DNA of 64,000 bases from Mariniflexile litorale (GCF_031128465.2 NZ_CP155618.1:1311501-1375500), one strand, 5' to 3'; numbered from the stretch's first letter, positions 1-64,000 are shown. A program made the numbers and translations. Notes: generated by a model not told the origin, from the letters alone.

Positions 1-88
1 TAGCTCCGAAATTAACTGTTTGTGCATGGGTGTTTTTAAAAAATGTACCAATTACTATAACACTTAAAATAAAAATTTTTTTCATCAT
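1..88 (-). CDS. Exported protein, N-terminal fragment (probably outer-membrane beta-barrel)
   Basis: Only the first 29 codons lie in the window; the gene runs off the left edge. On the minus strand two adjacent ATG codons (88 and 85) open a frame starting MMKKIFILSVIVIGTFF and ending at a likely signal-peptidase site after THA-QTVNFGA. The Lys-Lys start, hydrophobic core and AQ cleavage are typical of Bacteroidota signal peptides. The sequence after the cleavage resembles the start of small flavobacterial porin-family barrels, but too little is present for a firm family call. It is divergent from ftsX; the 205 bp between them must hold both promoters. Confidence 0.6.
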   Translation of the reverse strand, partial: MMKKIFILSVIVIGTFFKNTHAQTVNFGA

Positions 89-293
89 AATTTATTTATT
101 CTAGTTACATCTTTAAAATATTTTCAACAATTATACCAATTCTAACAAAAATTTAAAACTAATCATTTGCTATATAAAGAACAACAATTTTAATTAAGGT
201 AAGTTATTGTAATAACAGGCTGTATGAATGCTTTAATTAAATTATCCTTTTTACTATATCTTTTACTATTTTTACACCGTTAATCCTATATTT

Positions 294-1172
294 ATGAGTT
301 CCTCTTTTGAAAAAGACCAAAAACGCCGACTTATTTCCTCATACTTTTCAGTGGTATTGAGCATTGCTCTCGTCCTATTTTTATTAGGTTTGTTGGGCAT
401 GCTGGTTTTAAATGCCAAAAAAGTATCCGACCATTTTAAAGAACAAGTGGTTGTTACTATTTATTTAAAAGACACTGCCAAAGAAGTTGAAATTAAACAA
501 CTTGAAAAAAGTTTAGCTATGGCCGATTACGTAAAATCTATTGAATACGTATCGAAAGAAGAGGCTGCCGAATTTTTAAAAGCAGATAACGGTGAAGATT
601 TCATGGATTTTGTAGGTTATAACCCGTTGCAAAACTCTATTGATGTACACTTAAAAGCCGATTTTGTAACCTCTGAACATCTTGAAAAAATATCAGACGA
701 AGCAACCTCCAAAAATTTTGTAGACGAAGTAACTTACGACAATGATTTGGTAAACCTCATGAACGAAAATGTTAAGAAAATAAGTTTCTGGGTATTGGTT
801 ATCAGTACCATTTTTACACTAATTGCCGTATTATTGATTAACAGTTCTATAAGACTTGCCGTTTATTCAAAACGATTCACCATAAAAACCATGCAAATGG
901 TGGGGGCTACGAAACAATTTATACGTCGCCCATTTGTTTGGAAAAGTGTTCGCTTAGGTATTATTGGAGCTATATTAGCCCTCATAGGCATGGGTATTGT
1001 GTTATATTACATTAATAAAACCTTCCCTGAATTAGGCTTGCTAAGCACCCCTTTTTTAGTTGTTTTGCTTTTTGTTATTATATTTACTTTAGGTGTTACT
1101 ATTACATGGATAAGTACCCATATTGCCACACAGCGTTTCTTAAATTTAAGAACGGACGAATTATATTATTAG
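294..1172 (+). CDS. ftsX: Cell division ABC-transporter permease FtsX
   Basis: FtsX is the inner-membrane permease-like partner of FtsE. It does not import a substrate; it transmits a signal at the division site to peptidoglycan hydrolases outside. The 292-residue protein has the family layout: a short cytoplasmic N-terminus, TM1 at about 18-40, a large extracytoplasmic domain (about 45-160), then TM2 near 165-187, TM3 near 222-242 and TM4 near 255-277. The segment KRFTIKTMQMVGATKQFIRR matches the conserved FtsX coupling loop. No ftsE lies next to it in this window. DUF3098 follows after 195 bp containing a repeat element. The ATG at 294 places TM1 normally. Confidence 0.95.
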   Translation: MSSSFEKDQKRRLISSYFSVVLSIALVLFLLGLLGMLVLNAKKVSDHFKEQVVVTIYLKDTAKEVEIKQLEKSLAMADYVKSIEYVSKEEAAEFLKADNGEDFMDFVGYNPLQNSIDVHLKADFVTSEHLEKISDEATSKNFVDEVTYDNDLVNLMNENVKKISFWVLVISTIFTLIAVLLINSSIRLAVYSKRFTIKTMQMVGATKQFIRRPFVWKSVRLGIIGAILALIGMGIVLYYINKTFPELGLLSTPFLVVLLFVIIFTLGVTITWISTHIATQRFLNLRTDELYY

Positions 1173-1268
1173 GTTGGGCGTTACCCAAGGGTCGGGTTTT
1201 TCGTTGCAAGTCCTCGCTCCCCCGAAGTGTCGGGGTCACTGCGGGCTTTCCACTTCAACCCCTAACGC
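1173..1268. repeat. GC-rich intergenic repeat element between ftsX and DUF3098
   Basis: This stretch starts right after the ftsX stop codon and is much more GC-rich than its surroundings. Its ends are loosely inverted: GGGCGTTA near 1177 and CCCTAACGC near 1260. Inside is a hairpin with arms CCCCGA (1220-1225) and TCGGGG (1230-1235). The layout matches dispersed imperfect-palindrome repeats I recall from flavobacterial intergenic regions. A diverged relative may lie at 40930-41055. Its copy number in the genome cannot be seen here. Confidence 0.55.
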
Positions 1269-1367
1269 AAAACTATAACTAATAGCATATATCTAGTAAT
1301 TTATAATAGCGTTAACGTATAGTTTTTAATTATTTATGTTAATTTGCACCAATACTTTTTAGCAATC

Positions 1368-1622
1368 ATGGGAGAACAAAAACAAAAAGAAGCTTCAAAA
1401 TCCGTTTTTATATTTGGGAAGAAAAACTATAAATTTATGTTTATAGGTTTAGCTTGTATCGCCTTAGGTTTTATTTTAATGTCTGGTGGTGGTAGCGACG
1501 ATCCTAATGTTTTTAATCCAGACATCTTTAGTTGGAGACGTATTCGTTTAGCACCCATGCTCGTGCTTTTAGGTTTTGGTATTGAAATTTATGCGATCCT
1601 GCTAAACCCAGGTAAAAAGTAA
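1368..1622 (+). CDS. DUF3098 family small membrane protein
   Basis: An 84-residue protein conserved in Bacteroidota next to ftsX; its function is not established. It has a polar N-terminus (GEQKQKEASKS), TM1 near 25-45 (FMFIGLACIALGFILMSGG), a short loop with FSWRRIRLAP, and TM2 near 62-80. I chose the ATG at 1368; an upstream in-frame TTG at 1344 would add eight residues with no resemblance to the family. Its stop codon directly abuts the stop of the convergent glycerate kinase gene, with no spacing. In relatives uppP usually follows; here a carbohydrate locus intervenes. Confidence 0.85.
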   Translation: MGEQKQKEASKSVFIFGKKNYKFMFIGLACIALGFILMSGGGSDDPNVFNPDIFSWRRIRLAPMLVLLGFGIEIYAILLNPGKK

Positions 1623-2750
1623 TTATCTCTTAATTTTTTGAGTAAACTTAGATGCTATATCTACAAGATATTTATAGCTATTTCGCATTGCATCTTCTAG
1701 GTTTTTAGCTTTATTCATGATGGCATCGGTATAATAAACACCAAAATGGCTAGCTTCATCAATAGAAAGTGATACACTTCCACAAAAAGCAGCCACTGGA
1801 ATATTATATTTTTTAGCAGATGCTATAACGCCATCAATGGTTTTACCTGAAAGTGTTTGAGAATCGAGTTTGCCTTCACCTGTAATAATAAAATCAGCAT
1901 GTTTAATTTTAGTATCAAAATCCACTAAACCTTTGACTAAGTCAATACCTGATTTCAATTCAGCATTAAAAAAAACCAAAGTTCCCGCTCCCATACCCCC
2001 TGCAGCGCCGGCTCCTTTTATATTTTGAACATCTCTATGAAATTGCTTTTTAAAAACAGCTGCTATATTTTTTAGTCCATTATCCAAGTCTTGAACCTCA
2101 ATTTCAGATGCTCCTTTTTGCGATCCATAAACATAAGCTGCACCATTTTTCCCATACAAAGGATTTGTTACATCACAGGCAACTTTAAAATCAATAGATT
2201 TTAAAGCGTCTATAACATCACGGCAATTAATCACTCTAATCTGTGATAAATTTTTTCCTACGGGTTCTAACTCTTTTCCGTTTTCATCTTCAAATTTATA
2301 ACCTAAAGCGGTAGCCATACCTATACCACAATCGTTTGTAGCACTACCACCAATACCTAAAATAATGGTTTTAGCACCTTTATTTATAGCATCTAAAATA
2401 AGTTCTCCCGTTCCTAAAGTCGTGGTGTTAAAACAATTCTGTTCTTCTTTATTTAATAGATACATGCCCGAAGCTTCTGCCATTTCAATAAATGCAGTGC
2501 TTGTTTTATCCATGTATAAATAGGAAGCTTCTATTTTTCTAAAAAGCGGATCATTAACTTTTATAGTAATCCGTTTTCCTTTTAAATGGTATTCTAAAAT
2601 TTCAATAGTACCATCACCTCCATCTGCCAGTGGTAATTTAACAATTTCAACATTTGGTAATATTTTTGTTATGCCTTCTTCAACTGCATTACAAAACTGC
2701 AATCCAGTTAAGGATCCTTTAAATTTATCGGGGGCAATAACAATTTTCAT
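1623..2750 (-). CDS. Glycerate kinase (GarK/GlxK family)
   Basis: Phosphorylates D-glycerate with ATP, giving phosphoglycerate (2-phosphoglycerate in most members of this family) for glycolysis. The 375-residue length is normal. Visible family motifs are PDKFKGSL (7-14), LADGGDGT (41-48), TLGTGELI (111-118), GGSATND (134-140), CDVTNPLYG (192-200), GAGAAGGMGAG (246-256) and GEGKLDSQTLSGK (291-303). It is the last gene of a minus-strand run with the SSS symporter (16 bp away) and the GH63 hydrolase, which suggests the run degrades a glycerate-containing glycoside. The symbol is left blank because GarK and GlxK cannot be told apart here. Confidence 0.93.
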   Translation of the reverse strand: MKIVIAPDKFKGSLTGLQFCNAVEEGITKILPNVEIVKLPLADGGDGTIEILEYHLKGKRITIKVNDPLFRKIEASYLYMDKTSTAFIEMAEASGMYLLNKEEQNCFNTTTLGTGELILDAINKGAKTIILGIGGSATNDCGIGMATALGYKFEDENGKELEPVGKNLSQIRVINCRDVIDALKSIDFKVACDVTNPLYGKNGAAYVYGSQKGASEIEVQDLDNGLKNIAAVFKKQFHRDVQNIKGAGAAGGMGAGTLVFFNAELKSGIDLVKGLVDFDTKIKHADFIITGEGKLDSQTLSGKTIDGVIASAKKYNIPVAAFCGSVSLSIDEASHFGVYYTDAIMNKAKNLEDAMRNSYKYLVDIASKFTQKIKR

Positions 2751-2766
2751 TTTAAATGATTTAAAA

Positions 2767-4413
2767 TTAACCGAAAATAATTGGTATAAAATAACTAAAT
2801 ATCAAAATGGCTATAAAAAATACTACCAAAATATAGACCTCTTTAATCATGAAATCTTCTTTTTTAATAGCTACATTGAAATTAGAAATACTTTTCACCT
2901 GAACGTGTTTAGTAAAAACGCTTACTACATAAGCCACAACTAATGAAATAACAACACCTGTTACATTAAGCCATATCCAAAAAATATGGATTCCCAAATC
3001 TATATTGAACACTTGTTGCATGGTTTTGGACAAAATAAGATTAATAACTACCGCTGAAATAATACCTGCATTCATACCTATATGATTGACTTTTTTTGAA
3101 AAGAAGGCTAGAATAAACGTAACCAATACTGGGCCGTAAAACACAGAACTTACAGCGTTTATTATTTCAATAACCGCACTTTTACTACCCCCAAACAGAA
3201 ATGCACTGGCTATACAAACAACACCCCAAAACACTACAGATGCTTTTGAAATAAACATATATTTTTTATTAGACAACTTGACTTTTCCTCTGTTAAAAAA
3301 GTCTTCAACGGTTACAGCAGATAAAGAATTTACAGTTGAGCTTAACGATGACATGGCTGCTGAAAGAATACCAACCATTAAAATACCAATAAGTCCATGA
3401 GGTAAATATTTCATGATAAAAACGGGTAACATTAAATCTATTTTCATACCTGTTTTAGCAAACTCTTCAGGAAAATATTTTTGGGTAGTTAAGGCAATTT
3501 CATTTAAAAAATCGGGAGCTACAGTTACTAACCCTCCAATAATTAACCCCATTGTACAGTAAATTAAAACAACAGGAAAACGCAACAATCCGTTCGCTAA
3601 TAACAATTGGCGAATGGTTTTTTCATTTTTAGCAGATAACATCCGTTGTGCTTGAGTTTGGTCGCACCCATAATAGGAAGCATATAGAAATAACCCACCC
3701 AAAAGCATGGGCAATATGCCGTATTCATTCCCTTCACCAATTCCTAAATTATAGTCTATAACTTTTAATCGTTCCGAATCAAAACCTTGTGGTAACCCTC
3801 CATGTTCTTGCAACAAATTCCACCCATAATACAAGCAAATAATTAACCCTGCAAAAAGAATAATCATTTGAAAGGCATCTCCCCAAACAACCGCTTTCAT
3901 ACCACCTTGCCAAGAATAAACAATGGTTATAACAGAAATAATTAAAATGGTGTAAACAAAATCAATATCTAAAACCGCTTGCAAAATAATAGCAATGGCA
4001 TATACCATAACGCCTGTTGCCAAAGCACGACTTATTTGAAACACAATACTTAAAATTAGTCGGGTAGAAGCGCTAAAACGTTTTTCAACAAACTCATAAA
4101 TACTTACTACACCCGATTTAAATAATGGTGGAATAATTACAATCATTATAAAAATCATCGCTAACGGAACAGCAAACTCGAAGGTGAGCCATTTCATACC
4201 GCCACCTAATTTTAGTCCCACAAAGGCAGGTGCCGATATAAAACTGATTGCCGATAATTGCGTAGCCATAGTTGAAAGGCTCAACGGAAACCAACTCATA
4301 CTTTTTCCTCCTAAAAAGTAATCTTTGGAATCTTTGTTTTCTTTAAAGAAAAATCCCATCCCTAAAAAGAAAGCGATGTAAAGAATAACGATACTATAAT
4401 CTAGCCAATTCAT
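2767..4413 (-). CDS. Sodium:solute symporter (SSS family)
   Basis: Inner-membrane secondary transporter coupling sodium entry to solute uptake, with a LeuT-like fold. The 548 residues contain about 13-14 hydrophobic segments, beginning WLDYSIVILYIAFFLGMGF. Family features include the FLGGKSMSWFPLSLS region near 35-50 and GILSAAMSSLSSTVNSLSA near 350-365, the SSS signature region. It starts 19 bp after the GH63 gene stop and ends 16 bp before the glycerate kinase start, so the three are probably co-transcribed. I infer that it imports the glycosylglycerate, or a product of it, from the periplasm; the substrate is not determined by sequence alone. Confidence 0.92.
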   Translation of the reverse strand: MNWLDYSIVILYIAFFLGMGFFFKENKDSKDYFLGGKSMSWFPLSLSTMATQLSAISFISAPAFVGLKLGGGMKWLTFEFAVPLAMIFIMIVIIPPLFKSGVVSIYEFVEKRFSASTRLILSIVFQISRALATGVMVYAIAIILQAVLDIDFVYTILIISVITIVYSWQGGMKAVVWGDAFQMIILFAGLIICLYYGWNLLQEHGGLPQGFDSERLKVIDYNLGIGEGNEYGILPMLLGGLFLYASYYGCDQTQAQRMLSAKNEKTIRQLLLANGLLRFPVVLIYCTMGLIIGGLVTVAPDFLNEIALTTQKYFPEEFAKTGMKIDLMLPVFIMKYLPHGLIGILMVGILSAAMSSLSSTVNSLSAVTVEDFFNRGKVKLSNKKYMFISKASVVFWGVVCIASAFLFGGSKSAVIEIINAVSSVFYGPVLVTFILAFFSKKVNHIGMNAGIISAVVINLILSKTMQQVFNIDLGIHIFWIWLNVTGVVISLVVAYVVSVFTKHVQVKSISNFNVAIKKEDFMIKEVYILVVFFIAILIFSYFIPIIFG

Positions 4414-4432
4414 GTTTATACGTGTTAGTTAA

Positions 4433-5740
4433 TTAGTTGTCTTGCAACAGGTCTATTAATAATGCAGCACTCCATGAAAAATCATTGCCACCATACCCTG
4501 CAGTGCCGTTTTTGTATACTTCTTTTCGTGAATCGAAATACTCATAAAAACCTGCTTTTTCAATAATTTCAATAGTATCGGCTTTTACCCGTTTTGCAAT
4601 ATCCAAATACCCATAATTTTTTAAACCATAATAAAGAATCCAGTTTAAATTTACCCAAACAGGCCCTCTCCAATATTTTTTTGGATTAAAACGTTCACTT
4701 GTCGGATCAAAAGACGCGCATAAATATTGATTATCATTTCCGAATTTTTCCATCATAACGTTTACCAATGATACCGCTTGTTCTTTATTAGGAATGTTTG
4801 CAAACAAAGGTGAAAATGAGGACGATGAGATATACCTTAATGGTTTTTCATTTCTTAAATCATAATGAACATAAACACCTAACTCTTTATCAAACAGTTT
4901 GTCATTAAAACTTTTAATGGCTTTACCTTGCCAGTTTTGAAGCTGACTTATTTTATCGTCATGACCTCCAATAAGTTGGTATAAATCTATTAAACTTTGA
5001 TTGGATTTAATAAGCATCGAATTGAAAAGCGGATCTTGTACTAAAAAAGGCGATAATTCTGCTATTTTAGCATCCTTATAATGATGCTCTTTTGCAATAT
5101 CGATGATGTATAAATAATGGTCGTACTCTCTATTAGATGGTCGTTGTGATGCATCAACATGAGTGGTATCTCTACGTTCAAATGTATATTTTGGCGGATT
5201 CATAGTTTGCCAAATATCATCCCAAATAGGAGAATTATCAGTACCCGATTCCCAATTATGGTATATATAGGCAAGCCCTTCGTTTTTTGGATCTCTGTTG
5301 TTATAGAAATATTCATGATTAAAATAAACTTTATCAATCACGCTTTCTATAAACTTTAATGTTGCTTTTTTATCGGTACTTATTCTATACATATCTTGCA
5401 ATACAAATCCAGTAACAGGAGGCTGTGTCATTCCTGTAGATTTGTGTTTTTTAGAAGACTGTGAACTTAAATCTGAACGATGAAAATCGGGTCCTGGAAA
5501 ATACGTATCCGTATCTGTATGAAATATGATATGCGGTAGAAACCCATTGTTCCATTGAGAATCCAATAAGGTTTCAATTTCTTTTTCGGCTTTTGGCATA
5601 TCAAAATGTGCAAAACCTATGGCTATGAAACCTGAATCCCAAAACCATTGAAACGGATATAAATTGGCGCACGGCACACTAAAACCATCTTTCCAATTGT
5701 TATTTAATACCTCTATAGCTTTATTTTGTAAATCTTTCAT
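4433..5740 (-). CDS. GH63-type mannosylglycerate/glucosylglycerate hydrolase
   Basis: Predicted (alpha/alpha)6-barrel inverting glycosidase related to bacterial mannosylglycerate hydrolase (MgH) and glucosylglycerate hydrolase (GgH), which split the solute into hexose and D-glycerate. At 435 residues it has the compact size of that subgroup. Visible motifs: substrate-pocket YPFQWFWDSGF (28-38), the loop MTQPPV (104-109), WESGTDNSP (163-171) with D168 as likely general acid, YWRGPVWVNLNW (356-367), FYEYFD (398-403) with E400 as likely general base, and GGNDFSWSAA (417-426). There is no signal peptide, so it should act in the cytoplasm after import. Its neighbour glycerate kinase fits this substrate class. 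Trehalase-like or another GH63 activity remains possible. Confidence 0.8.
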   Translation of the reverse strand: MKDLQNKAIEVLNNNWKDGFSVPCANLYPFQWFWDSGFIAIGFAHFDMPKAEKEIETLLDSQWNNGFLPHIIFHTDTDTYFPGPDFHRSDLSSQSSKKHKSTGMTQPPVTGFVLQDMYRISTDKKATLKFIESVIDKVYFNHEYFYNNRDPKNEGLAYIYHNWESGTDNSPIWDDIWQTMNPPKYTFERRDTTHVDASQRPSNREYDHYLYIIDIAKEHHYKDAKIAELSPFLVQDPLFNSMLIKSNQSLIDLYQLIGGHDDKISQLQNWQGKAIKSFNDKLFDKELGVYVHYDLRNEKPLRYISSSSFSPLFANIPNKEQAVSLVNVMMEKFGNDNQYLCASFDPTSERFNPKKYWRGPVWVNLNWILYYGLKNYGYLDIAKRVKADTIEIIEKAGFYEYFDSRKEVYKNGTAGYGGNDFSWSAALLIDLLQDN

Positions 5741-5751
5741 ATTATATCTTT

Positions 5752-5794
5752 AAAAAAACCCACTACCTACCCCCTAAATAGCCAGTAATGGGTT
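5752..5794 (-). terminator. Intrinsic terminator/attenuator between receptor and hydrolase genes
   Basis: On the minus strand AACCCATTAC (from 5794) pairs with GTAGTGGGTT (to 5757), ten pairs with one wobble, followed by a run of seven T. It lies after the TonB-dependent receptor stop (5811) and before the hydrolase start (5740). Partial read-through here would give more receptor than cytoplasmic enzyme mRNA. Confidence 0.7.
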
Positions 5795-5810
5795 AACAAC
5801 CTAAATAAAC

Positions 5811-8444
5811 TTAAAAATTAAATGTAGCGTTCAAAAACACTCGGGTTGGCAAAATAGGACGACCAACAAAATATTCTTCTTCTGTTTGGCTATTGTTAAG
5901 TCTTGGAGACCCTTCAGTAATACCTTCGGAATTAAATAAATTATATACTTGTGCACCTAAACGCACTTTTTCTCCATTTTCGCCAACAGGGAACGTATAT
6001 CCACAATTCATATTAACAATACTTAAAGCATCTAACTCAATACTATTCGAATCGTTGGTGAATTTTTTACCTGTGTAATTGTATACAATATTTGCATCAA
6101 ACGCAGAATTGTCGTAATCCAATCCGAAGGTTCCTAATACTTTTGGCTGTCTACCTAACTCATTACCTTCAAACGCTGGGTTGCTTTCTGATTTTGCAAT
6201 CTCATGAGCTTGATAAGTAAATGATCCTTGAAAGGCGAAGTTTTCAATAAATTTATATTTCCACGTAGTTTCTAAACCTACAGTTTTTGTATCCTGAATA
6301 TCAACTTCTTCAACAAAACCTCCTCCTGGAGCGTTAATAAATGTTACATTTCTACGATCTTTTAATGCTACACCATAGAGTGCTGCTGTACCAGAAAAAC
6401 TACCTTGGCCGTATTTAACACCTGCTTCAAACTGATTGATTTTTTCAGTATCATATTCATTTGGATTTCCTAATCCATCAAATTTCACGCTTCTAAGCTC
6501 TGGAAAAAAGTAGCCTCTTGAAAAGTTTCCATATAAACTTAATGCATCACTCATTTTATAAAGAGCAGCTACAGCTACTGCAAAATCATCTGCAGATACA
6601 TGACCTCTAGTCCATTTCCCATTACCCCATCTTACATTATCTAAATTAGCAATACCTGTATCATCAACTAAATAAGACTGTGAGCCTTCGCTTTCAATAT
6701 CGCCAGACGCTTTTTCATAACGTACACCAAAATCTAAATTCCAGCGATCTAACTTAATCTCATCTGTTAAGAATAAAGCAATTTTATTACTACTTATATT
6801 TTTATTTCCATATCCTGTACCTCTATTTGTAACTCCATTTATAGAATAGCCTGAAACCTCAACTAAACCTGGATTATTATTATATTCACTTAAATAATTA
6901 GTTGTTACGTTAAAATCGCCTGCTTCAGATCTGGACATAAACGTACCTAAAGTAAATGTGTGTTGATTGGACGTTTTAGTCATTTTAATATCGGCCACTA
7001 ATTCTTGTAATGGTCTATTTCTATCTAAAATTCTATTTTCAAACAATAAGGCATCAGCTGGTAATGCTTGGCCATTTAGAGAAGTAAAAGTCCCTAAAGC
7101 CAACCCTCTTGCTGCCAAATATTCAGATTGTGTTTCCACAACAGCCGCAGGAGTACCATTCGGATTTTCAAGGGTTTTCGTTCTTTCGTCAATCACGCCG
7201 CTACCATCTAAAAATAAGTTAAATTGGTGTTTGTATTTTGAGTATCTTAATTTAGCGTCCAATTTTAAATCATCAGTGAAATTGTGTTTAAAATTGGTTA
7301 AAAAATAGCCTCCTTTAGTTACAACACCATCTTCTATGGGAGATGAATACACCCCATTTGGGGTTTTATAAGAAATATCGGAAGCTGCCGAAGTTTGTAA
7401 AGTATAAATTTTTTCTCCATCATTTCCATTAGGACGATCTCTAGTCCCTCCTTTTAATGGATAAGGTAAAAAGAATTGTACATTATCATCAATAAATTGA
7501 CCAGAAAAAGTTATTGAGCCATTCTTAGTTACTTGTTTTATATTACCTCGCAACTGAAAACCTTCTGTTGGTAATCCTGATTTAACAGGACCATCATCAT
7601 ATCTGTAAAAACCAGACAGTGCATAAAACGTATTTGAGTTTTCACCTCCCAATGGACCACTTGTTAAAAATTCACCTTTATATCTTGAATTTGAAGCTAC
7701 TTCAGTTCTAATAATATTTTTTTGTTGTGCACTTCCAGTAACACTTGTATAGTTTATAATACCTGCAACCGAACCCACTCCATATAATATAGAAGAACCT
7801 CCACGAACAAACTCTAAACTTTTAATACCTAAATCGTTTCTAAAATAAACATCATGTGCCGATGAGTTAAGACCAAACGTACTCAACACAGGCATCCCAT
7901 CTATTTGTAATGGATTAAATTGATATTGTCCACCAGAAGGCATCCCTCTTACAAAAATGTTTGAGGCAACTTCACCCCCGCCACCTTCAGCAGTAATACC
8001 AGGAACACTCATCAAAATATCCGCTTGACTACTGGTATTCGTTCTCGATAATTCTTTAGCTCCAAATGACGTTATAGAAAGTGGCGTTTCTTTTTGGGAA
8101 CGCGTTGAAGATGTAGCTGTTAAAACAACTTCATCTAATGTATTTCCTCCTTCTTGCAAAACAACTTGCACCGTAATTTTTGCACCGGTAAGTAGTATCG
8201 TTTTTTGAAAAGTACTGTAACCTAAATAAGATACTTGTATTTTTTGATCACCAGTTAAATCTGAAGTAAAATTAAAATTTCCATCAAAATCAGTTGTTGC
8301 ACCAGATGTACTTCCAATAATTAAAACATTAGCACCTAAAACAGGCACTCCTGAGTTGTCTTTTACAGTACCTGTAATTTCAGTTTGCGCAAGCATTGCA
8401 GAAATGCTAAACAAACACAATAAAGTAAAAATGATTTTTTTCAT
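5811..8444 (-). CDS. TonB-dependent receptor with carboxypeptidase-regulatory N-domain
   Basis: Outer-membrane 22-strand barrel that imports a ligand with energy from TonB/ExbBD. The 877-residue protein has a signal peptide (1-19, cut after AMLA-Q), a CarboxypepD_reg-like domain (about 21-100, TGTVKDNSGVPVLGANVLI), a plug (about 110-235, with FVRGGSSILYGVGSVAGIINY) and a barrel ending in the aromatic FLNATFNF. It has no SusD partner, as expected for small ligands rather than polysaccharides. It begins a minus-strand run with the GH63 hydrolase, symporter and glycerate kinase, so the probable ligand is a glycosylglycerate; this is inference from context. Divergent lacI-type regulator 129 bp away. 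Confidence 0.9.
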   Translation of the reverse strand: MKKIIFTLLCLFSISAMLAQTEITGTVKDNSGVPVLGANVLIIGSTSGATTDFDGNFNFTSDLTGDQKIQVSYLGYSTFQKTILLTGAKITVQVVLQEGGNTLDEVVLTATSSTRSQKETPLSITSFGAKELSRTNTSSQADILMSVPGITAEGGGGEVASNIFVRGMPSGGQYQFNPLQIDGMPVLSTFGLNSSAHDVYFRNDLGIKSLEFVRGGSSILYGVGSVAGIINYTSVTGSAQQKNIIRTEVASNSRYKGEFLTSGPLGGENSNTFYALSGFYRYDDGPVKSGLPTEGFQLRGNIKQVTKNGSITFSGQFIDDNVQFFLPYPLKGGTRDRPNGNDGEKIYTLQTSAASDISYKTPNGVYSSPIEDGVVTKGGYFLTNFKHNFTDDLKLDAKLRYSKYKHQFNLFLDGSGVIDERTKTLENPNGTPAAVVETQSEYLAARGLALGTFTSLNGQALPADALLFENRILDRNRPLQELVADIKMTKTSNQHTFTLGTFMSRSEAGDFNVTTNYLSEYNNNPGLVEVSGYSINGVTNRGTGYGNKNISSNKIALFLTDEIKLDRWNLDFGVRYEKASGDIESEGSQSYLVDDTGIANLDNVRWGNGKWTRGHVSADDFAVAVAALYKMSDALSLYGNFSRGYFFPELRSVKFDGLGNPNEYDTEKINQFEAGVKYGQGSFSGTAALYGVALKDRRNVTFINAPGGGFVEEVDIQDTKTVGLETTWKYKFIENFAFQGSFTYQAHEIAKSESNPAFEGNELGRQPKVLGTFGLDYDNSAFDANIVYNYTGKKFTNDSNSIELDALSIVNMNCGYTFPVGENGEKVRLGAQVYNLFNSEGITEGSPRLNNSQTEEEYFVGRPILPTRVFLNATFNF

Positions 8445-8526
8445 TATATTTAGAATTAATTAGTTATAATGCTAAATAAGTGAGAACTATTCATAAATAT
8501 ACCATAAAAATTATCACATTTACACA

Positions 8527-8549
8527 CAAACGTTTGCGGGAACGTTTGC
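8527..8549. promoter_or_regulatory. Tandem LacI-family operator candidates
   Basis: CAAACGTTTG (8527-8536) is a perfect palindrome with the central CpG typical of LacI-family operators. A second half-degenerate copy, GGAACGTTTGC (8539-8549), has its centre 12 bp further on. Both sit in the 129-bp divergent region between the TonB-dependent receptor and the lacI-type gene, 25-47 bp upstream of the regulator ATG, so they could control both directions. Confidence 0.6.
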
Positions 8550-8573
8550 AATTCAAATTAAATATAATTATAT

Positions 8574-9599
8574 ATGAAAAAAGAGGTCACAACTTTAAAA
8601 AAACTAGCAAAAGAACTAAACCTCTCAACCTCAACCATTTCAAGAGCTTTAAATGATCACCATGATATTAGCCACGCTACTAAAGAAAGAGTAAAAAAAC
8701 TTGCAGCCGACTTAAACTACGTTCCCAATATTTTCGCCAAAGGCTTTCGAGCGCATAAAACAAATATTATAGGTGTTGTAGTTTCAAACGTTACGCATCA
8801 TTATACAACCACCATAATTCGAGGTATTCTAGAGGAAGCATCTTCCAAAGGATATAAAGTTATTATCTCAGAATCTAACAATGATGTTGCAAAACAAACT
8901 GAAATGCTTAACACCATGATACAATTTGGTGTGGATGGTATTTTGTTATCACTTTCTAAAATGACTCGCGATATAAACCATGTTCTCAAAATATTAGAAA
9001 CTATTCCACTTATATTATTTGATAAAGTTTCTAGTAAAATACCTTGTACCCAAGTAGTAATAAACGACGAGGAAGCTGCATACAACGCAGTTGAACATCT
9101 TATTAATGTAGGAAAAAAAAGAATCGCTATTATTAAGGAATCTAAATTCTCATATAATTCTGAAAAACGCTATTCGGGTTATTTAAGAGCATTAAGAGAA
9201 CACCATATACCTGTAGATGATAAAATTATTTTAAGTTGTGATGATATTAACATGGAACAAGGTAAACTACTAACAAACATACTTTTAAGTTTAAAAGAAA
9301 AACCCGATGCCATTTTTTCCATTACCGATACTGCAGCCATTGGCGTTATAAAAACACTAAAAAAATTCAACATAAAAATACCTGAAGACATAGCTATAGT
9401 TGGCTTTAGTAATAACATAAACGCCACTATTATCGAACCTCAACTCACTACTATTGACCAGCCTGGATACAGAATAGGTAAAACTGCCGTTAGTTTTTTG
9501 GTTGATGAAATAAATGCCCCAAATAACATTTTAATAAACAAAACCATCGAAATAAAAACTAACCTTATTATTAGAGAATCTACCTTTAAAATTAAGTAG
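8574..9599 (+). CDS. LacI/GalR-family transcriptional regulator
   Basis: A 341-residue regulator. The N-terminal helix-turn-helix (about 6-52) includes LAKELNLSTSTISRALN and the hinge-helix entry LNYVPN. A periplasmic-binding-protein-like sensor domain follows (about 65-340, starting IIGVVVSNVTHHY and including YNAVEHLINVGKKRIAII). It is divergent from the receptor-hydrolase-symporter-kinase run, with operator-like palindromes between, so it most likely represses that run until an inducer binds. The inducer may be the glycosylglycerate or a breakdown product. The ATG at 8574 gives the canonical HTH start. Confidence 0.93.
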   Translation: MKKEVTTLKKLAKELNLSTSTISRALNDHHDISHATKERVKKLAADLNYVPNIFAKGFRAHKTNIIGVVVSNVTHHYTTTIIRGILEEASSKGYKVIISESNNDVAKQTEMLNTMIQFGVDGILLSLSKMTRDINHVLKILETIPLILFDKVSSKIPCTQVVINDEEAAYNAVEHLINVGKKRIAIIKESKFSYNSEKRYSGYLRALREHHIPVDDKIILSCDDINMEQGKLLTNILLSLKEKPDAIFSITDTAAIGVIKTLKKFNIKIPEDIAIVGFSNNINATIIEPQLTTIDQPGYRIGKTAVSFLVDEINAPNNILINKTIEIKTNLIIRESTFKIK

Positions 9600-9641
9600 C
9601 TTTTGAAATTAAAATATCATTTTTAATATATTATATTTTAA

Positions 9642-9649
9642 TACATTTG
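9642..9649 (+). promoter_or_regulatory. -7 promoter element of uppP
   Basis: TACATTTG fits the Bacteroidota -7 consensus TAnnTTTG. It ends only 4 bases before the uppP ATG at 9654, so this transcript would be leaderless or nearly so. No clear -33 TTG is seen. Confidence 0.5.
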
Positions 9650-9653
9650 CCAC

Positions 9654-10466
9654 ATGAATTATATTGAAGCTGTCATTTTAGCCATTATAGAAGGCATTAC
9701 TGAGTACTTGCCGGTTTCATCTACAGGACACATGATTATCGCGTCGTCCTTTATGAAAATAGCTGGCGACGATTTTACGAAACTTTTTACCATCGTTATT
9801 CAATTGGGTGCTATCTTATCGGTAGTTGTATTGTACTGGAAACGATTTTTCCAAAGTTTAGATTTTTATTTTAAATTGTTAGTCGCTTTCATTCCTGCGG
9901 TAGTATTAGGATTGCTTTTAAATGATGTAATTGACGAATTATTAGAAAGTCCTGTAGTAGTTGCCATTACCTTAATTTTAGGTGGTATTATTTTATTGAA
10001 AGTAGACGACTGGTTTAAAGCCAACGAAGTTTACGACGAAGCCAATCCGGATGCGCACACCAAAATAAGTTATGCTACTGCTTTAAAAATTGGTTTTTTT
10101 CAATGTTTTGCCATGATTCCTGGAACCTCTCGAAGTGGCGCCAGTATTGTTGGAGGTATGACTCAGAAATTAAACCGAAAAACCGCTGCCGAATTCTCAT
10201 TTTTTCTAGCCGTTCCAACCATGTTTGGGGCTACTGCTAAAAAACTATACGATTATTATAAAGCTGGTTTCGAATTAACTAGCGACCAAATAAACTATTT
10301 AATTATTGGTAATGTTTTAGCTTTTATTGTAGCACTAATTGCTATAAAATCGTTTATAGATTATTTAAGTAAAAAAGGGTTTAAAGTTTTTGGTTATTAC
10401 CGTATTATACTTGGTATTGCTTTATTATTCATTCACTTTTTTATCTATAAATTAACCGTTGTTTAA
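9654..10466 (+). CDS. uppP: Undecaprenyl-diphosphate phosphatase UppP/BacA
   Basis: Dephosphorylates undecaprenyl diphosphate to the monophosphate carrier used in peptidoglycan and surface polysaccharide synthesis; loss or gain changes bacitracin sensitivity. The 270-residue membrane protein carries both family signatures: [14 protein letters not shown] (13-26) and PGTSRSGAS (156-164), with the catalytic Glu, Ser and Arg residues in place. About eight hydrophobic segments are visible. It overlaps truB by one base (TAATG), so the two are translationally coupled. Confidence 0.96.
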
Positions 10467-11161
10467 TGCTAAATGTTGAAGATTATCTTTCTGGTCAAGT
10501 ATTATTAATTGACAAACCCCTGCATTGGACTTCTTTTCAAGTGGTTAACAAACTACGTTGGGAAATTAGACAAGCTTTTAAATTGAAAAAAATAAAAGTG
10601 GGACACGCAGGCACATTAGACCCACTTGCTACGGGCTTATTGATAATTTGCACTGGTAAAATGACCAAAGAAATCGATTCTTTTCAAGCGCAAATAAAAG
10701 AATATACAGGTACCATTGTTTTAGGAAGCACAACCCCTTCGTTTGATTTAGAAACCGAGATAAATGAAACGTTTCCAACCAATCATATCACTGAAGCGTT
10801 AATTAAAAAAACCACCAAACAATTTATTGGAGACATTCAACAATTTCCTCCTGTTTTTTCAGCTATTAAAAAAGATGGAAAACGTTTATATGAATTTGCT
10901 CGAGCTGGTGAAGACGTCGAAATTAAACCAAGACCCGTGAATATTTCAGAATTTGAAATCACTAATATTGATGGTTTAAATGTTAATTTCAGAGTCGTTT
11001 GTAGTAAAGGCACTTATATTCGCTCGTTAGCAAATGATTTTGGAAAAGCATTGCAATCGGGTGGGCATTTATCAGCTTTAAGGCGTACAAAAATTGGCGA
11101 CTTTCATGTAGATCATGGCATTACTATTGAAAGTTTTATTGAAAAGATTTCTGCGGAATAA
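10466..11161 (+). CDS. truB: tRNA pseudouridine(55) synthase TruB
   Basis: Converts U55 to pseudouridine in the T-arm of tRNAs. The 231-residue protein starts with the TruB opening QVLLIDKPLHWTSFQVVNKL, and GHAGTLDPLATGLL carries the catalytic Asp (D52). The motifs FPPVFSAIKKDGKRLYE and CSKGTYIRSLANDFG follow in the usual order. It lacks a long C-terminal PUA domain, as in many Bacteroidota. It overlaps uppP by one base. Confidence 0.96.
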   Translation: MLNVEDYLSGQVLLIDKPLHWTSFQVVNKLRWEIRQAFKLKKIKVGHAGTLDPLATGLLIICTGKMTKEIDSFQAQIKEYTGTIVLGSTTPSFDLETEINETFPTNHITEALIKKTTKQFIGDIQQFPPVFSAIKKDGKRLYEFARAGEDVEIKPRPVNISEFEITNIDGLNVNFRVVCSKGTYIRSLANDFGKALQSGGHLSALRRTKIGDFHVDHGITIESFIEKISAE

Positions 11162-11195
11162 TTATTGACATGAAATTCTTCAGAAAACCAATTTT

Positions 11196-11744
11196 ATGAA
11201 GCATATTTACATTTTATTCAGCATCACATTTTTAATTTCATTCACTTCATTTTCGCAAATAGAAAAAGAAAGAGTACGAGGTATTTACTATAAAGTTTCT
11301 TTAGCCTCTACATTATCTATAAACACAGCATACACTTTAGAACAAGATGATGATTCTGGTCCACTTATTAACCCCAGTGCCTTATTTGTAAACAATACTA
11401 TTGGTTATCAATTTGACCAACGTACGATGATTGGACTTAATGTTGAATACAATTACCACTCGCAACAAGGACTTCACTTTTTGCCTGCTTATTTAAATCT
11501 TCAGCATAACATAATTCTTGATGATACCAACGTGTTTGTACGAGGAGGCTGTGGAACACTTTTAGGTATGGAAAAATCGTTTGAAAAAGGTAGCATTTAC
11601 AAACTAGGAGTAGGCATACAAGAAGTGTTTATGAACAATAACTCGCTGCATTTCGGTTTAGATTTTACCAGAAAACGTTTTGGTTATAAAACCCTTGAAA
11701 GTTTATCGAGTGTATCAATTTTCTTAGAATTCATGTTATTTTAA
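11196..11744 (+). CDS. Small outer-membrane beta-barrel-like protein
   Basis: A 182-residue protein of unknown function. It begins with a signal peptide (MKHIYILFSITFLISFTSFSQ, cut near 21). The mature part alternates polar and aromatic residues in short strands (TIGYQFDQRTMIGLNVEYNY, HFGLDFTRKRFGYK) and ends in the aromatic VSIFLEFMLF, typical of an eight- to ten-strand outer-membrane barrel. It lies 34 bp after truB on the same strand. Confidence 0.7.
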   Translation: MKHIYILFSITFLISFTSFSQIEKERVRGIYYKVSLASTLSINTAYTLEQDDDSGPLINPSALFVNNTIGYQFDQRTMIGLNVEYNYHSQQGLHFLPAYLNLQHNIILDDTNVFVRGGCGTLLGMEKSFEKGSIYKLGVGIQEVFMNNNSLHFGLDFTRKRFGYKTLESLSSVSIFLEFMLF

Positions 11745-11799
11745 ACTTTTTGTCTTATTTTGCCGTATATTATTATGTGTTTCCCCTAAAACAATCTAT

Positions 11800-12522
11800 T
11801 TGCGCCTAACAGATCAACATAAAGCCCTACTGCTAACCTTTCTAATTTCTGGAACGGTAATTTTATCTATTTTTAACTTAAGTATAAGAAATAAAAAAGA
11901 AGCTATTGCAGAAAGCTACTACGAATTAGAACCCGAAAAAGAACTTACTGAAGAAGATATAAAAATAATTGAGGCTTTAGAAAAACTTAATAACAGTAAA
12001 GCTGAAACCAATAGCGCTTTTAACGAAACTGATAAAAATAAACATTTTGCTCAAGCATATAAACAAATTGCACCTCCCGAAGATTATGTACCTAAATCTA
12101 GTGAAGAAAATGATGGTGAAGATGACGGTTCGAATAGCCTTGGTGAAAACAAACCTATAAAACCCGCTATTAATAAAGAAGAATTATCGTCGTATAGCAA
12201 AGTAAACGATTTGCTAAAACAGCAACAAAACACCGGCGTAAATACCAAAAGTACCGTTAGTTTTTCATTGGTAGACAGAAAAAAAGTGTACATTCCTATT
12301 CCTGTTTATTTATGCGAGGTAGATGGAAAAATAGTTGTTAATATTACTGTTAATGCCGATGGGAATGTGATAGACGCTTATATAAACAGCTCTTCAAACT
12401 CAAAAAACGCATGTTTAATAGGACATGCTTTAGATTATGCTAAAAGCTCTCAATTCAGCACCGACTCTTCTAAAAAAACGCAATTAGGTTCTATTACATT
12501 TAGTTTTATTGGCAAACATTAG
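11800..12522 (+). CDS. TonB-like periplasmic protein, single N-terminal anchor
   Basis: A 240-residue protein with a TTG start and the opening MRLTDQHKALLLTFLISGTV, whose membrane anchor spans about 8-27. An acidic, low-complexity periplasmic linker (about 40-150) follows, then a C-terminal domain (about 155-240, IPVYLCEVDGKIVVNITVNADGNVIDAYI) that resembles TonB C-terminal/energy-transducer folds. No ATG fits the frame upstream. I infer a periplasmic structural or TonB-related role; no proline-rich TonB spacer or ExbBD partner is present. Its 3' end overlaps the convergent thioredoxin-fold gene by 17 bp. Confidence 0.65.
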   Translation: MRLTDQHKALLLTFLISGTVILSIFNLSIRNKKEAIAESYYELEPEKELTEEDIKIIEALEKLNNSKAETNSAFNETDKNKHFAQAYKQIAPPEDYVPKSSEENDGEDDGSNSLGENKPIKPAINKEELSSYSKVNDLLKQQQNTGVNTKSTVSFSLVDRKKVYIPIPVYLCEVDGKIVVNITVNADGNVIDAYINSSSNSKNACLIGHALDYAKSSQFSTDSSKKTQLGSITFSFIGKH

Positions 12523-13123
12523 GTTCAGACTCACAAAGTAATTCTGTAATATCTTTTATAATATTTTGCCCTTTGTCATTATTATACCAATGCTGCAAAT
12601 CTTCTTTAAATTCTGGTGTTAACGTGCCGTATTTAGCTTTATAGCGATTTACAAAGCTTGTTGCTTCACTTGGTCTTGGACCATAAGTGTTTAAAACATC
12701 ATTGGTTTGATTATCAATCATAATCAATTTTGGAATAGACTTACTTCCATTAGTTAAGAATAAATCCATTAATTCTAGGTTTTCATCACGAAGTACAATT
12801 TTAAAATCAATATGATTATTTAGTTCTGCCATTTTATTTAATACTGGCAACACATGTGCTGCGTCACCACACCAACTTTCTGTAATAACCAGCCAAGTAA
12901 CAGGATTGTCAAATTCACTTACCCGTTGCTGCGATGTCTCCGAAATTTTCAAAGTTTTATCCCAACGCTTCATACGCTTGTCATTGAGCTTTGTGTAAGT
13001 TGCTAAAGCTTCCGTTTTTTCACTTCCTGTTGTAGAGTTTTGTTCAGACAATTTTTTAACCAACTCTCTATAAGCAGGGTAAGTTAAAGCCTTTTGCATA
13101 CTACTTTTTATAATTGAGTCCAT
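12506..13123 (-). CDS. Thioredoxin-family protein with a single active-site cysteine
   Basis: A 205-residue cytoplasmic protein. A helical N-terminal part (1-70) precedes a thioredoxin-like fold with WLVITESWCGDAAHVLPVLNK (about 76-96). Only the first Cys of CxxC remains (CGDA), so it cannot form the usual disulfide alone. The cis-Pro region is SIPKLIMID. This matches the thioredoxin_9-type family, common and uncharacterised in Bacteroidota. No signal peptide is seen. Confidence 0.8.
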   Translation of the reverse strand: MDSIIKSSMQKALTYPAYRELVKKLSEQNSTTGSEKTEALATYTKLNDKRMKRWDKTLKISETSQQRVSEFDNPVTWLVITESWCGDAAHVLPVLNKMAELNNHIDFKIVLRDENLELMDLFLTNGSKSIPKLIMIDNQTNDVLNTYGPRPSEATSFVNRYKAKYGTLTPEFKEDLQHWYNNDKGQNIIKDITELLCESEPNVCQ

Positions 13124-13215
13124 AGTTTATTTATTAAAGGCTTAAAATTAATACCTCTATATTTTAATACAAATGACTTTTGTCATACTTTTACCTTAAT
13201 ACTTACAAATACATT

Positions 13216-13782
13216 ATGGCTGAAAAACACAGATGTGGTTGGTGTATAGGAGACACTTTATACGAAACATACCATGACCAAGAATGGGGCGTTCCTGTCT
13301 ATGACGATGCTACTATTTTTGAATTTTTAATTTTAGAAACGTTTCAAGCAGGTTTAAGTTGGATAACCATTTTACGTAAACGAGAAAATTTCAAAACAGC
13401 CTTTGATAATTTTGATTATAAAAAAATAGCAACTTATAACCAAAATAAAGTTGATGCATTACTACAAGACTCAGGGATTGTACGAAACAAACTAAAAGTA
13501 AATGCTACTATTACCAACGCCCAATTATTTATGAAAATTCAAGAAGAATTTGGCAGTTTCAGCAAATACATCTGGGGTTTTGTTGATGGAAAACCTATAA
13601 ATAATAGGCTTAGAAGCCACAAAGAAGCGACGCCCACCACTGCAATAAGCGACGCTTTAAGCAAAGACCTTAAAAAACGTGGTTTTAAATTTGTAGGTAG
13701 CACCGTTATGTATGCTCACATGCAGGCCACTGGAATGGTAAACGACCACGAGATTGGATGTTTTAGGTATGATGAAGTTTAA
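13216..13782 (+). CDS. tag: DNA-3-methyladenine glycosylase I
   Basis: Base-excision repair enzyme removing 3-methyladenine from alkylated DNA. I use the ATG at 13216 ([10 protein letters not shown]); the earlier TTG at 13180 adds twelve residues unlike the family. The 188-residue protein has the structural-zinc ligands of Tag: C7, H20, and H178 and C182 in VNDHEIGCF. The recognition segments [33 protein letters not shown] and the helix-hairpin-helix region are all present. Its end overlaps the convergent aat gene by four bases. Confidence 0.95.
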
Positions 13783-14408
13783 GTCGTTAAAAATTGTAAA
13801 AATATATCTCTAGAAATCTCTTCAGCTCCTAAACTTTCTAAATGATTGGTGTACACTTGGCAATCTATAAGTTTATAATCTGTATTTTGAATAAATGTAA
13901 TGAAGGCTATTTTACTAGCGTTCGTTTTTTTAGCAAACATACTTTCCCCACAGAATACACCATTAGACAAATCTATTCCATAGAGTCCGCCAATTAATTC
14001 GTCTTCCAACCAAACTTCAACAGATTTTGCATATCCTAAATCATGAAGTTTAATGTAGGCCTCAATCATGTCGTTGGTAATCCAAGTTCCAGGTTGTCCA
14101 TCGCGTTTGGCTTTAGAGCATTCGGTAATCACTGCCCTAAAGTTTTTGTTTACTGTTACAGTATAGTCTTTATTTCTTAACACCTGTTTCATACTTTTAG
14201 AAACTTTCAATTTTTCTGGAAATAGCACAAAACGCGGATCTGGTGACCACCACAAAATAGGATCCCCCTCACTAAACCAAGGAAAAACGCCTCCATTATA
14301 GGCAAGTAACAAACGTTCTACGGACAAATCACCTCCAATGGCCAATAAACCATCTTCGGTAGCTTCATTCGGATTTGGAAATATTATATCCTGAGTTAGA
14401 TATTGCAT
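13779..14408 (-). CDS. aat: Leucyl/phenylalanyl-tRNA--protein transferase
   Basis: Adds Leu or Phe from aminoacyl-tRNA to proteins with N-terminal Arg or Lys, marking them for ClpAP/ClpS degradation (N-end rule). The 209-residue protein shows family motifs: [20 protein letters not shown] (10-29), [18 protein letters not shown] (about 42-59), [12 protein letters not shown] and [17 protein letters not shown]. The DUF3127 gene lies upstream on the same strand but is separated by a hairpin terminator. Confidence 0.95.
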
Positions 14409-14430
14409 TTAAGATATTGATATAAAAGTA

Positions 14431-14464
14431 AACAACCTCGACATTTGTAAACATCGAGGTTGTT
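14431..14464 (-). terminator. Hairpin terminator downstream of DUF3127
   Basis: A perfect 11-bp inverted repeat, AACAACCTCGA (14431-14441) and TCGAGGTTGTT (14454-14464), with a 12-base loop. It lies 44 bases after the DUF3127 stop codon and 23 bases before the aat start. The T-run after it on the minus strand is short, so it may be leaky. Confidence 0.55.
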
Positions 14465-14507
14465 ATTATGAGATTCTCTCCTTCGCAGGAATGATAAAAT
14501 CGTTTAA

Positions 14508-14885
14508 TTAAAACGGTAAATCGTCGTGATCGTCTTCTTTCAAATCGCCTGCTGGCTCAAAAGCATCCATAGGAGGTACTGGTGGTAAACTTCCATCTGA
14601 GCTTGCTTCTTGCAATGCTTCAATTCTCCAACCCTGAATCGAGTTGAAATATTTGGTTTCACCTTGCGGGTTTACCCATTCTCTACCACGTAAATTGATA
14701 CTTATTTTTACTTGTTGTCCGGCTTTATAACTGTTAAGTAGGTCACATTTGTCTTGCACAAACTCCACCATGATGTGTTGTGGATATTGTTCTTCTGTTG
14801 TTACTACCACTTCTCTTTTTCTAAACCCATTACCTCCAAAAGTTTGAGTTTCTCCTACCATTTTAATTCTTCCTTGAACTTCCAT
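14508..14885 (-). CDS. DUF3127 family protein (OB-fold-like)
   Basis: A 125-residue Bacteroidota protein starting MEVQGRIKMVGETQTFG. The first about 95 residues resemble a beta-rich single-domain OB-like fold (KREVVVTTEEQYPQHIMVEF, GQQVKISINLRGREWVNPQG, FNSIQGWRIEAL). The C-terminal tail ends DDHDDLPF, strikingly like the acidic DDDLPF tail of SSB proteins that recruits partners. It may bind single-stranded nucleic acid or partners shared with SSB; this is inference from the tail. Function unproven. Confidence 0.8.
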   Translation of the reverse strand: MEVQGRIKMVGETQTFGGNGFRKREVVVTTEEQYPQHIMVEFVQDKCDLLNSYKAGQQVKISINLRGREWVNPQGETKYFNSIQGWRIEALQEASSDGSLPPVPPMDAFEPAGDLKEDDHDDLPF

Positions 14886-15453
14886 TTAATCTATTATTTA
14901 TTCTTATTATTTATTCTCTACTCGTTTTATATTAAATCTAAGATAACAATATACTCCAAACACTTTCTATCTCTCCAAAACTCAAATAATTTCGAGCTAG
15001 TTTATATTTCTGTTGAGAAATTTTTTATATTACTCTACATACCTAACGTGTCAATAGTTTTGATATTTCAAAAAGCCTCTTTTCTCTAATGTAATAGTTT
15101 CCTCAGCTTCTGGCAACCAAATCTAATTTTTGCTAATTTATAGAATCATCTTCATTCAAAACATCCTCGTCTATATGAGACTTTACGACTTTACAAAACC
15201 ATGTAATTTACTCGCTGACAAGACTTTTGAACCTAGTGAAAGCATTATATTTTTTTAATTTCAACAAAGCTAACAATTTATTTCCTAATTATTTAAGAAA
15301 ATAATAGTGTTCGTTTCATACAGTTTTAACACCAAATTTTAACTAGTTAAGCAAATGTAACCAATCTAATGGGGAACAAAAAACCATTTTACTAACAACT
15401 TGAACAATAATATTAACAGATTTGCATTATATTACCAGTTATTTAATTCAAGA
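14886..15453. other. Gene-poor stretch between DUF3127 and a histidine kinase
   Basis: About 570 bp with no convincing gene. An open frame on the plus strand from 14754 to 15089 overlaps DUF3127 antisense and looks like AT-rich noise. A TAGTTTTG (15055-15062) matches the -7 consensus on the plus strand, but it is about 390 bp before the kinase. No tRNA-like fold or clear repeat was found. Confidence 0.4.
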
Positions 15454-16602
15454 ATGATTTTCACAAAATATAGCAACACATTTCGTTGGGTTATTATAAT
15501 AGCTTCATTTGCTATTGTATCTCTTATTTTATGGAAAACTTATGAGTTTTTTCAGCATTTTAAAGAAGAAGAACGTACCAAAATGGAAAATTGGTCGTTT
15601 GCACAAACCGATATTATTAATTCGGATAAAGATGCTAATTTAGATTTAACCCTTAAAATACTTAGTAGCAATACAACAACCCCCATGCTGCTTATTAATG
15701 ATGATGGAAGTTTAGGTAGTTATAATAATATCAATGAAGCTAAAATTTCTGACTCTTTATACCTTAAAAAATTAATAGTACAGTTCAAAGAAGAAAACGA
15801 ACCAATTCCTATAAAAATAGGAGAGAGTGTAGTAGGTGTCATTTATTATGGAAATTCCGAATTATTAAACAAGCTAAAATATTACCCACTCGCTTTATTG
15901 CTTATTGTATTTCTTTTTGGTGCGGTTATTTTCTTTTTTTACCGAAGTAATAAAAACGCCACTCAAAACAAATTATGGTCTGGTATGGCTAAAGAAACAG
16001 CACATCAAATAGGCACGCCTTTATCGTCTTTAATTGGTTGGGCAGAAATTTTAAAATCTGAAAACACAAACCCCGAATATATTGTTGAAATTGAAAAGGA
16101 CATAGATAGATTACAAACTATTACCGAACGTTTTAGCAAAATAGGGTCTGTTCCTACTTTAGAAATAGCCGACATCGTTAAAGAAACCATCGATTCTTAT
16201 GATTATTTAAAAACAAGATCTTCAAATCTTATTGAATTTGATATTAAAATACCAGAAGTTCCCATTCAAGTAAATTTAAATAAGCAACTTTACAGTTGGT
16301 GTATAGAGAACCTAGTAAAAAATGCCATTGATGCCATGAAAGGTCGCGGCAAACTTACTGTAGAAATTTCTGAATTAGAAAATACTATTATGGTAGCTGT
16401 AACCGATACGGGTAAAGGACTCTCTAAGAAAGACTTTAATAGAATATTCGAACCTGGATTTACTACTAAAAAACGGGGCTGGGGGTTAGGCTTATCGCTT
16501 ACCAGACGTATTATTGAAGATTTTCATGATGGTAAAATAAAAGTTTTACAGTCTGAAAAGAACAAAGGAACCACATTTCAAATTACATTTAAACGCGCAT
16601 AA
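15454..16602 (+). CDS. Membrane sensor histidine kinase
   Basis: A 382-residue kinase. I chose ATG 15454 (MIFTKYSNTFRWVIIIASF); a TTG at 15400 would put 18 odd residues before TM1. TM1 is about 10-30, a small sensor domain about 35-130 contains acidic and hydrophobic strands, and TM2 is about 137-158. The phosphoacceptor box is AKETAHQIGTPLSSLIGW with H184. The N-box is ENLVKNAIDAM, and the G-boxes are DTGKGLS and RGWGLGLSLTRRII. No response-regulator gene is adjacent, so its partner is elsewhere. Homologues with this TM1-sensor layout occur across flavobacteria. Confidence 0.92.
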   Translation: MIFTKYSNTFRWVIIIASFAIVSLILWKTYEFFQHFKEEERTKMENWSFAQTDIINSDKDANLDLTLKILSSNTTTPMLLINDDGSLGSYNNINEAKISDSLYLKKLIVQFKEENEPIPIKIGESVVGVIYYGNSELLNKLKYYPLALLLIVFLFGAVIFFFYRSNKNATQNKLWSGMAKETAHQIGTPLSSLIGWAEILKSENTNPEYIVEIEKDIDRLQTITERFSKIGSVPTLEIADIVKETIDSYDYLKTRSSNLIEFDIKIPEVPIQVNLNKQLYSWCIENLVKNAIDAMKGRGKLTVEISELENTIMVAVTDTGKGLSKKDFNRIFEPGFTTKKRGWGLGLSLTRRIIEDFHDGKIKVLQSEKNKGTTFQITFKRA

Positions 16603-16612
16603 ACTATAAAGT

Positions 16613-16963
16613 ATGACCGAAAAATTCGTTTTTATAAAGGAAGTCCATTTGAACAATAACTGTCCCATTTGCTATAATAGTGATGGGTTGCACTTAACAA
16701 TTAAACAAAAAACCGTAGAAAATAGTTTTTATAAAGCTATTACTGCTGATATTAAATATGATATGGTTTGTAAAACGTGTAATAGTACTATTTATCCTGT
16801 AAATTGGACGGATGATATTGAGCGTGTTTTTGAATATCACAAAAAAGCTTTTACTCCCCAAACCCCTACCACACACTTAAAAAAAGTTTCTCGGTTAGCT
16901 ATTTTTTCGGGCATCATAGTAGCTATATGTATTGTGGCTATTTTAATTTACACAGGCTTATAA
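16613..16963 (+). CDS. Small zinc-ribbon-like membrane protein, unknown function
   Basis: A 116-residue protein just 10 bp after the histidine kinase and probably in its operon. Two CxxC pairs (CPIC near 18-21 and CKTC near 54-57) suggest a zinc ribbon in the cytoplasmic part. A single C-terminal TM segment (about 93-114, LAIFSGIIVAICIVAILIYTG) would anchor it with the zinc ribbon inside. I do not recognise a named family. Its end overlaps the convergent HIT gene by six bases. Confidence 0.7.
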   Translation: MTEKFVFIKEVHLNNNCPICYNSDGLHLTIKQKTVENSFYKAITADIKYDMVCKTCNSTIYPVNWTDDIERVFEYHKKAFTPQTPTTHLKKVSRLAIFSGIIVAICIVAILIYTGL

Positions 16964-17347
16964 TTGTGCTTTAATTAGACTTGCTACTTCTTGAAATGCT
17001 TCGGGAGATAACGCTGTTTTTTGAATAAAGCGTGCATCTTCCATAGAATGCAATGGAATTAAATGTACGTGGGTATGAGGCACTTCTAAACCAATAACAG
17101 TCATACCTATGCGTTTGCATGGTATGGCTTTTTCAATACCTATAGCAATACGTCTTGAAAACTGCATTAAACCTGTGTAGGTAGCTTCGTCTAAATCGAA
17201 AATCTTATCAACTTCTTTTTTAGGAATACATAACGTGTGCCCTTTACTATTTGGGTTTACGTCTAAAAAAGCTAAAAAATCGTCCGTTTCGGCAATCTTG
17301 TAACAAGGTATTTCACCGTTTACTATTTTAGTAAAAATTGAAGCCAT
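16958..17347 (-). CDS. HIT family protein (HinT-like nucleotide hydrolase)
   Basis: A 129-residue histidine-triad protein that likely hydrolyses purine nucleoside phosphoramidates. It starts MASIFTKIVNGEIPCYKI, the classic HIT opening, followed by LAFLDVNPNSKGHTLCIPK (26-44). The triad is H91-T-H93-V-H95-L-I, with H95 the likely nucleophile. Length and motif order are normal. Confidence 0.93.
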   Translation of the reverse strand: MASIFTKIVNGEIPCYKIAETDDFLAFLDVNPNSKGHTLCIPKKEVDKIFDLDEATYTGLMQFSRRIAIGIEKAIPCKRIGMTVIGLEVPHTHVHLIPLHSMEDARFIQKTALSPEAFQEVASLIKAQL

Positions 17348-17474
17348 AATGTTAAGAATATAGGAATGAGTGTAAATATAAAAAGATTCCTAATTAAATT
17401 AATCAGAAATCTTCTTTAGAATTTTTTATGTTTTTAAATTACACGACAGAAGAAATCGCTAAATTTCAACTGTA

Positions 17475-17948
17475 TTATCGTGAAATTTCAATAATATCAA
17501 ACTTCATCACACCGTTAGGCACTTGTATTTCGGCTACATCACCAACCGATTTTCCTAACAATCCTCTTCCTATAGGTGAATTAACAGAAATTTTACCTGC
17601 AGCCAAATCTGCTTCACCATCTGCAACTAAAGTATAATTCATAACCATACCATTGGTTTGATTTTTTATTTTCACTTTAGATAACACTAATATTTTAGAA
17701 TTATCTAATTGCGACTCGTCAATAATACGCGCACCTGCCAAAGCTTCTTCTAATTTAGAAATACGCATTTCTAACATCCCTTGTGCTTCTTTAGCAGCAT
17801 CGTATTCGGCATTTTCACTTAAATCTCCTTTATCTCTAGCCTCTGCGATAGCTCTGGATGCTTTCACACGTTCCACATCTTTTAATTGCTTAAGCTCATC
17901 TCTTAATTTTTTTAACCCTTCTGGTGTATAGTATGATACTTTACTCAT
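17475..17948 (-). CDS. greA: Transcription elongation factor GreA
   Basis: Rescues backtracked RNA polymerase by stimulating cleavage of the 3' end of the transcript through the secondary channel. The 157-residue protein has the N-terminal coiled-coil (about 5-75) with the tip segment ARDKGDLSENAEYDAAKE holding the acidic residues. The C-terminal FKBP-like domain contains YTLVADGEADLAAGKISVNSPIGRGLLGK. It has its own promoter and a structured leader. Confidence 0.96.
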   Translation of the reverse strand: MSKVSYYTPEGLKKLRDELKQLKDVERVKASRAIAEARDKGDLSENAEYDAAKEAQGMLEMRISKLEEALAGARIIDESQLDNSKILVLSKVKIKNQTNGMVMNYTLVADGEADLAAGKISVNSPIGRGLLGKSVGDVAEIQVPNGVMKFDIIEISR

Positions 17949-17974
17949 AACTTCATCGTTTTATTAATAATAAA

Positions 17975-18019
17975 ATGCTGAAACCTACATCGACTACGTT
18001 CTGTACAGGAGTTCAGCAT
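17975..18019 (-). promoter_or_regulatory. Inverted repeat in the greA leader
   Basis: ATGCTGAA (17975-17982) and TTCAGCAT (18012-18019) are an exact 8-bp inverted repeat spanning 29 bases. They lie between the likely greA promoter (18051-18058) and the start codon at 17948, so the mRNA leader can fold into a stem. A regulatory role is inferred only. Confidence 0.4.
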
Positions 18020-18050
18020 AAAAAAATCCCGTTTACACGAGATTGCTTAA

Positions 18051-18058
18051 CAAATATA
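18051..18058 (-). promoter_or_regulatory. -7 promoter element of greA
   Basis: On the minus strand TATATTTG fits TAnnTTTG. It gives a leader of about 100 bases before the greA ATG, longer than for most genes in the window. Confidence 0.5.
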
Positions 18059-18117
18059 CAAAATATTTAACTCATTTTCCTTAATGTTGTAAATTGAAAA
18101 TTATGATATATTTAAAT

Positions 18118-18558
18118 ATGAAGTCTTTTTTTTATATAATGTGTCTTGTCCTGTTAACTACCTGTAGCTCTGATAGTAATATTACTAAAAACCCATATTT
18201 ACCCAATTACCAATTTAATACGGGCAGCTTAATTAATACTAATCTACCAGAATTTAGTCAATTAAAATTCCCCGGTAATTTTGTTATTCTAAACAGCCCC
18301 TATGGGATAACTGGTGTTGTGCTATATTACGCTGGAGGCAGTAACTATAATGCTTTTGAAATAACCGACCCAAACCACCAAATAAGTAATTGCTCGAAGC
18401 TAAGTGTAGAAGGTGTTATTGCAACTTGCAATTGCGAGGACGGTAATTCTTATGATATTTTAAACGGCATTAAAAGAGAAGGCACCACAGGCTCGTACAG
18501 TTTAGTTCGTTATAGAGTTGAAGTTTCAGGCTCTATTATTAGAGTTTATAACAATTAA
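18118..18558 (+). CDS. Small lipoprotein, Rieske-like fold without full ligands
   Basis: I take the ATG at 18118 (MKSFFYIMCLVLLTTC); earlier starts at 18094 and 18103 lengthen the signal peptide. The lipobox LTTC places the lipidated Cys at 16, giving a 146-residue periplasm- or surface-facing lipoprotein. The segments PDPNHQ-like TDPNHQISNCSKLSVEGV and ATCNCEDGNSYDILNG resemble a Rieske iron-sulfur domain, but the usual CxH and CxxH ligands are not both present. It would therefore hold no normal cluster. Function unknown; the family call is tentative. Confidence 0.6.
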   Translation: MKSFFYIMCLVLLTTCSSDSNITKNPYLPNYQFNTGSLINTNLPEFSQLKFPGNFVILNSPYGITGVVLYYAGGSNYNAFEITDPNHQISNCSKLSVEGVIATCNCEDGNSYDILNGIKREGTTGSYSLVRYRVEVSGSIIRVYNN

Positions 18559-18593
18559 AAAAAGCAACTTAAACAGTCGCTTTTTTTAATTGT
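18551..18593. terminator. Bidirectional intrinsic terminator
   Basis: A perfect 15-bp inverted repeat (arms 18551-18565 and 18579-18593) with GC at the loop side and A/T runs at both bases. It lies between the convergent lipoprotein gene (stop at 18558, inside the left arm) and the TonB-dependent receptor (stop at 18605), serving both. Confidence 0.85.
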
Positions 18594-18604
18594 TGATCAT
18601 CTTT

Positions 18605-20788
18605 TTAAATCTTAAGCGTCATTCCTAATAAAAAATTGCTTGTGGCTTGTGGGAAGTAATAAATATCACCACCTCCATAATCAAAAGCATTAGAAATGTA
18701 TTCCACGTTTAATATATTATTAAATAACCCTGAGAAAACAATTGATTTAAAAATTGTTTTCGGCTTTATTTCGTACGAAATATTAAAATCGTTTACAAAA
18801 TAACTATCCATCTTAGAATTTTTATCATCAATATTATTTAAATACTGTTTTCCTACAAATTTAGTTAACAATGATAATTGAAATTGGTGTATTGGTGTAT
18901 AATTTAACATATTACCTAGCACTACATTTGGTGAATATGAAATATGGGTATCACCTAAATTCTCTATTGTCCCAGACACATCCGAGTTAAAGTTTCTATG
19001 CTTGTTTTCACTTATAGCAATATTGGTTGATGTATTGAATTTATTGTTAAATTGAATATTAGCATCAATTTCCAAACCTAAACGGTAACTTTTGCCACTG
19101 GTCGCTCTAATTGGGCTGCCAACATCGTCTAGTTCTCCGGTCAACACCAACTGATTTCTATAAAACATATAATACAAATTAGAATTAACCTGCACTTTGT
19201 TTTTATGAAAACGCCAACCTAACTCTATATCGTTAAGTGTTTCATTTTCGCTCACTCCAGCTTTAAAATCATCGCGGTTGGGTTCACGGTTTGCAACAGC
19301 ATAAGAGGTATAAAAACTACTAAACTCCGAATTTTTATAAGTTAATCCCGCTTTTGGGTTAAAAAAACTAAATTGCACATCGGTCACAAACGGTCTTCTG
19401 TCAGAATTCAATCCATTAGTTTTGTAATTCACAAAACGTCCTTGTAAATCGACAAACCCAGTAAGTTTTTCACTTAATTTAATAGTCGCTTTTGAAAATA
19501 CACTAAAATTGTTTTTAGAAGCATCACCAAAATAATAACGATCTCTAATGTGTGTGTTTTCAGACAAATGACTTCCCCAGATAATTTCTCCAAAATGATC
19601 TCCATCGTATGAGCTATAAGATAAACCTGTAATAACTTCTACTCCTTTTTTCTTATAAGTCACATTCGCATTAAGAACATAAAAATTATTATCTAACCAA
19701 CGACGTACAATAACATCGGAATCGTCTTCAATTAAATTGTTAAAATCGGCAGCAGACTCTTCTGGTTTATATTGTTCATAATACCCTTTACCCTTAGTAT
19801 AGTTTAAGCCAATATTAGTAGACCACTTGTTATTTAAGCGCTCATTCCAATGTAGTTGGTAATGATCTTGCCAGTAATTATCCGTTTCATTATCATATGT
19901 GTATGGATTTTGGCGGCGGTTTTCCTTTAACTCATCGGCAGTTAATCCGTACCAAGCTTGATAGGTATGCTCTTCATTTCCAAAAGTTAAAGCCTTTATT
20001 AAAGTGTTGTCATCTTTGTAAATAGCTTGTAAAAAATAAGATTTTAAATCGCTAGAAGCGCGATCTACATAACCATCGGAATATAATTTTGAAAAACGAC
20101 CAGAAATTTCAAAATGATCATTTAATAAACCTGTACTCAATTTAACAGTATGTTTCCTAGTATTATAACTCCCAAAACTATTCGAAATTTCGCCGGAAGC
20201 TTCCTTAGAAAAGGCATCGGTTAAAAGGTTTAAACTAGCTCCAAAAGCACTGGAACCATTTGTTGATGTGCCCACACCACGCTGTAATTGTAAACTCTCC
20301 ATGGATGATGCAAAATCACCTAAATTCACAAAAAATGACCCTTGGCTTTCAGGATCATTATACGGAATACCATTAATAGTTACATTTACTCGTGTACCAT
20401 CGGTACCACGAACACGAATACTTGTATAACCAATACCTGCACCTGCGTCACTTGTGGTAACCACAGAAGGCAAATAATTTAACAAGGCAGGAATATCTTG
20501 TCCTAAATTACGTTTAGAAATTTGTTTTTTTGAAAGATTTGAATGTGTAATTGGTGAGTCGGCATTTACACGAACGGCATTCACTAAAACTTCATCTAGT
20601 TTTTCTGTTTTCGTTGAATCTTTTTGAATTTGATTATTTTGTGCTTTAATACTGAATGATAACACTAAGAGTGTTAAAAAAAGAAAAGTGTTTTTAGTTT
20701 TGATGACTTCATTTTGAAAGTCAAAACTGAATCTCCTAAAAAAGTAATTGTAACTTTTTGAAGAAAGAATAAGAAAAATAGATTTCAT
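18605..20788 (-). CDS. TonB-dependent receptor under TPP riboswitch control (probable thiamine receptor)
   Basis: Outer-membrane receptor of 727 residues without a carboxypeptidase-regulatory domain. The signal hydrophobic core (FLFLTLLVLSFSIKAQ) ends near residue 50, so the 32 residues before it are unusually long; the true start may be downstream or non-standard. The TonB-box/plug region begins DEVLVNAVRVNADSPITHSNL, and the plug includes IRVRGTDGTRVNVTINGIPYND. The barrel ends SNFLLGMTLKI. A TPP riboswitch lies about 120 bases upstream, so the ligand is probably thiamine, thiamine phosphate or a precursor. This fits receptors predicted in Bacteroidota thiamine regulons. Confidence 0.85.
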   Translation of the reverse strand: MKSIFLILSSKSYNYFFRRFSFDFQNEVIKTKNTFLFLTLLVLSFSIKAQNNQIQKDSTKTEKLDEVLVNAVRVNADSPITHSNLSKKQISKRNLGQDIPALLNYLPSVVTTSDAGAGIGYTSIRVRGTDGTRVNVTINGIPYNDPESQGSFFVNLGDFASSMESLQLQRGVGTSTNGSSAFGASLNLLTDAFSKEASGEISNSFGSYNTRKHTVKLSTGLLNDHFEISGRFSKLYSDGYVDRASSDLKSYFLQAIYKDDNTLIKALTFGNEEHTYQAWYGLTADELKENRRQNPYTYDNETDNYWQDHYQLHWNERLNNKWSTNIGLNYTKGKGYYEQYKPEESAADFNNLIEDDSDVIVRRWLDNNFYVLNANVTYKKKGVEVITGLSYSSYDGDHFGEIIWGSHLSENTHIRDRYYFGDASKNNFSVFSKATIKLSEKLTGFVDLQGRFVNYKTNGLNSDRRPFVTDVQFSFFNPKAGLTYKNSEFSSFYTSYAVANREPNRDDFKAGVSENETLNDIELGWRFHKNKVQVNSNLYYMFYRNQLVLTGELDDVGSPIRATSGKSYRLGLEIDANIQFNNKFNTSTNIAISENKHRNFNSDVSGTIENLGDTHISYSPNVVLGNMLNYTPIHQFQLSLLTKFVGKQYLNNIDDKNSKMDSYFVNDFNISYEIKPKTIFKSIVFSGLFNNILNVEYISNAFDYGGGDIYYFPQATSNFLLGMTLKI

Positions 20789-20904
20789 TACGATTATGTT
20801 TATAATCGAATAAAAAGAGGTAATTATTCTTTAATTGGTTAATAATTATTATTTAATTCTATCATACAAATTATTGCCCTATTAGCAATACTCTGTACTT
20901 TCAA

Positions 20905-21057
20905 TTTAAATCCCTAAACAGCATTACCTGTTCTAGGTTCATTGGGTATGATCTCAGCCTTTTGGTAGTTAAAAGTTAAAAGTTAAAAGTTAAAAGTCTA
21001 AATTATTGACCAAAAACTGAAACTGATGACTGCTAACTGAAAAGCACCCCTTTTTTG
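20905..21057 (-). promoter_or_regulatory. TPP riboswitch (THI element)
   Basis: On the minus strand the core blocks of the thiamine pyrophosphate aptamer appear in order: GGGGTGC (21050-21044), GGCTGAGA (about 20960-20953), ATACCC (about 20949-20944), GAACCT (about 20941-20936), CAGGTAATGC (about 20930-20921) and TTAGGGA (about 20917-20911). The P3 arm between the first two blocks is expanded to over 80 bases and holds a heptamer tandem repeat. The 3' end is about 120 bases before the TonB-dependent receptor start. A short TTGC/GCAA hairpin near 20870-20890 and an AT stem at 20821-20848 may form the expression platform. Ligand binding would be expected to lower receptor expression. Confidence 0.9.
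20967..20997. repeat. Heptamer tandem repeat (AGTTAAA) inside the riboswitch P3 arm
   Basis: The unit AGTTAAA is repeated 4.4 times without error. It falls within the variable P3 insertion of the TPP riboswitch, where copy-number change would alter arm length without touching conserved aptamer bases. Confidence 0.85.
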
Positions 21058-21095
21058 AGAACGCTGCAAAGATATAAACAATTGACAACTATTTT

Positions 21096-21503
21096 TCAAT
21101 CTATATCAGGTTTTCTTCTATTTGCTTTTTTATCAGATAGATTACGCTTAATCTTTAAACGCTTTTTAATAACAGCTCTAGGGATTTTTGTTGGAATTCT
21201 TTTTCGGGGAATGATTAATCCCTTTTCTATCAATTCAAAAAAACGGTTTATTACCAATTCTTTATTTTTATGCTGACTTCTACTTTCGTCGCATTGCAAC
21301 ATTAAAACACCTTCTTTTGTTAATCTGTTTTGAAGTTTATTTATGAGTCGTTCCTTTAATTTTTCATTAAAAAATGAAGATTCAAACAAATTAAAAGCGA
21401 GTTCAACCTTTGATGATACTTTGTTTACATGTTGTCCACCCGCACCCGAACTTCTAACAGCTTTAAAAGTCAATTCTTGTAACAATGCGTCTTTGTTTAA
21501 CAT
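21096..21503 (-). CDS. arfB: Alternative ribosome-rescue factor ArfB (YaeJ), peptidyl-tRNA hydrolase
   Basis: Releases nascent chains from ribosomes stalled on truncated mRNA by hydrolysing peptidyl-tRNA. The 135-residue protein has the GGQ catalytic motif (22-24) within RSSGAGGQHVNKVSSKVEL. Its C-terminal tail is strongly basic (KRIPTKIPRAVIKKRLKIKRNLSDKKANRRK), which in this family inserts into the empty mRNA channel. It is single-domain, unlike full release factors. It follows DUF4301 by four bases on the minus strand. Confidence 0.94.
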   Translation of the reverse strand: MLNKDALLQELTFKAVRSSGAGGQHVNKVSSKVELAFNLFESSFFNEKLKERLINKLQNRLTKEGVLMLQCDESRSQHKNKELVINRFFELIEKGLIIPRKRIPTKIPRAVIKKRLKIKRNLSDKKANRRKPDID

Positions 21504-21507
21504 TCTT

Positions 21508-23049
21508 CTAAACTTGATGCGCAGGTTTTAATAAATCGTTTACTGTTTTTACTGGGTTGAAGGTTGCTAGTGGAATTTCAACAAAAATAGTATTCCAATA
21601 TGCCATCGCACCATTCCATAATCCTGGGAGTTCTAAAGCTTTAATATCTACACCATTTTGAGATTTTATGGTTATAAAAGCGGCATTAGAATCTACATAC
21701 TTTGTTAAATCAAATTTATTTCCTTTATAATCTTTAACAGCACAAACCAAATCTGTTGGATTAAAATGGGTAGCATGATCTACAATATTTTTTTGAGATG
21801 GGTTTTCAATATTAATTTGAGCAAACTCAACTATTTGTAAAGAAACAACTCCGTTGCCATCTTTAACCCAAAATGGCCCTCCACCAGGTTCTCCTTCATT
21901 TTTAACCATTCCACAAACTCTAATAGGCCTGTTAAGTTTTTGATGTAAATAGACTCTCTTTTCTTTTAGACTATACTCTTTATATGCCTCATCTATCTCT
22001 ACATTAATTCGGTTAATTACAAATAATTCGATGTTATTAACTTCATCTTCCGAAATATCTTCATCTTCTAACTTGTATAAATATTTAAAAGTTTGAGTTT
22101 GTATTTGCAGAAGGATCCCTGCTAGCATTTTTTTATAGTTAGAAACCTCTATGTTTTGTTCTAAAACAACAATATTATCGATGTTTTTAATAAAAATAAG
22201 ATCAAAATCGAGAACATTCAAATTTTCAATTAAAGCCCCATGCCCTGATGGTCTAAACAATAATTTATCATCTTCAGTTCTGTAAAGTTCATCTTTGGAT
22301 GTGATGGCAATTGTATCGGTAGATTTGTTTTGACATGAAAATGATACGTTAAATTTTGTATTAATTTCCTTTTCAAGATAATTTTTAACTCGTTTCAATT
22401 CATTTTCAAACATATCTTTATGCACTTCTGAAATTGTAAAATGCAAATTAGCCGTACTGTTTGATAAAGCATATAATGTAGCTTCTAGCAAATGTTCCTT
22501 AAACGCAGTAGAAACTTGATCGTTATATTTATGAAATGGCAACAAGCCTTTTGGGTAAAAACTATAGTTTAATCGATTACCTTCCAACATGGTTTTTACA
22601 AATAACACACATTGTTTCCCTAATGATAAACTGTTAAAGTTTGGGATTGTTTCATTTATTTTTGCTCTAACAACATCATAAAACGGTAGCTTTTCCAATC
22701 CGTTTAAAAACTCTGAAAAAGCCTTATTTTTCTCTGAATATGACTCTATAGACTCATGATTTTCATCAAATTCATTTAAAAACTGAAACAAAAATTTGAA
22801 CATCCGTGTCGCAGCTCCAGAAGCTGGTACAAACTTAACAATAGATAGTTGGTCGCGTTTACTTTCAAAAGCATCAATACAGTCTTGCTGCTGCTGCTTG
22901 TCTTTTTTTAAAATACCGTTTCCTATGGTTGCTGCATCTAACAAATTAGAATAAATCATCCCTGATTTAATAAGTCTCATCTGAGCATTGACTTTTTCAA
23001 CAGTCAATCCATGATTTTCTATTTGTTTAATATCTTGTTCTGTAAACAT
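21508..23049 (-). CDS. DUF4301 family protein
   Basis: A 513-residue soluble protein of a Bacteroidota family with no established function. There is no signal peptide or TM segment. Notable segments are KFVPASGAATRMFKFLFQFL near 75-95, FRPSGHGALIENLN near 265, GEPGGGPFWVKDGNG near 385, and the C-terminal NGAMAYWNTIFVEIPLATF. The PASGAATRM and GGG-rich segments could bind nucleotide, but no enzyme family is assigned. It lies 2 bp after the NadR-like gene, so it is probably co-expressed. Confidence 0.82.
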   Translation of the reverse strand: MFTEQDIKQIENHGLTVEKVNAQMRLIKSGMIYSNLLDAATIGNGILKKDKQQQQDCIDAFESKRDQLSIVKFVPASGAATRMFKFLFQFLNEFDENHESIESYSEKNKAFSEFLNGLEKLPFYDVVRAKINETIPNFNSLSLGKQCVLFVKTMLEGNRLNYSFYPKGLLPFHKYNDQVSTAFKEHLLEATLYALSNSTANLHFTISEVHKDMFENELKRVKNYLEKEINTKFNVSFSCQNKSTDTIAITSKDELYRTEDDKLLFRPSGHGALIENLNVLDFDLIFIKNIDNIVVLEQNIEVSNYKKMLAGILLQIQTQTFKYLYKLEDEDISEDEVNNIELFVINRINVEIDEAYKEYSLKEKRVYLHQKLNRPIRVCGMVKNEGEPGGGPFWVKDGNGVVSLQIVEFAQINIENPSQKNIVDHATHFNPTDLVCAVKDYKGNKFDLTKYVDSNAAFITIKSQNGVDIKALELPGLWNGAMAYWNTIFVEIPLATFNPVKTVNDLLKPAHQV

Positions 23050-23051
23050 TA

Positions 23052-23618
23052 TTAGTGTTTATTTAATAAATTATCAATATGTTTAATTGCGATTTCTAAA
23101 CGTTCCTTTTTATTTCCTTTTAATAAAACATAAGGTCGCTTATTTATAATTAAGGCATTTTCAAAAGCCTTAAACATCGCTTCTCTTTCATTGGGTTTAT
23201 CCCTTAAATCATCAGGTTCCCAAGGCGTGTCAATATAAGTTAAAAAATATAAAGCGTAAGTATTTTCTAAAGCAAATTTTTCAAGTATTGGGTCACAACT
23301 TCCTAAATAATAGGCTTCAGAATACACTTTAGTTTCTAGTAAATCGGTATCACAAATTAAAACGGTATTGGTTTTTTGTGCTAATTCATTTTCCAAACGC
23401 ATTTGCCCTTCAGCAATTGGTAATAAATCATGCGGTTCACAAGTTTTACGTTCGTTATTCCATTTGTTTTGAAGATACTCGCGTGCATATTCAGGTACCC
23501 AAACCGAATTGTAGTGTCTTGCCAACTTCCTTGAAAGGGTTGTTTTTCCCGTAGATTCAGGTCCAAATAACACTACTTTTATACAGTTTGAAGGTTGTTG
23601 GCTATACTTTTCTTCCAT
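23052..23618 (-). CDS. NadR-like P-loop ATPase/kinase
   Basis: A 188-residue protein of the AAA_28/NadR nucleoside-kinase-like group. I choose the ATG at 23618 (MEEKYSQQPSNCIKVVLFG); a GTG at 23681 gives an implausible lead and more overlap with pnuC. The P-loop GPESTGKT is at 19-26, followed by LARHYNSVWVPEYAREYL and the Walker-B-like VLICDTDLLET. Homologous NadR domains phosphorylate nicotinamide riboside. Being fused in sequence to a PnuC gene (40-bp overlap) and near a TPP-controlled receptor, it may phosphorylate either nicotinamide riboside or thiamine on entry. Confidence 0.82.
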   Translation of the reverse strand: MEEKYSQQPSNCIKVVLFGPESTGKTTLSRKLARHYNSVWVPEYAREYLQNKWNNERKTCEPHDLLPIAEGQMRLENELAQKTNTVLICDTDLLETKVYSEAYYLGSCDPILEKFALENTYALYFLTYIDTPWEPDDLRDKPNEREAMFKAFENALIINKRPYVLLKGNKKERLEIAIKHIDNLLNKH

Positions 23619-24211
23619 AATAAATAAGCTTGAATCGCTAAAATTGTAAATATAAGGTATTGAAACGAAAGCATTCCCCACCCTCTATATGCGTAAAGCG
23701 GAATGGTAATGATGTCAGCTACAATCCACAATATCCAATTTTCAATCTTCTTTTTTGCCATATACCACATCGCTGTAAAAAACAGACCGGATGTAAACAT
23801 ATCAACATAATTAGAGGTTGTTATTTCTTCTCCAAAAACTGTATAAACTATATATGTAAAACTTAATGTTAAAATAAACAACCCAAACCCCATAATTTTT
23901 TCCTTGGTATTCGTTCTAGATATTTTAACTACTTTTTCGTTATTTTTAGTTCGTGACCAATTCCACCAACCATATATACTCATTACGGAAAAGTAAAAAT
24001 TTATCATCATGTCGCCATAGAGTTTATCTTTTAATAAAAGATAAACTGAAATAATTGTTGCAATTAATCCCGTAGGATAGACTAAAATGTTTTCTTTTTT
24101 TGCATACCAAACACTTGCAATTCCCGTAACTAAAACAATGGCTTCTAATATAACTATAAAAGTCTCTTTATTTTTGTAGGTATTTAAGAAAAAATCAAAA
24201 ATATGACTCAT
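23579..24211 (-). CDS. pnuC: PnuC-family vitamin transporter
   Basis: A 210-residue membrane protein with about seven TM segments. PnuC hallmarks are visible: YPTGLIATIISVYLLLKDKLYGDMMINFYF, SIYGWWNW near 95-102, and WILWIVADIITIPLYAYRGW near 162-181. PnuC members carry nicotinamide riboside; the PnuT branch carries thiamine. Which applies is not settled by sequence, but the TPP-riboswitch receptor in the same strand group favours thiamine. The downstream kinase-like gene starts inside its 3' end. The symbol indicates the family, not a proven substrate. Confidence 0.85.
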   Translation of the reverse strand: MSHIFDFFLNTYKNKETFIVILEAIVLVTGIASVWYAKKENILVYPTGLIATIISVYLLLKDKLYGDMMINFYFSVMSIYGWWNWSRTKNNEKVVKISRTNTKEKIMGFGLFILTLSFTYIVYTVFGEEITTSNYVDMFTSGLFFTAMWYMAKKKIENWILWIVADIITIPLYAYRGWGMLSFQYLIFTILAIQAYLLWKKSIANNLQTV

Positions 24212-24236
24212 AATTGTGTTTACATGGTTTTACTAT

Positions 24237-24971
24237 TTACTTTTTTAAATCGTCAAAAAACGTTTCATCTTCCTCAAAAGCAGTACCAATAACGACCATA
24301 TTGGCACCAAAATTATAAGCGTTTTCTAGTTGTTGTCTATTTCTAATGCCTCCGCCAACAATTAAAGGTATTTGTAATTCCTTTTTTACTGCTGAAATAA
24401 TAGTTTTTGAAACAGCCTCTTTTGCTCCACTGCCCGCTTCTAAGTAAATAAGCTTCATTCCTAATAATTCACCCGCTTTAGCAGTATCAACTATTTTTTG
24501 AGTATGATTTTTGGGTATTGGTAGCGTTGCTGTAACATTTTCTACAGCTGTATTTTTTCCACTTTCAATTAAAATATATCCTGTGGGAAGCACCTCTAAA
24601 CTTGTGTTTCTTAATTTTGAAATAGACTCTACATGTTTTCCTATTAAGTAGTCTGGATTTCTACCAGAAATCAAACTTAAAAACAATAAGGCATCCGCAT
24701 GATTAGTAATTTGAGTAACATCACCAGGAAATAGAATAATAGGAAGTTTGGTTTCTTTTCTTATTGCGGCTACTAAAACGTTGGTAACGCCTTCTTCAAC
24801 AGTACTTCCTCCTACAAAAACATGAGTTATTATAGAGGCGTGGACTTTGGTTATAAAATCTTTAGTCTTTTCAATAGAAAATTTATCGGGGTCTATTAAA
24901 ACCGCTAAAAGCTTCTCTTTAGTAGAAGCCGACTTTAGTATGCTTTGGTATATGTTTTTTATTTCTGCCAC
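24237..24971 (-). CDS. pcrB: Geranylgeranylglyceryl/heptaprenylglyceryl phosphate synthase (PcrB-like)
   Basis: Joins a polyprenyl diphosphate to sn-glycerol-1-phosphate, the first step toward archaeal-type ether lipids. The 244-residue TIM-barrel protein includes KLLAVLIDPDKFSIEKT near 18-34, FVGGSTVEEG, IILFPGDVTQI, YLEAGSGAKEAVS and the phosphate-binding VGGGIRNRQQ. The flavobacterial group of this family has been studied as a GGGP synthase. No other ether-lipid gene is nearby. It is 25 bp from pnuC, in the minus-strand group. Confidence 0.9.
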   Translation of the reverse strand: MAEIKNIYQSILKSASTKEKLLAVLIDPDKFSIEKTKDFITKVHASIITHVFVGGSTVEEGVTNVLVAAIRKETKLPIILFPGDVTQITNHADALLFLSLISGRNPDYLIGKHVESISKLRNTSLEVLPTGYILIESGKNTAVENVTATLPIPKNHTQKIVDTAKAGELLGMKLIYLEAGSGAKEAVSKTIISAVKKELQIPLIVGGGIRNRQQLENAYNFGANMVVIGTAFEEDETFFDDLKK

Positions 24972-25004
24972 GAATACTCAAATATGATTTTAAAATATAT
25001 ATTT

Positions 25005-25631
25005 TTATTTTATGGCATACGCGCAGGTAAAACCTTCAAACTCTAAAAATTGAACTTGATAACGCTGCTTTATGTCTTCATAATCAATCCAAGCAATGGT
25101 TTCTTGCTCATTATCCGATATCGGAATCACTAAACAGTGCTGTTTAAAACTCAAACCTGGTGTTGCAAATAGTTTGTATAGTGATTCTTTTATACACCAA
25201 ATAATAGTTAGTTTTTTAATATAGTCTGAAACTGTATTTTTTAAATAACTAGCCTCATAATTTATAAATTTATGAGCTATCGTACTAATTTTATCCCGTT
25301 GCTTTTCGATGTCAATACCAATAATAGCATCACTAACTATTACTCCCGAAAAATGAAATGAATGTGTAATTGAAATGTGTTTACCATCTTTTAAATATGG
25401 TTTACCATTTTCATCATAAGACAAATCGACATCTTCGTAACCAAACGCTTTTAATAAACAGCGTACACTTAAAAATCCGCGTTGGTGCATTTCACTTTTC
25501 ATACCTAAAACACGCTCTAAACTTTTAGGTTTTAAGTTTACGGCTTGCATTAAATCATTAAAAGACTCTGTAATCTTCCAGATTTTAACAACTGTTTGCG
25601 AATTTGGAGTAATAATTTTATAAAGAGGCAT
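25005..25631 (-). CDS. 4'-phosphopantetheinyl transferase superfamily protein
   Basis: Transfers the 4'-phosphopantetheine arm of CoA to carrier-protein serines. The 208-residue protein has Sfp-type motifs: ISITHSFHFSGVIVSD, IGIDIEKQRDK near 97-107 with the Mg-binding Asp, and the WCIKESLYKLF helix near 145-155. It is larger than AcpS, so it probably serves a specialised synthase or aryl-polyene-like pathway; no such cluster is in this window. It is the most upstream gene of the minus-strand group, divergent from ahcY. Confidence 0.9.
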   Translation of the reverse strand: MPLYKIITPNSQTVVKIWKITESFNDLMQAVNLKPKSLERVLGMKSEMHQRGFLSVRCLLKAFGYEDVDLSYDENGKPYLKDGKHISITHSFHFSGVIVSDAIIGIDIEKQRDKISTIAHKFINYEASYLKNTVSDYIKKLTIIWCIKESLYKLFATPGLSFKQHCLVIPISDNEQETIAWIDYEDIKQRYQVQFLEFEGFTCAYAIK

Positions 25632-25654
25632 TTAATATTCTAAAAGTTATTAGT

Positions 25655-25662
25655 TATCTTTG
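25655..25662 (+). promoter_or_regulatory. -7 promoter element of ahcY
   Basis: TATCTTTG fits TAnnTTTG and lies 108 bases before the ahcY ATG, leaving an AT-rich leader of about 100 bases. No SAH- or SAM-riboswitch core was recognised in the leader. Confidence 0.5.
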
Positions 25663-25769
25663 CACTGCCTATGGCAGATTAAACATTTTTGTTGAGCAAT
25701 TTAGCTATTTTAAATACGATTCCAAAGATGTTTTCCTTTTATAAAATAAAGAAAAAATAAAAAGTTGAT

Positions 25770-27086
25770 ATGAGTACAAAAACAATTCCTTACGTAGCCA
25801 ACAAAGTAAAAGACATTTCGCTTGCTGCTTGGGGGCGAAAAGAAATAGAATTAGCCGAGGCCGAAATGCCCGGACTTATGAGTTTACGTGAAGAATACGG
25901 AAATTCGCAACCTCTTAAAGGCTCACGTATTGCAGGATGTTTGCATATGACCATTCAAACGGCCGTTTTAATTGAAACTTTACAAGCCTTAGGAGCCCAA
26001 GTTACTTGGAGTTCTTGTAACATTTTCTCAACACAAGACCAAGCTGCTGCTGCTATTGCTGCGGCAGGAACTTCTGTTTATGCTTGGAAAGATATGACCG
26101 AAGAAGAATTTGATTGGTGTATTGAACAAACTCTTTTCTTTGGTGAAGACAGACAACCACTTAACATGATCCTAGATGACGGTGGCGATTTAACCAATAT
26201 GGTTTTAGATCGTTTTCCAGAATTGGTTCCTGGTATTAAAGGCTTGAGTGAAGAAACCACTACAGGTGTACACAGACTATACGAACGTGTTAAAAAAGGA
26301 ACATTACCAATGCCTGCTATTAACGTAAATGATTCGGTTACAAAATCTAAATTCGATAACAAATACGGTTGTAAAGAAAGCGCTGTAGATGCTATCCGTC
26401 GCGCTACCGATTTAATGCTTGCTGGGAAACGCGTTGTTGTTTGTGGTTATGGCGATGTTGGGAAAGGTACCGCTGCTTCATTTAAAGGCGCAGGAAGTAT
26501 TGTAACAGTAACAGAAATCGACCCTATTTGTGCTTTACAAGCTGCTATGGATGGTTTTGAAGTTAAAAAATTAGAAACTATTGCTCCCAATGCCGATATT
26601 ATCATAACCACAACAGGAAATAAAGATATTGTTCGTGGGGAACATTTTGAAGCCGTAAAAGACAAAACTATTATTTGTAATATCGGACATTTTGATAATG
26701 AAATTGATATGGCTTGGTTAAAGAAAAATCACGGTCACACAAAAAACACTATCAAACCTCAAGTAGATAAATATACCGTAAACGGAAAAGATATTATTAT
26801 TCTTGCTGAAGGTCGTTTAGTAAATTTAGGTTGCGCTACAGGTCATCCAAGTTTTGTAATGAGTAATTCCTTTACGAACCAAACCTTGGCTCAAATAGAA
26901 CTTTGGACCAATAGTGATGCTTATCAAAATGATGTGTATATGTTACCAAAACATTTGGATGAAAAAGTTGCAAAATTACACTTAGCTAAAATTGGTGTTG
27001 AACTTACCGAATTAAAACCTTACCAAGCAGAATACATAGGTGTAACGGTAGAAGGCCCTTACAAACCTGAATATTATAGATATTAA
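25770..27086 (+). CDS. ahcY: Adenosylhomocysteinase
   Basis: Hydrolyses S-adenosylhomocysteine to adenosine and homocysteine with tightly bound NAD, keeping methylation reactions running. The 438-residue protein has normal length and motifs: [21 protein letters not shown] near 55-75, [10 protein letters not shown], the NAD-binding [19 protein letters not shown] (about 222-240), [13 protein letters not shown] near 300-312, and the C-terminal [10 protein letters not shown], which closes the active site of the neighbouring subunit. It is followed by a strong terminator. Confidence 0.98.
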
Positions 27087-27121
27087 GAATTCATGCATTT
27101 GCAGGAATCTCAATTTCCAGA

Positions 27122-27161
27122 AATAATAAATCCCAAACAACAATGTTTGGGATTTATTATT
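27122..27161 (+). terminator. Strong intrinsic terminator of ahcY
   Basis: An 18-bp perfect stem (27122-27139 and 27144-27161) with loop ACAA and a T-rich tail. Its GC core is CCCAAACA/TGTTTGGG. The A/T-symmetric base may also stop minus-strand transcripts. Confidence 0.9.
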
Positions 27162-27198
27162 TTATCATTTATGAGCCTTAAAAAATCATACGAGAAAC

Positions 27199-27474
27199 TC
27201 AATCATCTACCATATCTTTCTCAAAATACCACCATAAACTTGAGTCGATTGATGCTTTCATTCTGTTAATGTCAACCGAGTCTTGTAAAAAAATGGTTAG
27301 ATTTTCGTCTGCATGGTTTTGCTCAACAGTTTCGTTTATTTCAATAAGTTCAATTTCTGTAAAGTGCTCTAAATGATTTTTAATTTTATCATCTAAAGAT
27401 TCGTCACTCAAAAATATTTTAATAGTTTGCTTTGTGGGAGAATTTCTAATTTCTGATCTGAAAGGGAGTAGCAT
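27199..27474 (-). CDS. Small protein of unknown function
   Basis: A 91-residue protein with a basic start and predicted alternating strand/helix layout (TIKIFLSDESLDDKIKNHLEHF, ELIEINETVEQ, LTIFLQDSVDINRMKASIDSSLWWYF). It has no signal peptide and no recognised domain. The even composition and strand-helix pattern support a real gene, but with no homologue evidence confidence is moderate. It is convergent with ahcY behind that gene's terminator. The ATG at 27474 gives MLLPFRSEIR; a later start is possible. Confidence 0.55.
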   Translation of the reverse strand: MLLPFRSEIRNSPTKQTIKIFLSDESLDDKIKNHLEHFTEIELIEINETVEQNHADENLTIFLQDSVDINRMKASIDSSLWWYFEKDMVDD

Positions 27475-27559
27475 AACAACAAATTTAAGTGAAACAATGT
27501 GTGCATTTTAAATGCAATACCCTAAGTTAGTAAATTATTTCAATAAAGTCAATAAAAAA

Positions 27560-27583
27560 AGCCTTTCTGTTTCTAGAAAGGCT
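27560..27583 (-). terminator. Intrinsic terminator of the phytase operon
   Basis: Arms AGCCTTTCT (27560-27568) and AGAAAGGCT (27575-27583) flank a six-base loop. On the minus strand it is followed by seven T residues, and it begins 24 bases after the phytase stop codon. Its core closely resembles the terminator at 31643-31674. Confidence 0.88.
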
Positions 27584-27606
27584 CATTTTAAGTATCTAAT
27601 AGTTTT

Positions 27607-28626
27607 TTATTCTATTAACTTGAGTTTTGACAAATCATGAAAAAAGAAATTCTTTTCATCGTTCATAGATACAAATAATCCGTTTGGAAATTTACTTCCT
27701 AAAGCGGTAGTTGTTACATCACAACCATCGGTTTCCAAAGTACCTAAATTAAGCTCTTTTATAAATGCATGGGTTTCCAAATTAAATATATTAAAGGTAT
27801 GCGCTTGTTGATTTGACACTATTAAATAACCTCTGTCGTGATACTTCGCAATAGCAATACCTTCAATGTCATCTTTAAAATGTTCGCTTCCAAAAAGCAC
27901 TATTTCGGCGTCTCCTTTTTCTGGATTTGCATGGTATTTTCTAATACCTACGCCTTCATCTGAATAATATAGAAACCCCGCTTCATCATCAACTGCAATA
28001 GCTTCAATTTCTTTTTGTCCACTAAAGTTTCCTATTTTTCTAAGTAAATTAACTTTCACACCTAAAGAATCTGAAACCAATTCATATTGATATAAATAGC
28101 CTTCTGTTGGACCATTCTTTCTACTTACAAAAACCGAAATTTGTCCTGTTTCAGGGTTTTTATAGAGCGCTACTCCCATAGGTCGTTTCATTTCAATAGT
28201 GGTTTCATCTTCAAAAACTTTAAAACCACCATCATCTAAAGGTATCATATCTGGTACTGAAAATAAACGTATTTGGTTTTTTTCTCTTTCGGAAAACACG
28301 ATGATATCTGTTGAAGTGGAATCGTTTAATTTAAACCCGTACTCTAAATCGACGTTATTCGGGTAACTAATATTGGTGATGCTTTTCCCTTTAATGATTT
28401 TTCCATCTAAATTGAACGCATACACACCGCCATTAATTTCATCTTTATCGGTACCAAAAACAATACTAGCTTCTGGATCGTTTTTATTTATCCAAATAGC
28501 AGGATCATCGGTATCGTGTGGTGTTTTTTCCGTTACGGTTGTGGCTACTATTTCTGGTAATTTGGCTGCACAACCTAATAACAATACGGTGATTCCAAAA
28601 ATGATATTTGCTTTTATTTTATTCAT
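27607..28626 (-). CDS. Beta-propeller phytase lipoprotein
   Basis: Predicted 3-phytase releasing phosphate from phytate (inositol hexakisphosphate) with calcium bound in a six-blade propeller. The 339-residue protein starts with a lipoprotein signal (LLLGCA, lipidated Cys 19), so it is probably attached to the outer membrane. Family motifs include KTPHDTDDPAIWINKNDPEASIV near 34-56, GTDKDEINGGVYAFNLDGK, NVDLEYGF, and IEAIAVDDEAGFLYYSDE near 205-222. It follows the TonB-dependent receptor by seven bases, so the two form a phosphate-scavenging pair. Confidence 0.93.
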   Translation of the reverse strand: MNKIKANIIFGITVLLLGCAAKLPEIVATTVTEKTPHDTDDPAIWINKNDPEASIVFGTDKDEINGGVYAFNLDGKIIKGKSITNISYPNNVDLEYGFKLNDSTSTDIIVFSEREKNQIRLFSVPDMIPLDDGGFKVFEDETTIEMKRPMGVALYKNPETGQISVFVSRKNGPTEGYLYQYELVSDSLGVKVNLLRKIGNFSGQKEIEAIAVDDEAGFLYYSDEGVGIRKYHANPEKGDAEIVLFGSEHFKDDIEGIAIAKYHDRGYLIVSNQQAHTFNIFNLETHAFIKELNLGTLETDGCDVTTTALGSKFPNGLFVSMNDEKNFFFHDLSKLKLIE

Positions 28627-28633
28627 GTTTATA

Positions 28634-31480
28634 TTAGTTTTTCTTAAACAAATCGTATTTTAAACCAAAGGTTAAGCGCCTGCCATAATATTCCATTTGC
28701 ATAGTTCTAGACTTCACCCCTTGAAAATAACGCAACGGCTGGTTGGTGATGTTATTCAAATCGGCATACAGACTTAAGTTTTTATTTATTGAAATATTGG
28801 CGTTCAAATCTAAAAAAAATTGCTCATCATAATATCTGTCTTCAAACGCACGACCACCAATTTCATCTATATAAGCATCAGAATAATTTCCAGATAAACG
28901 CAGACTTAATTTTTTAGTTGCATAACCTAAAGAAGCATTAAACATATTTGGTGAGGTTTGAGGTAAATCTAAATCGTTACGTTCTTCACCATCTTCATTT
29001 TTAATACCTTTGGCATCAGATGTTAGATAGGTGTAATTTAAGTAAATACTCAAGTTCTTTGCAAAACCGGGTAAAAAATCTAACTGACGTTGTAAAGAAA
29101 ATTCTGTGCCAAACACCGTAGCGCCATCGCCATTTAATGGTTGGTATACTTCGTAGCCATTGGTGTCTTCTGACTGACTGGTGTACACAAAATCTTGTAT
29201 ATCTTTATAGAATACACCTGCAGAAATAATTCCAACGGACTTGAAATAATGTTCTGCCATCACATCAAAATTCATAGATGTGGTTGGATTTAATTCTGAA
29301 TTACCTAAATAAATTTCCTCGTCTTCGTTATTAACTTCTTGATAAGGTACTAAGTCTACATAATTTGGTCTTGCCAAAGTATTTGTCCACGCAAAACGCA
29401 ATACTGTTTTGTTTGATACATCATATTTTAAATGAATTCCAGGTAATACGTTTGTATATGAGTTTTCATCTTTTAACTCGTTTGTTCCTGCGTAATCGCC
29501 ATCTTCATCAAAAATTAGTTCGTTTCCTATGCTGTTGATTTCGGTATGTTCTATTCTAACACCCATTAGCATACTTAATTTATCTGATAGTTTTTGGTTA
29601 GTCATCGCGTAGCCTGCATACACATTTTCATTGACATCAAAATTAGCAGTAAGGTATTCTTCTGGAAGATTTTCTGCTTCAAACTGTGCTACATCATATA
29701 AATTTAAAGCTCCTAAATATTCTGGAGTTGCGAAGTTCCCAACAGCATATTGGCTACCAGCTAAAAAATCTTTATCAGAATAATTACGGGTTGGTACACC
29801 ACCTAATAAATCTAAGTCAGATGTCTCTGGACTGTATTCAAAGAAATTATTATCTCTATTTTTGTTTTTTAATCTGGCACGTGTTCCAAATTTTAGAAAA
29901 CCATCTTTATGTTGAAAAATATTTAGAGGCAATTTAAAATTAGCAAATAAGTTAACATCTTTTTCTTCTGTATATTGATTTTCTTCTGTTAATTCATCAA
30001 ATTCAAAGTTAGTATAACTAGACTCAACAACATCAAAAGGTGTAAATAATGGTTTGTCTAAATTATTATTAAATGTTACCCCATACTCGCTTTCATACTC
30101 TAAATAGCGTTCGTTTAAACGCTCTTCTGAAGCTTTTGAAAAAGAAGCCATCCAATCTATTTGTAATGCTTTAATTAAATGCTCACCACCTAAGCTAAAG
30201 TTAAACATACGTTGATCTTCTAAACGTCTGTTTTTACTGCGGTTGTTATCAATACCACCTTTAGTTTGTCTTTTAGCTTCAATAGGGAATGAAGTTAGGT
30301 TTCCATTGCCATCTACTGTAAAATCGCCGGGTTCAATATCTTCACCATCTAAAATTTCTTGTTCTAATCGGAATCTATTTTCGCGATCGTCTCTCCAGTT
30401 ATAGATTGATTTTAAATAAATATTATTGTTTTCGTTTAATTTATAATCAAAATTTGCCGAAAAACTACGACGAATACGTTGCACCAAATACTCTCTAATT
30501 TCAGATACTTTAGCATATGGATTTACATCTACTTCTTCTAAATTATCTTCATCATCAAAGGCATTGTATTCAAATTCATCTTCCCATTCAGCTTCAACAT
30601 TGTCACTTCCAAAATCATTATCGTTAAAAGATGCAGAAAGCATATATCCAAATTTCCCGTCATTGCTTCTATCTCCTAATAGAAAAGATCCATTTAGAAT
30701 TCTTTTATCCGTAATGTCATTAATACCAGAGCCAGCAGTTGCTGATAAACGAAATCCTTGAGGTGATGTTTTAGTTATTAAATTAACAGAGCCTCCCAAA
30801 GCATCTGCATCCATATCGGGCGTAATTGCTTTATTAACTTCAATGGTTTGAATCATATCGGCTGGAATTAAATCCATTTGTACGTTACGGTTATCGCCTT
30901 CGGCAGAAGGAATACGACTTCCATTTAAGGTTACGGAGTTTAATTGTGGTGATAAGCCACGAATGATAATATTGCGAGCTTCCCCTTGATCAACCTGCAT
31001 AGTAATACCTGGAATACGCTTTACCGCATCACCAATATTAGCATCTGGAAATTTCCCAATTTGGTCGGTTGAAACAATATTGGTAATGTTTTGTTTGTTT
31101 TTTTGAGTGTTTAAAGCTCTGGCTTGACTCCCTAAAGAGTATCCTGTAACTTCAACTTCATCTAATTCAGTATTATTAGAACTTAATGTTACATTTAAAG
31201 TACTTGTTTGACCATTTGAAACAACCACTTCTTTTTTAAAGTCTGAATACCCTAAATACTTAATTAAAAGATGATAAGTTCCTTCTGGAATATTAACTAA
31301 AATAAAGTTTCCGTCAAAATCTGAAACAGCTCCTTTTTTAAGTTCCTCTATCATAACATTAGCGCCTGGAACCGTTATACCATTTTCGTCGGCAATAATA
31401 CCTCTTATGTTTCCATTTTGTGCATATCCTGCTAAGGATGATATTAATGCTATTAATAAAAATACATAGTGTTTTCTCAT
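28634..31480 (-). CDS. TonB-dependent receptor partnered with phytase
   Basis: Large outer-membrane receptor of 948 residues: signal peptide (1-20), CarboxypepD_reg-like domain (about 24-105, RGIIADENGITVPGANVMI), plug (about 130-240, RIPGITMQVDQGEARNIIIRG) and barrel ending YGRRLTFGLKYDL. It resembles large receptors found beside phytases and phosphatases in Bacteroidota. No SusD partner is present. Together with the downstream phytase it probably takes up inositol phosphates or phytate-derived products, likely under phosphate limitation. That role is inferred from the pairing. Confidence 0.9.
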   Translation of the reverse strand: MRKHYVFLLIALISSLAGYAQNGNIRGIIADENGITVPGANVMIEELKKGAVSDFDGNFILVNIPEGTYHLLIKYLGYSDFKKEVVVSNGQTSTLNVTLSSNNTELDEVEVTGYSLGSQARALNTQKNKQNITNIVSTDQIGKFPDANIGDAVKRIPGITMQVDQGEARNIIIRGLSPQLNSVTLNGSRIPSAEGDNRNVQMDLIPADMIQTIEVNKAITPDMDADALGGSVNLITKTSPQGFRLSATAGSGINDITDKRILNGSFLLGDRSNDGKFGYMLSASFNDNDFGSDNVEAEWEDEFEYNAFDDEDNLEEVDVNPYAKVSEIREYLVQRIRRSFSANFDYKLNENNNIYLKSIYNWRDDRENRFRLEQEILDGEDIEPGDFTVDGNGNLTSFPIEAKRQTKGGIDNNRSKNRRLEDQRMFNFSLGGEHLIKALQIDWMASFSKASEERLNERYLEYESEYGVTFNNNLDKPLFTPFDVVESSYTNFEFDELTEENQYTEEKDVNLFANFKLPLNIFQHKDGFLKFGTRARLKNKNRDNNFFEYSPETSDLDLLGGVPTRNYSDKDFLAGSQYAVGNFATPEYLGALNLYDVAQFEAENLPEEYLTANFDVNENVYAGYAMTNQKLSDKLSMLMGVRIEHTEINSIGNELIFDEDGDYAGTNELKDENSYTNVLPGIHLKYDVSNKTVLRFAWTNTLARPNYVDLVPYQEVNNEDEEIYLGNSELNPTTSMNFDVMAEHYFKSVGIISAGVFYKDIQDFVYTSQSEDTNGYEVYQPLNGDGATVFGTEFSLQRQLDFLPGFAKNLSIYLNYTYLTSDAKGIKNEDGEERNDLDLPQTSPNMFNASLGYATKKLSLRLSGNYSDAYIDEIGGRAFEDRYYDEQFFLDLNANISINKNLSLYADLNNITNQPLRYFQGVKSRTMQMEYYGRRLTFGLKYDLFKKN

Positions 31481-31571
31481 GTTTGTTTTGTTGATTAATT
31501 ATTTGAGCGAAATAACAAAACAGACAATCAAAACACTTTAAACCATTTTTATGTTACCGTTAAGGATAGAA

Positions 31572-31586
31572 GCTTATTTAATAAGC
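31572..31586. promoter_or_regulatory. Palindrome upstream of the phytase receptor gene
   Basis: GCTTATT-T-AATAAGC is a perfect 15-base palindrome 92 bases upstream of the receptor start codon. It could be a regulator site, or a chance AT-rich palindrome; no T-run follows, so it is not a terminator. Confidence 0.3.
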
Positions 31587-31642
31587 ATTGCAATTAATTA
31601 ACCTTTAAAAAACCTTGAGGAAAAGTTGGCTAAAAACCAACA

Positions 31643-31674
31643 AAAAACCCTTTCTGTTTCCAGAAAGGGTTTTT
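31643..31674 (-). terminator. Intrinsic terminator of rplU-rpmA
   Basis: A perfect 14-bp stem (31643-31656 and 31661-31674) with loop TTTC. On the minus strand it ends in a T-run, 22 bases after the rpmA stop. The core CCCTTTCTG/CAGAAAGGG is nearly the same as in the terminator at 27560-27583. Confidence 0.9.
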
Positions 31675-31696
31675 ATATTTTAAAGAAAATTAGTTT

Positions 31697-31957
31697 TTAA
31701 ACCTCAAAAGGTTCAATAGAAACATAAGATTTGTTATCTTTTTTCTTTGTGAATTTTACAACGCCATCAACATATGCGTGTAATGTATGATCTTTTGAAG
31801 AATACACATTTTCACCTGGGTGATGTGTATTTCCTCTTTGTCTTACGATAATGTTTCCTGCAATAGCAGCTTGACCACCAAAAATCTTAACACCTAAACG
31901 TTTTGATTCTGATTCTCTACCATTCTTAGAACTACCTACCCCTTTTTTATGAGCCAT
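31697..31957 (-). CDS. rpmA: Large ribosomal subunit protein bL27
   Basis: Lines the peptidyl-transferase centre with its flexible N-terminus. The 86-residue protein starts [20 protein letters not shown], the uncleaved form of the conserved bL27 start, and continues [31 protein letters not shown]. It follows rplU on the minus strand by 43 bp, the usual order. Confidence 0.98.
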
Positions 31958-32000
31958 TGTCTTAAGTTTTTATATTGTTAATATTAAGTGTTCTTGAAAA

Positions 32001-32693
32001 TTACTTTTCAATACCACCATCTAATTTGTCCTGTAATTCTTTTAATTCATCCCACTTACCATCTGCAGCTAATTTAGCTTGCTTTGGCCATGTATCTGTA
32101 ACGATATGAGATAATCTTGAGCTAGCTTCCGTAAGAATTGCACTTAATTCTTCTGGTTTTGCTTTTGCTATTTTAGCAAAAGTATCTAAACCTGCATTTA
32201 CTAATGCTTCAGCAGCTTTAGGTCCCGCACCTTCAATTTTTTTCAAATCATCCGCTTTTCCTGTTGCTTTTTTAGCAGCTGGTTTTGCTTCTGTTTTTGG
32301 AGCAGCAGCTTTTGGCTCTGCTTTTGCTGGTGTCGCTTTTTTAGCTTCCACTTTTTCTACTTTGGCTGCTTTTTTAGCTCCAGAAGTAGCAATACTTTCA
32401 ATTACAATTTCTGTTAAAGATTGACGGTGACCGTTTTTCTTACGGTAACCTTTACGTCTTTTCTTTTTGAAAACTATAACTTTATCACCTTTAAGGTGCT
32501 TTAAGACTTTTGCTCCTACTTGAGCTCCGTCTATAGCTGGGGCGCCTACGGTTACATTGTCACCATCACCAATTAGAAGAACATTATCAAAAGCCACTTG
32601 CTTTCCTTCTTCTGTTTGTAAACGGTGTACAAAAACCTTTTGGTCTTTAACAACTTTAAATTGTTGCCCTGCTATCTCTACAATTGCGTACAT
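32001..32693 (-). CDS. rplU: Large ribosomal subunit protein bL21 with long C-terminal extension
   Basis: The first about 103 residues are ordinary bL21 ([18 protein letters not shown] to [10 protein letters not shown]), binding 23S rRNA. The protein then continues to 230 residues. Residues about 105-148 form an Ala/Lys/Pro/Glu-rich linker ([18 protein letters not shown]). Residues about 149-230 look like a helix-hairpin-helix domain, with [20 protein letters not shown] and [17 protein letters not shown]. Bacterial bL21 is usually about 100-105 residues. Long forms are common in flavobacteria as far as I recall; the role of the tail is not known. Confidence 0.95.
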
Positions 32694-32752
32694 AGCGTAA
32701 CGTTTTATTAATTAATTTATTCAAAAACCCCTACCTATACGGAAGGCGGGTG

Positions 32753-32760
32753 CAAATATA
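32753..32760 (-). promoter_or_regulatory. -7 promoter element of rplU-rpmA
   Basis: On the minus strand TATATTTG fits TAnnTTTG, about 60 bases before the rplU ATG at 32693. Confidence 0.6.
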
Positions 32761-32796
32761 CTGCTAATTAATTAATTTACAAACGTTTTGTTTTTT

Positions 32797-33240
32797 TTAG
32801 GCAAGATTTTTACTGTTCTTAAAAAGTTGCATTACAGCGAGGGTCGAAACTACCGTAGTTGCAAACCCCATAATAGCTACCACAAAGGTTATTAAACCCA
32901 CATCAGCCCCAAGTCCTCCATGCATTTCTTTAAGTAATTCTGGCAAAAAATCAGGACTAAACTCAGTGGCATAAAACAAGAAGAATATGGTAAAAAGCAT
33001 AGTGGCAATAAAGCCGGTAATGAGCCCTGTTTTAAAACCTTCACCGTATGAAAACGTCTCACGGCTTTCAAGTTTACTTAGTCTTATGGCTTCATAAACT
33101 CCAAAAGCAGTTATAATAGCATTAAAAAAACTAAATGCTGGATTTACATGCTTATGAAATAATGCTAAAATTAAAAAATAAGCAATTAATACAGCACTCG
33201 TAACAAATCCAAACCTAATAGGAAGCGATATTTTTTTCAT
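32797..33240 (-). CDS. DUF4199 family membrane protein
   Basis: A 147-residue inner-membrane protein with four hydrophobic segments (about 10-30, 35-52, 70-92 and 115-138) and a polar loop SRETFSYGEGFKTGLITGF. The length and layout match DUF4199, a Bacteroidota membrane family with no proven function. It has a basic C-terminus and no enzyme motif. It stands alone upstream of rplU on the same strand, with that gene's promoter between. Confidence 0.85.
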   Translation of the reverse strand: MKKISLPIRFGFVTSAVLIAYFLILALFHKHVNPAFSFFNAIITAFGVYEAIRLSKLESRETFSYGEGFKTGLITGFIATMLFTIFFLFYATEFSPDFLPELLKEMHGGLGADVGLITFVVAIMGFATTVVSTLAVMQLFKNSKNLA

Positions 33241-33431
33241 GTGTTAAAATTTAATTTTATTTAAGAAAATAATATTCAGTTGACAAATTCATCATTATAA
33301 CTAATAAGATTTGGTAAGCATGTTTCTTTTTAAAATAAAAAATGCTATTAAATTTCGTGAAAATTTTGATAAGAAAATAATTTTAACGAGCTTTTAATAT
33401 GAATATATAATTATCCAACCTCTTTATTTAG

Positions 33432-33439
33432 TAAATTTG
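33432..33439 (+). promoter_or_regulatory. -7 promoter element of the HMA lipoprotein gene
   Basis: TAAATTTG matches TAnnTTTG, 22 bases upstream of the ATG at 33462, a normal spacing for this group. Confidence 0.55.
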
Positions 33440-33461
33440 TTTAAATTTAAATACTTACATA

Positions 33462-33839
33462 ATGATAAAGTCAGTAAAAAATATAATGATGGTTGTGTTA
33501 ATAGCTGTATTTGCTATGAGTTGTAAAAATGAAACCAAACCCGAGGTTAAAACTGTTGAAATGACTACAGAAGTGACTAGCACCATCGACCCGAACGCGA
33601 CTTACGCTAAAGCGGAATTCACTATTGATGGTATGACTTGCGCCATGGGTTGCGCTAAAACTATTGAAAAGAAAATTGCTAAAATGGAGGGGGTGAAATC
33701 TGCAATAGTTGATTTTGATAAAAAATTAGCTATGGTAGAATATAATGAAGCTAAGGTTACCCCTGATTTATTAGAAAAAACGGTGACTTCAGTGTCGGAT
33801 AGTTATATAGTGAGTGATATGAAAACCGCTAGTAACTAA
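33462..33839 (+). CDS. Lipoprotein with heavy-metal-associated (HMA) domain
   Basis: A 125-residue lipoprotein (lipobox AMSC, lipidated Cys near 21) with a short linker and one HMA domain (about 48-115). The metal loop reads GMTCAMGCAKTIEKK; its cysteines are spaced CxxxC, not the usual CxxC of copper chaperones. After it come GVKSAIVDFDKKLAMVEY and a C-terminal helix. It may bind copper or another soft metal in the periplasm; no metal ATPase lies beside it. Similar Cys-x-x-Gly-Cys forms occur in flavobacterial lipoproteins. Confidence 0.85.
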   Translation: MIKSVKNIMMVVLIAVFAMSCKNETKPEVKTVEMTTEVTSTIDPNATYAKAEFTIDGMTCAMGCAKTIEKKIAKMEGVKSAIVDFDKKLAMVEYNEAKVTPDLLEKTVTSVSDSYIVSDMKTASN

Positions 33840-33870
33840 ATAAATTGAATACACAAAAGTTTTGTGAATT

Positions 33871-34608
33871 TCATTTATCTGTCGACTTATACTTAGTCGA
33901 CTTATACCTATAAGAATACTTAATCAAATACCAACACATATAATAATGTGTGAGGTTAAAACATATAATTGCAAAAAAATTCAACAAATCGTTACTGTTT
34001 AGAAACAGATTACCTCCCTGAAAACAAGAACTTAAAAAGACAAAAACTGCTGAAAACAACAAAAAACTATTTGTTTTCGTTTTATTGCTTATATATAATA
34101 ACAGAGCACTAAAAACGAATAGAGAGGCTGAAAAAGCATAAAACATTGTTTCACGAAAAATAAACATCTGGTTCATTCCTTCGAAAAACAGTATTACAGG
34201 TATACATACAAACACTACTAATAGTGTAACTAATTTTAAAACCAACTTTACATTTACCTTTTTAAAATGTTGAAACAAAATAATGCAATAAAAAACAAAG
34301 GTAATAGTATGGTATATCAACCCATCAGAATTATAATTTTGATATGGATTGTTAAAATTACATATTCCTAAAAAATTAAAGACTAGTGCAAACAAAAAAA
34401 ACAAATTCTTTTTGTTTGCGTTTAATATATAAATAACAAAAATTAATGGGAAAGACGCAAACATTGTTACCTTTCTATCTAAGTAGGTTGGAGAAATAGC
34501 ACCCAAAGCATCCAGAAAAATGACTCCAAAAAATATAAAATTTAATAATATTTTTTGATTAATCAATTCCCATAATTCATTTATTAATTCTGCTTTAAAT
34601 GTCTTCAA
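33871..34608 (-). CDS. Polytopic membrane protein, possibly YhhN-like
   Basis: A 245-residue protein with about eight hydrophobic segments covering most of its length, starting after an acidic N-terminus (MKTFKAELINELWELINQK). The arrangement of short loops recalls the YhhN/lysoplasmalogenase-like family, but I see no diagnostic motif, so this is tentative. It is very Phe- and Asn-rich. The extreme C-terminus repeats YKST twice (YKSTKYKSTDK), encoded by a near-exact 15-bp direct repeat at about 33880-33908. The 252 bp upstream of it hold no gene and no clear motif. Confidence 0.6.
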   Translation of the reverse strand: MKTFKAELINELWELINQKILLNFIFFGVIFLDALGAISPTYLDRKVTMFASFPLIFVIYILNANKKNLFFLFALVFNFLGICNFNNPYQNYNSDGLIYHTITFVFYCIILFQHFKKVNVKLVLKLVTLLVVFVCIPVILFFEGMNQMFIFRETMFYAFSASLFVFSALLLYISNKTKTNSFLLFSAVFVFLSSCFQGGNLFLNSNDLLNFFAIICFNLTHYYMCWYLIKYSYRYKSTKYKSTDK

Positions 34609-34860
34609 TCCTATTCTGTGCTACTATGTGAAACTAACCCTTAAAGCAAACGAAAATATAATAAATAAGACGGGATTAAAACAATATTTTCCTATTTCAA
34701 ACCAATCGGAAAGATTTTAAACACTTGGTCGATAAAAATTGTAATATGAGATAGATTTTAATTTTAACACACTTTTATTCTCTCCTATTTTTCAAAATAA
34801 AAAAATATAAAATTGATTGTTTTTTAAAATTCAGTAGTGTTTTTGGAACGTTAATACAAC

Positions 34861-35445
34861 TTATTTCCAAACAATGGTTTCCATAATATGTATCATGTCC
34901 TTTTGCAAATAATTTGCTGCAGGTAATATAGAATCGTAATTGGGTTTTGCGTAGAAATAAAGTGATCCTACTAAGAAGTGCTGTATGCTGTCGGTTACAT
35001 AAAATTGTGCTGGCGATGCTACATTTCCTTTTACTTCAGAAAAAACGCCATACACTTTTCGTTCTTTATTTTCATAAGGAAACACTGGAATCTCATCTGC
35101 CTTTACGGTATGCTCTAAAGTGAACTTTTGAGCGTCTCTAAGATATTCGGTTAAGATTTTTGAATCGCCTTCTATGGCCTTGTAAGTTATAAAAATAGTC
35201 CCTTTTAATGAAGGGTATTCTATATTAATACCATAGCTTTCTTTGGCTGCTGCTAAATTTTTGTACTTAATTTTAGACACTAAATTGTTTGTTTCAAAAT
35301 AAAACGGTACTTCAGCATTAATTTTTTTATACTGTGCTTCAGGATAATCTAATCTTAAATATGCCTTAGGTTTTGGAATATAATCTCCTTGTCCACATGA
35401 AAAACACATGATAATTATAACTAGTAAGTAAAAATTATGCTTCAT
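34861..35445 (-). CDS. gldD: Gliding motility lipoprotein GldD
   Basis: Required with GldE for gliding in Flavobacterium johnsoniae. The 194-residue protein has a lipoprotein signal (CFSCGQG, lipidated Cys near 17) and the GldD segments IPKPKAYLRLDYPEAQYKK near 22-40 and FYFETNNLVSKIKY. The C-terminus is YLQKDMIHIMETIVWK. It overlaps gldE by one base (TAATG), the usual gldE-gldD coupling. Its exact role in the motility/T9SS machinery is not clear from sequence. Confidence 0.92.
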   Translation of the reverse strand: MKHNFYLLVIIIMCFSCGQGDYIPKPKAYLRLDYPEAQYKKINAEVPFYFETNNLVSKIKYKNLAAAKESYGINIEYPSLKGTIFITYKAIEGDSKILTEYLRDAQKFTLEHTVKADEIPVFPYENKERKVYGVFSEVKGNVASPAQFYVTDSIQHFLVGSLYFYAKPNYDSILPAANYLQKDMIHIMETIVWK

Positions 35446-36749
35446 TAAGTTATGGTGAATTTTACAAGCTTTATCCGTTTTTTGTCTAAGGCCTCAATTT
35501 TAAAAACGTAATTTTTAAAATTTATTTTACTGTTTTGTTTTGGGAAACTCCCTGATATCTCTAAAACAAAACCTGCGATAGTTTCAGCTTCACCTTTATT
35601 TGCTTCAAAAATAGTTTCGTCTTCAATTTTAATAATTTTATAAAAATCTTTTAAGGCTGTTTTTCCTTCAAACACAAAATTATTATCGTCTAATTTAGAA
35701 TAGGTTAAATCTTCATCATCAAATTCATCACTTATATCACCTACAATTTCTTCTATAATATCTTCTAAAGAAATTAATCCTGAAGTGCCACCATATTCAT
35801 CAACTACCATAGCCAAATGCACCTTTTTCTCTTGAAATTCAGCCATTAAATCGTCCAACTTTTTGTTTTCAGGCACAAAAAATGGTTCTCTTAGTAAGGC
35901 AGACCAATCAAATTGTTTTCTATCTATATAAGGCAATAAATCTTTTACATAAAGAATTCCCTTTATTGTATCTATACTTTCCTTATAAACTGGAATACGC
36001 GAATAACCGTTTTTTATAATTTCCGGTAAAATATCGATGTATTTTTGTTCAATATTTAATGCAAAAATATCGATTCGAGGACGCATTACTTGCTTAGTAT
36101 CAGTATTGCCAAAAGAAACGATACCTTGCAATATTTTATGTTCTTCTTTGGTCGTGTCTTCTTCACTAGTAAGTTCTAATGCTTGCGATAATTGATCGAC
36201 ACTTAAATTAGATTTTTGCTTTCCTAGTTTATTATGTATACCTATAGTCATACTACGCATAGGTAAACTTAAAGGCGATAATAGAATATCTAAAACCTTT
36301 AGCGGGTAAGCCATAAAAGTGGCAAACTTTAAATTATTACGGCTAGCATATATTTTAGGCAAAATTTCGCCAAACAATAAAATTAAGAAGGTTACAACAA
36401 CTACTTCAATTACAAATTTAATAACAGGAGATGTAATGCCAGAAAACCAATCTTTAGCCAAATAAGCAAACAAAATAACAATACCAATATTTATAAAATT
36501 ATTAGCAACCAAAATAGTTGCCAATAATTTTTTTGGACGTTCTAATAAACCTTTAATTATTTGAATACGTTTCGATTTTACTTCTAATCCTTTTTCTATA
36601 TCGGTTCTTGAAAGCGAAAAAAGAGCGACTTCTGCTCCAGAGATAAGCGCAGAACAAAACAAAAGCAAAAACAATAACACGATGCCTAAAACAATTGAAA
36701 AATCAATTGCAATCATTAAACTTTTAAAACTCGCGGGGTCAGGATCCAA
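35445..36749 (-). CDS. gldE: Gliding-associated CNNM/CBS membrane protein GldE
   Basis: A 434-residue member of the CorB/CNNM hemolysin-C-like family. The N-terminal CNNM region has four hydrophobic segments (about 13-35, 72-95, 100-125 and a fourth near 140-160) with the motif SGAEVALFSLSRTDIE. Paired CBS domains follow at about 205-335 (MRPRIDIFALNIE, VYKESIDTIKGILYVKDLL, MVVDEYGGTSGLISLEDIIEEIVG). A CorC/HlyC C-domain is at about 350-434. Relatives act in divalent cation efflux; in F. johnsoniae gldE overexpression rescues gldB-type defects. Downstream gldD overlaps by one base. Confidence 0.92.
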   Translation of the reverse strand: MDPDPASFKSLMIAIDFSIVLGIVLLFLLLFCSALISGAEVALFSLSRTDIEKGLEVKSKRIQIIKGLLERPKKLLATILVANNFINIGIVILFAYLAKDWFSGITSPVIKFVIEVVVVTFLILLFGEILPKIYASRNNLKFATFMAYPLKVLDILLSPLSLPMRSMTIGIHNKLGKQKSNLSVDQLSQALELTSEEDTTKEEHKILQGIVSFGNTDTKQVMRPRIDIFALNIEQKYIDILPEIIKNGYSRIPVYKESIDTIKGILYVKDLLPYIDRKQFDWSALLREPFFVPENKKLDDLMAEFQEKKVHLAMVVDEYGGTSGLISLEDIIEEIVGDISDEFDDEDLTYSKLDDNNFVFEGKTALKDFYKIIKIEDETIFEANKGEAETIAGFVLEISGSFPKQNSKINFKNYVFKIEALDKKRIKLVKFTIT

Positions 36750-36801
36750 GTAGTATGGTTTTAGTTATACAAAGCATCTCGATATTTCGAGACATTTATT
36801 A

Positions 36802-37251
36802 TTAAAATGGTAAATCGTCTTCTTCTCCAATGGGTTCTGGAGCTTCAGGTTCTTTTCCAACGGGTTTTTGTGCTGCAGGTGTTGATGTATTTGATGCGTT
36901 ACCTTCACTTTCCTTTTTTGTAGATAAGAAGGTAAAATCTGTACATTGAATTTCTGTAGAATAACGATCGTTTCCACTTTCATCTTGCCATTTTCTAGTT
37001 TTCAATCGGCCTTCAACATATACTTTGTCTCCTTTGCTTAAATATTTTTCGCAAATTTCGGCTCCTTTATTTCTAACTACAATATTATGCCATTCTGTAT
37101 TGGTAACACGTTCATTGGTTTGTTTGCTGGTATATGTTTCATTTGTTGCTAAAGGAAATCGTCCAATACAACCGCCACCTTCAAAATAATGCATTTTTAC
37201 TTCATCACCCAAATGCCCAATTAGCATCACTTTATTTAATGTTCCAGACAT
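36802..37251 (-). CDS. ssb: Single-stranded DNA-binding protein
   Basis: A 149-residue OB-fold protein protecting ssDNA in replication and repair. It starts MSGTLNKVMLIGHLGDEVKM and includes TNTEWHNIVVRNKGAEICEKYLSKGDKVYVEGRL. A disordered linker follows from about 112, and the acidic partner-binding tip ends EEDDLPF. The order gldE-ssb-mutY on the minus strand matches flavobacterial genomes. A -7-like element, TAATTTTG, lies at 37275-37282. Confidence 0.96.
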   Translation of the reverse strand: MSGTLNKVMLIGHLGDEVKMHYFEGGGCIGRFPLATNETYTSKQTNERVTNTEWHNIVVRNKGAEICEKYLSKGDKVYVEGRLKTRKWQDESGNDRYSTEIQCTDFTFLSTKKESEGNASNTSTPAAQKPVGKEPEAPEPIGEEDDLPF

Positions 37252-37274
37252 AATTATTGTTTTTAATAGGAGAG

Positions 37275-37282
37275 CAAAATTA
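37275..37282 (-). promoter_or_regulatory. -7 promoter element of ssb
   Basis: On the minus strand TAATTTTG fits TAnnTTTG, 23 bases upstream of the ssb ATG at 37251. Confidence 0.5.
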
Positions 37283-37358
37283 CTGAATTGCTTTGCATTT
37301 TAAAGACTTGCTTTCCGTTTTTTTAAAATTAATAAAAAAATTGATTGCTTCTATTAAA

Positions 37359-38402
37359 CTAATTAAAATTAAAATGTTCAATAAAATTACCAATTAGAAT
37401 AGGCACTGCGTACGTACGTATTTTGTTTATTGGAATACTGTTTGGTAAAGACTGGCCTACTTTTACAATCCAAAACTTGGTATATAAATGTTGATGTGAT
37501 AATTTATGAATAATAACATCTTCATTATAAAGAGATAATTCAAATGAAACTTCTTTTAACAATGAATGTTTTTTAACCGCTAATTTGAAATCTTCAAATT
37601 CTAAACTTTTAGCTGTTTCAATTAAAGGGAACTGATACAAGTTTTGCCAAATACCTTTGCCTACACGCTTTTCTAAAATAGTTTTCGCATCCTTATCTAT
37701 AAAGACTAAAAAATTAAAATACTTTTTTTTCGCTTTTGCGGATTTTATTTTGACGGGGAGTTCTCCAATTTTGTTTTCATTAAAAGCAATGCATCCTTTA
37801 TTAAAAGGACAAATATTGCAATCAGGACTTTGTGGTCTGCATTGTGTTGCACCAAACTCCATGATGGCTTGATTAAAATCGGCTGGATTTTTTTTATCAA
37901 TCAACTCTTGTGCTAATTCTTTAAACTCCTTAGCACCTTTTGACAAATTAATAGGTGTATCTATGCCAAAATAACGAGACAATACTCTATATACGTTTCC
38001 ATCTACCACTGCTTCTACTTTGTTAAAACAAATGGATGCTATAGCACTTGCCGTATAATCACCAATTCCTTTCAGTTTTAATAAATCTTTATAAATAGTA
38101 GGGAAAACTCCATTTAACTCGCTGGCAATATATTTAGCTGTAGTATGCAAATTTCTGGCTCTTGAATAATACCCCAAGCCTTGCCATAATTTTAAAACAT
38201 CGCTTTCTTCGGCCTGTGCTAAATGAAAAACTGACGGAAATTCGTGTACAAATTTACTGTAATAAGGCAAACCTTGAGCTACTTGTGTTTGCTGTAAAAT
38301 AATTTCTGACAACCAAATACGATACGGGTCTTTTGTTTGTCGCCAAGGAAGATCCCGTTTATTATTTGAGTACCAGTGATTTAGAGTTTTTGAAAATATC
38401 AT
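37359..38402 (-). CDS. mutY: A/G-specific adenine glycosylase MutY
   Basis: Removes A mispaired with 8-oxoguanine. The 347-residue protein has SEIILQQTQVAQG (31-43) holding the catalytic Glu, the helix-hairpin-helix LKGIGDYTASAIA near 108-120 and AVVDGNVYRVLSRYFG with the catalytic Asp. The iron-sulfur ligands follow Cx6Cx2Cx5C (CRPQSPDCNICPFNKGC, near 187-203). A C-terminal NUDIX-like domain that reads 8-oxoG covers about 225-345. It is divergent from the HU gene. Confidence 0.96.
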   Translation of the reverse strand: MIFSKTLNHWYSNNKRDLPWRQTKDPYRIWLSEIILQQTQVAQGLPYYSKFVHEFPSVFHLAQAEESDVLKLWQGLGYYSRARNLHTTAKYIASELNGVFPTIYKDLLKLKGIGDYTASAIASICFNKVEAVVDGNVYRVLSRYFGIDTPINLSKGAKEFKELAQELIDKKNPADFNQAIMEFGATQCRPQSPDCNICPFNKGCIAFNENKIGELPVKIKSAKAKKKYFNFLVFIDKDAKTILEKRVGKGIWQNLYQFPLIETAKSLEFEDFKLAVKKHSLLKEVSFELSLYNEDVIIHKLSHQHLYTKFWIVKVGQSLPNSIPINKIRTYAVPILIGNFIEHFNFN

Positions 38403-38489
38403 TAATTAAATAAATGCTGCGAACAAAAATAAACGTTTATAATCTTAAATTTTAATGAATTAGGTTTGAAATATTGAATTTTAAATTCC

Positions 38490-38497
38490 TATATTTG
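38490..38497 (+). promoter_or_regulatory. -7 promoter element of the HU gene
   Basis: TATATTTG matches TAnnTTTG, 43 bases before the ATG at 38541. A TTTG at 38465-38468 could be the -33 element. Confidence 0.6.
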
Positions 38498-38540
38498 CAT
38501 CCCTTTTAAAATTTATAGTAACTTAAAAATATATATTAAA

Positions 38541-38831
38541 ATGACTAAGGCTGATATAGTAGCAAAAATTTCTGATAAATTAGGAATTGAAAAAGGAGAT
38601 GTTCAAGCGACAGTTGAAACATTTATGGAAGAGGTAAAATCTTCTTTAGAAAGCGGTGATAATGTTTACTTAAGAGGTTTTGGTAGCTTTATTATTAAAA
38701 CAAGAGCTGAGAAAACGGGTAGAAACATTTCAAAAAACACAACCATTAAAATACCATCTCACAATATTCCTGCATTTAAGCCCGCAAAAGTTTTTGTGGA
38801 AGGCGTTAAAACAAATGTAGAAGTTAAATAA
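38541..38831 (+). CDS. HU/IHF-family DNA-binding protein
   Basis: A 96-residue histone-like protein that bends DNA. It has the dimer helix MTKADIVAKISDKLGIEKGDVQATVETFMEEVKSSLESG (1-39), the strand motif NVYLRGFGSFIIKTRAEKTGRN, and the arm IKIPSHNIPAFKPAKVF. It is followed by the 30-residue basic protein at 38894, and both may share the promoter at 38490. Confidence 0.95.
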   Translation: MTKADIVAKISDKLGIEKGDVQATVETFMEEVKSSLESGDNVYLRGFGSFIIKTRAEKTGRNISKNTTIKIPSHNIPAFKPAKVFVEGVKTNVEVK

Positions 38832-38893
38832 AAATGCATATACTGAGTTTTTCAGTGTTAAAATAAATTATTAATTAAAAAACACACTATATT

Positions 38894-38986
38894 ATGCCAA
38901 GTGGTAAAAAACGTAAGAGACATAAGGTAGCAACGCACAAACGAAAAAAACGTGCGCGTGCTAACCGTCACAAAAAGAAAAAATAA
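38894..38986 (+). CDS. Very basic 30-residue protein, probable ribosomal component
   Basis: A short frame with ATG at 38894 and TAA at 38984-38986 encodes a peptide starting MPSGKKRKRHKVATHKRKKR and ending in four lysines. About two thirds of its residues are Lys, Arg or His. The same kind of peptide is conserved downstream of HU-type genes in Bacteroidota as far as I recall. It is not bTHX, which begins MGKGD and differs. A small ribosomal protein unique to Bacteroidota (bL38) was described in F. johnsoniae; whether this is it cannot be decided here. It is followed by a clean terminator, supporting expression. Confidence 0.75.
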   Translation: MPSGKKRKRHKVATHKRKKRARANRHKKKK

Positions 38987-38991
38987 GCCTT

Positions 38992-39018
38992 AAAAAGTAG
39001 TTATAAAACTACTTTTTT
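38992..39018 (+). terminator. Intrinsic terminator after the 30-residue gene
   Basis: AAAAAGTAGTT (38992-39002) and AACTACTTTTT (39007-39017) pair around loop ATAA, followed by another T. It lies 6 bases after the stop codon of the basic small protein. Confidence 0.88.
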
Positions 39019-39146
39019 CGGTTTAAAACAACAAAGTTCTTTGAAATGAGTTCATTAAATTTTTAGACACTTTTTAGTGTTTTATGAACTCCACGGATAT
39101 TAAAAAATCCTGTGAAAAAATAATGTATAATCCATCTGTATAATTT

Positions 39147-39217
39147 GGTTTTTAGTTGATGGTTTTTGGTTGATGGTTTTTAGTAAAAAACCTAAAACTT
39201 TGAAACTTTGAAACTTC
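39147..39217. repeat. Short tandem repeats upstream of rng
   Basis: A 14-base unit GGTTTTTAGTTGAT is repeated about 2.7 times (39147-39184), and an 8-base unit AAACTTTG about 2.9 times (39195-39217). No gene lies in 38987-39248 apart from the terminator. Confidence 0.75.
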
Positions 39218-39248
39218 AAACTAGAGCGTATGGATAAAAATTAACTTA

Positions 39249-40796
39249 ATGGATAAAGAATTGATTATTCGATCTAGTTCCGAGCACGTTGATTTTGCCT
39301 TATTAAAAGATGGAAAACTTATTGAATTACAGAAAGACGAAGATGGTAATAACTTTTCGGTTGGTGACGTGTTTATCGCCAAAATAAGAAAAGCTGTTCC
39401 TGGACTAAATGCTGCATTTGTAAATGTTGGTTATGAAAAAGATGCTTTTTTGCATTATCATGATTTAGGTCCAAAACTACCTTCTCTTTTAAAGTTCACA
39501 AAAAGTGTAAGCACAGGTAAACTAAAAGATTTTTCTTTAAAAAATTTCCCATTTGAAAAAGATATTGATAAAGACGGCAAAGTTGCCGATGTCTTAAAAT
39601 CAAATCAATCGCTATTGGTACAAATAGTAAAAGAACCCATATCTACCAAAGGCCCTAGAATAAGCTCTGAGCTTTCTATTGCTGGTAGATATATTGTTTT
39701 AGTTCCTTTTTCCAACCGTATTTCTATTTCTCAAAAAATAGAAGACAAAGATGAAAAAGACCGCTTAAAACGATTGGTAAAAAGTATTACGCCACCAGGG
39801 TTTGGCATTATTGTACGCACCGTAGCACAAGGCAAAAAAGTAGCTGAACTAGATAAAGATTTACAGAATTTGTTAGGTCGTTGGACCGCAATGTGTAAAA
39901 AGCTACATAAAGCACATCATCCAAGTAAAGTATTAGGAGAAATGAATAAAGCCTCGTCTATTTTACGAGACATATTCAATGATACCTTTACAAGTATTCA
40001 TGTTGATGATGAAGCGCTTTACATTCAAATTAAAGATTACGTGCAAGAAATTGCACCAAACAAAGAATCAATAGTTAAATTGTATCAGTCTACCGTTCCT
40101 ATTTTTGAAAAATTTGGAATTGAAAGACAAATTAAAACCTCCTTTGGAAAAACCGTTTCTATGGCAAAAGGTGCGTATCTAATTATAGAACACACCGAAG
40201 CACTTCATGTTATAGATGTTAACAGTGGAAACAGATCTAACAAGGCCAATAACCAAGAGGATACAGCATTAGAAGTTAATTTAATAGCTGCTACCGAAAT
40301 GGCTCGCCAATTACGATTACGTGATATGGGAGGCATCATCGTAGTAGATTTTATTGATATGACGAGTGCTGAACATAGGCAACAGCTGTTTAACCACCTT
40401 CGCGATGAAATGAAGGATGATAGAGCTAAGCACAAAATATTGCCTCCAAGTAAATTTGGTTTGATACAAATTACAAGACAACGCGTTCGCCCAGAAATGA
40501 ACATTAAAACTAAAGAGGAAAATCCCGACGAAGTTAATAATGGCTCTGAGGTGGAAGCGCCGATAGGTATCGTGTCTAAAATTACGCACGACCTAGAACA
40601 ACTATTAAAAAAAGACTATAAAAAGCTGACCTTAAACACACATCCTTTTATAGCAGCCTTTTTAACAAAAGGCTTTCCATCAACCCGTTCAAAATGGTTT
40701 TTTGAACACAAAAAATGGGTTAAAGTTTTACCAAGAGATGCTTACACGTATTTAGAATACCACTTTTTTGATAAAGAGGGTAAACAAATTAAATAA
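39249..40796 (+). CDS. rng: Ribonuclease E/G family protein
   Basis: Endoribonuclease for rRNA maturation and mRNA turnover. The 515-residue protein has an S1 RNA-binding domain (about 38-135, VGDVFIAKIRKAVPGLNAAFVNVGYEKDAFLHYHDL), then the catalytic RNase H/DNase I-like region with IIEHTEALHVIDVNSGN and MGGIIVVDFIDM, whose Asp residues bind Mg. The zinc-link motif CPxCxG normally just after the RQRVRP segment is absent; instead NIKTKEENPDEVNNG follows. There is no large C-terminal scaffold as in RNase E. A perfect terminator follows. Confidence 0.94.
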   Translation: MDKELIIRSSSEHVDFALLKDGKLIELQKDEDGNNFSVGDVFIAKIRKAVPGLNAAFVNVGYEKDAFLHYHDLGPKLPSLLKFTKSVSTGKLKDFSLKNFPFEKDIDKDGKVADVLKSNQSLLVQIVKEPISTKGPRISSELSIAGRYIVLVPFSNRISISQKIEDKDEKDRLKRLVKSITPPGFGIIVRTVAQGKKVAELDKDLQNLLGRWTAMCKKLHKAHHPSKVLGEMNKASSILRDIFNDTFTSIHVDDEALYIQIKDYVQEIAPNKESIVKLYQSTVPIFEKFGIERQIKTSFGKTVSMAKGAYLIIEHTEALHVIDVNSGNRSNKANNQEDTALEVNLIAATEMARQLRLRDMGGIIVVDFIDMTSAEHRQQLFNHLRDEMKDDRAKHKILPPSKFGLIQITRQRVRPEMNIKTKEENPDEVNNGSEVEAPIGIVSKITHDLEQLLKKDYKKLTLNTHPFIAAFLTKGFPSTRSKWFFEHKKWVKVLPRDAYTYLEYHFFDKEGKQIK

Positions 40797-40800
40797 TTTT

Positions 40801-40836
40801 AAAAAAGCCTTACTATTTATTTAGTGAGGCTTTTTT
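40801..40836 (+). terminator. Intrinsic terminator of rng
   Basis: Arms AAAAAAGCCT-T-ACTA and TAGT-G-AGGCTTTTTT pair, with one U-G wobble, around a short AT loop. It starts 5 bases after the rng stop and ends in a T-run. Confidence 0.9.
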
Positions 40837-40929
40837 GTTTTTAAACGTCATTGCTACAAATCCATACAACTACCTGACAAATAGTTAATTATAATATTAT
40901 ATCAAAAAGTTGAGCAATTGCTAAAGCAC

Positions 40930-41055
40930 CGCGCTTTACGCTATATCTTTTTAAAAACATCATTGCAAGAAGGAACGAAGAGCTAATCTGCTAATTTTTA
41001 ATTCTACCCAAAACTTGTGTACTTTTATTTTTAAAAAGGATGCCGCTGCAATCGC
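40930..41055. repeat. Degenerate intergenic inverted repeat
   Basis: CTATATCTTTTTAAAAA (from about 40941) and TTTTTAAAAAGGATGCCGC (from about 41028) form an imperfect inverted repeat; the outer parts (GCGCTTTACG, CTGCAATCGC) are GC-richer than the surrounding DNA. It resembles dispersed flavobacterial intergenic repeats and may be a decayed relative of the element at 1173-1268. The whole 394-bp gap (40797-41190) otherwise holds only the rng terminator. Confidence 0.4.
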
Positions 41056-41190
41056 TATTGCAAGTGTTGTGCGAGCTACAAATTATAGAATCAATACTTT
41101 AATTCTTATATTTAACTTGTAGGTAAATTTTTTACTCAAAATAAAACCGTGGGCATTATAAGCAAAAACTACTATGTATAGAAAGAAAAT

Positions 41191-41568
41191 ATGATAGCAT
41201 CTACTTTTAATTATGAATCTAATATTCTTGAAACAGAATTTAATAATGATATTAGCTCTAAAGACGTTATAGATTATATTAGTAATTTCAAAAAAAATAC
41301 TGCTTACCCTAGAAAACTAAAAAGCATTGTAATTGCAACAGATGCTAATTTTAAATTTTCGTTTAAAGATTTGAAATCTTTTAATGATGTCAAAATTGAA
41401 TCGCTAAAAAGCTACGAAATTGTGATGGTTGCCATCATTGTTAGCAGCCCTTTAACAGCAGCATTAAGCACATTATATGAAGCAATCGCCAATAATAAAA
41501 AATATAAATTCAAAGTGTTTTCTACCCGAGAGGCAGCTCAATTCTGGTTAGATAGTTTTCGTGTTTAA
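41191..41568 (+). CDS. Small SpoIIAA/STAS-like protein, unknown function
   Basis: A 125-residue soluble protein with alternating strands and helices: ILETEFNNDISSKDVIDYISNF, KLKSIVIATDANFKFSF, IESLKSYEIVMVAIIVSSPLTAALSTLYEAI and KFKVFSTREAAQFWLDSF. This pattern resembles SpoIIAA-like folds seen in many flavobacterial orphans. No catalytic motif is visible. It lacks close neighbours on its strand. Confidence 0.65.
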   Translation: MIASTFNYESNILETEFNNDISSKDVIDYISNFKKNTAYPRKLKSIVIATDANFKFSFKDLKSFNDVKIESLKSYEIVMVAIIVSSPLTAALSTLYEAIANNKKYKFKVFSTREAAQFWLDSFRV

Positions 41569-41618
41569 CTACTTTTCAAAAACTCCATAATGACATTTAT
41601 ACTTTTTATGAATTATTT

Positions 41619-42518
41619 CTACAACGACGTAGCACTAAAAGTATCTCCTTGAGATAAATCACCCGTTTCAAATCCTTTTTTAAACCATCGCATACGTTGC
41701 GCAGAAGTACCATGCGTAAACGAATCTGGAACTACCCGACCACTCGATTGTTTTTGCAATCTATCATCGCCAATGGCGTTCGCGGCATTCATGGCTTCTT
41801 CAAGGTCACCTGATTCCATCATCTGCGTCATTTGTTGAGAATGATGTGCCCAAACTCCCGCTAAAAAATCGGCTTGAAGCTCTACTTTTACCGAGTATTT
41901 ATTGTATTCTTTTTCACTAAGTTGCCCCCTTAAGCGGTTCATTTTATCTGAAATTCCTGTTATTTTTTGGATATGGTGTCCAACCTCATGAGCAATTACA
42001 TAGGCTTGAGCAAAATCTCCAGGCGCATTTAAACGACGTTCCATATCTTCGAAAAAGCCCAAATCTATATATAATTTTTCATCTCCTGGACAATAAAAAG
42101 GTCCTGTAGCACTTGAAGCAGAACCACAAGCAGAAGACACCGACCCTGTAAATAGCACTAATGTGGGCTCTCTATAATTCTTTAAAAGCTTATTCCAAAC
42201 ATCTTCTGTATTGGCTAATATAGTAGCACTAAATTCTGCTAATTCTTGATCTTCAGCACTAGGTTTATAGGGTGCAGAGGATTCGTTCTGTATAGTTCCA
42301 CCTCCTAAAAATTGTGTTATTAAACTAAGTGGATTTTTCCCCATTATTAAAGAAACAACTAAAAACCCTCCAACAATAAAAAGTCCAACTTTTGAAAAAA
42401 GAATCTTAACCAAAGGACCTAATAATGTCGGATTAAACCCTCCTATTCCTTGTCCAGATCCACCTTTGCCCCTACGGTCATCCACGTTCGAACTTTGCCT
42501 TCTACCTTGCCATTTCAT
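41619..42518 (-). CDS. Neutral zinc metallopeptidase (YpfJ family)
   Basis: I choose ATG 42518 (MKWQGRRQSSNVDDRRGKG); a TTG at 42542 adds eight residues not typical of the family. The 299-residue protein has a Gly/Arg-rich start, one TM near 35-60 (LVKILFSKVGLFIVGGFLVVSL), then the peptidase domain with the zinc motif HEVGHH near 174-179, preceded by QAYVIA. Cys residues ACGSASS and FYCPGDEKLYIDLGFF are conserved in YpfJ-like proteins. It ends with the family pattern GTSAQRMRWFKKGFETGD. It probably faces the periplasm; substrate unknown. Confidence 0.9.
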   Translation of the reverse strand: MKWQGRRQSSNVDDRRGKGGSGQGIGGFNPTLLGPLVKILFSKVGLFIVGGFLVVSLIMGKNPLSLITQFLGGGTIQNESSAPYKPSAEDQELAEFSATILANTEDVWNKLLKNYREPTLVLFTGSVSSACGSASSATGPFYCPGDEKLYIDLGFFEDMERRLNAPGDFAQAYVIAHEVGHHIQKITGISDKMNRLRGQLSEKEYNKYSVKVELQADFLAGVWAHHSQQMTQMMESGDLEEAMNAANAIGDDRLQKQSSGRVVPDSFTHGTSAQRMRWFKKGFETGDLSQGDTFSATSL

Positions 42519-42705
42519 ATTATTATCTAGTTTAATATTCAATTAATGGCTTCAATTTACATATAATTTCAATATTATAAATTAATTAAATTGAAGTTGT
42601 CGCAAAAATTTAACCAACAAATTGTTATATATATTCAAAATACTACTTTTTTAATAAATACTTTAATCAAACTATCAAGCATTTTAAATTAAGTATATGA
42701 TTTCT

Positions 42706-42713
42706 TAGTTTTG
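42706..42713 (+). promoter_or_regulatory. -7 promoter element of the FemAB-like gene
   Basis: TAGTTTTG fits TAnnTTTG, 11 bases upstream of the ATG at 42725, so the leader is very short. Confidence 0.5.
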
Positions 42714-42724
42714 CAGCAAAAAAA

Positions 42725-43828
42725 ATGATTTGTGAGTTAGAGAAAAAAGATATTGAAGAATTTAAACCAACAAATATTCTACCTCAAACCCCTTTTTGGG
42801 GGCGCGTAAAAAGAAATCAAGGATTTATACCACAAGGATTCGAATTAACTATTTCTAAAAATATATTAATTAGTACTGCTAGTTCTTTAGAAAAAGAAGT
42901 TGAAGACTTATTAATACTAATTAAGTATATAAATGATGACACTTGTATTGCATACGTTCCATATGGTCCCAAATTAGAACCTACGTTTGAAAACCAAGGC
43001 CTGTTTTTAGAACAGTTATCTGAATCCATAAAACCACATTTACCTCCTAATTGCATCTTTATCCGCTACGATTTAATTTGGGAAAATCAGTGGGCTACTG
43101 AAAAAGAATATTTTGATAATTCAGGCAATTGGATTGGCCCACCAACTAACCAAACCCAAGAATTTAGAGTAAATTTCGGCACGACTAATTGGAACTTACA
43201 AAAAAGCATTCAAGACAACCTTCCTAAAAACACTTTTTTCCTTGATTTAACTTTGAAAGAACAAGACTTGCTTTACAATATGAGATATAACACAAGATAC
43301 AATGTAAGAAAAGCAAATAAAAAAGGGATTAGAGTTCGTGAATATGGAATTGAATATATGGATATATGGTATAAATTATATCTTGACACAGCCATTCGCC
43401 ACGGCATGCCTTTACAAAATCAAGCTTTTTTTTCTACTATTTTAAAAAATCAGGATAATAACAAAAATGGTGTTACTGTAAAAATGTTAATGGCTGATAT
43501 TGATGGTAAGTTTCTTTCCTCTATGTTTTTAGTTTTATCAAAAAAAAGAGGTACTTATCTATATGGGGCATCTAAATCTTCTAAAAACAACTTAATGGCA
43601 AGTTACGCATTGCAATGGGAATCTATACGCATCGCAAAAGCATGGGGTTGTACCGAATATGACATGTTTGGCTCTGCACCAAATTTAAATCAAGCACACC
43701 CACTACACGGCATACATATTTATAAAAAAGGATTTGGTGGAGACCTTTATCATAGAATGGGATGCTGGGACTACCCGTATAATAAAAAACTGTATGATTT
43801 TTATAAATTACAAGAAGCCGTAAATTAA
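42725..43828 (+). CDS. FemAB-family aminoacyltransferase (peptidoglycan bridge type)
   Basis: A 367-residue protein of the FemAB/GNAT-fold class that moves amino acids from aminoacyl-tRNA onto lipid II or other acceptors. Typical segments are LPQTPFWGRVKRNQGF near 19-34, FIRYDLIWENQW, the MRYNTRYNVRKANKKGI helix near 189-205, and GTYLYGASKSSKNNLMASYALQWESIRIAKAWG near 277-309, followed by YDMFGSAPN. A flavobacterium has directly cross-linked peptidoglycan, so the substrate may be something else. It is divergent from the metallopeptidase. Confidence 0.88.
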   Translation: MICELEKKDIEEFKPTNILPQTPFWGRVKRNQGFIPQGFELTISKNILISTASSLEKEVEDLLILIKYINDDTCIAYVPYGPKLEPTFENQGLFLEQLSESIKPHLPPNCIFIRYDLIWENQWATEKEYFDNSGNWIGPPTNQTQEFRVNFGTTNWNLQKSIQDNLPKNTFFLDLTLKEQDLLYNMRYNTRYNVRKANKKGIRVREYGIEYMDIWYKLYLDTAIRHGMPLQNQAFFSTILKNQDNNKNGVTVKMLMADIDGKFLSSMFLVLSKKRGTYLYGASKSSKNNLMASYALQWESIRIAKAWGCTEYDMFGSAPNLNQAHPLHGIHIYKKGFGGDLYHRMGCWDYPYNKKLYDFYKLQEAVN

Positions 43829-43970
43829 ATCTTTAGTGATATTTTAAAAATTAATTGGGTTAATTAATCTCATATGACTCTTATAAATTTGAATATAGTT
43901 TTCAAAATCCATGATGGATAAAGTAAAACTTATTTGAAATATAAATCAACTATTAACACATTGTAATTAT

Positions 43971-44554
43971 ATGATGGATCCAAATGAATATACGTTTGAT
44001 TTTTAAAAAATTTTATTTGGAAATTACAGCCTTCTAATTTATGTCGAAATCATAATACGAGTTCTCATAATTATGGGTTATACTATTTCCATTATTAATT
44101 GGATAGGAAAACGTGTTGTAGGGGCTTAGGTAGTGCCGACATTTTAATTGTTGTAGCTATGGGGAGTGCCGTAGGTGATGCTATGTTTTATCCTTCAATA
44201 CCTTTGTCAGTTTCCCTGTTAGTTATTACTTTAATTGCTGCTTTACAAAAGTTTTATGTACACCTATGTATAAAGTCTGAATCCGTTAGAAAAAAAACGC
44301 ATCCTAAGGTTATGAAACTAGTAGAACATGGAAAATTGTTATATGAAAACTTTTCAGACGATCAAATTGACAAATATGAAGTATATATGCTCTTGAGGGA
44401 ATCTGGAATTAAATTTCTATCGGAAGTTGAACATGCTTATTATGAACAATCAGGAAAGTTGAGTATCTATAAATATGAAAATCCCATATTGGAAAATTCC
44501 ATTCTTCCAGAGCATCTACCAAACCATCAAACGTTTCCCCATAATTCCAAATAA
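43971..44554 (+). pseudogene. DUF421 (YetF-like) membrane protein gene, inactivated by stop and frameshift
   Basis: The frame opens at ATG 43971 with MMDPNEYTFDF, then meets TAA at 44004-44006, where the family normally continues. It resumes as KILFGNYSLLIYVEIIIRVL (TM1) and INWIGKRVVG, then breaks at GGGG (44121-44124). Adding one G would join it to GLGSADILIVVAMGSAVGDAM in the next frame, which runs to the stop at 44554. The joined protein would be about 195 residues, as normal for DUF421: three TM helices and a small C-terminal domain. An ATG at 44099 opens the last part but starts with non-family residues. Two lesions make a sequencing error less likely than true decay. Confidence 0.82.
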
Positions 44555-44632
44555 ACACTTTGATTATAAGAGTCTGATGAAGCAAAAATTGACCTCTAGG
44601 TTCTCTTTTAGTAGTAATTATGAAGTGCTTTC

Positions 44633-45904
44633 TTAAACAATTGATTTAATAAAATTTAAATCACGTTTATTACTAATTGATGCTTCTGCGTCTAAAATTA
44701 GATTCGCAATTTCTTCATCTAAAACCTCTTGGTACTTTTTATTTTCTTCTTTTATAATATTTTTTAAATGTAAAAGCATCATTAGCAGTTTTTCTACAAC
44801 AACAACATCATGTTTACAATAGGTTCTTAATTCTGCCATAACCTGAAAAATCAAAGTCTTAAAATTAACAGTAGCCATAGACACATAAGCAACTTCGCTT
44901 ATATAACTAAGACTTTTATCATTTTTATGTATCCGTAATGAAAATAACTGAGATAAGTAATCAATGGCATTTAAAGCAGTTCCTGGGTCATTAATACCTG
45001 GTGACATGGCTTTAACAGCAACCTCTGTAATCTGTTTAAATGCCAACACATAATTATCTTCAACGACTTCACTTTTAGAAAAATCAAAATGCTCAGTAAT
45101 TCTATCTATGACATCATCATCTAACTGTTTTTCGCTTTTAAAAATGATATTTTCTTCAGAAACAAACAATCCTTTAATAACCATGACATCTATTCTCACG
45201 TTTTGCGCTTTAGCAATTTTAGCAATATTCTCTACGGAAACATTTTGCAAGTAGCCTGATTTTTTCGATTTATATACTTGCCATGAATTGGATGATGCGA
45301 AATCACCTTCTTTATATTTTTCATTTTCAATTAAATATAACATCCTATGCTTGGAAACATTGAAAATCTTATCCAAAATATTATTAATTTGAATTTCCTG
45401 AGAAATAGAATGAATAAAATAAATGAAAGCAGCAAGGCAATTTACCATGAATAAAATAGCAAAAAGCACCGCAAAACCTGGCAACTGATACTTGTCTCCA
45501 TCGGGTTCAATATAAACTAAAATAAAAGTACAATAGAGTATCGATGCAATATAAAAACCCAAAATTATTTGATGTCTTTTATTACTAATTAGACCTGGTA
45601 ATAATCGGGGTGAGAAATTACTAGAAGCTTGGTTCAATAATATCATTACCATTGAAAAGCTAAAAACCATAATGGAAATAAGTCCAGCAATGAAAGTGGT
45701 TAATAGACTTCTTGCCGTTTCCGTATTATTTATAACTAATGCAGGAAATGTTTCCAGAAGATATTTAGAAATCCCTTTTTCTTCAAGATAAATCATAGCA
45801 TAGGTGAAAATCAAACCTAAAACAGCTAAAAGCGTAGGATAGAAAGCTATTTTATCGGTTAGTCGATAAATTTTTCTAATTAAGAAAAGTATTTTGTCTT
45901 TCAT
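44633..45904 (-). CDS. DUF2254 family membrane protein
   Basis: A 423-residue inner-membrane protein. It has about four TM segments in the first 160 residues (FYPTLLAVLGLIFTYAMIYLEEK, LLTTFIAGLISIMVFSFSMVMILL near 67-90, IILGFYIASILYCTFILVYI near 115-134, VLFAILFMVNCLAAFIYFIHS near 147-167), then a long cytoplasmic part. Family marks are NQASSNFSPRLLPGLI near 92-107 and AVKAMSPGINDPGTALNAIDYL near 300-321. The function of DUF2254 is not known. It ends 79 bp from the DUF421 pseudogene, convergent with it. Confidence 0.88.
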   Translation of the reverse strand: MKDKILFLIRKIYRLTDKIAFYPTLLAVLGLIFTYAMIYLEEKGISKYLLETFPALVINNTETARSLLTTFIAGLISIMVFSFSMVMILLNQASSNFSPRLLPGLISNKRHQIILGFYIASILYCTFILVYIEPDGDKYQLPGFAVLFAILFMVNCLAAFIYFIHSISQEIQINNILDKIFNVSKHRMLYLIENEKYKEGDFASSNSWQVYKSKKSGYLQNVSVENIAKIAKAQNVRIDVMVIKGLFVSEENIIFKSEKQLDDDVIDRITEHFDFSKSEVVEDNYVLAFKQITEVAVKAMSPGINDPGTALNAIDYLSQLFSLRIHKNDKSLSYISEVAYVSMATVNFKTLIFQVMAELRTYCKHDVVVVEKLLMMLLHLKNIIKEENKKYQEVLDEEIANLILDAEASISNKRDLNFIKSIV

Positions 45905-46044
45905 CCCGTTAACTTTATATATTCAAAGATAAGTCTGTCTCATCAGCAATTTGGCTGTAAGTAGAATTTTTTACATAAAAACGAAATATAAATTTCCCTT
46001 CCACTAAAAAACTAGACAGCTCATGAAAGTTCCATGTCAACGAA

Positions 46045-47085
46045 TTAAGTCGCTGGATTCGGAATTTGAGCATGAACTGCATTAATCTGTTCAAGAACCT
46101 CATCATTTAAAGTGATATTTACAGAATCGATATTTTCTTTAAGTTGCTCTAAATTTGTAGCACCAATAATATTACTGGTTACAAACGGTTGTTGGTTTAC
46201 AAAGGCTAAACTCATTTGTGCTAAAGTCATACCATTATTTTCTGCTATTTTAAGGTAACGTTTGGTTGCTTCTGTACTTTGCTCACTGCTATAACGGACA
46301 AATCTCGGAAACAATTTTAACCTTGCATTATCTGCCGCTGTACCTTTAACATACTTTCCGGAAAGCACTCCAAATGCCATGGGAGAATAAGCTAACAAAC
46401 CTAAATTTTCACGTATAGATATTTCTGCCATATCACCTTCAAAAATTCGGTTTATTAATGAGTAGGCATTTTGTATGGTTTTCATTCGAGGTAAGCTATG
46501 TATTTTAGATTCTTCTAAATAACGCATCGCTCCCCATGCCTTTTCGTTAGACATACCAACTTGACGAATTTTACCTGCTTTAATTTGACCTTCAAGCTCT
46601 AGTAATACTTCATTAAAATTATCGGTCCATTCATCGTTAGGGTTGTGCTTATAGTCTCGTGTGCTAAACGTATTGGTTTCACGCTCTGGCCAATGTATTT
46701 GATATAAATCGATATAATCAGTTTGCAAACGTTTTAACTCATTGTCTATGGCTTCTTTAATGGTTACTGAACTTAGACCTGTTGTTCTGATATGTGCTGT
46801 ATAATCGCTTGGGCGACCTACAATTTTGCTTGCCAAGACCACTTTATCGCGATTGCCTGTCTTTTGTAACCATGTACCAATAATTTTACTAGTTTTTCCT
46901 TGCGTTTCTGGGCTTGCAGGCACTGGGTACATTTCTGCTGTATCAATAAAATTAACACCTTGTTCTAGGGCATAATCTAATTGGGCATGCCCTTCATCTT
47001 CGGTATTTTGATTTCCCCAGGTCATGGTACCTAAACATATTTTACTAACTTTTATATCGGTTTTTGGTAATTTGGTATATTTCAT
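46045..47085 (-). CDS. tas: NADP(H)-dependent aldo-keto reductase (Tas-like)
   Basis: A 346-residue TIM-barrel reductase, the same length as E. coli Tas and very similar in pattern from MKYTKLPKTDIKVSKICLGT to IESVNITLN-like segments near the C-terminus. The AKR tetrad is D48, Y53, K87 and H131 (DTAEMYPV, ASKIVG, YQIHWPE). The NADP-binding helix motif near the end includes NIIGATNLEQLKENI. Substrate unknown. Its upstream side holds an intergenic region of 240 bp with a hairpin and a long inverted repeat. Confidence 0.92.
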   Translation of the reverse strand: MKYTKLPKTDIKVSKICLGTMTWGNQNTEDEGHAQLDYALEQGVNFIDTAEMYPVPASPETQGKTSKIIGTWLQKTGNRDKVVLASKIVGRPSDYTAHIRTTGLSSVTIKEAIDNELKRLQTDYIDLYQIHWPERETNTFSTRDYKHNPNDEWTDNFNEVLLELEGQIKAGKIRQVGMSNEKAWGAMRYLEESKIHSLPRMKTIQNAYSLINRIFEGDMAEISIRENLGLLAYSPMAFGVLSGKYVKGTAADNARLKLFPRFVRYSSEQSTEATKRYLKIAENNGMTLAQMSLAFVNQQPFVTSNIIGATNLEQLKENIDSVNITLNDEVLEQINAVHAQIPNPAT

Positions 47086-47171
47086 TTTAGATTTTTAGAA
47101 CGACGCTCTTTATTAGATACTAAGACCCTTAGATTGTTAATGATTTTATTAGATAAGACGTTAAAGATAAA

Positions 47172-47206
47172 AAACCTTTCAAAGTTATAATAACTTTGAA
47201 AGGTTT
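47172..47206. terminator. Hairpin between tas-like and ompA-like genes
   Basis: AAACCTTTCAAAGTTA (47172-47187) and TAACTTTGAAAGGTTT (47191-47206) form a 16-bp perfect stem with loop TAA. A/T runs flank both sides. It lies 120 bases after the OmpA-like gene stop and upstream of the tas-like gene on the same (minus) strand, so it probably ends the OmpA transcript. Confidence 0.75.
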
Positions 47207-47228
47207 AAAACTATGTAATTAATTTAAT

Positions 47229-47320
47229 CGTCTTTGTGAAAAGTGTGAGACAAAGCAATCTGTTTTTTAAATTAACTTCAACGTTAAAATTATGAGATTG
47301 CTTCGTGTCTCACCATGACG
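47229..47320. repeat. Long imperfect inverted repeat downstream of the OmpA-like gene
   Basis: GTGAGACAAAGCAATCT (47245-47261) pairs with AGATTGCTTCGTGTCTCAC (47295-47313), apart from one small bulge/mismatch; CGTC (47229) and GACG (47317) extend it outward. The right arm has the GAGATTGCTTCGT...ATGACG form that recurs between genes in many bacterial genomes. It may be a dispersed palindromic repeat or an extra stem at the mRNA end. Confidence 0.65.
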
Positions 47321-47325
47321 AGATT

Positions 47326-48285
47326 TTAATTGTCTTTCAACAACTTAGATAACTCGTCTAACTTAGGTGTTAAAATAACTTCTATACGTCTGTTTTTTGC
47401 TTTGCCTTCTGGCGTATCGTTGGTTGCAACAGGTGCATATTCACCACGACCTGCAGCAGTTAAATTTTCTGGATTTATAGCATCGTTTTCTCTTAAAATA
47501 TTAACGATGGCCGTTGCCCGTTTGGTTGATAAATCCCAATTATTAGTTATCTGACCATTTGCTTGGTATGGCACGTTATCGGTATGTCCTTCAATTAAAA
47601 CGGCTATGTCTGGGTTCGTTCCTAACACAGTTCCTAATTGTTGCACAGCTCTTTTACCTTCGGTTCCAACAGCCCAACTTCCTGAGTTAAATAAAAGTTT
47701 GTTTTCCATAGAAACATACACTTTACCATCACGTTGTTCTACGGTTAACCCCTTACCTTCAAAATCTGTTAAAGCTTTAGAAATAGCATCTTTTAAAGCG
47801 GTCATAGCTGCATCTTTATCTGATATTACTTTTTCTAACTCAGCAACACGATTTGAACGGTCTTGAAGTTCTTTTTTAAGTTTTTCTAAACGTTGGTTCT
47901 CGTCTGCCAATGCTTGTTCTTTAGCTTCTAACTCTGCTAATAACTCTCTATTTTTCTGAGAATTTGCTGAAATCGCTGCAGAACTGTTTTTCTCCAACGC
48001 ATCGTAAGATGCTTTTAATGCATCTAAGTTTGCTTTTGTCGCATCATAGTCACTCTGCAATCTGTCACGATTTGCAACCGCCTCTTTGTAAGCTGCTTTC
48101 AGTTGCTTTAATTCGTTTTCGGCAGTCGTTTTTAGATATGCTAACTCTTCATTTTCATCTGAAAGTTTTCTGTTTTCTTTTTTTAAATTGGCATACTTCG
48201 CTTCTAATTCTTTATAAATTTTAGGAGATACACATGAAGCAGCGAACACTAATGTTAAGGCAACTAAGGAAATTTTTTTTATCAT
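47326..48285 (-). CDS. OmpA-family lipoprotein with coiled-coil
   Basis: A 319-residue outer-membrane lipoprotein (lipobox AASC, lipidated Cys 18). A long charged coiled-coil covers about 25-165 (YANLKKENRKLSDENEELA to ELEKVISDKDAAMTALKDAI). The C-terminal OmpA domain (about 195-315) binds peptidoglycan: VLIEGHTDNVPYQANGQ near 232-248 and LSTKRATAIVNILREN and AAGRGEYAPVATNDTPEGKAKNRRIEV. It probably links the outer membrane to the cell wall. It has a short gap (41 bp) to xth upstream. Confidence 0.93.
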   Translation of the reverse strand: MIKKISLVALTLVFAASCVSPKIYKELEAKYANLKKENRKLSDENEELAYLKTTAENELKQLKAAYKEAVANRDRLQSDYDATKANLDALKASYDALEKNSSAAISANSQKNRELLAELEAKEQALADENQRLEKLKKELQDRSNRVAELEKVISDKDAAMTALKDAISKALTDFEGKGLTVEQRDGKVYVSMENKLLFNSGSWAVGTEGKRAVQQLGTVLGTNPDIAVLIEGHTDNVPYQANGQITNNWDLSTKRATAIVNILRENDAINPENLTAAGRGEYAPVATNDTPEGKAKNRRIEVILTPKLDELSKLLKDN

Positions 48286-48326
48286 TTTTTTAATTTCTTA
48301 ATAGGTTTGGTTATAATAAATGGGGT

Positions 48327-49091
48327 TTAATTTTCAATTTCTAATAAAATAGGACAATGGTCGCTATGTACAGCGTCTGACAGTATAACGGCTCTTTTTA
48401 TCTTTTCTTGTATGGCATTTGAAACCATGGCATAATCTAATCGCCAACCTTTGTTGTTTGCTCTTGAATTAGCTCGGTAACTCCACCACGTATACTGATG
48501 AGGTTCTTTATTTAAATGCCTGAAAGAATCTGTAAATCCGTTATCAATAAATGCGCCAATCCATTGGCGCTCTACCGGCAAAAAACCAGATGTATTACTT
48601 AAACCTTTAGGATTATGAATATCAATTTCTTCGTGACAAATATTATAATCGCCACAAATAATTAAATTTGGAATCTCTTTTTTAAGAGTACTTATATAAT
48701 CTTGAAACATATCCATATACTCAAATTTATGGTCTAATCTAGCATCATTGGTTCCTGAAGGCAAATATAAACTCATTACCGAAACCCCATCAAAATCGGC
48801 TCTAAGGTTGCGACCTTCAAAATCCATCGAAGCAATTCCCGTGCCGTATTCTACATGGTTAGGTTTTATTTTACTTAAAATAGCAACACCGCTATAACCT
48901 TTTTTTTGCGCACTAAACCAATAGTTGTAAATGTAGCCTGCTTCAACAAAAATATCTAAATTTAACTGTTCTTTTAAAGCTTTAATTTCTTGTAAGCAAA
49001 TCACATCAGGGTTGGCACTTTTCAACCAATCTATAAACCCTTTATTGAGGGCTGCTCGAATACCATTTACGTTATATGAGATTATTTTCAT
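48327..49091 (-). CDS. xth: Exodeoxyribonuclease III
   Basis: AP endonuclease and 3'-5' exonuclease of base-excision repair. The 254-residue protein of the endonuclease/exonuclease/phosphatase fold starts MKIISYNVNGIRAALNKGF, with the metal Glu in CLQEIKAL (33-40). Other motifs are GYSGVAILSKIKP near 64-76, LIICGDYNICHEEIDIHNPKG near 144-164, the FTDSFRHLNKE segment, and the catalytic His in DAVHSDHCPILLEI near the end. Length and motif order are standard. Confidence 0.96.
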   Translation of the reverse strand: MKIISYNVNGIRAALNKGFIDWLKSANPDVICLQEIKALKEQLNLDIFVEAGYIYNYWFSAQKKGYSGVAILSKIKPNHVEYGTGIASMDFEGRNLRADFDGVSVMSLYLPSGTNDARLDHKFEYMDMFQDYISTLKKEIPNLIICGDYNICHEEIDIHNPKGLSNTSGFLPVERQWIGAFIDNGFTDSFRHLNKEPHQYTWWSYRANSRANNKGWRLDYAMVSNAIQEKIKRAVILSDAVHSDHCPILLEIEN

Positions 49092-49260
49092 TTACTATGT
49101 TTTAATGAGATCCCAACCTGTGTTGGAATAACACGTTTTAAAAAACGAGTTAATTTCAGCTAAAATAAATAATGCGTTACTTTTACACTATTATTTTACA
49201 GCACATTTAACAAAAACTATTAACAAAATATTTTAAACTATTTTGAAGTTTAAGTATATA

Positions 49261-52200
49261 ATGAAGTTTACAATCTATCTTTTTGTCTTTTTTATGGGGT
49301 TTTGTGGATTTTCACAAAATCAAGTTTCTAACTATAGAACTAAAAAAGTTGCTGTAAAAGATACTATTGTAATTGACAGCGTAAGTATTAATTCGAATCA
49401 TTTTTCAATTCAAACTATAAACAATGTAAATATTGATGCTTCATTTTATGAAGTTAATTTTGGGAAAGCACTTTTAAAATTTTTAAAACCTATTGAAACC
49501 GATTCTATCATCATCAATTATTTAAAATATCCAGAATTTTTAACCAAAACTTATAGGCAATTAGATGATGCTATTATTGTTGAAAAAACTGATAACATTC
49601 AAAAACTTTACCAACTCTCCCAGACTAACGATACTAAAAATTACATTCCATTTGATGGTTTAACGACTTCTGGAAGTATTTCTCGAGGTGTTACAGTTGG
49701 AAATAACCAAAATTCCGTTTTAAATAGTGAATTAGACCTTCAAATTTCAGGGAAACTTAGTGAGAAAATATCACTTCGGGCCTCTATTCAAGACGCGAAT
49801 ATTCCATTACAAGAAAGTGGCTACAGCCAACGCCTGGATGAATTCGATCAAGTTTTTATTGAACTCTACAGCGACCGTTGGAATGTACGTGCGGGCGATA
49901 TCGATTTACAAAACAGCAATTCTTATTTTGCTAGCTTTTCTAAACGTGTTCAAGGGTTGTCAGTAAACGCCACTTTCGGTGACAAGGAAACCAAAACAGA
50001 CGTCTTTGCCGCTGGTGCTTTGGTACGCGGGCAGTTTACCAGAAGCCAGTTTAAGGCACAAGAAGGCAATCAAGGGCCTTACAAGTTACAAGGACAAAAT
50101 GGTGAATTGTTTGTGCTTATTGTTTCAGGTAGCGAAACAGTTTATGTAAACGGTGTTGCGGCGCAACGCGGTGAAGATAAAGATTATATTATCGATTATA
50201 ATGCAGGTGAAATTATTTTCAATTCTACATTTCCTATCACTTCTGAAATGCGTATTACCGTCGATTATCAATACAGCGAACGTAATTATTCTCGTTTAGT
50301 CGCCTATGGCGGTGGCAATTTCAAGAGTAATAAACTGAATATTGGTGTTTCGGTGTATTCTGAAAATGATGCTAAAAATCAGCCATTACAACAAAATTTA
50401 TCAGAAGCACAAGTTCAAATACTTTCGGAAGCAGGAGATGATAGAACACAAATGGTAGCTCCCTCTGAAATTGAAGAAAGCATCAATGAAAATCGTATTC
50501 TATATAAGAAAGAACTTGTTGGTGCTGTTGAAACCTTTGTGTTTTCGAATAATCCAGACGACACCCTATACCGCGTCACGTTTTCTCAAGTGGGCACGAA
50601 CCAAGGGGACTATATTTTACAAAGCACCAATGCTATTAATAATATTTACGAATATGCAGGACCATTACAAGGAAATTACGCTCCCATAATTCAATTAATT
50701 GCACCAACAAAACTTCAAATAGCAGTAGTGAATGGAGACTATACACCTACCGAAAAGACTGATATAGGCTTTGAAATAGCCGCAAGTAAAAACGATTTAA
50801 ACTTGTTTTCAAGTTTAGACGATTCAAATAATGATGGGCTGGCTGGAAAACTTAAATTTTCTCAAAGTATTATTAAGAATGATAGTTTATGGAATTTAAA
50901 GGTTTTTGCAGATGCCGATTATATTCAACAAAATTTCAAAACAATCGAACGTTTATATAATGCTGAATTTAACAGAGATTGGAATCTAGATGATGCTTCT
51001 GCAACAATTTCAACCATCGATTTTGGAAATCAAACGTTGCTAACCTCTGGTTTAAATTTGAACCATCCTGAAAAAGGAAACGCAACCTATCAATTTGAAC
51101 ATTTAGGTTATTCTGAAAATTTTAATGGAAACCGTCATATATTCAACACCTATTTGATACTTGATAAATTTAGAATTGCTTCATATTCTAGTTTTTTAAA
51201 TGCCAATTCAAGCCTAAATAACTCCACATTTTTACGATCGGCAAACACCATTACCTACAGTATGAATAAAAGTTGGCTAGGCACTAAAATAGCTATTGAA
51301 GACAACGAACAAAAAACTATAGACACACAAGAATTGACTGATTTAAGTCAGAAATTTAAATCGTATGAATTATTTTTTGGTGTTGGTGATAGCATCAAAA
51401 TTTTTACTGAAATTGGTTATAAAAACAGAGTAAATGATAGTATTAGAAATAATCAATTACAAAAAGTAAACACATCCAACACCTTTTATTTAGATACACG
51501 ACTTATTCAAAACAGCAATACAAACTTAGCTTTGTATGCTAATTATAGAACTTTAAAAAGTGAAGATAAAACTATAAATGATGAACAATCTATAAATTCC
51601 CGTTTGCAGTTTAACCAAAAGCTTTTTAAACAATTAGTGCAATGGAATACTCTATTTGAAACCAACTCAGGAAGTTTGCCACAACAGGATTTTACGTATG
51701 TTGAAGTAGAACCAGGACAAGGCACCTACACATGGATTGATTATAACGAAAACGGCATTCAAGAATTAGAAGAATTTGAAATCGCACAATTTCAAGATCA
51801 AGGCAAATACATTCGAGTACTGTTACCCAATCAAATTTATATAAAAACGCATCAAAATAGGTTAAGTCAAACACTTACTATCAATCCCGCAAAGTGGGCT
51901 GTAAGCGAGAATAAAACTCAAAAATTCTGGTCGCATTTTTACAACCAAACCAGTTATTTGGTTGATAGAAAATTAAAACGTGAAGGTGGTAGTTTTAACT
52001 TGAATCCATTTGAAAATGATGAAGAAAACCAATTAGGGCTTCAATTGAACTTTAGAAATGTGTTATTTTTTAATCGGGGAAAACAAAATTACACAACGTC
52101 TTACACCTTCCTTTCTAACAAAACTCGAAATATTTTATCTATTGGGTTTATTGAAAACGGATTGAAAAGCCATCAGTTTAATTTCAATCATAAAATTGCT

Positions 52201-52683
52201 GAAAGTTGGCTAATAACCTTTCGATCTGATTTTGAAAACAATAAAAGTTTAAGTGAAAATTTCGTAAGCAAAAATTACAATTTTGATGAAACACGATTAA
52301 ACCCCAAATTATCGTATTTATTTAATGATAATTCTAGATTTGACATATTCTATCAACATGCCAGCAAAGAGAATACTATAGGAGGTTTAGAAACTTTAAA
52401 ACAGCAAAAATATGGGACTTCATTTACGTTTTCTGGAAGTCAAAAAAATTCTATTATAGGTGAGTTCAACTTCTTCTCTAACAAATTTAACGGCAGTGCG
52501 AATACACCTGTATCATATCAAATGTTAGAAGGATTGCAACCTGGTAAAAACTTTACTTGGAGCGTATTAGCACAAAAGAAACTAACTGATTTTTTAGACC
52601 TCAACCTAAGTTATTTTGGGAGAAAAACCAAAACTAGCAAAACCATTCACACAGGAACAGTACAATTGAAAGCCTATTTTTAA
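49261..52683 (+). CDS. Very large outer-membrane beta-rich protein, unknown function
   Basis: I choose ATG 49261 (MKFTIYLFVFFMGFCGFSQ), which begins a clean signal peptide; a TTG at 49243 would add six residues. The 1140-residue protein has a globular N-terminus (about 25-140), then long stretches of alternating residues with antiparallel-strand pattern (SGKLSEKISLRASIQDANIPL, KSWLGTKIAIEDNEQKTI), and ends FHTGTVQLKAYF-like with aromatic residues, suggesting a large barrel or beta-helix. Around residue 823 an EF-hand-like acidic loop reads WIDYNENGIQELEEFEIAQF. Similar proteins occur beside xth in other flavobacteria as far as I recall. No function is assigned. Confidence 0.7.
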   Translation: MKFTIYLFVFFMGFCGFSQNQVSNYRTKKVAVKDTIVIDSVSINSNHFSIQTINNVNIDASFYEVNFGKALLKFLKPIETDSIIINYLKYPEFLTKTYRQLDDAIIVEKTDNIQKLYQLSQTNDTKNYIPFDGLTTSGSISRGVTVGNNQNSVLNSELDLQISGKLSEKISLRASIQDANIPLQESGYSQRLDEFDQVFIELYSDRWNVRAGDIDLQNSNSYFASFSKRVQGLSVNATFGDKETKTDVFAAGALVRGQFTRSQFKAQEGNQGPYKLQGQNGELFVLIVSGSETVYVNGVAAQRGEDKDYIIDYNAGEIIFNSTFPITSEMRITVDYQYSERNYSRLVAYGGGNFKSNKLNIGVSVYSENDAKNQPLQQNLSEAQVQILSEAGDDRTQMVAPSEIEESINENRILYKKELVGAVETFVFSNNPDDTLYRVTFSQVGTNQGDYILQSTNAINNIYEYAGPLQGNYAPIIQLIAPTKLQIAVVNGDYTPTEKTDIGFEIAASKNDLNLFSSLDDSNNDGLAGKLKFSQSIIKNDSLWNLKVFADADYIQQNFKTIERLYNAEFNRDWNLDDASATISTIDFGNQTLLTSGLNLNHPEKGNATYQFEHLGYSENFNGNRHIFNTYLILDKFRIASYSSFLNANSSLNNSTFLRSANTITYSMNKSWLGTKIAIEDNEQKTIDTQELTDLSQKFKSYELFFGVGDSIKIFTEIGYKNRVNDSIRNNQLQKVNTSNTFYLDTRLIQNSNTNLALYANYRTLKSEDKTINDEQSINSRLQFNQKLFKQLVQWNTLFETNSGSLPQQDFTYVEVEPGQGTYTWIDYNENGIQELEEFEIAQFQDQGKYIRVLLPNQIYIKTHQNRLSQTLTINPAKWAVSENKTQKFWSHFYNQTSYLVDRKLKREGGSFNLNPFENDEENQLGLQLNFRNVLFFNRGKQNYTTSYTFLSNKTRNILSIGFIENGLKSHQFNFNHKIAESWLITFRSDFENNKSLSENFVSKNYNFDETRLNPKLSYLFNDNSRFDIFYQHASKENTIGGLETLKQQKYGTSFTFSGSQKNSIIGEFNFFSNKFNGSANTPVSYQMLEGLQPGKNFTWSVLAQKKLTDFLDLNLSYFGRKTKTSKTIHTGTVQLKAYF

Positions 52684-52750
52684 AAATTACAATTCCGGCA
52701 AGATTTTGAAAACCTTGTAAGTTTTAAGTACTTAGACTCCTAAAATTATA

Positions 52751-53680
52751 TTAAAAGGTTAATACGTCTATTTTTTCAAAAACACCTATAATAACTTTTA
52801 CAGCTTCTATATAAAATTCTGGTTGAATATTTTCGTAATCATCAGTTGGTTCGTGGTAATCTTCATGATCATCTACTCCAAAATATAAAAACGGAATGCC
52901 TTTTTTGTGAAATGATGCATGATCTGAAGCATCAGTCCAATTGTCTTTCCAGTTTCCTTCATCATGACCTGTTAAAAGATTTATTTTTTTGGAATAGGTA
53001 TAATTCATAATAACCTTTTTCAAAGTTTCATTATGAGCTGTACCAACTGCAAACAGCTCCTTTTTATCACTTCTACTAATCATATCCATATTAAGATTAA
53101 CCATTATTTGTTTAGAAGGAATAATAGAGTGACTTACAAAATATTTAGAACCTTGCAGCCCTAATTCTTCAGCATCAAAAGCTGCTAAAATAACAGAATG
53201 CTTGGGTGGATTGTTTATAAAATATTCTGCAAAACTGAATAAGGCACTCACACCCGATGCGTTATCATCGGCGCCATTGTAAATTTGCCCTTTTTTACTA
53301 CCTTCATGATCGTAATGGGCACTTATAACAATATAGTTTTCTGGGTATAAAGACCCTTTTATTAATCCTAAAACATTCACGCCATTATAATGTTTACCTT
53401 CTGAATTAAACGAAAAGGTTTGTTGATAGCCTTTTGTTAATGGTAAAACAGAGGTTGCCATAAACTGATTAATAATATAAATCTTTGCTTTTTCCCCACC
53501 ATTTGTTTCCGTCCTTCTTCCTTCAAAAGCATCAGACGATAAGATTTTTATATGCTTAAGTAAATTCGAATCAACAAATGACGTTTTTTTTATCGAATCA
53601 TTAATAGAGTGTGATTGCCCATTAACATTAAGAAAGACAAGCAAACAAATAATACTTATAAGAATATTTTTTTTCATCAA
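52751..53680 (-). CDS. M28-family zinc peptidase, exported
   Basis: A 309-residue secreted aminopeptidase-like protein with a signal peptide (MMKKNILISIICLLVFLNVNG, cut near 22). The M28 zinc ligands are visible in order: HYDHEGSK (near 122) , NGADDNASGVSALFSFAEYF (near 137-156), FDAEELGLQGSKYF (near 168-181), DMISRSD (near 200) and the final His in YHEPTDDYENI. The motif DEE-like DAEEL has the general base Glu. It probably cuts N-terminal residues from peptides outside the inner membrane. It is separated from sdhB by a terminator. Confidence 0.93.
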   Translation of the reverse strand: MMKKNILISIICLLVFLNVNGQSHSINDSIKKTSFVDSNLLKHIKILSSDAFEGRRTETNGGEKAKIYIINQFMATSVLPLTKGYQQTFSFNSEGKHYNGVNVLGLIKGSLYPENYIVISAHYDHEGSKKGQIYNGADDNASGVSALFSFAEYFINNPPKHSVILAAFDAEELGLQGSKYFVSHSIIPSKQIMVNLNMDMISRSDKKELFAVGTAHNETLKKVIMNYTYSKKINLLTGHDEGNWKDNWTDASDHASFHKKGIPFLYFGVDDHEDYHEPTDDYENIQPEFYIEAVKVIIGVFEKIDVLTF

Positions 53681-53708
53681 ATAATTTTTTGTTACTAAAT
53701 CTAAACAA

Positions 53709-53734
53709 AAAACCCAAGCAAAAGCTTGGGTTTT
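53709..53734 (-). terminator. Intrinsic terminator of sdhCAB
   Basis: AAAACCCAAGC (53709-53719) and GCTTGGGTTTT (53724-53734) form an 11-bp perfect stem with loop AAAA; on the minus strand a T-run follows. It lies 29 bases after the sdhB stop. Confidence 0.9.
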
Positions 53735-53762
53735 ATTTATTATCGATGAAAGGAATTTATTA

Positions 53763-54503
53763 TTACAAATTTGCTTTCATTAGTTCTCTATTCATACGCG
53801 CAATATTCTCTAATGAAATGCCTTTTGGACATTCAATTTCGCAAGCACCAGTATTAGTACAATTTCCAAAACCTTCTAAATCCATTTGTGCCACCATATT
53901 ACGAACGCGATCAGCAGCTTCAATTTGTCCTTGAGGCAATAACGCATATTGAGATACTTTTGCTCCAACAAACAACATAGCAGATGAATTTTTACAAGTA
54001 GCAACACATGCACCACAACCTATACAAGTTGCTGCATCCATAGCTTCATCGGCAGCATGCTTAGAAATTGGAATCGAATTCGCATCTTGTGTATTTCCTG
54101 AAGTATTCACAGAAATATATCCACCAGCTTGTTGAATGCGTTCAAAAGATGTTCTATCTACTACTAAATCTTTTATTACTGGAAATGCAGCTGCTCTAAA
54201 TGGTTCGATAGTAATAGTGTCGCCATCTTTAAACATACGCATGTGTAATTGACACGTGGTTACCCCTCTATCTGGACCATGTGCTTCACCGTTTATGTAC
54301 ATAGAACACATTCCGCATATACCCTCACGACAATCGTGATCGAACGCCACAGGTTCTTCTCCAGTATTTACTAATTGTTCATTCAAAACATCCATCATTT
54401 CTAAAAAAGACATATGTTCTGAAATATCAGTAACTTTATAATCGACCATTTGACCCTTTGATTTTGAGTCTTTCTGTCTCCAAATTTTAAGTGTTAAATT
54501 CAT
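53763..54503 (-). CDS. sdhB: Succinate dehydrogenase/fumarate reductase iron-sulfur subunit
   Basis: Carries electrons from the FAD of SdhA to the quinone site. The 246-residue protein has a 2Fe-2S ferredoxin-like domain with [12 protein letters not shown] (59-70) plus a Cys near 82, and a C-terminal domain with [11 protein letters not shown] (161-171) for 4Fe-4S and [12 protein letters not shown] near 215-226 for 3Fe-4S. The order sdhC-sdhA-sdhB with short gaps (12 bp each) is the class B layout with one cytochrome b subunit. Confidence 0.96.
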
Positions 54504-54515
54504 AATGTCTTTTTC

Positions 54516-56528
54516 TTATTTGTATGAACGTTGTTTTAGTTCAATATCTTTAAATTCTAATATTTCTTTATGTAAAACGGCATCGGCTGGCTCTCCTGTG
54601 TATTCCCAAGCCGCAACATAAGCATAATCTGTATCATTACGTTTTGCTTCACCTTTTTGTTCGCCTTCTAATTCAACCGATTCTTCTCTAAAGTGACCTC
54701 CACAAGATTCGTTTCTATCAAGTGCATCTTTAGCAAACAACTCGCCTAACTCAAGGAAATCTGCAACACGACCCGCTTTCTCCAATTCAGGATTCATTTC
54801 GTTTGCAGAACCTGGCACCTTAACATTTTTCCAGAAATCTTCACGTAAAGCTTTAATTTCCACCATGGCTTCTTTCAAACCTTGCTCGTTACGTGACATT
54901 CCACATTTTTCCCACATAATGTTTCCTAATTTTTTGTGGTAATAATCTACGGAGTACTCTCCATTATTATTTATGAAGAAATTAATTCTATCAGTTACTT
55001 CTTTTTCAGCTTCATCAAACTCTGGCGTGTTCGTTGGAATTTTACCTGTTCTAATTTCATTAGATAAATAATCTCCAATAGTATAAGGTAATACAAAATA
55101 ACCATCTGCCAACCCTTGCATTAACGCCGAAGCACCTAATCTATTAGCACCATGCTCAGAGAAATTAGCTTCTCCTATACAATATAACCCATCAACTGAA
55201 GTCATCAAATTATAATCTACCCAAATACCTCCCATGGTATAGTGTGTTGCAGGATAAATCATCATGGGAGTTTCGTATGGATTTTCATCTACAATTTTCT
55301 CATACATTTGAAATAAATTTCCATATTTCTCCTCAACAATGGCTTGACCTAATTCGTATATTTTAGCATCTGATGCATTTTCAATATTATGAATTTTAGC
55401 TTGCGTTTTTCCATAACGGGTAATCGCTGTAGCAAAATCTAAAAACACGGCTTCACCAGTAGCATTCACTCCAAAACCAGCATCGCAACGCTCTTTAGCA
55501 GCACGAGATGCTACATCACGAGGCACTAAATTACCAAATGCGGGGTAACGACGCTCTAAGAAATAATCTCTATTTTCTTCAGCGATGTCTGTTGGCTTTA
55601 TTTCTCTTTTTTGAATTGCTTTTGCATCTTCAATATTTTTTGGAACCCAAATACGTCCGTCGTTACGTAACGACTCAGACATCAACGTTAATTTAGATTG
55701 ATAATCGCCAGAACGTGGAATACATGTTGGGTGAATTTGTGTATAACAAGGGTTTGCGAAATACGCCCCTTTTTTATGAATTTTCCAAGCAGCAGTGGCG
55801 TTAGATCCCATAGCGTTAGTTGATAAGAAATATACATTTCCATAACCGCCAGAAGCTATAACTACAGCATGAGCCGAATGACGTTCTATTTCACCAGTAA
55901 TTAAATTACGAGCAATAATACCCCTAGCTTTACCATCTACTTTTACAACATCAAGCATTTCGTGACGGTTAAACATTTCAATTTTACCACGTGCTATTTG
56001 GCGGTTCATTGCAGAATATGCTCCCAATAACAATTGTTGACCTGTTTGTCCTTTAGCGTAAAAGGTTCTTGAAACTAACACCCCTCCAAATGAGCGGTTA
56101 TCTAATAATCCACCATAATCACGAGCAAAAGGAACTCCCTGCGCCACACATTGATCAATGATATTTGCAGACACCTCAGCTAAACGATAAACATTAGCTT
56201 CACGAGAACGGTAATCGCCTCCTTTTACAGTATCGTAGAACAATCTATATGTCGAATCGCCATCACCTTGATAGTTTTTGGCAGCATTAATACCTCCTTG
56301 AGCTGCTATAGAGTGTGCTCGACGTGGAGAATCTTGATAAGCAAATGCTTTTACATTATAACCTAATTCTGCTAAGGTAGCGGCAGCAGAACCACCAGCT
56401 AAACCTGTTCCTACAACAATAATATCAATATGACGCTTATTAGCAGGATTTACTAGATTGATATGGTTTTTATAATCTGTCCATTTATCTTTAATTGGAC
56501 CATGTGGTATTTTTGAATCTAAAGCCAT
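54516..56528 (-). CDS. sdhA: Succinate dehydrogenase/fumarate reductase flavoprotein subunit
   Basis: Oxidises succinate to fumarate with covalent FAD. The 670-residue protein has the FAD-binding [20 protein letters not shown] (near 38-57), [17 protein letters not shown] with the flavin-linked His, the active-site loop near [19 protein letters not shown], and [15 protein letters not shown] near 428-442 and [21 protein letters not shown]. The C-terminus is longer and acidic, as in the Bacteroidota form. It is flanked by sdhC and sdhB. Confidence 0.97.
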
Positions 56529-56540
56529 GCTATTGTAATA

Positions 56541-57218
56541 TTAATGGTTAAGATGATGATAAAGTGCTATGAAAATAAATCCTAACGGAAGAACTATCGA
56601 ATATATTTTTCCAATGGTTTGCAAGCGCTTTTTACGGATTGTTGAAGCTCCCATAGACTGAAATGCAGAAGTAAAACCATGTAATAAATGCAATGCTAAA
56701 AACACAAATGCTAATATATAAGCTCCAACTCTAATTGGACTAACAAACTTTTCCTGTAGTTCATGGAAATATCTGTAGCCGTCAACACCTTCATGGATTC
56801 CAGACCAATCGCCTTGAATGAATTTCGTGTTAATTTCTGGAAACCAAAAATCAATAAAATGTAAAATGATAAATGCTAGAATAGCAGCACCACTCCAAAT
56901 CATGTTTCTACTCATCCAAGTAGAATTTGCAGAACCATTATTCTTGACATAAGAGATATTTCTAGCATTTTTGTTCCTTATTTCTAGAACAAAACCCATT
57001 ACAAAGTGAAAAACCACTCCAAAAATTAATATGGGTTGCATAACAAATTGAATTAGCCAATTAGTTCCCATAAAGTGTGATACCTCGTTGAAAAGATCTC
57101 CACTAAAAACAGATAAAAGATTAATTGCAAAATGTTGAAGCAAGAAAAACATGAGGAAAAAAGCTGAAAGCGCCATGGCTACTTTTCTTCCGATTGAAGA
57201 TTTAAAAAATCCGCTCAT
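56541..57218 (-). CDS. sdhC: Succinate dehydrogenase cytochrome b subunit
   Basis: The single membrane subunit of class B succinate:quinone oxidoreductase, probably binding two hemes. The 225-residue protein has five TM segments (about 12-37, 55-77, 110-130, 160-180 and 203-222) with conserved His residues: FLLQHFAINLL, FHFVMGF, IILHFIDFWF, and LALHLLHGFTSAFQSMG. It opens the sdhCAB run. A -7-like element lies 26 bases upstream. Confidence 0.94.
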   Translation of the reverse strand: MSGFFKSSIGRKVAMALSAFFLMFFLLQHFAINLLSVFSGDLFNEVSHFMGTNWLIQFVMQPILIFGVVFHFVMGFVLEIRNKNARNISYVKNNGSANSTWMSRNMIWSGAAILAFIILHFIDFWFPEINTKFIQGDWSGIHEGVDGYRYFHELQEKFVSPIRVGAYILAFVFLALHLLHGFTSAFQSMGASTIRKKRLQTIGKIYSIVLPLGFIFIALYHHLNH

Positions 57219-57243
57219 TATTTAATTTATTAAGTATAGTATA

Positions 57244-57251
57244 CAAATGTA
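57244..57251 (-). promoter_or_regulatory. -7 promoter element of sdhCAB
   Basis: On the minus strand TACATTTG fits TAnnTTTG, 26 bases upstream of the sdhC ATG (57218). Confidence 0.6.
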
Positions 57252-57478
57252 ATTTACAATAAATTCATAGGCAAAAAGTTGGGCTCTAAAATTACAATTT
57301 AGAATAGTTATTAGTAATAATACGTAGTTTGTCAAAAAAAACTATATATAATATAAATTGTGATTTAAAAAAAACAAATAAAATGGCGTAATGCATGATT
57401 ATTTAAGGATTTTCTTAAATATCTTAGCTAAATTAAGGACTAATTTTCATAACACCGAAGCTCCTATTATGCAAAAAA

Positions 57479-59257
57479 TTATTCTACAAGTATCTTTTTA
57501 GTTATTTCTGTTGTACCTGAAAGTATTCTCATAAAGTACAAACCTTTTGAAACACCCGATAAATTAATAGTTATTGTTTGAGTTCCATTGGAAGTATCTA
57601 ATTCTGAAATAAGCCTACCGCTTACGTCGTGAATCAATATTTTATCTAAATTAACAGACAAATTATTCTTAATAAAAAACTGACCATTTGTAGGATTAGG
57701 GTATATTGTAATTGAATTATTTAATGCTTCTTCCTCAACACCTAATGAACAAGAATGATTAGTTAATAAAGGTCTTAAACACACTATAGAACTTATACTT
57801 CTAGATTGAATAGCATTGGCTGCTGCAATGTTATTTGCATTTAATACTCTCCGATCAATTGCTGTTTGAAGTGCATAATTCATAATATCATTATCACTAA
57901 TAACATGCCCTAGTGCATGTCCATGCCCCAACTCATGTAGCGCATTACTTTCAAAATCATATTTTCCTATTACAGCTGGAGTTCCTGCTGGTCCAAAGTT
58001 CCAATCAGTTGTATCATCAAAAACAATATCTAGTTCAGAAACATACCAATTCAAATTTGTTCCCGTACCGCAACCGTTAAAATAAGTGGTACATCTTCCC
58101 AATTCTGTAGGCCCCAATTCTGCACCATTATCAAATCTAACAACATTAATGCCATCTAGATCTGCAACATCGTTAGTCGTTGATGCACCTATTACCCAAT
58201 TTATGCCTGTTGTGCATCGCCATGAATTAAAAGCTCTAAGAAAAGCAGCTTTAGCATTGGCATTATTATTAAAATCTGTAAACATTTGCCATGTATAACC
58301 TCCAGCATTATTATCATTTACATGTTGCGCTCGATATGCAACATTGCCTTCATCTTGTACTACATTTATTTCTGAAAATAAAATAGTTAAGCTATTGCTA
58401 GATTGTTTACTTGCAGAACTTGCATCAGTTACAACAATAGCTCCCGTTCCTGCTTTAGATGGAACTTCAACTTTAATTTGAGTATTTCCCCATTCTAATA
58501 TTTGGGTATTGAATGCGTCTATAAAAGTAGCTCCTCCATCATCCGCATTCCGAAAAGATACTTTTCCTTTTGTTGCTCCAAAACCAGTACCATTAATAGT
58601 TAGCACGCTTTTTGTACCAGCAGTAATTGTAGTTGGCGTAAAAGTTATAGAACCAGGAGCAAGCAATTCCTTACCTTGAGTAGATTTTAAATAAATTGAT
58701 TGTGTATCAAAATTAGACATTTCAATATATGTAAATTTTGTATAACCCATTATTTCATCATAGAAATTTGAAGCTATTCCGTTCTTTTTATTAAACGTAT
58801 TAACCGCTAGATTATCATATAAGTTATACTTGTAAAACCCTTGAGAAGACCCATAAGCTTGAAATTGTTTCAAAGAGGTTTTTTCATAAGATTTCATTGC
58901 TATATTGTTATTATACAATGTAAATACACCCACTTCATCGTTATTCAGTTTCAAACTTGGACTTACCATTTCAGCAGACAAACCTACCGTACCACCAGGA
59001 GTAATAACTTCTATAACTGCCACTGGTTCTCCTTTAAATACTTTATAAACTTCAATGGTATTAGCTGTGTAAATATGCTGATTATTAGCATCCCAAAAAG
59101 ATTTTTTAGAAACAACCTTTCCTTCTACGACCAAACTTGAATTTTCAATCTGTTTCTTTAATGAAACCTCTCTAAGCAGGGTTTGTGCATGTAAATTATT
59201 TAAACTGACTAAATACATTAATAAGATAAATACTTTACATAATACAATCTTTTTCAT
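57479..59257 (-). CDS. Secreted zinc metalloprotease with IPT/TIG domain and T9SS type A tail
   Basis: A 592-residue exported protein with signal peptide (1-25, cut after LHA-Q). An N-terminal domain (30-190) is followed by an IPT/TIG Ig-like domain (about 200-295, ITFTPTTITAGTKSVLTINGTGFG), then the protease domain. It carries HELGHGHALGH near residue 440 and a downstream Met-turn DIMNY. The first Glu-containing motif fits HExxH; the third ligand is likely the His at the end of LGH. The C-terminal 75 residues form a type A sorting domain (SITIYPNPTNGQFFIKN, ending TEITKKILVE). This means secretion by the type IX system and cell-surface or free release. Confidence 0.92.
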   Translation of the reverse strand: MKKIVLCKVFILLMYLVSLNNLHAQTLLREVSLKKQIENSSLVVEGKVVSKKSFWDANNQHIYTANTIEVYKVFKGEPVAVIEVITPGGTVGLSAEMVSPSLKLNNDEVGVFTLYNNNIAMKSYEKTSLKQFQAYGSSQGFYKYNLYDNLAVNTFNKKNGIASNFYDEIMGYTKFTYIEMSNFDTQSIYLKSTQGKELLAPGSITFTPTTITAGTKSVLTINGTGFGATKGKVSFRNADDGGATFIDAFNTQILEWGNTQIKVEVPSKAGTGAIVVTDASSASKQSSNSLTILFSEINVVQDEGNVAYRAQHVNDNNAGGYTWQMFTDFNNNANAKAAFLRAFNSWRCTTGINWVIGASTTNDVADLDGINVVRFDNGAELGPTELGRCTTYFNGCGTGTNLNWYVSELDIVFDDTTDWNFGPAGTPAVIGKYDFESNALHELGHGHALGHVISDNDIMNYALQTAIDRRVLNANNIAAANAIQSRSISSIVCLRPLLTNHSCSLGVEEEALNNSITIYPNPTNGQFFIKNNLSVNLDKILIHDVSGRLISELDTSNGTQTITINLSGVSKGLYFMRILSGTTEITKKILVE

Positions 59258-59422
59258 AACATCTTAAATTTTATCAACCTTTATAATAAAGACGGCCTCA
59301 AAGATAACCTATTATTACATATGATTTGTGTAATTTTGCCACACATAGTATCCTTAATATTTATATCATATAGATTCAAAAGCATAAAAAATACATCTTA
59401 CACATTTGATTTATAGATAACT

Positions 59423-59436
59423 AAAAAAAAAAAAAA
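59423..59436 (+). repeat. A14 homopolymer just before the M24 peptidase start
   Basis: Fourteen A residues end three bases before the ATG at 59440. A-rich leaders replace Shine-Dalgarno sites in Bacteroidota, so length change could tune translation. A -7-like TAATTTTG lies further up at 59331-59338. Confidence 0.8.
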
Positions 59437-59439
59437 CAA

Positions 59440-60732
59440 ATGAAATACTTACCAATAAAATCTACGCTTTTCATTAACAATAGAAAAAATTTTATTGCTA
59501 AAATGATACCTAGTAGTTTAGCTATTTTTAACTCTAACGACATTTATCCAATAAGTGCAGATAGCACTTTACCATTTCAACAACATCGTGACATTTTTTA
59601 TCTAAGTGGTGTGGATCAAGAAGAAAGCATTTTGGTATTGTTCCCAGATTGCCCAAAAGAAAAACATCGCGAAATTTTGTTTTTAAAAGAAACCAATGCA
59701 CATATTGCTGTTTGGGAAGGCGAGAAACTCACCAAAGAAAAAGCGTTTGAAACGAGCGGCATTAAAACAGTATATTGGCTTCAAGATATGGAAAAAATCA
59801 TGTTTGAGTTAATGACACAATGCGACACTGTATATATAAACACCAACGAACATTATAGAGCTAATGTTGAAACCGAAACTCGCGAAGACCGTTACACTAA
59901 ATGGTTAAAAGAAAAATATCCAGCACATCGTGTAGCCAAAAGCGCCCCTATTTTACAACGTCTTCGCTCTATTAAAAGCTCCATTGAAATTGACTTGATT
60001 CAACAAGCCTGTAATATTACCGAAAAAGGATTCCGTAGAGTTTTAAACTTTGTAAAACCAGACGTTTGGGAATATGAAATTGAAGCCGAATTAATGCACG
60101 AGTTTTTGCGTAACCGTTCTAAAGGTTTTGCATACACACCTATTATCGCTTCGGGAAACAACGCAAACGTATTACATTACATTGAAAACAACCAACAATG
60201 TAAAGCAGGTGATTTAATTTTATTTGACACCGCTGCTGAATATGCCAATTATGCGAGTGATTTAAGCAGAACCATTCCAGTTTCCGGAAAGTATTCTGCG
60301 AGACAAAAAGCAGTTTACAATGCTGTTTTTAGGGTGAAAAATGAAGCTACTAAACTATTAACACCTGGAACCATTTGGGCAGATTACCACATTGAAGTGG
60401 GAAAAATAATGACTTCAGAATTGTTAGGTTTAGGCTTGCTAGATAAAGCCGATGTACAAAATGAAAACCCCGATTGGCCTGCATATAAAAAATACTTTAT
60501 GCACGGAACCAGTCACCATATGGGATTAGACACGCACGATTATGGTATTTTAACCGAGCCGATGCAAGCTAATATGGTATTTACTGTTGAACCTGGTATT
60601 TATATTCCTGATGAAGGTTTTGGGATTAGACTTGAAGATGATGTGGTTATTCAAAAATCTGGAGAACCTTTCAATTTAATGCAAAACATTCCTATTGAAG
60701 CGGAAGAAATTGAAGATTTAATGAATTCATAA
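59440..60732 (+). CDS. pepP: Xaa-Pro aminopeptidase (M24, aminopeptidase P family)
   Basis: Removes N-terminal residues before proline. The 430-residue protein has the creatinase-like N-domain (1-175, PFQQHRDIFYLSGVDQEESI) and the M24 pita-bread domain. The metal ligands are in FDTAAEYANYASDLSRT (two Asp, near 249-263), HGTSHHMGLDTHDYG (near 353-367), VFTVEPGIYIPDEGFGIRLEDDVV (near 381-404; the two Glu). It has no signal peptide. It stands alone, convergent with lysC, with a shared hairpin terminator. Confidence 0.94.
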   Translation: MKYLPIKSTLFINNRKNFIAKMIPSSLAIFNSNDIYPISADSTLPFQQHRDIFYLSGVDQEESILVLFPDCPKEKHREILFLKETNAHIAVWEGEKLTKEKAFETSGIKTVYWLQDMEKIMFELMTQCDTVYINTNEHYRANVETETREDRYTKWLKEKYPAHRVAKSAPILQRLRSIKSSIEIDLIQQACNITEKGFRRVLNFVKPDVWEYEIEAELMHEFLRNRSKGFAYTPIIASGNNANVLHYIENNQQCKAGDLILFDTAAEYANYASDLSRTIPVSGKYSARQKAVYNAVFRVKNEATKLLTPGTIWADYHIEVGKIMTSELLGLGLLDKADVQNENPDWPAYKKYFMHGTSHHMGLDTHDYGILTEPMQANMVFTVEPGIYIPDEGFGIRLEDDVVIQKSGEPFNLMQNIPIEAEEIEDLMNS

Positions 60733-60740
60733 AAATTATA

Positions 60741-60764
60741 AAGGGTCGTTTTTCAACGACCCTT
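60741..60764 (+). terminator. Intrinsic terminator of the M24 peptidase gene
   Basis: AAGGGTCGTT (60741-60750) and AACGACCCTT (60755-60764) pair over loop TTTC, followed by TT. It lies 8 bases after the stop codon. Confidence 0.85.
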
Positions 60765-60794
60765 TTGCTGCTACCAACACTAAAGTTTTGCAAT

Positions 60795-62117
60795 TTACAG
60801 AGTGACTAATTCAAATAAATAATCGTTTAGTTTTTGCAGCGTATTAATTTTATTTTTGGTATCAACCAACAGAGAGATGTTGTTATTGCTTCCACCATAA
60901 GAGATCATTCTAATTTTTACATCTTGCAATATTTGAAATAATTTATATGTTTCTTGATGATTTACAACCGAATGGCCAACCAAACAAATAATACTTTGCC
61001 CTTTATCAACTTCAATGGTTGCAAATTTTTCTAATTCAGCTAAAATTTTATCTAAGTTTTTATCATCATCAATAGTTAAAGAGACCGCAACTTCCGATGT
61101 TGTAATCATGTCTATTGATGTTTCAAATATTTCAAATATTTCAAATACATTTCTTAAAAACCCGTGTGCTTGTAGCATTCTACCAGATTTTATCTTTATA
61201 GCAGTAATACCATCTTTCGCGGCCATGGCTTTCACACCAGTTTCAGAATGATCGTCGTTTATTAAGGTACCAAAAGCACCTGGATTCATCGTGTTTTTTA
61301 ATCGTACAGGAATATTAAGCGACCTTACAGGCGTTACTGTTTGTGGGTGTAATATTTTCGCTCCGAAATAAGCTAATTCTGCCGCTTCTTCAAATGACAA
61401 GTTCGAAATGGGTCTTGTATTTTCAACATATCTAGGATCGTTGTTATGCATCCCATCAATATCAGTCCAAATTTGAACCTCTTCCGCTCCAATTGCAGCC
61501 CCAATAATAGTTGCAGTATAATCGCTTCCTCCTCGTTGCAAATTAGAAATAGCTCCTTTATCATCTAAACAAATAAACCCTTGGGTAATGTAAATTTGAG
61601 AATCTTGAGCCTTATTATAAGCCGTTACAAAATGTTTTTTTATATAGTTTAAATCAGGATCTTTAGCGCTATCAATACGCATAAAATCTAAAGCTGGTAA
61701 TAATGTTGAACTTACACCTTCTTGATTTAAATAAGCATTCACCATATAGGTAGAAAGCAATTCTCCTTGTGCTACAATTTGATTTTCTAATTCAATAGAA
61801 AAAGGTTTTGCAGTAAACGCAACTAATAAATTAAAAATATCAGACACGTAAACTTTAACCTCTTTATTTAAAGAAGTATTTGAAAGCAAATTGTCTATGA
61901 CACTGGAATAGGTATCATGAAGTTTATTTATTTTATCTATAGCTTCATTCGCTTCATTATCTGAAATATGCTTTGATATAGCAACTAACTGATTGGTTGT
62001 GCCTGACATAGCCGATAATACAACCACCTTTTTTTCGCCGTCGTTAATAATGCTTTTAACGTTACAGATATTTTCAATCGATCCTACCGAAGTGCCACCG
62101 AATTTTAATACTTTCAT
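60795..62117 (-). CDS. lysC: Aspartate kinase
   Basis: First step of lysine, methionine, threonine and diaminopimelate synthesis. The 440-residue monofunctional enzyme has MKVLKFGGTSVGS (1-13), the kinase-fold TSSTLLPALDFM, LQRGGSDYTATIIGAAI near 203-219 and WTDIDGMHNNDPRYV near 227-241. Two ACT regulatory domains fill about 300-440, with TSEVAVSLTIDDD near 350-362. Residues near 331-339 read FEIFEIFET, encoded by an exact 9-bp repeat. It is divergent from the ACT-like gene at 62326. Confidence 0.95.
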   Translation of the reverse strand: MKVLKFGGTSVGSIENICNVKSIINDGEKKVVVLSAMSGTTNQLVAISKHISDNEANEAIDKINKLHDTYSSVIDNLLSNTSLNKEVKVYVSDIFNLLVAFTAKPFSIELENQIVAQGELLSTYMVNAYLNQEGVSSTLLPALDFMRIDSAKDPDLNYIKKHFVTAYNKAQDSQIYITQGFICLDDKGAISNLQRGGSDYTATIIGAAIGAEEVQIWTDIDGMHNNDPRYVENTRPISNLSFEEAAELAYFGAKILHPQTVTPVRSLNIPVRLKNTMNPGAFGTLINDDHSETGVKAMAAKDGITAIKIKSGRMLQAHGFLRNVFEIFEIFETSIDMITTSEVAVSLTIDDDKNLDKILAELEKFATIEVDKGQSIICLVGHSVVNHQETYKLFQILQDVKIRMISYGGSNNNISLLVDTKNKINTLQKLNDYLFELVTL

Positions 62118-62223
62118 ACTTTTTATAAGCTTATCACTTTATATAGTTGATTTATTTAAATCAATTCAGACTACTAAACTATAACTCCTTATCTTAATAA
62201 AGATATTTATTAAAAAATATGTT

Positions 62224-62231
62224 TAATTTTG
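62224..62231 (+). promoter_or_regulatory. -7 promoter element upstream of the ACT-like gene
   Basis: TAATTTTG fits TAnnTTTG, 95 bases before the ATG at 62326. The divergent lysC lies on the other side of this region. Confidence 0.45.
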
Positions 62232-62325
62232 TACATATTGTTAAATAATTAACATAAAGCATTGGCTTTATTTCTGTTACCTATATAATGAAGGCTGGAT
62301 TTGCTTAAGAAAGAATAAAAACCAT

Positions 62326-62982
62326 ATGAAAACTGTATCAAACTGCGTAGAAGACATTCTAATAACCCAACCTTATTTAGAAGAAGCACTGTCTAGAAAT
62401 ATAATAAATTTTAGTGCATTGGCAATTGAACTAACCGAACCCATTAGTCAAATGCTAAAAAAAGAGGTGAAACCAGGTGCTATTATGATGGCTTTAAGGC
62501 GTTACAATCCGCCACCTGCTTTGTCAAACTCGGTGAAAATGAAAAAATTCATGCAGAATCTGGGTGATATCACCGTGCGTTCTAACTTAACAGATTTCAC
62601 AATTAAAAATTCTGAAACTATTATTGAAAATCATGCAAAAATTTTAGTTCGTATTAATCAAGAATCAAAATTATTTTACACATTCACTAGAGGGATTCAT
62701 GAAAGCAATCTCATCATATCCAGTAGTTTAAAAGAGTTTATTGAAGAAAATTTAAAAAACGAAACCTTTATCGCTACACAAGACGGCTTGTCGGCTATTA
62801 GCGTAAACTTACCACAAGATAACTCAAAAATTGCTGGGTTGTACTATCAATTTTTTAAGCGTTTAGCTTGGGAAGGCATTGTGCTTTACGAAGTAATTTC
62901 TACAACCAATGAGTTTACCATTCTAGTTGAAGATGAATTTGTAGATAAAGCCTTTACTGCAATAAAAAAGGTGAAAGCCTAG
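62326..62982 (+). CDS. ACT-domain-like protein next to lysC
   Basis: A 218-residue soluble protein, probably divergently regulated with lysC. The N-terminal third is helical (EDILITQPYLEEALSRNIINFSALAIELTEPI, LMALRRYNPPPAL). The rest resembles tandem ACT modules: ILVRINQESKLFYTFTRGI and, at the end, ISVNLPQDNSKIAGLYYQFF, LAWEGIVLYEVISTTNEFTILVEDEFVDKAF. The second module is strikingly like the last ACT domain of aspartate kinases. It lacks the kinase domain. It may sense an amino acid; role unproven. Confidence 0.72.
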   Translation: MKTVSNCVEDILITQPYLEEALSRNIINFSALAIELTEPISQMLKKEVKPGAIMMALRRYNPPPALSNSVKMKKFMQNLGDITVRSNLTDFTIKNSETIIENHAKILVRINQESKLFYTFTRGIHESNLIISSSLKEFIEENLKNETFIATQDGLSAISVNLPQDNSKIAGLYYQFFKRLAWEGIVLYEVISTTNEFTILVEDEFVDKAFTAIKKVKA

Positions 62983-63015
62983 TTATCCTAATATTATTGT
63001 TTAATTTTTTTAAGT

Positions 63016-63795
63016 ATGATATTCGTATACAAAGGCATTAACATTTTTTATACTGATGAAGGCCAAGGAAATCCTGTGGTTTTACTTCACGGATTTTTAG
63101 AAAACGCAACTATGTGGAATCCATTCATTCCAGAACTAAGCAAAAACAATCGCGTTATTTGTATTGATTTATTGGGTCATGGTAAAACAGAATGCCTAGG
63201 TTATATACACACCATGGAACTTATGGCAAAAGCCGTTGAAGCAGTACTAAATCATTTAAAAATAAAATATTCTACTTTTATAGGACACTCTATGGGAGGC
63301 TATGTGGCACTCGCATTTGCAGAAAAAAATCCAGATGCCTTGAAAGGGTTGTGCTTAATGAATTCTACTGCATTACCCGATACTGAAGAAAAAAAACAAA
63401 ACAGAGACCGTGCTATTGTGGCTGTAAAACAGAATTATAAAACTTTTATTAGAATTGCTGTTAACAATTTATTCCGACCAAAAAACAGAATCGCATTTGC
63501 TGATAAAATAAAAGAGGTTGTTAATGAAGCTTTAAAAACACCTCTTCAAGGTATCATTGCAGCTTTAGAAGGTATGAAAATTAGAAAAAATCGAGTACAC
63601 ATCCTTCAATTATCTAATTTTAAAAAAATGATTATTATTAGTAAAAAAGATCCTGTATTAGATTACAACATACTCTTCAATCAAGCCATGAATAATAATG
63701 TGAATGTAGTAGAATTTCCAGACGGACACATGAGTCATATCGAAAATGAAAGTATTTTCTTGACACAAATAGTGTATTTCATCGAAAATTTATAG
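63016..63795 (+). CDS. Alpha/beta hydrolase
   Basis: A 259-residue single-domain hydrolase. The oxyanion-hole motif is VVLLHGFLENATMWN (21-35), the nucleophile elbow GHSMGGYVALAFAE (near 91-104, Ser in the centre), the acid Asp near KKDPVLDY (about 212-219) and the catalytic His in DGHMSHIEN (near 237-245). Substrate not predicted. It lies 33 bp after the ACT-like gene and may be co-transcribed. Confidence 0.88.
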   Translation: MIFVYKGINIFYTDEGQGNPVVLLHGFLENATMWNPFIPELSKNNRVICIDLLGHGKTECLGYIHTMELMAKAVEAVLNHLKIKYSTFIGHSMGGYVALAFAEKNPDALKGLCLMNSTALPDTEEKKQNRDRAIVAVKQNYKTFIRIAVNNLFRPKNRIAFADKIKEVVNEALKTPLQGIIAALEGMKIRKNRVHILQLSNFKKMIIISKKDPVLDYNILFNQAMNNNVNVVEFPDGHMSHIENESIFLTQIVYFIENL

Positions 63796-63851
63796 CGTTT
63801 TGACGGTTTATTAATTTTTTTTTCTAAGTTTATTGCTCAAACAACCAACAC

Positions 63852-64000
63852 ATGAAAAAATCTACTAAAAAACCAACACGCATACCAAAGATGTACTGCA
63901 ATCTCTTTGGGCACGATTATCAAGTATCTAAAAAGGTCACCTACCATGTAAAAGAGTATACTTGCTCACATTGCAAAAAACAATTAACCACAAATAGCAA
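63852..64000 (+). CDS. Small zinc-finger-like protein, C-terminus beyond the window
   Basis: The frame opens at ATG 63852 and stays open for 49 codons to the right edge. The fragment is basic at first (MKKSTKKPTRIPKMYCNLF) and then holds CSHCKKQLTT with a CxxC pair; an earlier CNLFGHDY could pair with it to form a zinc finger. No family is assigned from a fragment. Confidence 0.6.
   Translation, partial: MKKSTKKPTRIPKMYCNLFGHDYQVSKKVTYHVKEYTCSHCKKQLTTNS

Follow-up and report, generated by a model that had tools for sequence, protein, structure and literature searches.

Candidate five-gene locus for glycosylglycerate utilisation in Mariniflexile litorale and other Flavobacteriaceae

The 64,000-nucleotide stretch of Mariniflexile litorale DNA analysed here, hereafter the window, contains a five-gene locus at 1623–9599 that we interpret with considerable confidence, on sequence and predicted structure, as a catabolic operon for an external α-2-O-glycosyl-D-glycerate. 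Mannosylglycerate (digeneaside) is the likeliest substrate, and glucosylglycerate is probably used as well. Glycosylglycerate utilisation, as the initial annotation of this DNA had proposed with either sugar, is well supported by the pocket residues of the hydrolase, by its predicted fold and by co-occurring genes for glycerate kinase, mannose-6-phosphate isomerase (ManA), a phosphorylase and mannosyl-3-phosphoglycerate (MPG) synthase. Both glycosylglycerates occur as solutes in red algae, cyanobacteria and many stress-adapted microbes, and few studies have addressed their marine turnover. The locus offers a compact marker for this turnover, and its conserved candidate operator eases an induction or binding assay. 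The hydrolase is present in 57 of 397 sampled Flavobacteriaceae genomes (about 14%), and public records call its relatives ‘trehalase family glycosidase’.

The host genome is a single contig of 4.5 Mb, and all five open reading frames of the locus were confirmed. Four of them form an operon on the minus strand. Its first gene (5811–8444) encodes a TonB-dependent receptor of 877 amino acids with plug, barrel and CarboxypepD-regulatory domains, followed in transcription order by a GH63 hydrolase of 435 amino acids assigned to the MgH/GgH branch (4433–5740; PF22422, 4e-87), an SSS-family sodium:solute symporter of 548 amino acids (2767–4413; PF00474, 1e-37; TIGR00813 above cutoff) and a glycerate kinase of 375 amino acids (1623–2750; PF02595, E=2e-139; TIGR00045 above cutoff), with intergenic gaps of 70, 19 and 16 bp. 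Divergent from the receptor gene, on the plus strand at 8574–9599, lies the gene of a LacI-family regulator of 341 amino acids, recognised by profile matches. The domain matches thus agree with the five gene assignments of the initial annotation, the divergent LacI gene included, and the motifs that it had picked out in the hydrolase, YPFQWFWDSG, SGTDNSP (with D168) and FYEYFD (with E400), are present exactly. The receptor N-terminus resembles a signal peptide; none was seen at the N-terminus of the hydrolase, which is therefore probably cytoplasmic, and this pairing is compatible with uptake of the whole solute and its subsequent cytoplasmic hydrolysis. No SusD gene adjoins the receptor gene, as remarked earlier, and the receptor reaches 95 bits where the SusC model requires 368, which places the locus outside the SusC/SusD definition of a polysaccharide utilisation locus (PUL). 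Outside the locus, a GC-richer stretch downstream of an ftsX-like gene (1176–1280) looks repeat-like; we rejected a repeat there, the 21-bp core being single-copy in the genome.

The intergenic region between the divergent genes holds a feature that adds to the earlier description, a candidate tandem LacI operator at 8525–8551. It is a conserved double palindrome, CACAAACGTTTGCGGGAACGTTTGCAA, in which two palindromic sites are spaced 12 bp apart, 22 bp before the ATG of lacI and 80 bp before that of the receptor gene. After removal of duplicate genomes, 89 distinct intergenic regions of relatives remain, and 88 of them (94 of 95 before removal) match the operator consensus with at most eight mismatches; the best match in shuffled regions has 11. 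Because the M. litorale genome contains the full double site once, the regulator appears to act locally; half-sites on their own recur at a handful of positions, two of which fall in a region where further LacI genes lie. A divergent LacI gene together with a conserved putative operator, to which the regulator would bind, is the arrangement of a LacI-regulated catabolic operon.

Alignment and predicted fold place the hydrolase in the mannosylglycerate/glucosylglycerate hydrolase branch. Its best solved relatives in phmmer searches are the Thermus thermophilus MgH (TtMgH; E=1e-92, 40% identity) and then the mycobacterial GgH of Mycolicibacterium hassiacum (MhGgH; 3e-61, 31% identity). The alignment against these two enzymes that had been suggested as a check finds the shared pocket in place: mapped from the list in the MhGgH structure paper (PMC6608630), each of the 18 listed catalytic and substrate positions at which TtMgH and MhGgH agree carries the same amino acid in the hydrolase, namely Y28, W32, W34, D35, H70, Y80, F81, Q106, W163, G166, D168, R200, Y206, Y356, W357, W362, E400 and W423. 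In the alignment, D168 corresponds to the catalytic acid D182 of MhGgH and E400 to its base E419; both are unchanged in 149 homologue sequences, drawn from two partly overlapping sets, and the glycerate contacts Y36, W40, Y88, R216 and Y375 (MhGgH numbering) are all kept in the hydrolase. Across the 149 homologues, 15 of the 18 positions are invariant, the exceptions being H78Q (4), F89Y (11) and Q115M (2). The only substrate position at which the two known enzymes differ, Q434 in MhGgH and phenylalanine in TtMgH, is F421 in the hydrolase and phenylalanine in all 149 homologues.

The predicted fold agrees with this placement. In a Foldseek search of the PDB with an AlphaFold2 model of the hydrolase (pLDDT 84), ranks 1–20 are all TtMgH or MhGgH, with 4wvc at the top, and YgjK and trehalases rank far lower. 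Both phmmer and Foldseek rank MgH/GgH above YgjK and trehalase as relatives of the enzyme, with deep nodes of the tree weak. Neither a grouping with trehalases nor a missing pocket, which the initial annotation had named as grounds for abandoning its proposal, was found in sequence or model. In the tree, the Flavobacteriaceae form a clade separate from both characterised enzymes, and since the deep nodes are weak, the tree does not separate a mannose from a glucose reading. The hydrolase is not a clear GgH equivalog, because it scores 315 bits against the 550-bit cutoff of the NCBI model NF047898. The best two paralogues in the same genome (PF22422) lack the glycerate pocket and lie in other gene clusters. 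Those clusters look rhamnosidase-rich, or rhamnoside-directed, and pectin-type.

The five genes travel together. The closest named relatives of the hydrolase are from Mariniflexile (94 and 88% identity) and Gelidibacter (88%), all Flavobacteriaceae, and the wider search of flavobacterial genomes that had been called for finds all five genes in the same order in 66 of the 71 named loci (of 80 in total) whose flanks extend for 5.5 kb or more in both directions. The carriers include Mariniflexile, Algibacter, several species of Maribacter and four of Zobellia. Among relatives the LacI gene is divergent from the receptor gene and, in nearly all, the symporter gene follows the GH63 gene. Such conservation of content and order argues against a chance neighbourhood, and the flanking genes, common to a subset of close relatives only and otherwise different, indicate that the five genes are kept together as one unit. 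An Emticicia sequence deposited as a plasmid also carries this unit, and an alga-derived Catenovulum, a gammaproteobacterium, carries a rearranged version with a hydrolase homologue, glycerate kinase, SSS symporter, TonB receptor and an AGE-family epimerase. Some small-genome relatives have the GH63–SSS pair without kinase, receptor or LacI.

Other arrangements were seen along the way. A second clade of relatives (L081–L097; 51–58% identity) has GH63, SSS and glycerate kinase genes without LacI and an adjacent receptor; a murQ-like gene flanks it on one side, and genes for a DUF4249-like protein and a TonB-receptor-like protein on the other. In 14 of the 80 named loci (for example, L045:10305-10907), a GNAT acetyltransferase gene separates the hydrolase gene from the symporter gene; it is also present in a locus from another family (L208) and, after the hydrolase gene, on a Ruegeria plasmid (L232).

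Around the conserved hydrolase, the transporters form a mosaic. The receptors fall into two discrete types, with about 71% identity within and 49% between types and no values of 52–60% relative to the receptor of the window, and the symporters likewise form two types (75–84% identity within, 55% between). All four combinations of receptor and symporter type are found (L108–L187). On the hydrolase tree, the receptor type changes about ten times and the symporter type about eight times, fewer than with shuffled labels. One speculative explanation, which we hold to be rather doubtful, is that these swaps track a choice between mannosylglycerate and glucosylglycerate, or an escape from receptor-using phages.

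We propose that the TonB-driven receptor would move the anionic solute across the outer membrane and that the sodium symporter would bring it intact over the inner membrane. The cytoplasmic GH63 enzyme would then cleave it with inversion, D168 acting as acid and E400 as base, to give hexose and glycerate, a step that we infer from the residue-by-residue identity with solved enzymes. The glycerate kinase, assigned to its family by the matches above, would convert glycerate to phosphoglycerate for glycolysis. The hexose would be phosphorylated by an enzyme encoded elsewhere and, in the case of mannose, isomerised by ManA, also encoded elsewhere; the M. litorale genome has a ManA gene and a gene for one ROK-family protein outside the locus. 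The LacI regulator would occupy the tandem operator in the shared intergenic region and leave it in the presence of inducer. The transport specificity and the LacI inducer are putative assignments made from gene position.

Sequence alone does not fix the sugar, because MhGgH, with the same pocket, binds and cleaves both mannosylglycerate and glucosylglycerate (PMC6608630), and the present hydrolase probably accepts both as well. As the main substrate, mannosylglycerate is more likely than glucosylglycerate, favoured by two kinds of gene context. A ManA gene lies directly downstream of the operon in 14 distinct relatives' loci (16 before removal of duplicate genomes), a placement far beyond chance by a rough binomial estimate in which the related loci are not independent. 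The downstream enzyme is class I, above the NCBI cutoff in the two tested, and its presence among relatives shows no clear link to receptor or symporter type. The second is a distant homologue of the hydrolase, in another bacterial family of the phylum, which adjoins genes for MPG synthase (PF09488, 9e-157) and a HAD phosphatase. The hydrolase and MPG synthase genes of that distant relative also adjoin a gene for an RtcB ligase that contains an intein splicing domain (L212:10463-13429).

It is possible, if distinctly less probable, that an otherwise identical pathway serves mainly bacterial glucosylglycerate, from cyanobacteria or others, in place of mannosylglycerate from algae. One relative's operon carries, between the symporter and glycerate kinase genes, a GH13_18 gene with a TETN motif (L065:5619-7313), a signature that marks glucosylglycerate phosphorylase (GGaP; PMC7178133); its product is 41% identical to annotated E. 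coli YcjM, and such a gene favours glucosylglycerate in that relative. This TETN phosphorylase-type gene is present in 1 of 296 Flavobacteriales genomes and was not found in the other 295, and a clear GGaP was not found in the M. litorale genome. MhGgH prefers glucosylglycerate (PMC6608630), and in Meiothermus the hydrolase homologue is paired with a sugar phosphorylase. Against these observations stand the 14 downstream ManA genes, an enzyme needed for mannose and not for glucose, the Thermus-like phenylalanine at the position of Q434 and the MPG synthase gene beside the distant homologue, and we retain mannosylglycerate as the preferred main substrate.

Intracellular recycling of a self-made solute, in the manner of the mycobacterial GgH, in place of use of external food, would account for the MPG synthase gene that adjoins the distant homologue and has a precedent in MhGgH, which helps a producing organism to recover from nitrogen starvation (PMC6608630). 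We nevertheless judge it improbable for M. litorale: MPG synthase was not found in its genome, so the substrate is probably external, and the operon has an outer-membrane receptor, a symporter and a LacI regulator. Least probable by our estimate, and well down the scale, is another small α-glycoside (glucosylglycerol, floridoside or trehalose), a substrate that the trehalase label of public records and a Trehalase Pfam match of 5e-16 might suggest, but the complete glycerate-binding set is kept, the operon includes a glycerate kinase and MhGgH, with the same pocket, cleaves neither glucosylglycerol nor glucosylglycolate (PMC6608630). Trehalase itself was rejected on pocket residues, fold and remoteness in sequence.

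Two characterised hydrolases frame the comparison with known systems. The T. thermophilus HB8 MgH (GH63, EC 3.2.1.170; PDB 2z07, 4wva-4wvc) shares the fold, all catalytic and substrate residues and, at the loop-E position, the phenylalanine; unlike it, the candidate described here, known from its sequence, sits in an operon with TonB receptor, SSS symporter and glycerate kinase genes. MhGgH has the same pocket and differs at Q434, in serving starvation recovery and in that the present hydrolase lies below the GgH equivalog cutoff. GGaP clusters also include a glycerate kinase that handles released glycerate (PMC7178133), as proposed here, but they use phosphorolysis and the present operon hydrolysis; the relative described above has a GGaP-type gene in its operon as well.

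The nearest counterparts come from the same bacterial family and share the proposed substrate. Predicted digeneaside-degradation genes of Zobellia galactanivorans are attributed to Barbeyron 2016, and the four Zobellia species that carry the five-gene locus are others of that genus. Homologues of the Z. galactanivorans genes are reported in Maribacter dokdonensis (PMC8072126), and digeneaside is among the substrates predicted for PULs in North Sea Flavobacteriia (PMC6298971). The predicted digeneaside genes likely correspond gene for gene to the five-gene locus, and the suggestion in the initial annotation that the set had not been described as a unit is probably wrong. The locus is therefore best regarded as a well-supported case of a known system, to which the present analysis adds the comparison of pocket residues, the extent of co-occurrence, the candidate operator, evidence from isomerase and phosphorylase genes that bears on the sugar, and the mosaic of transporter types.
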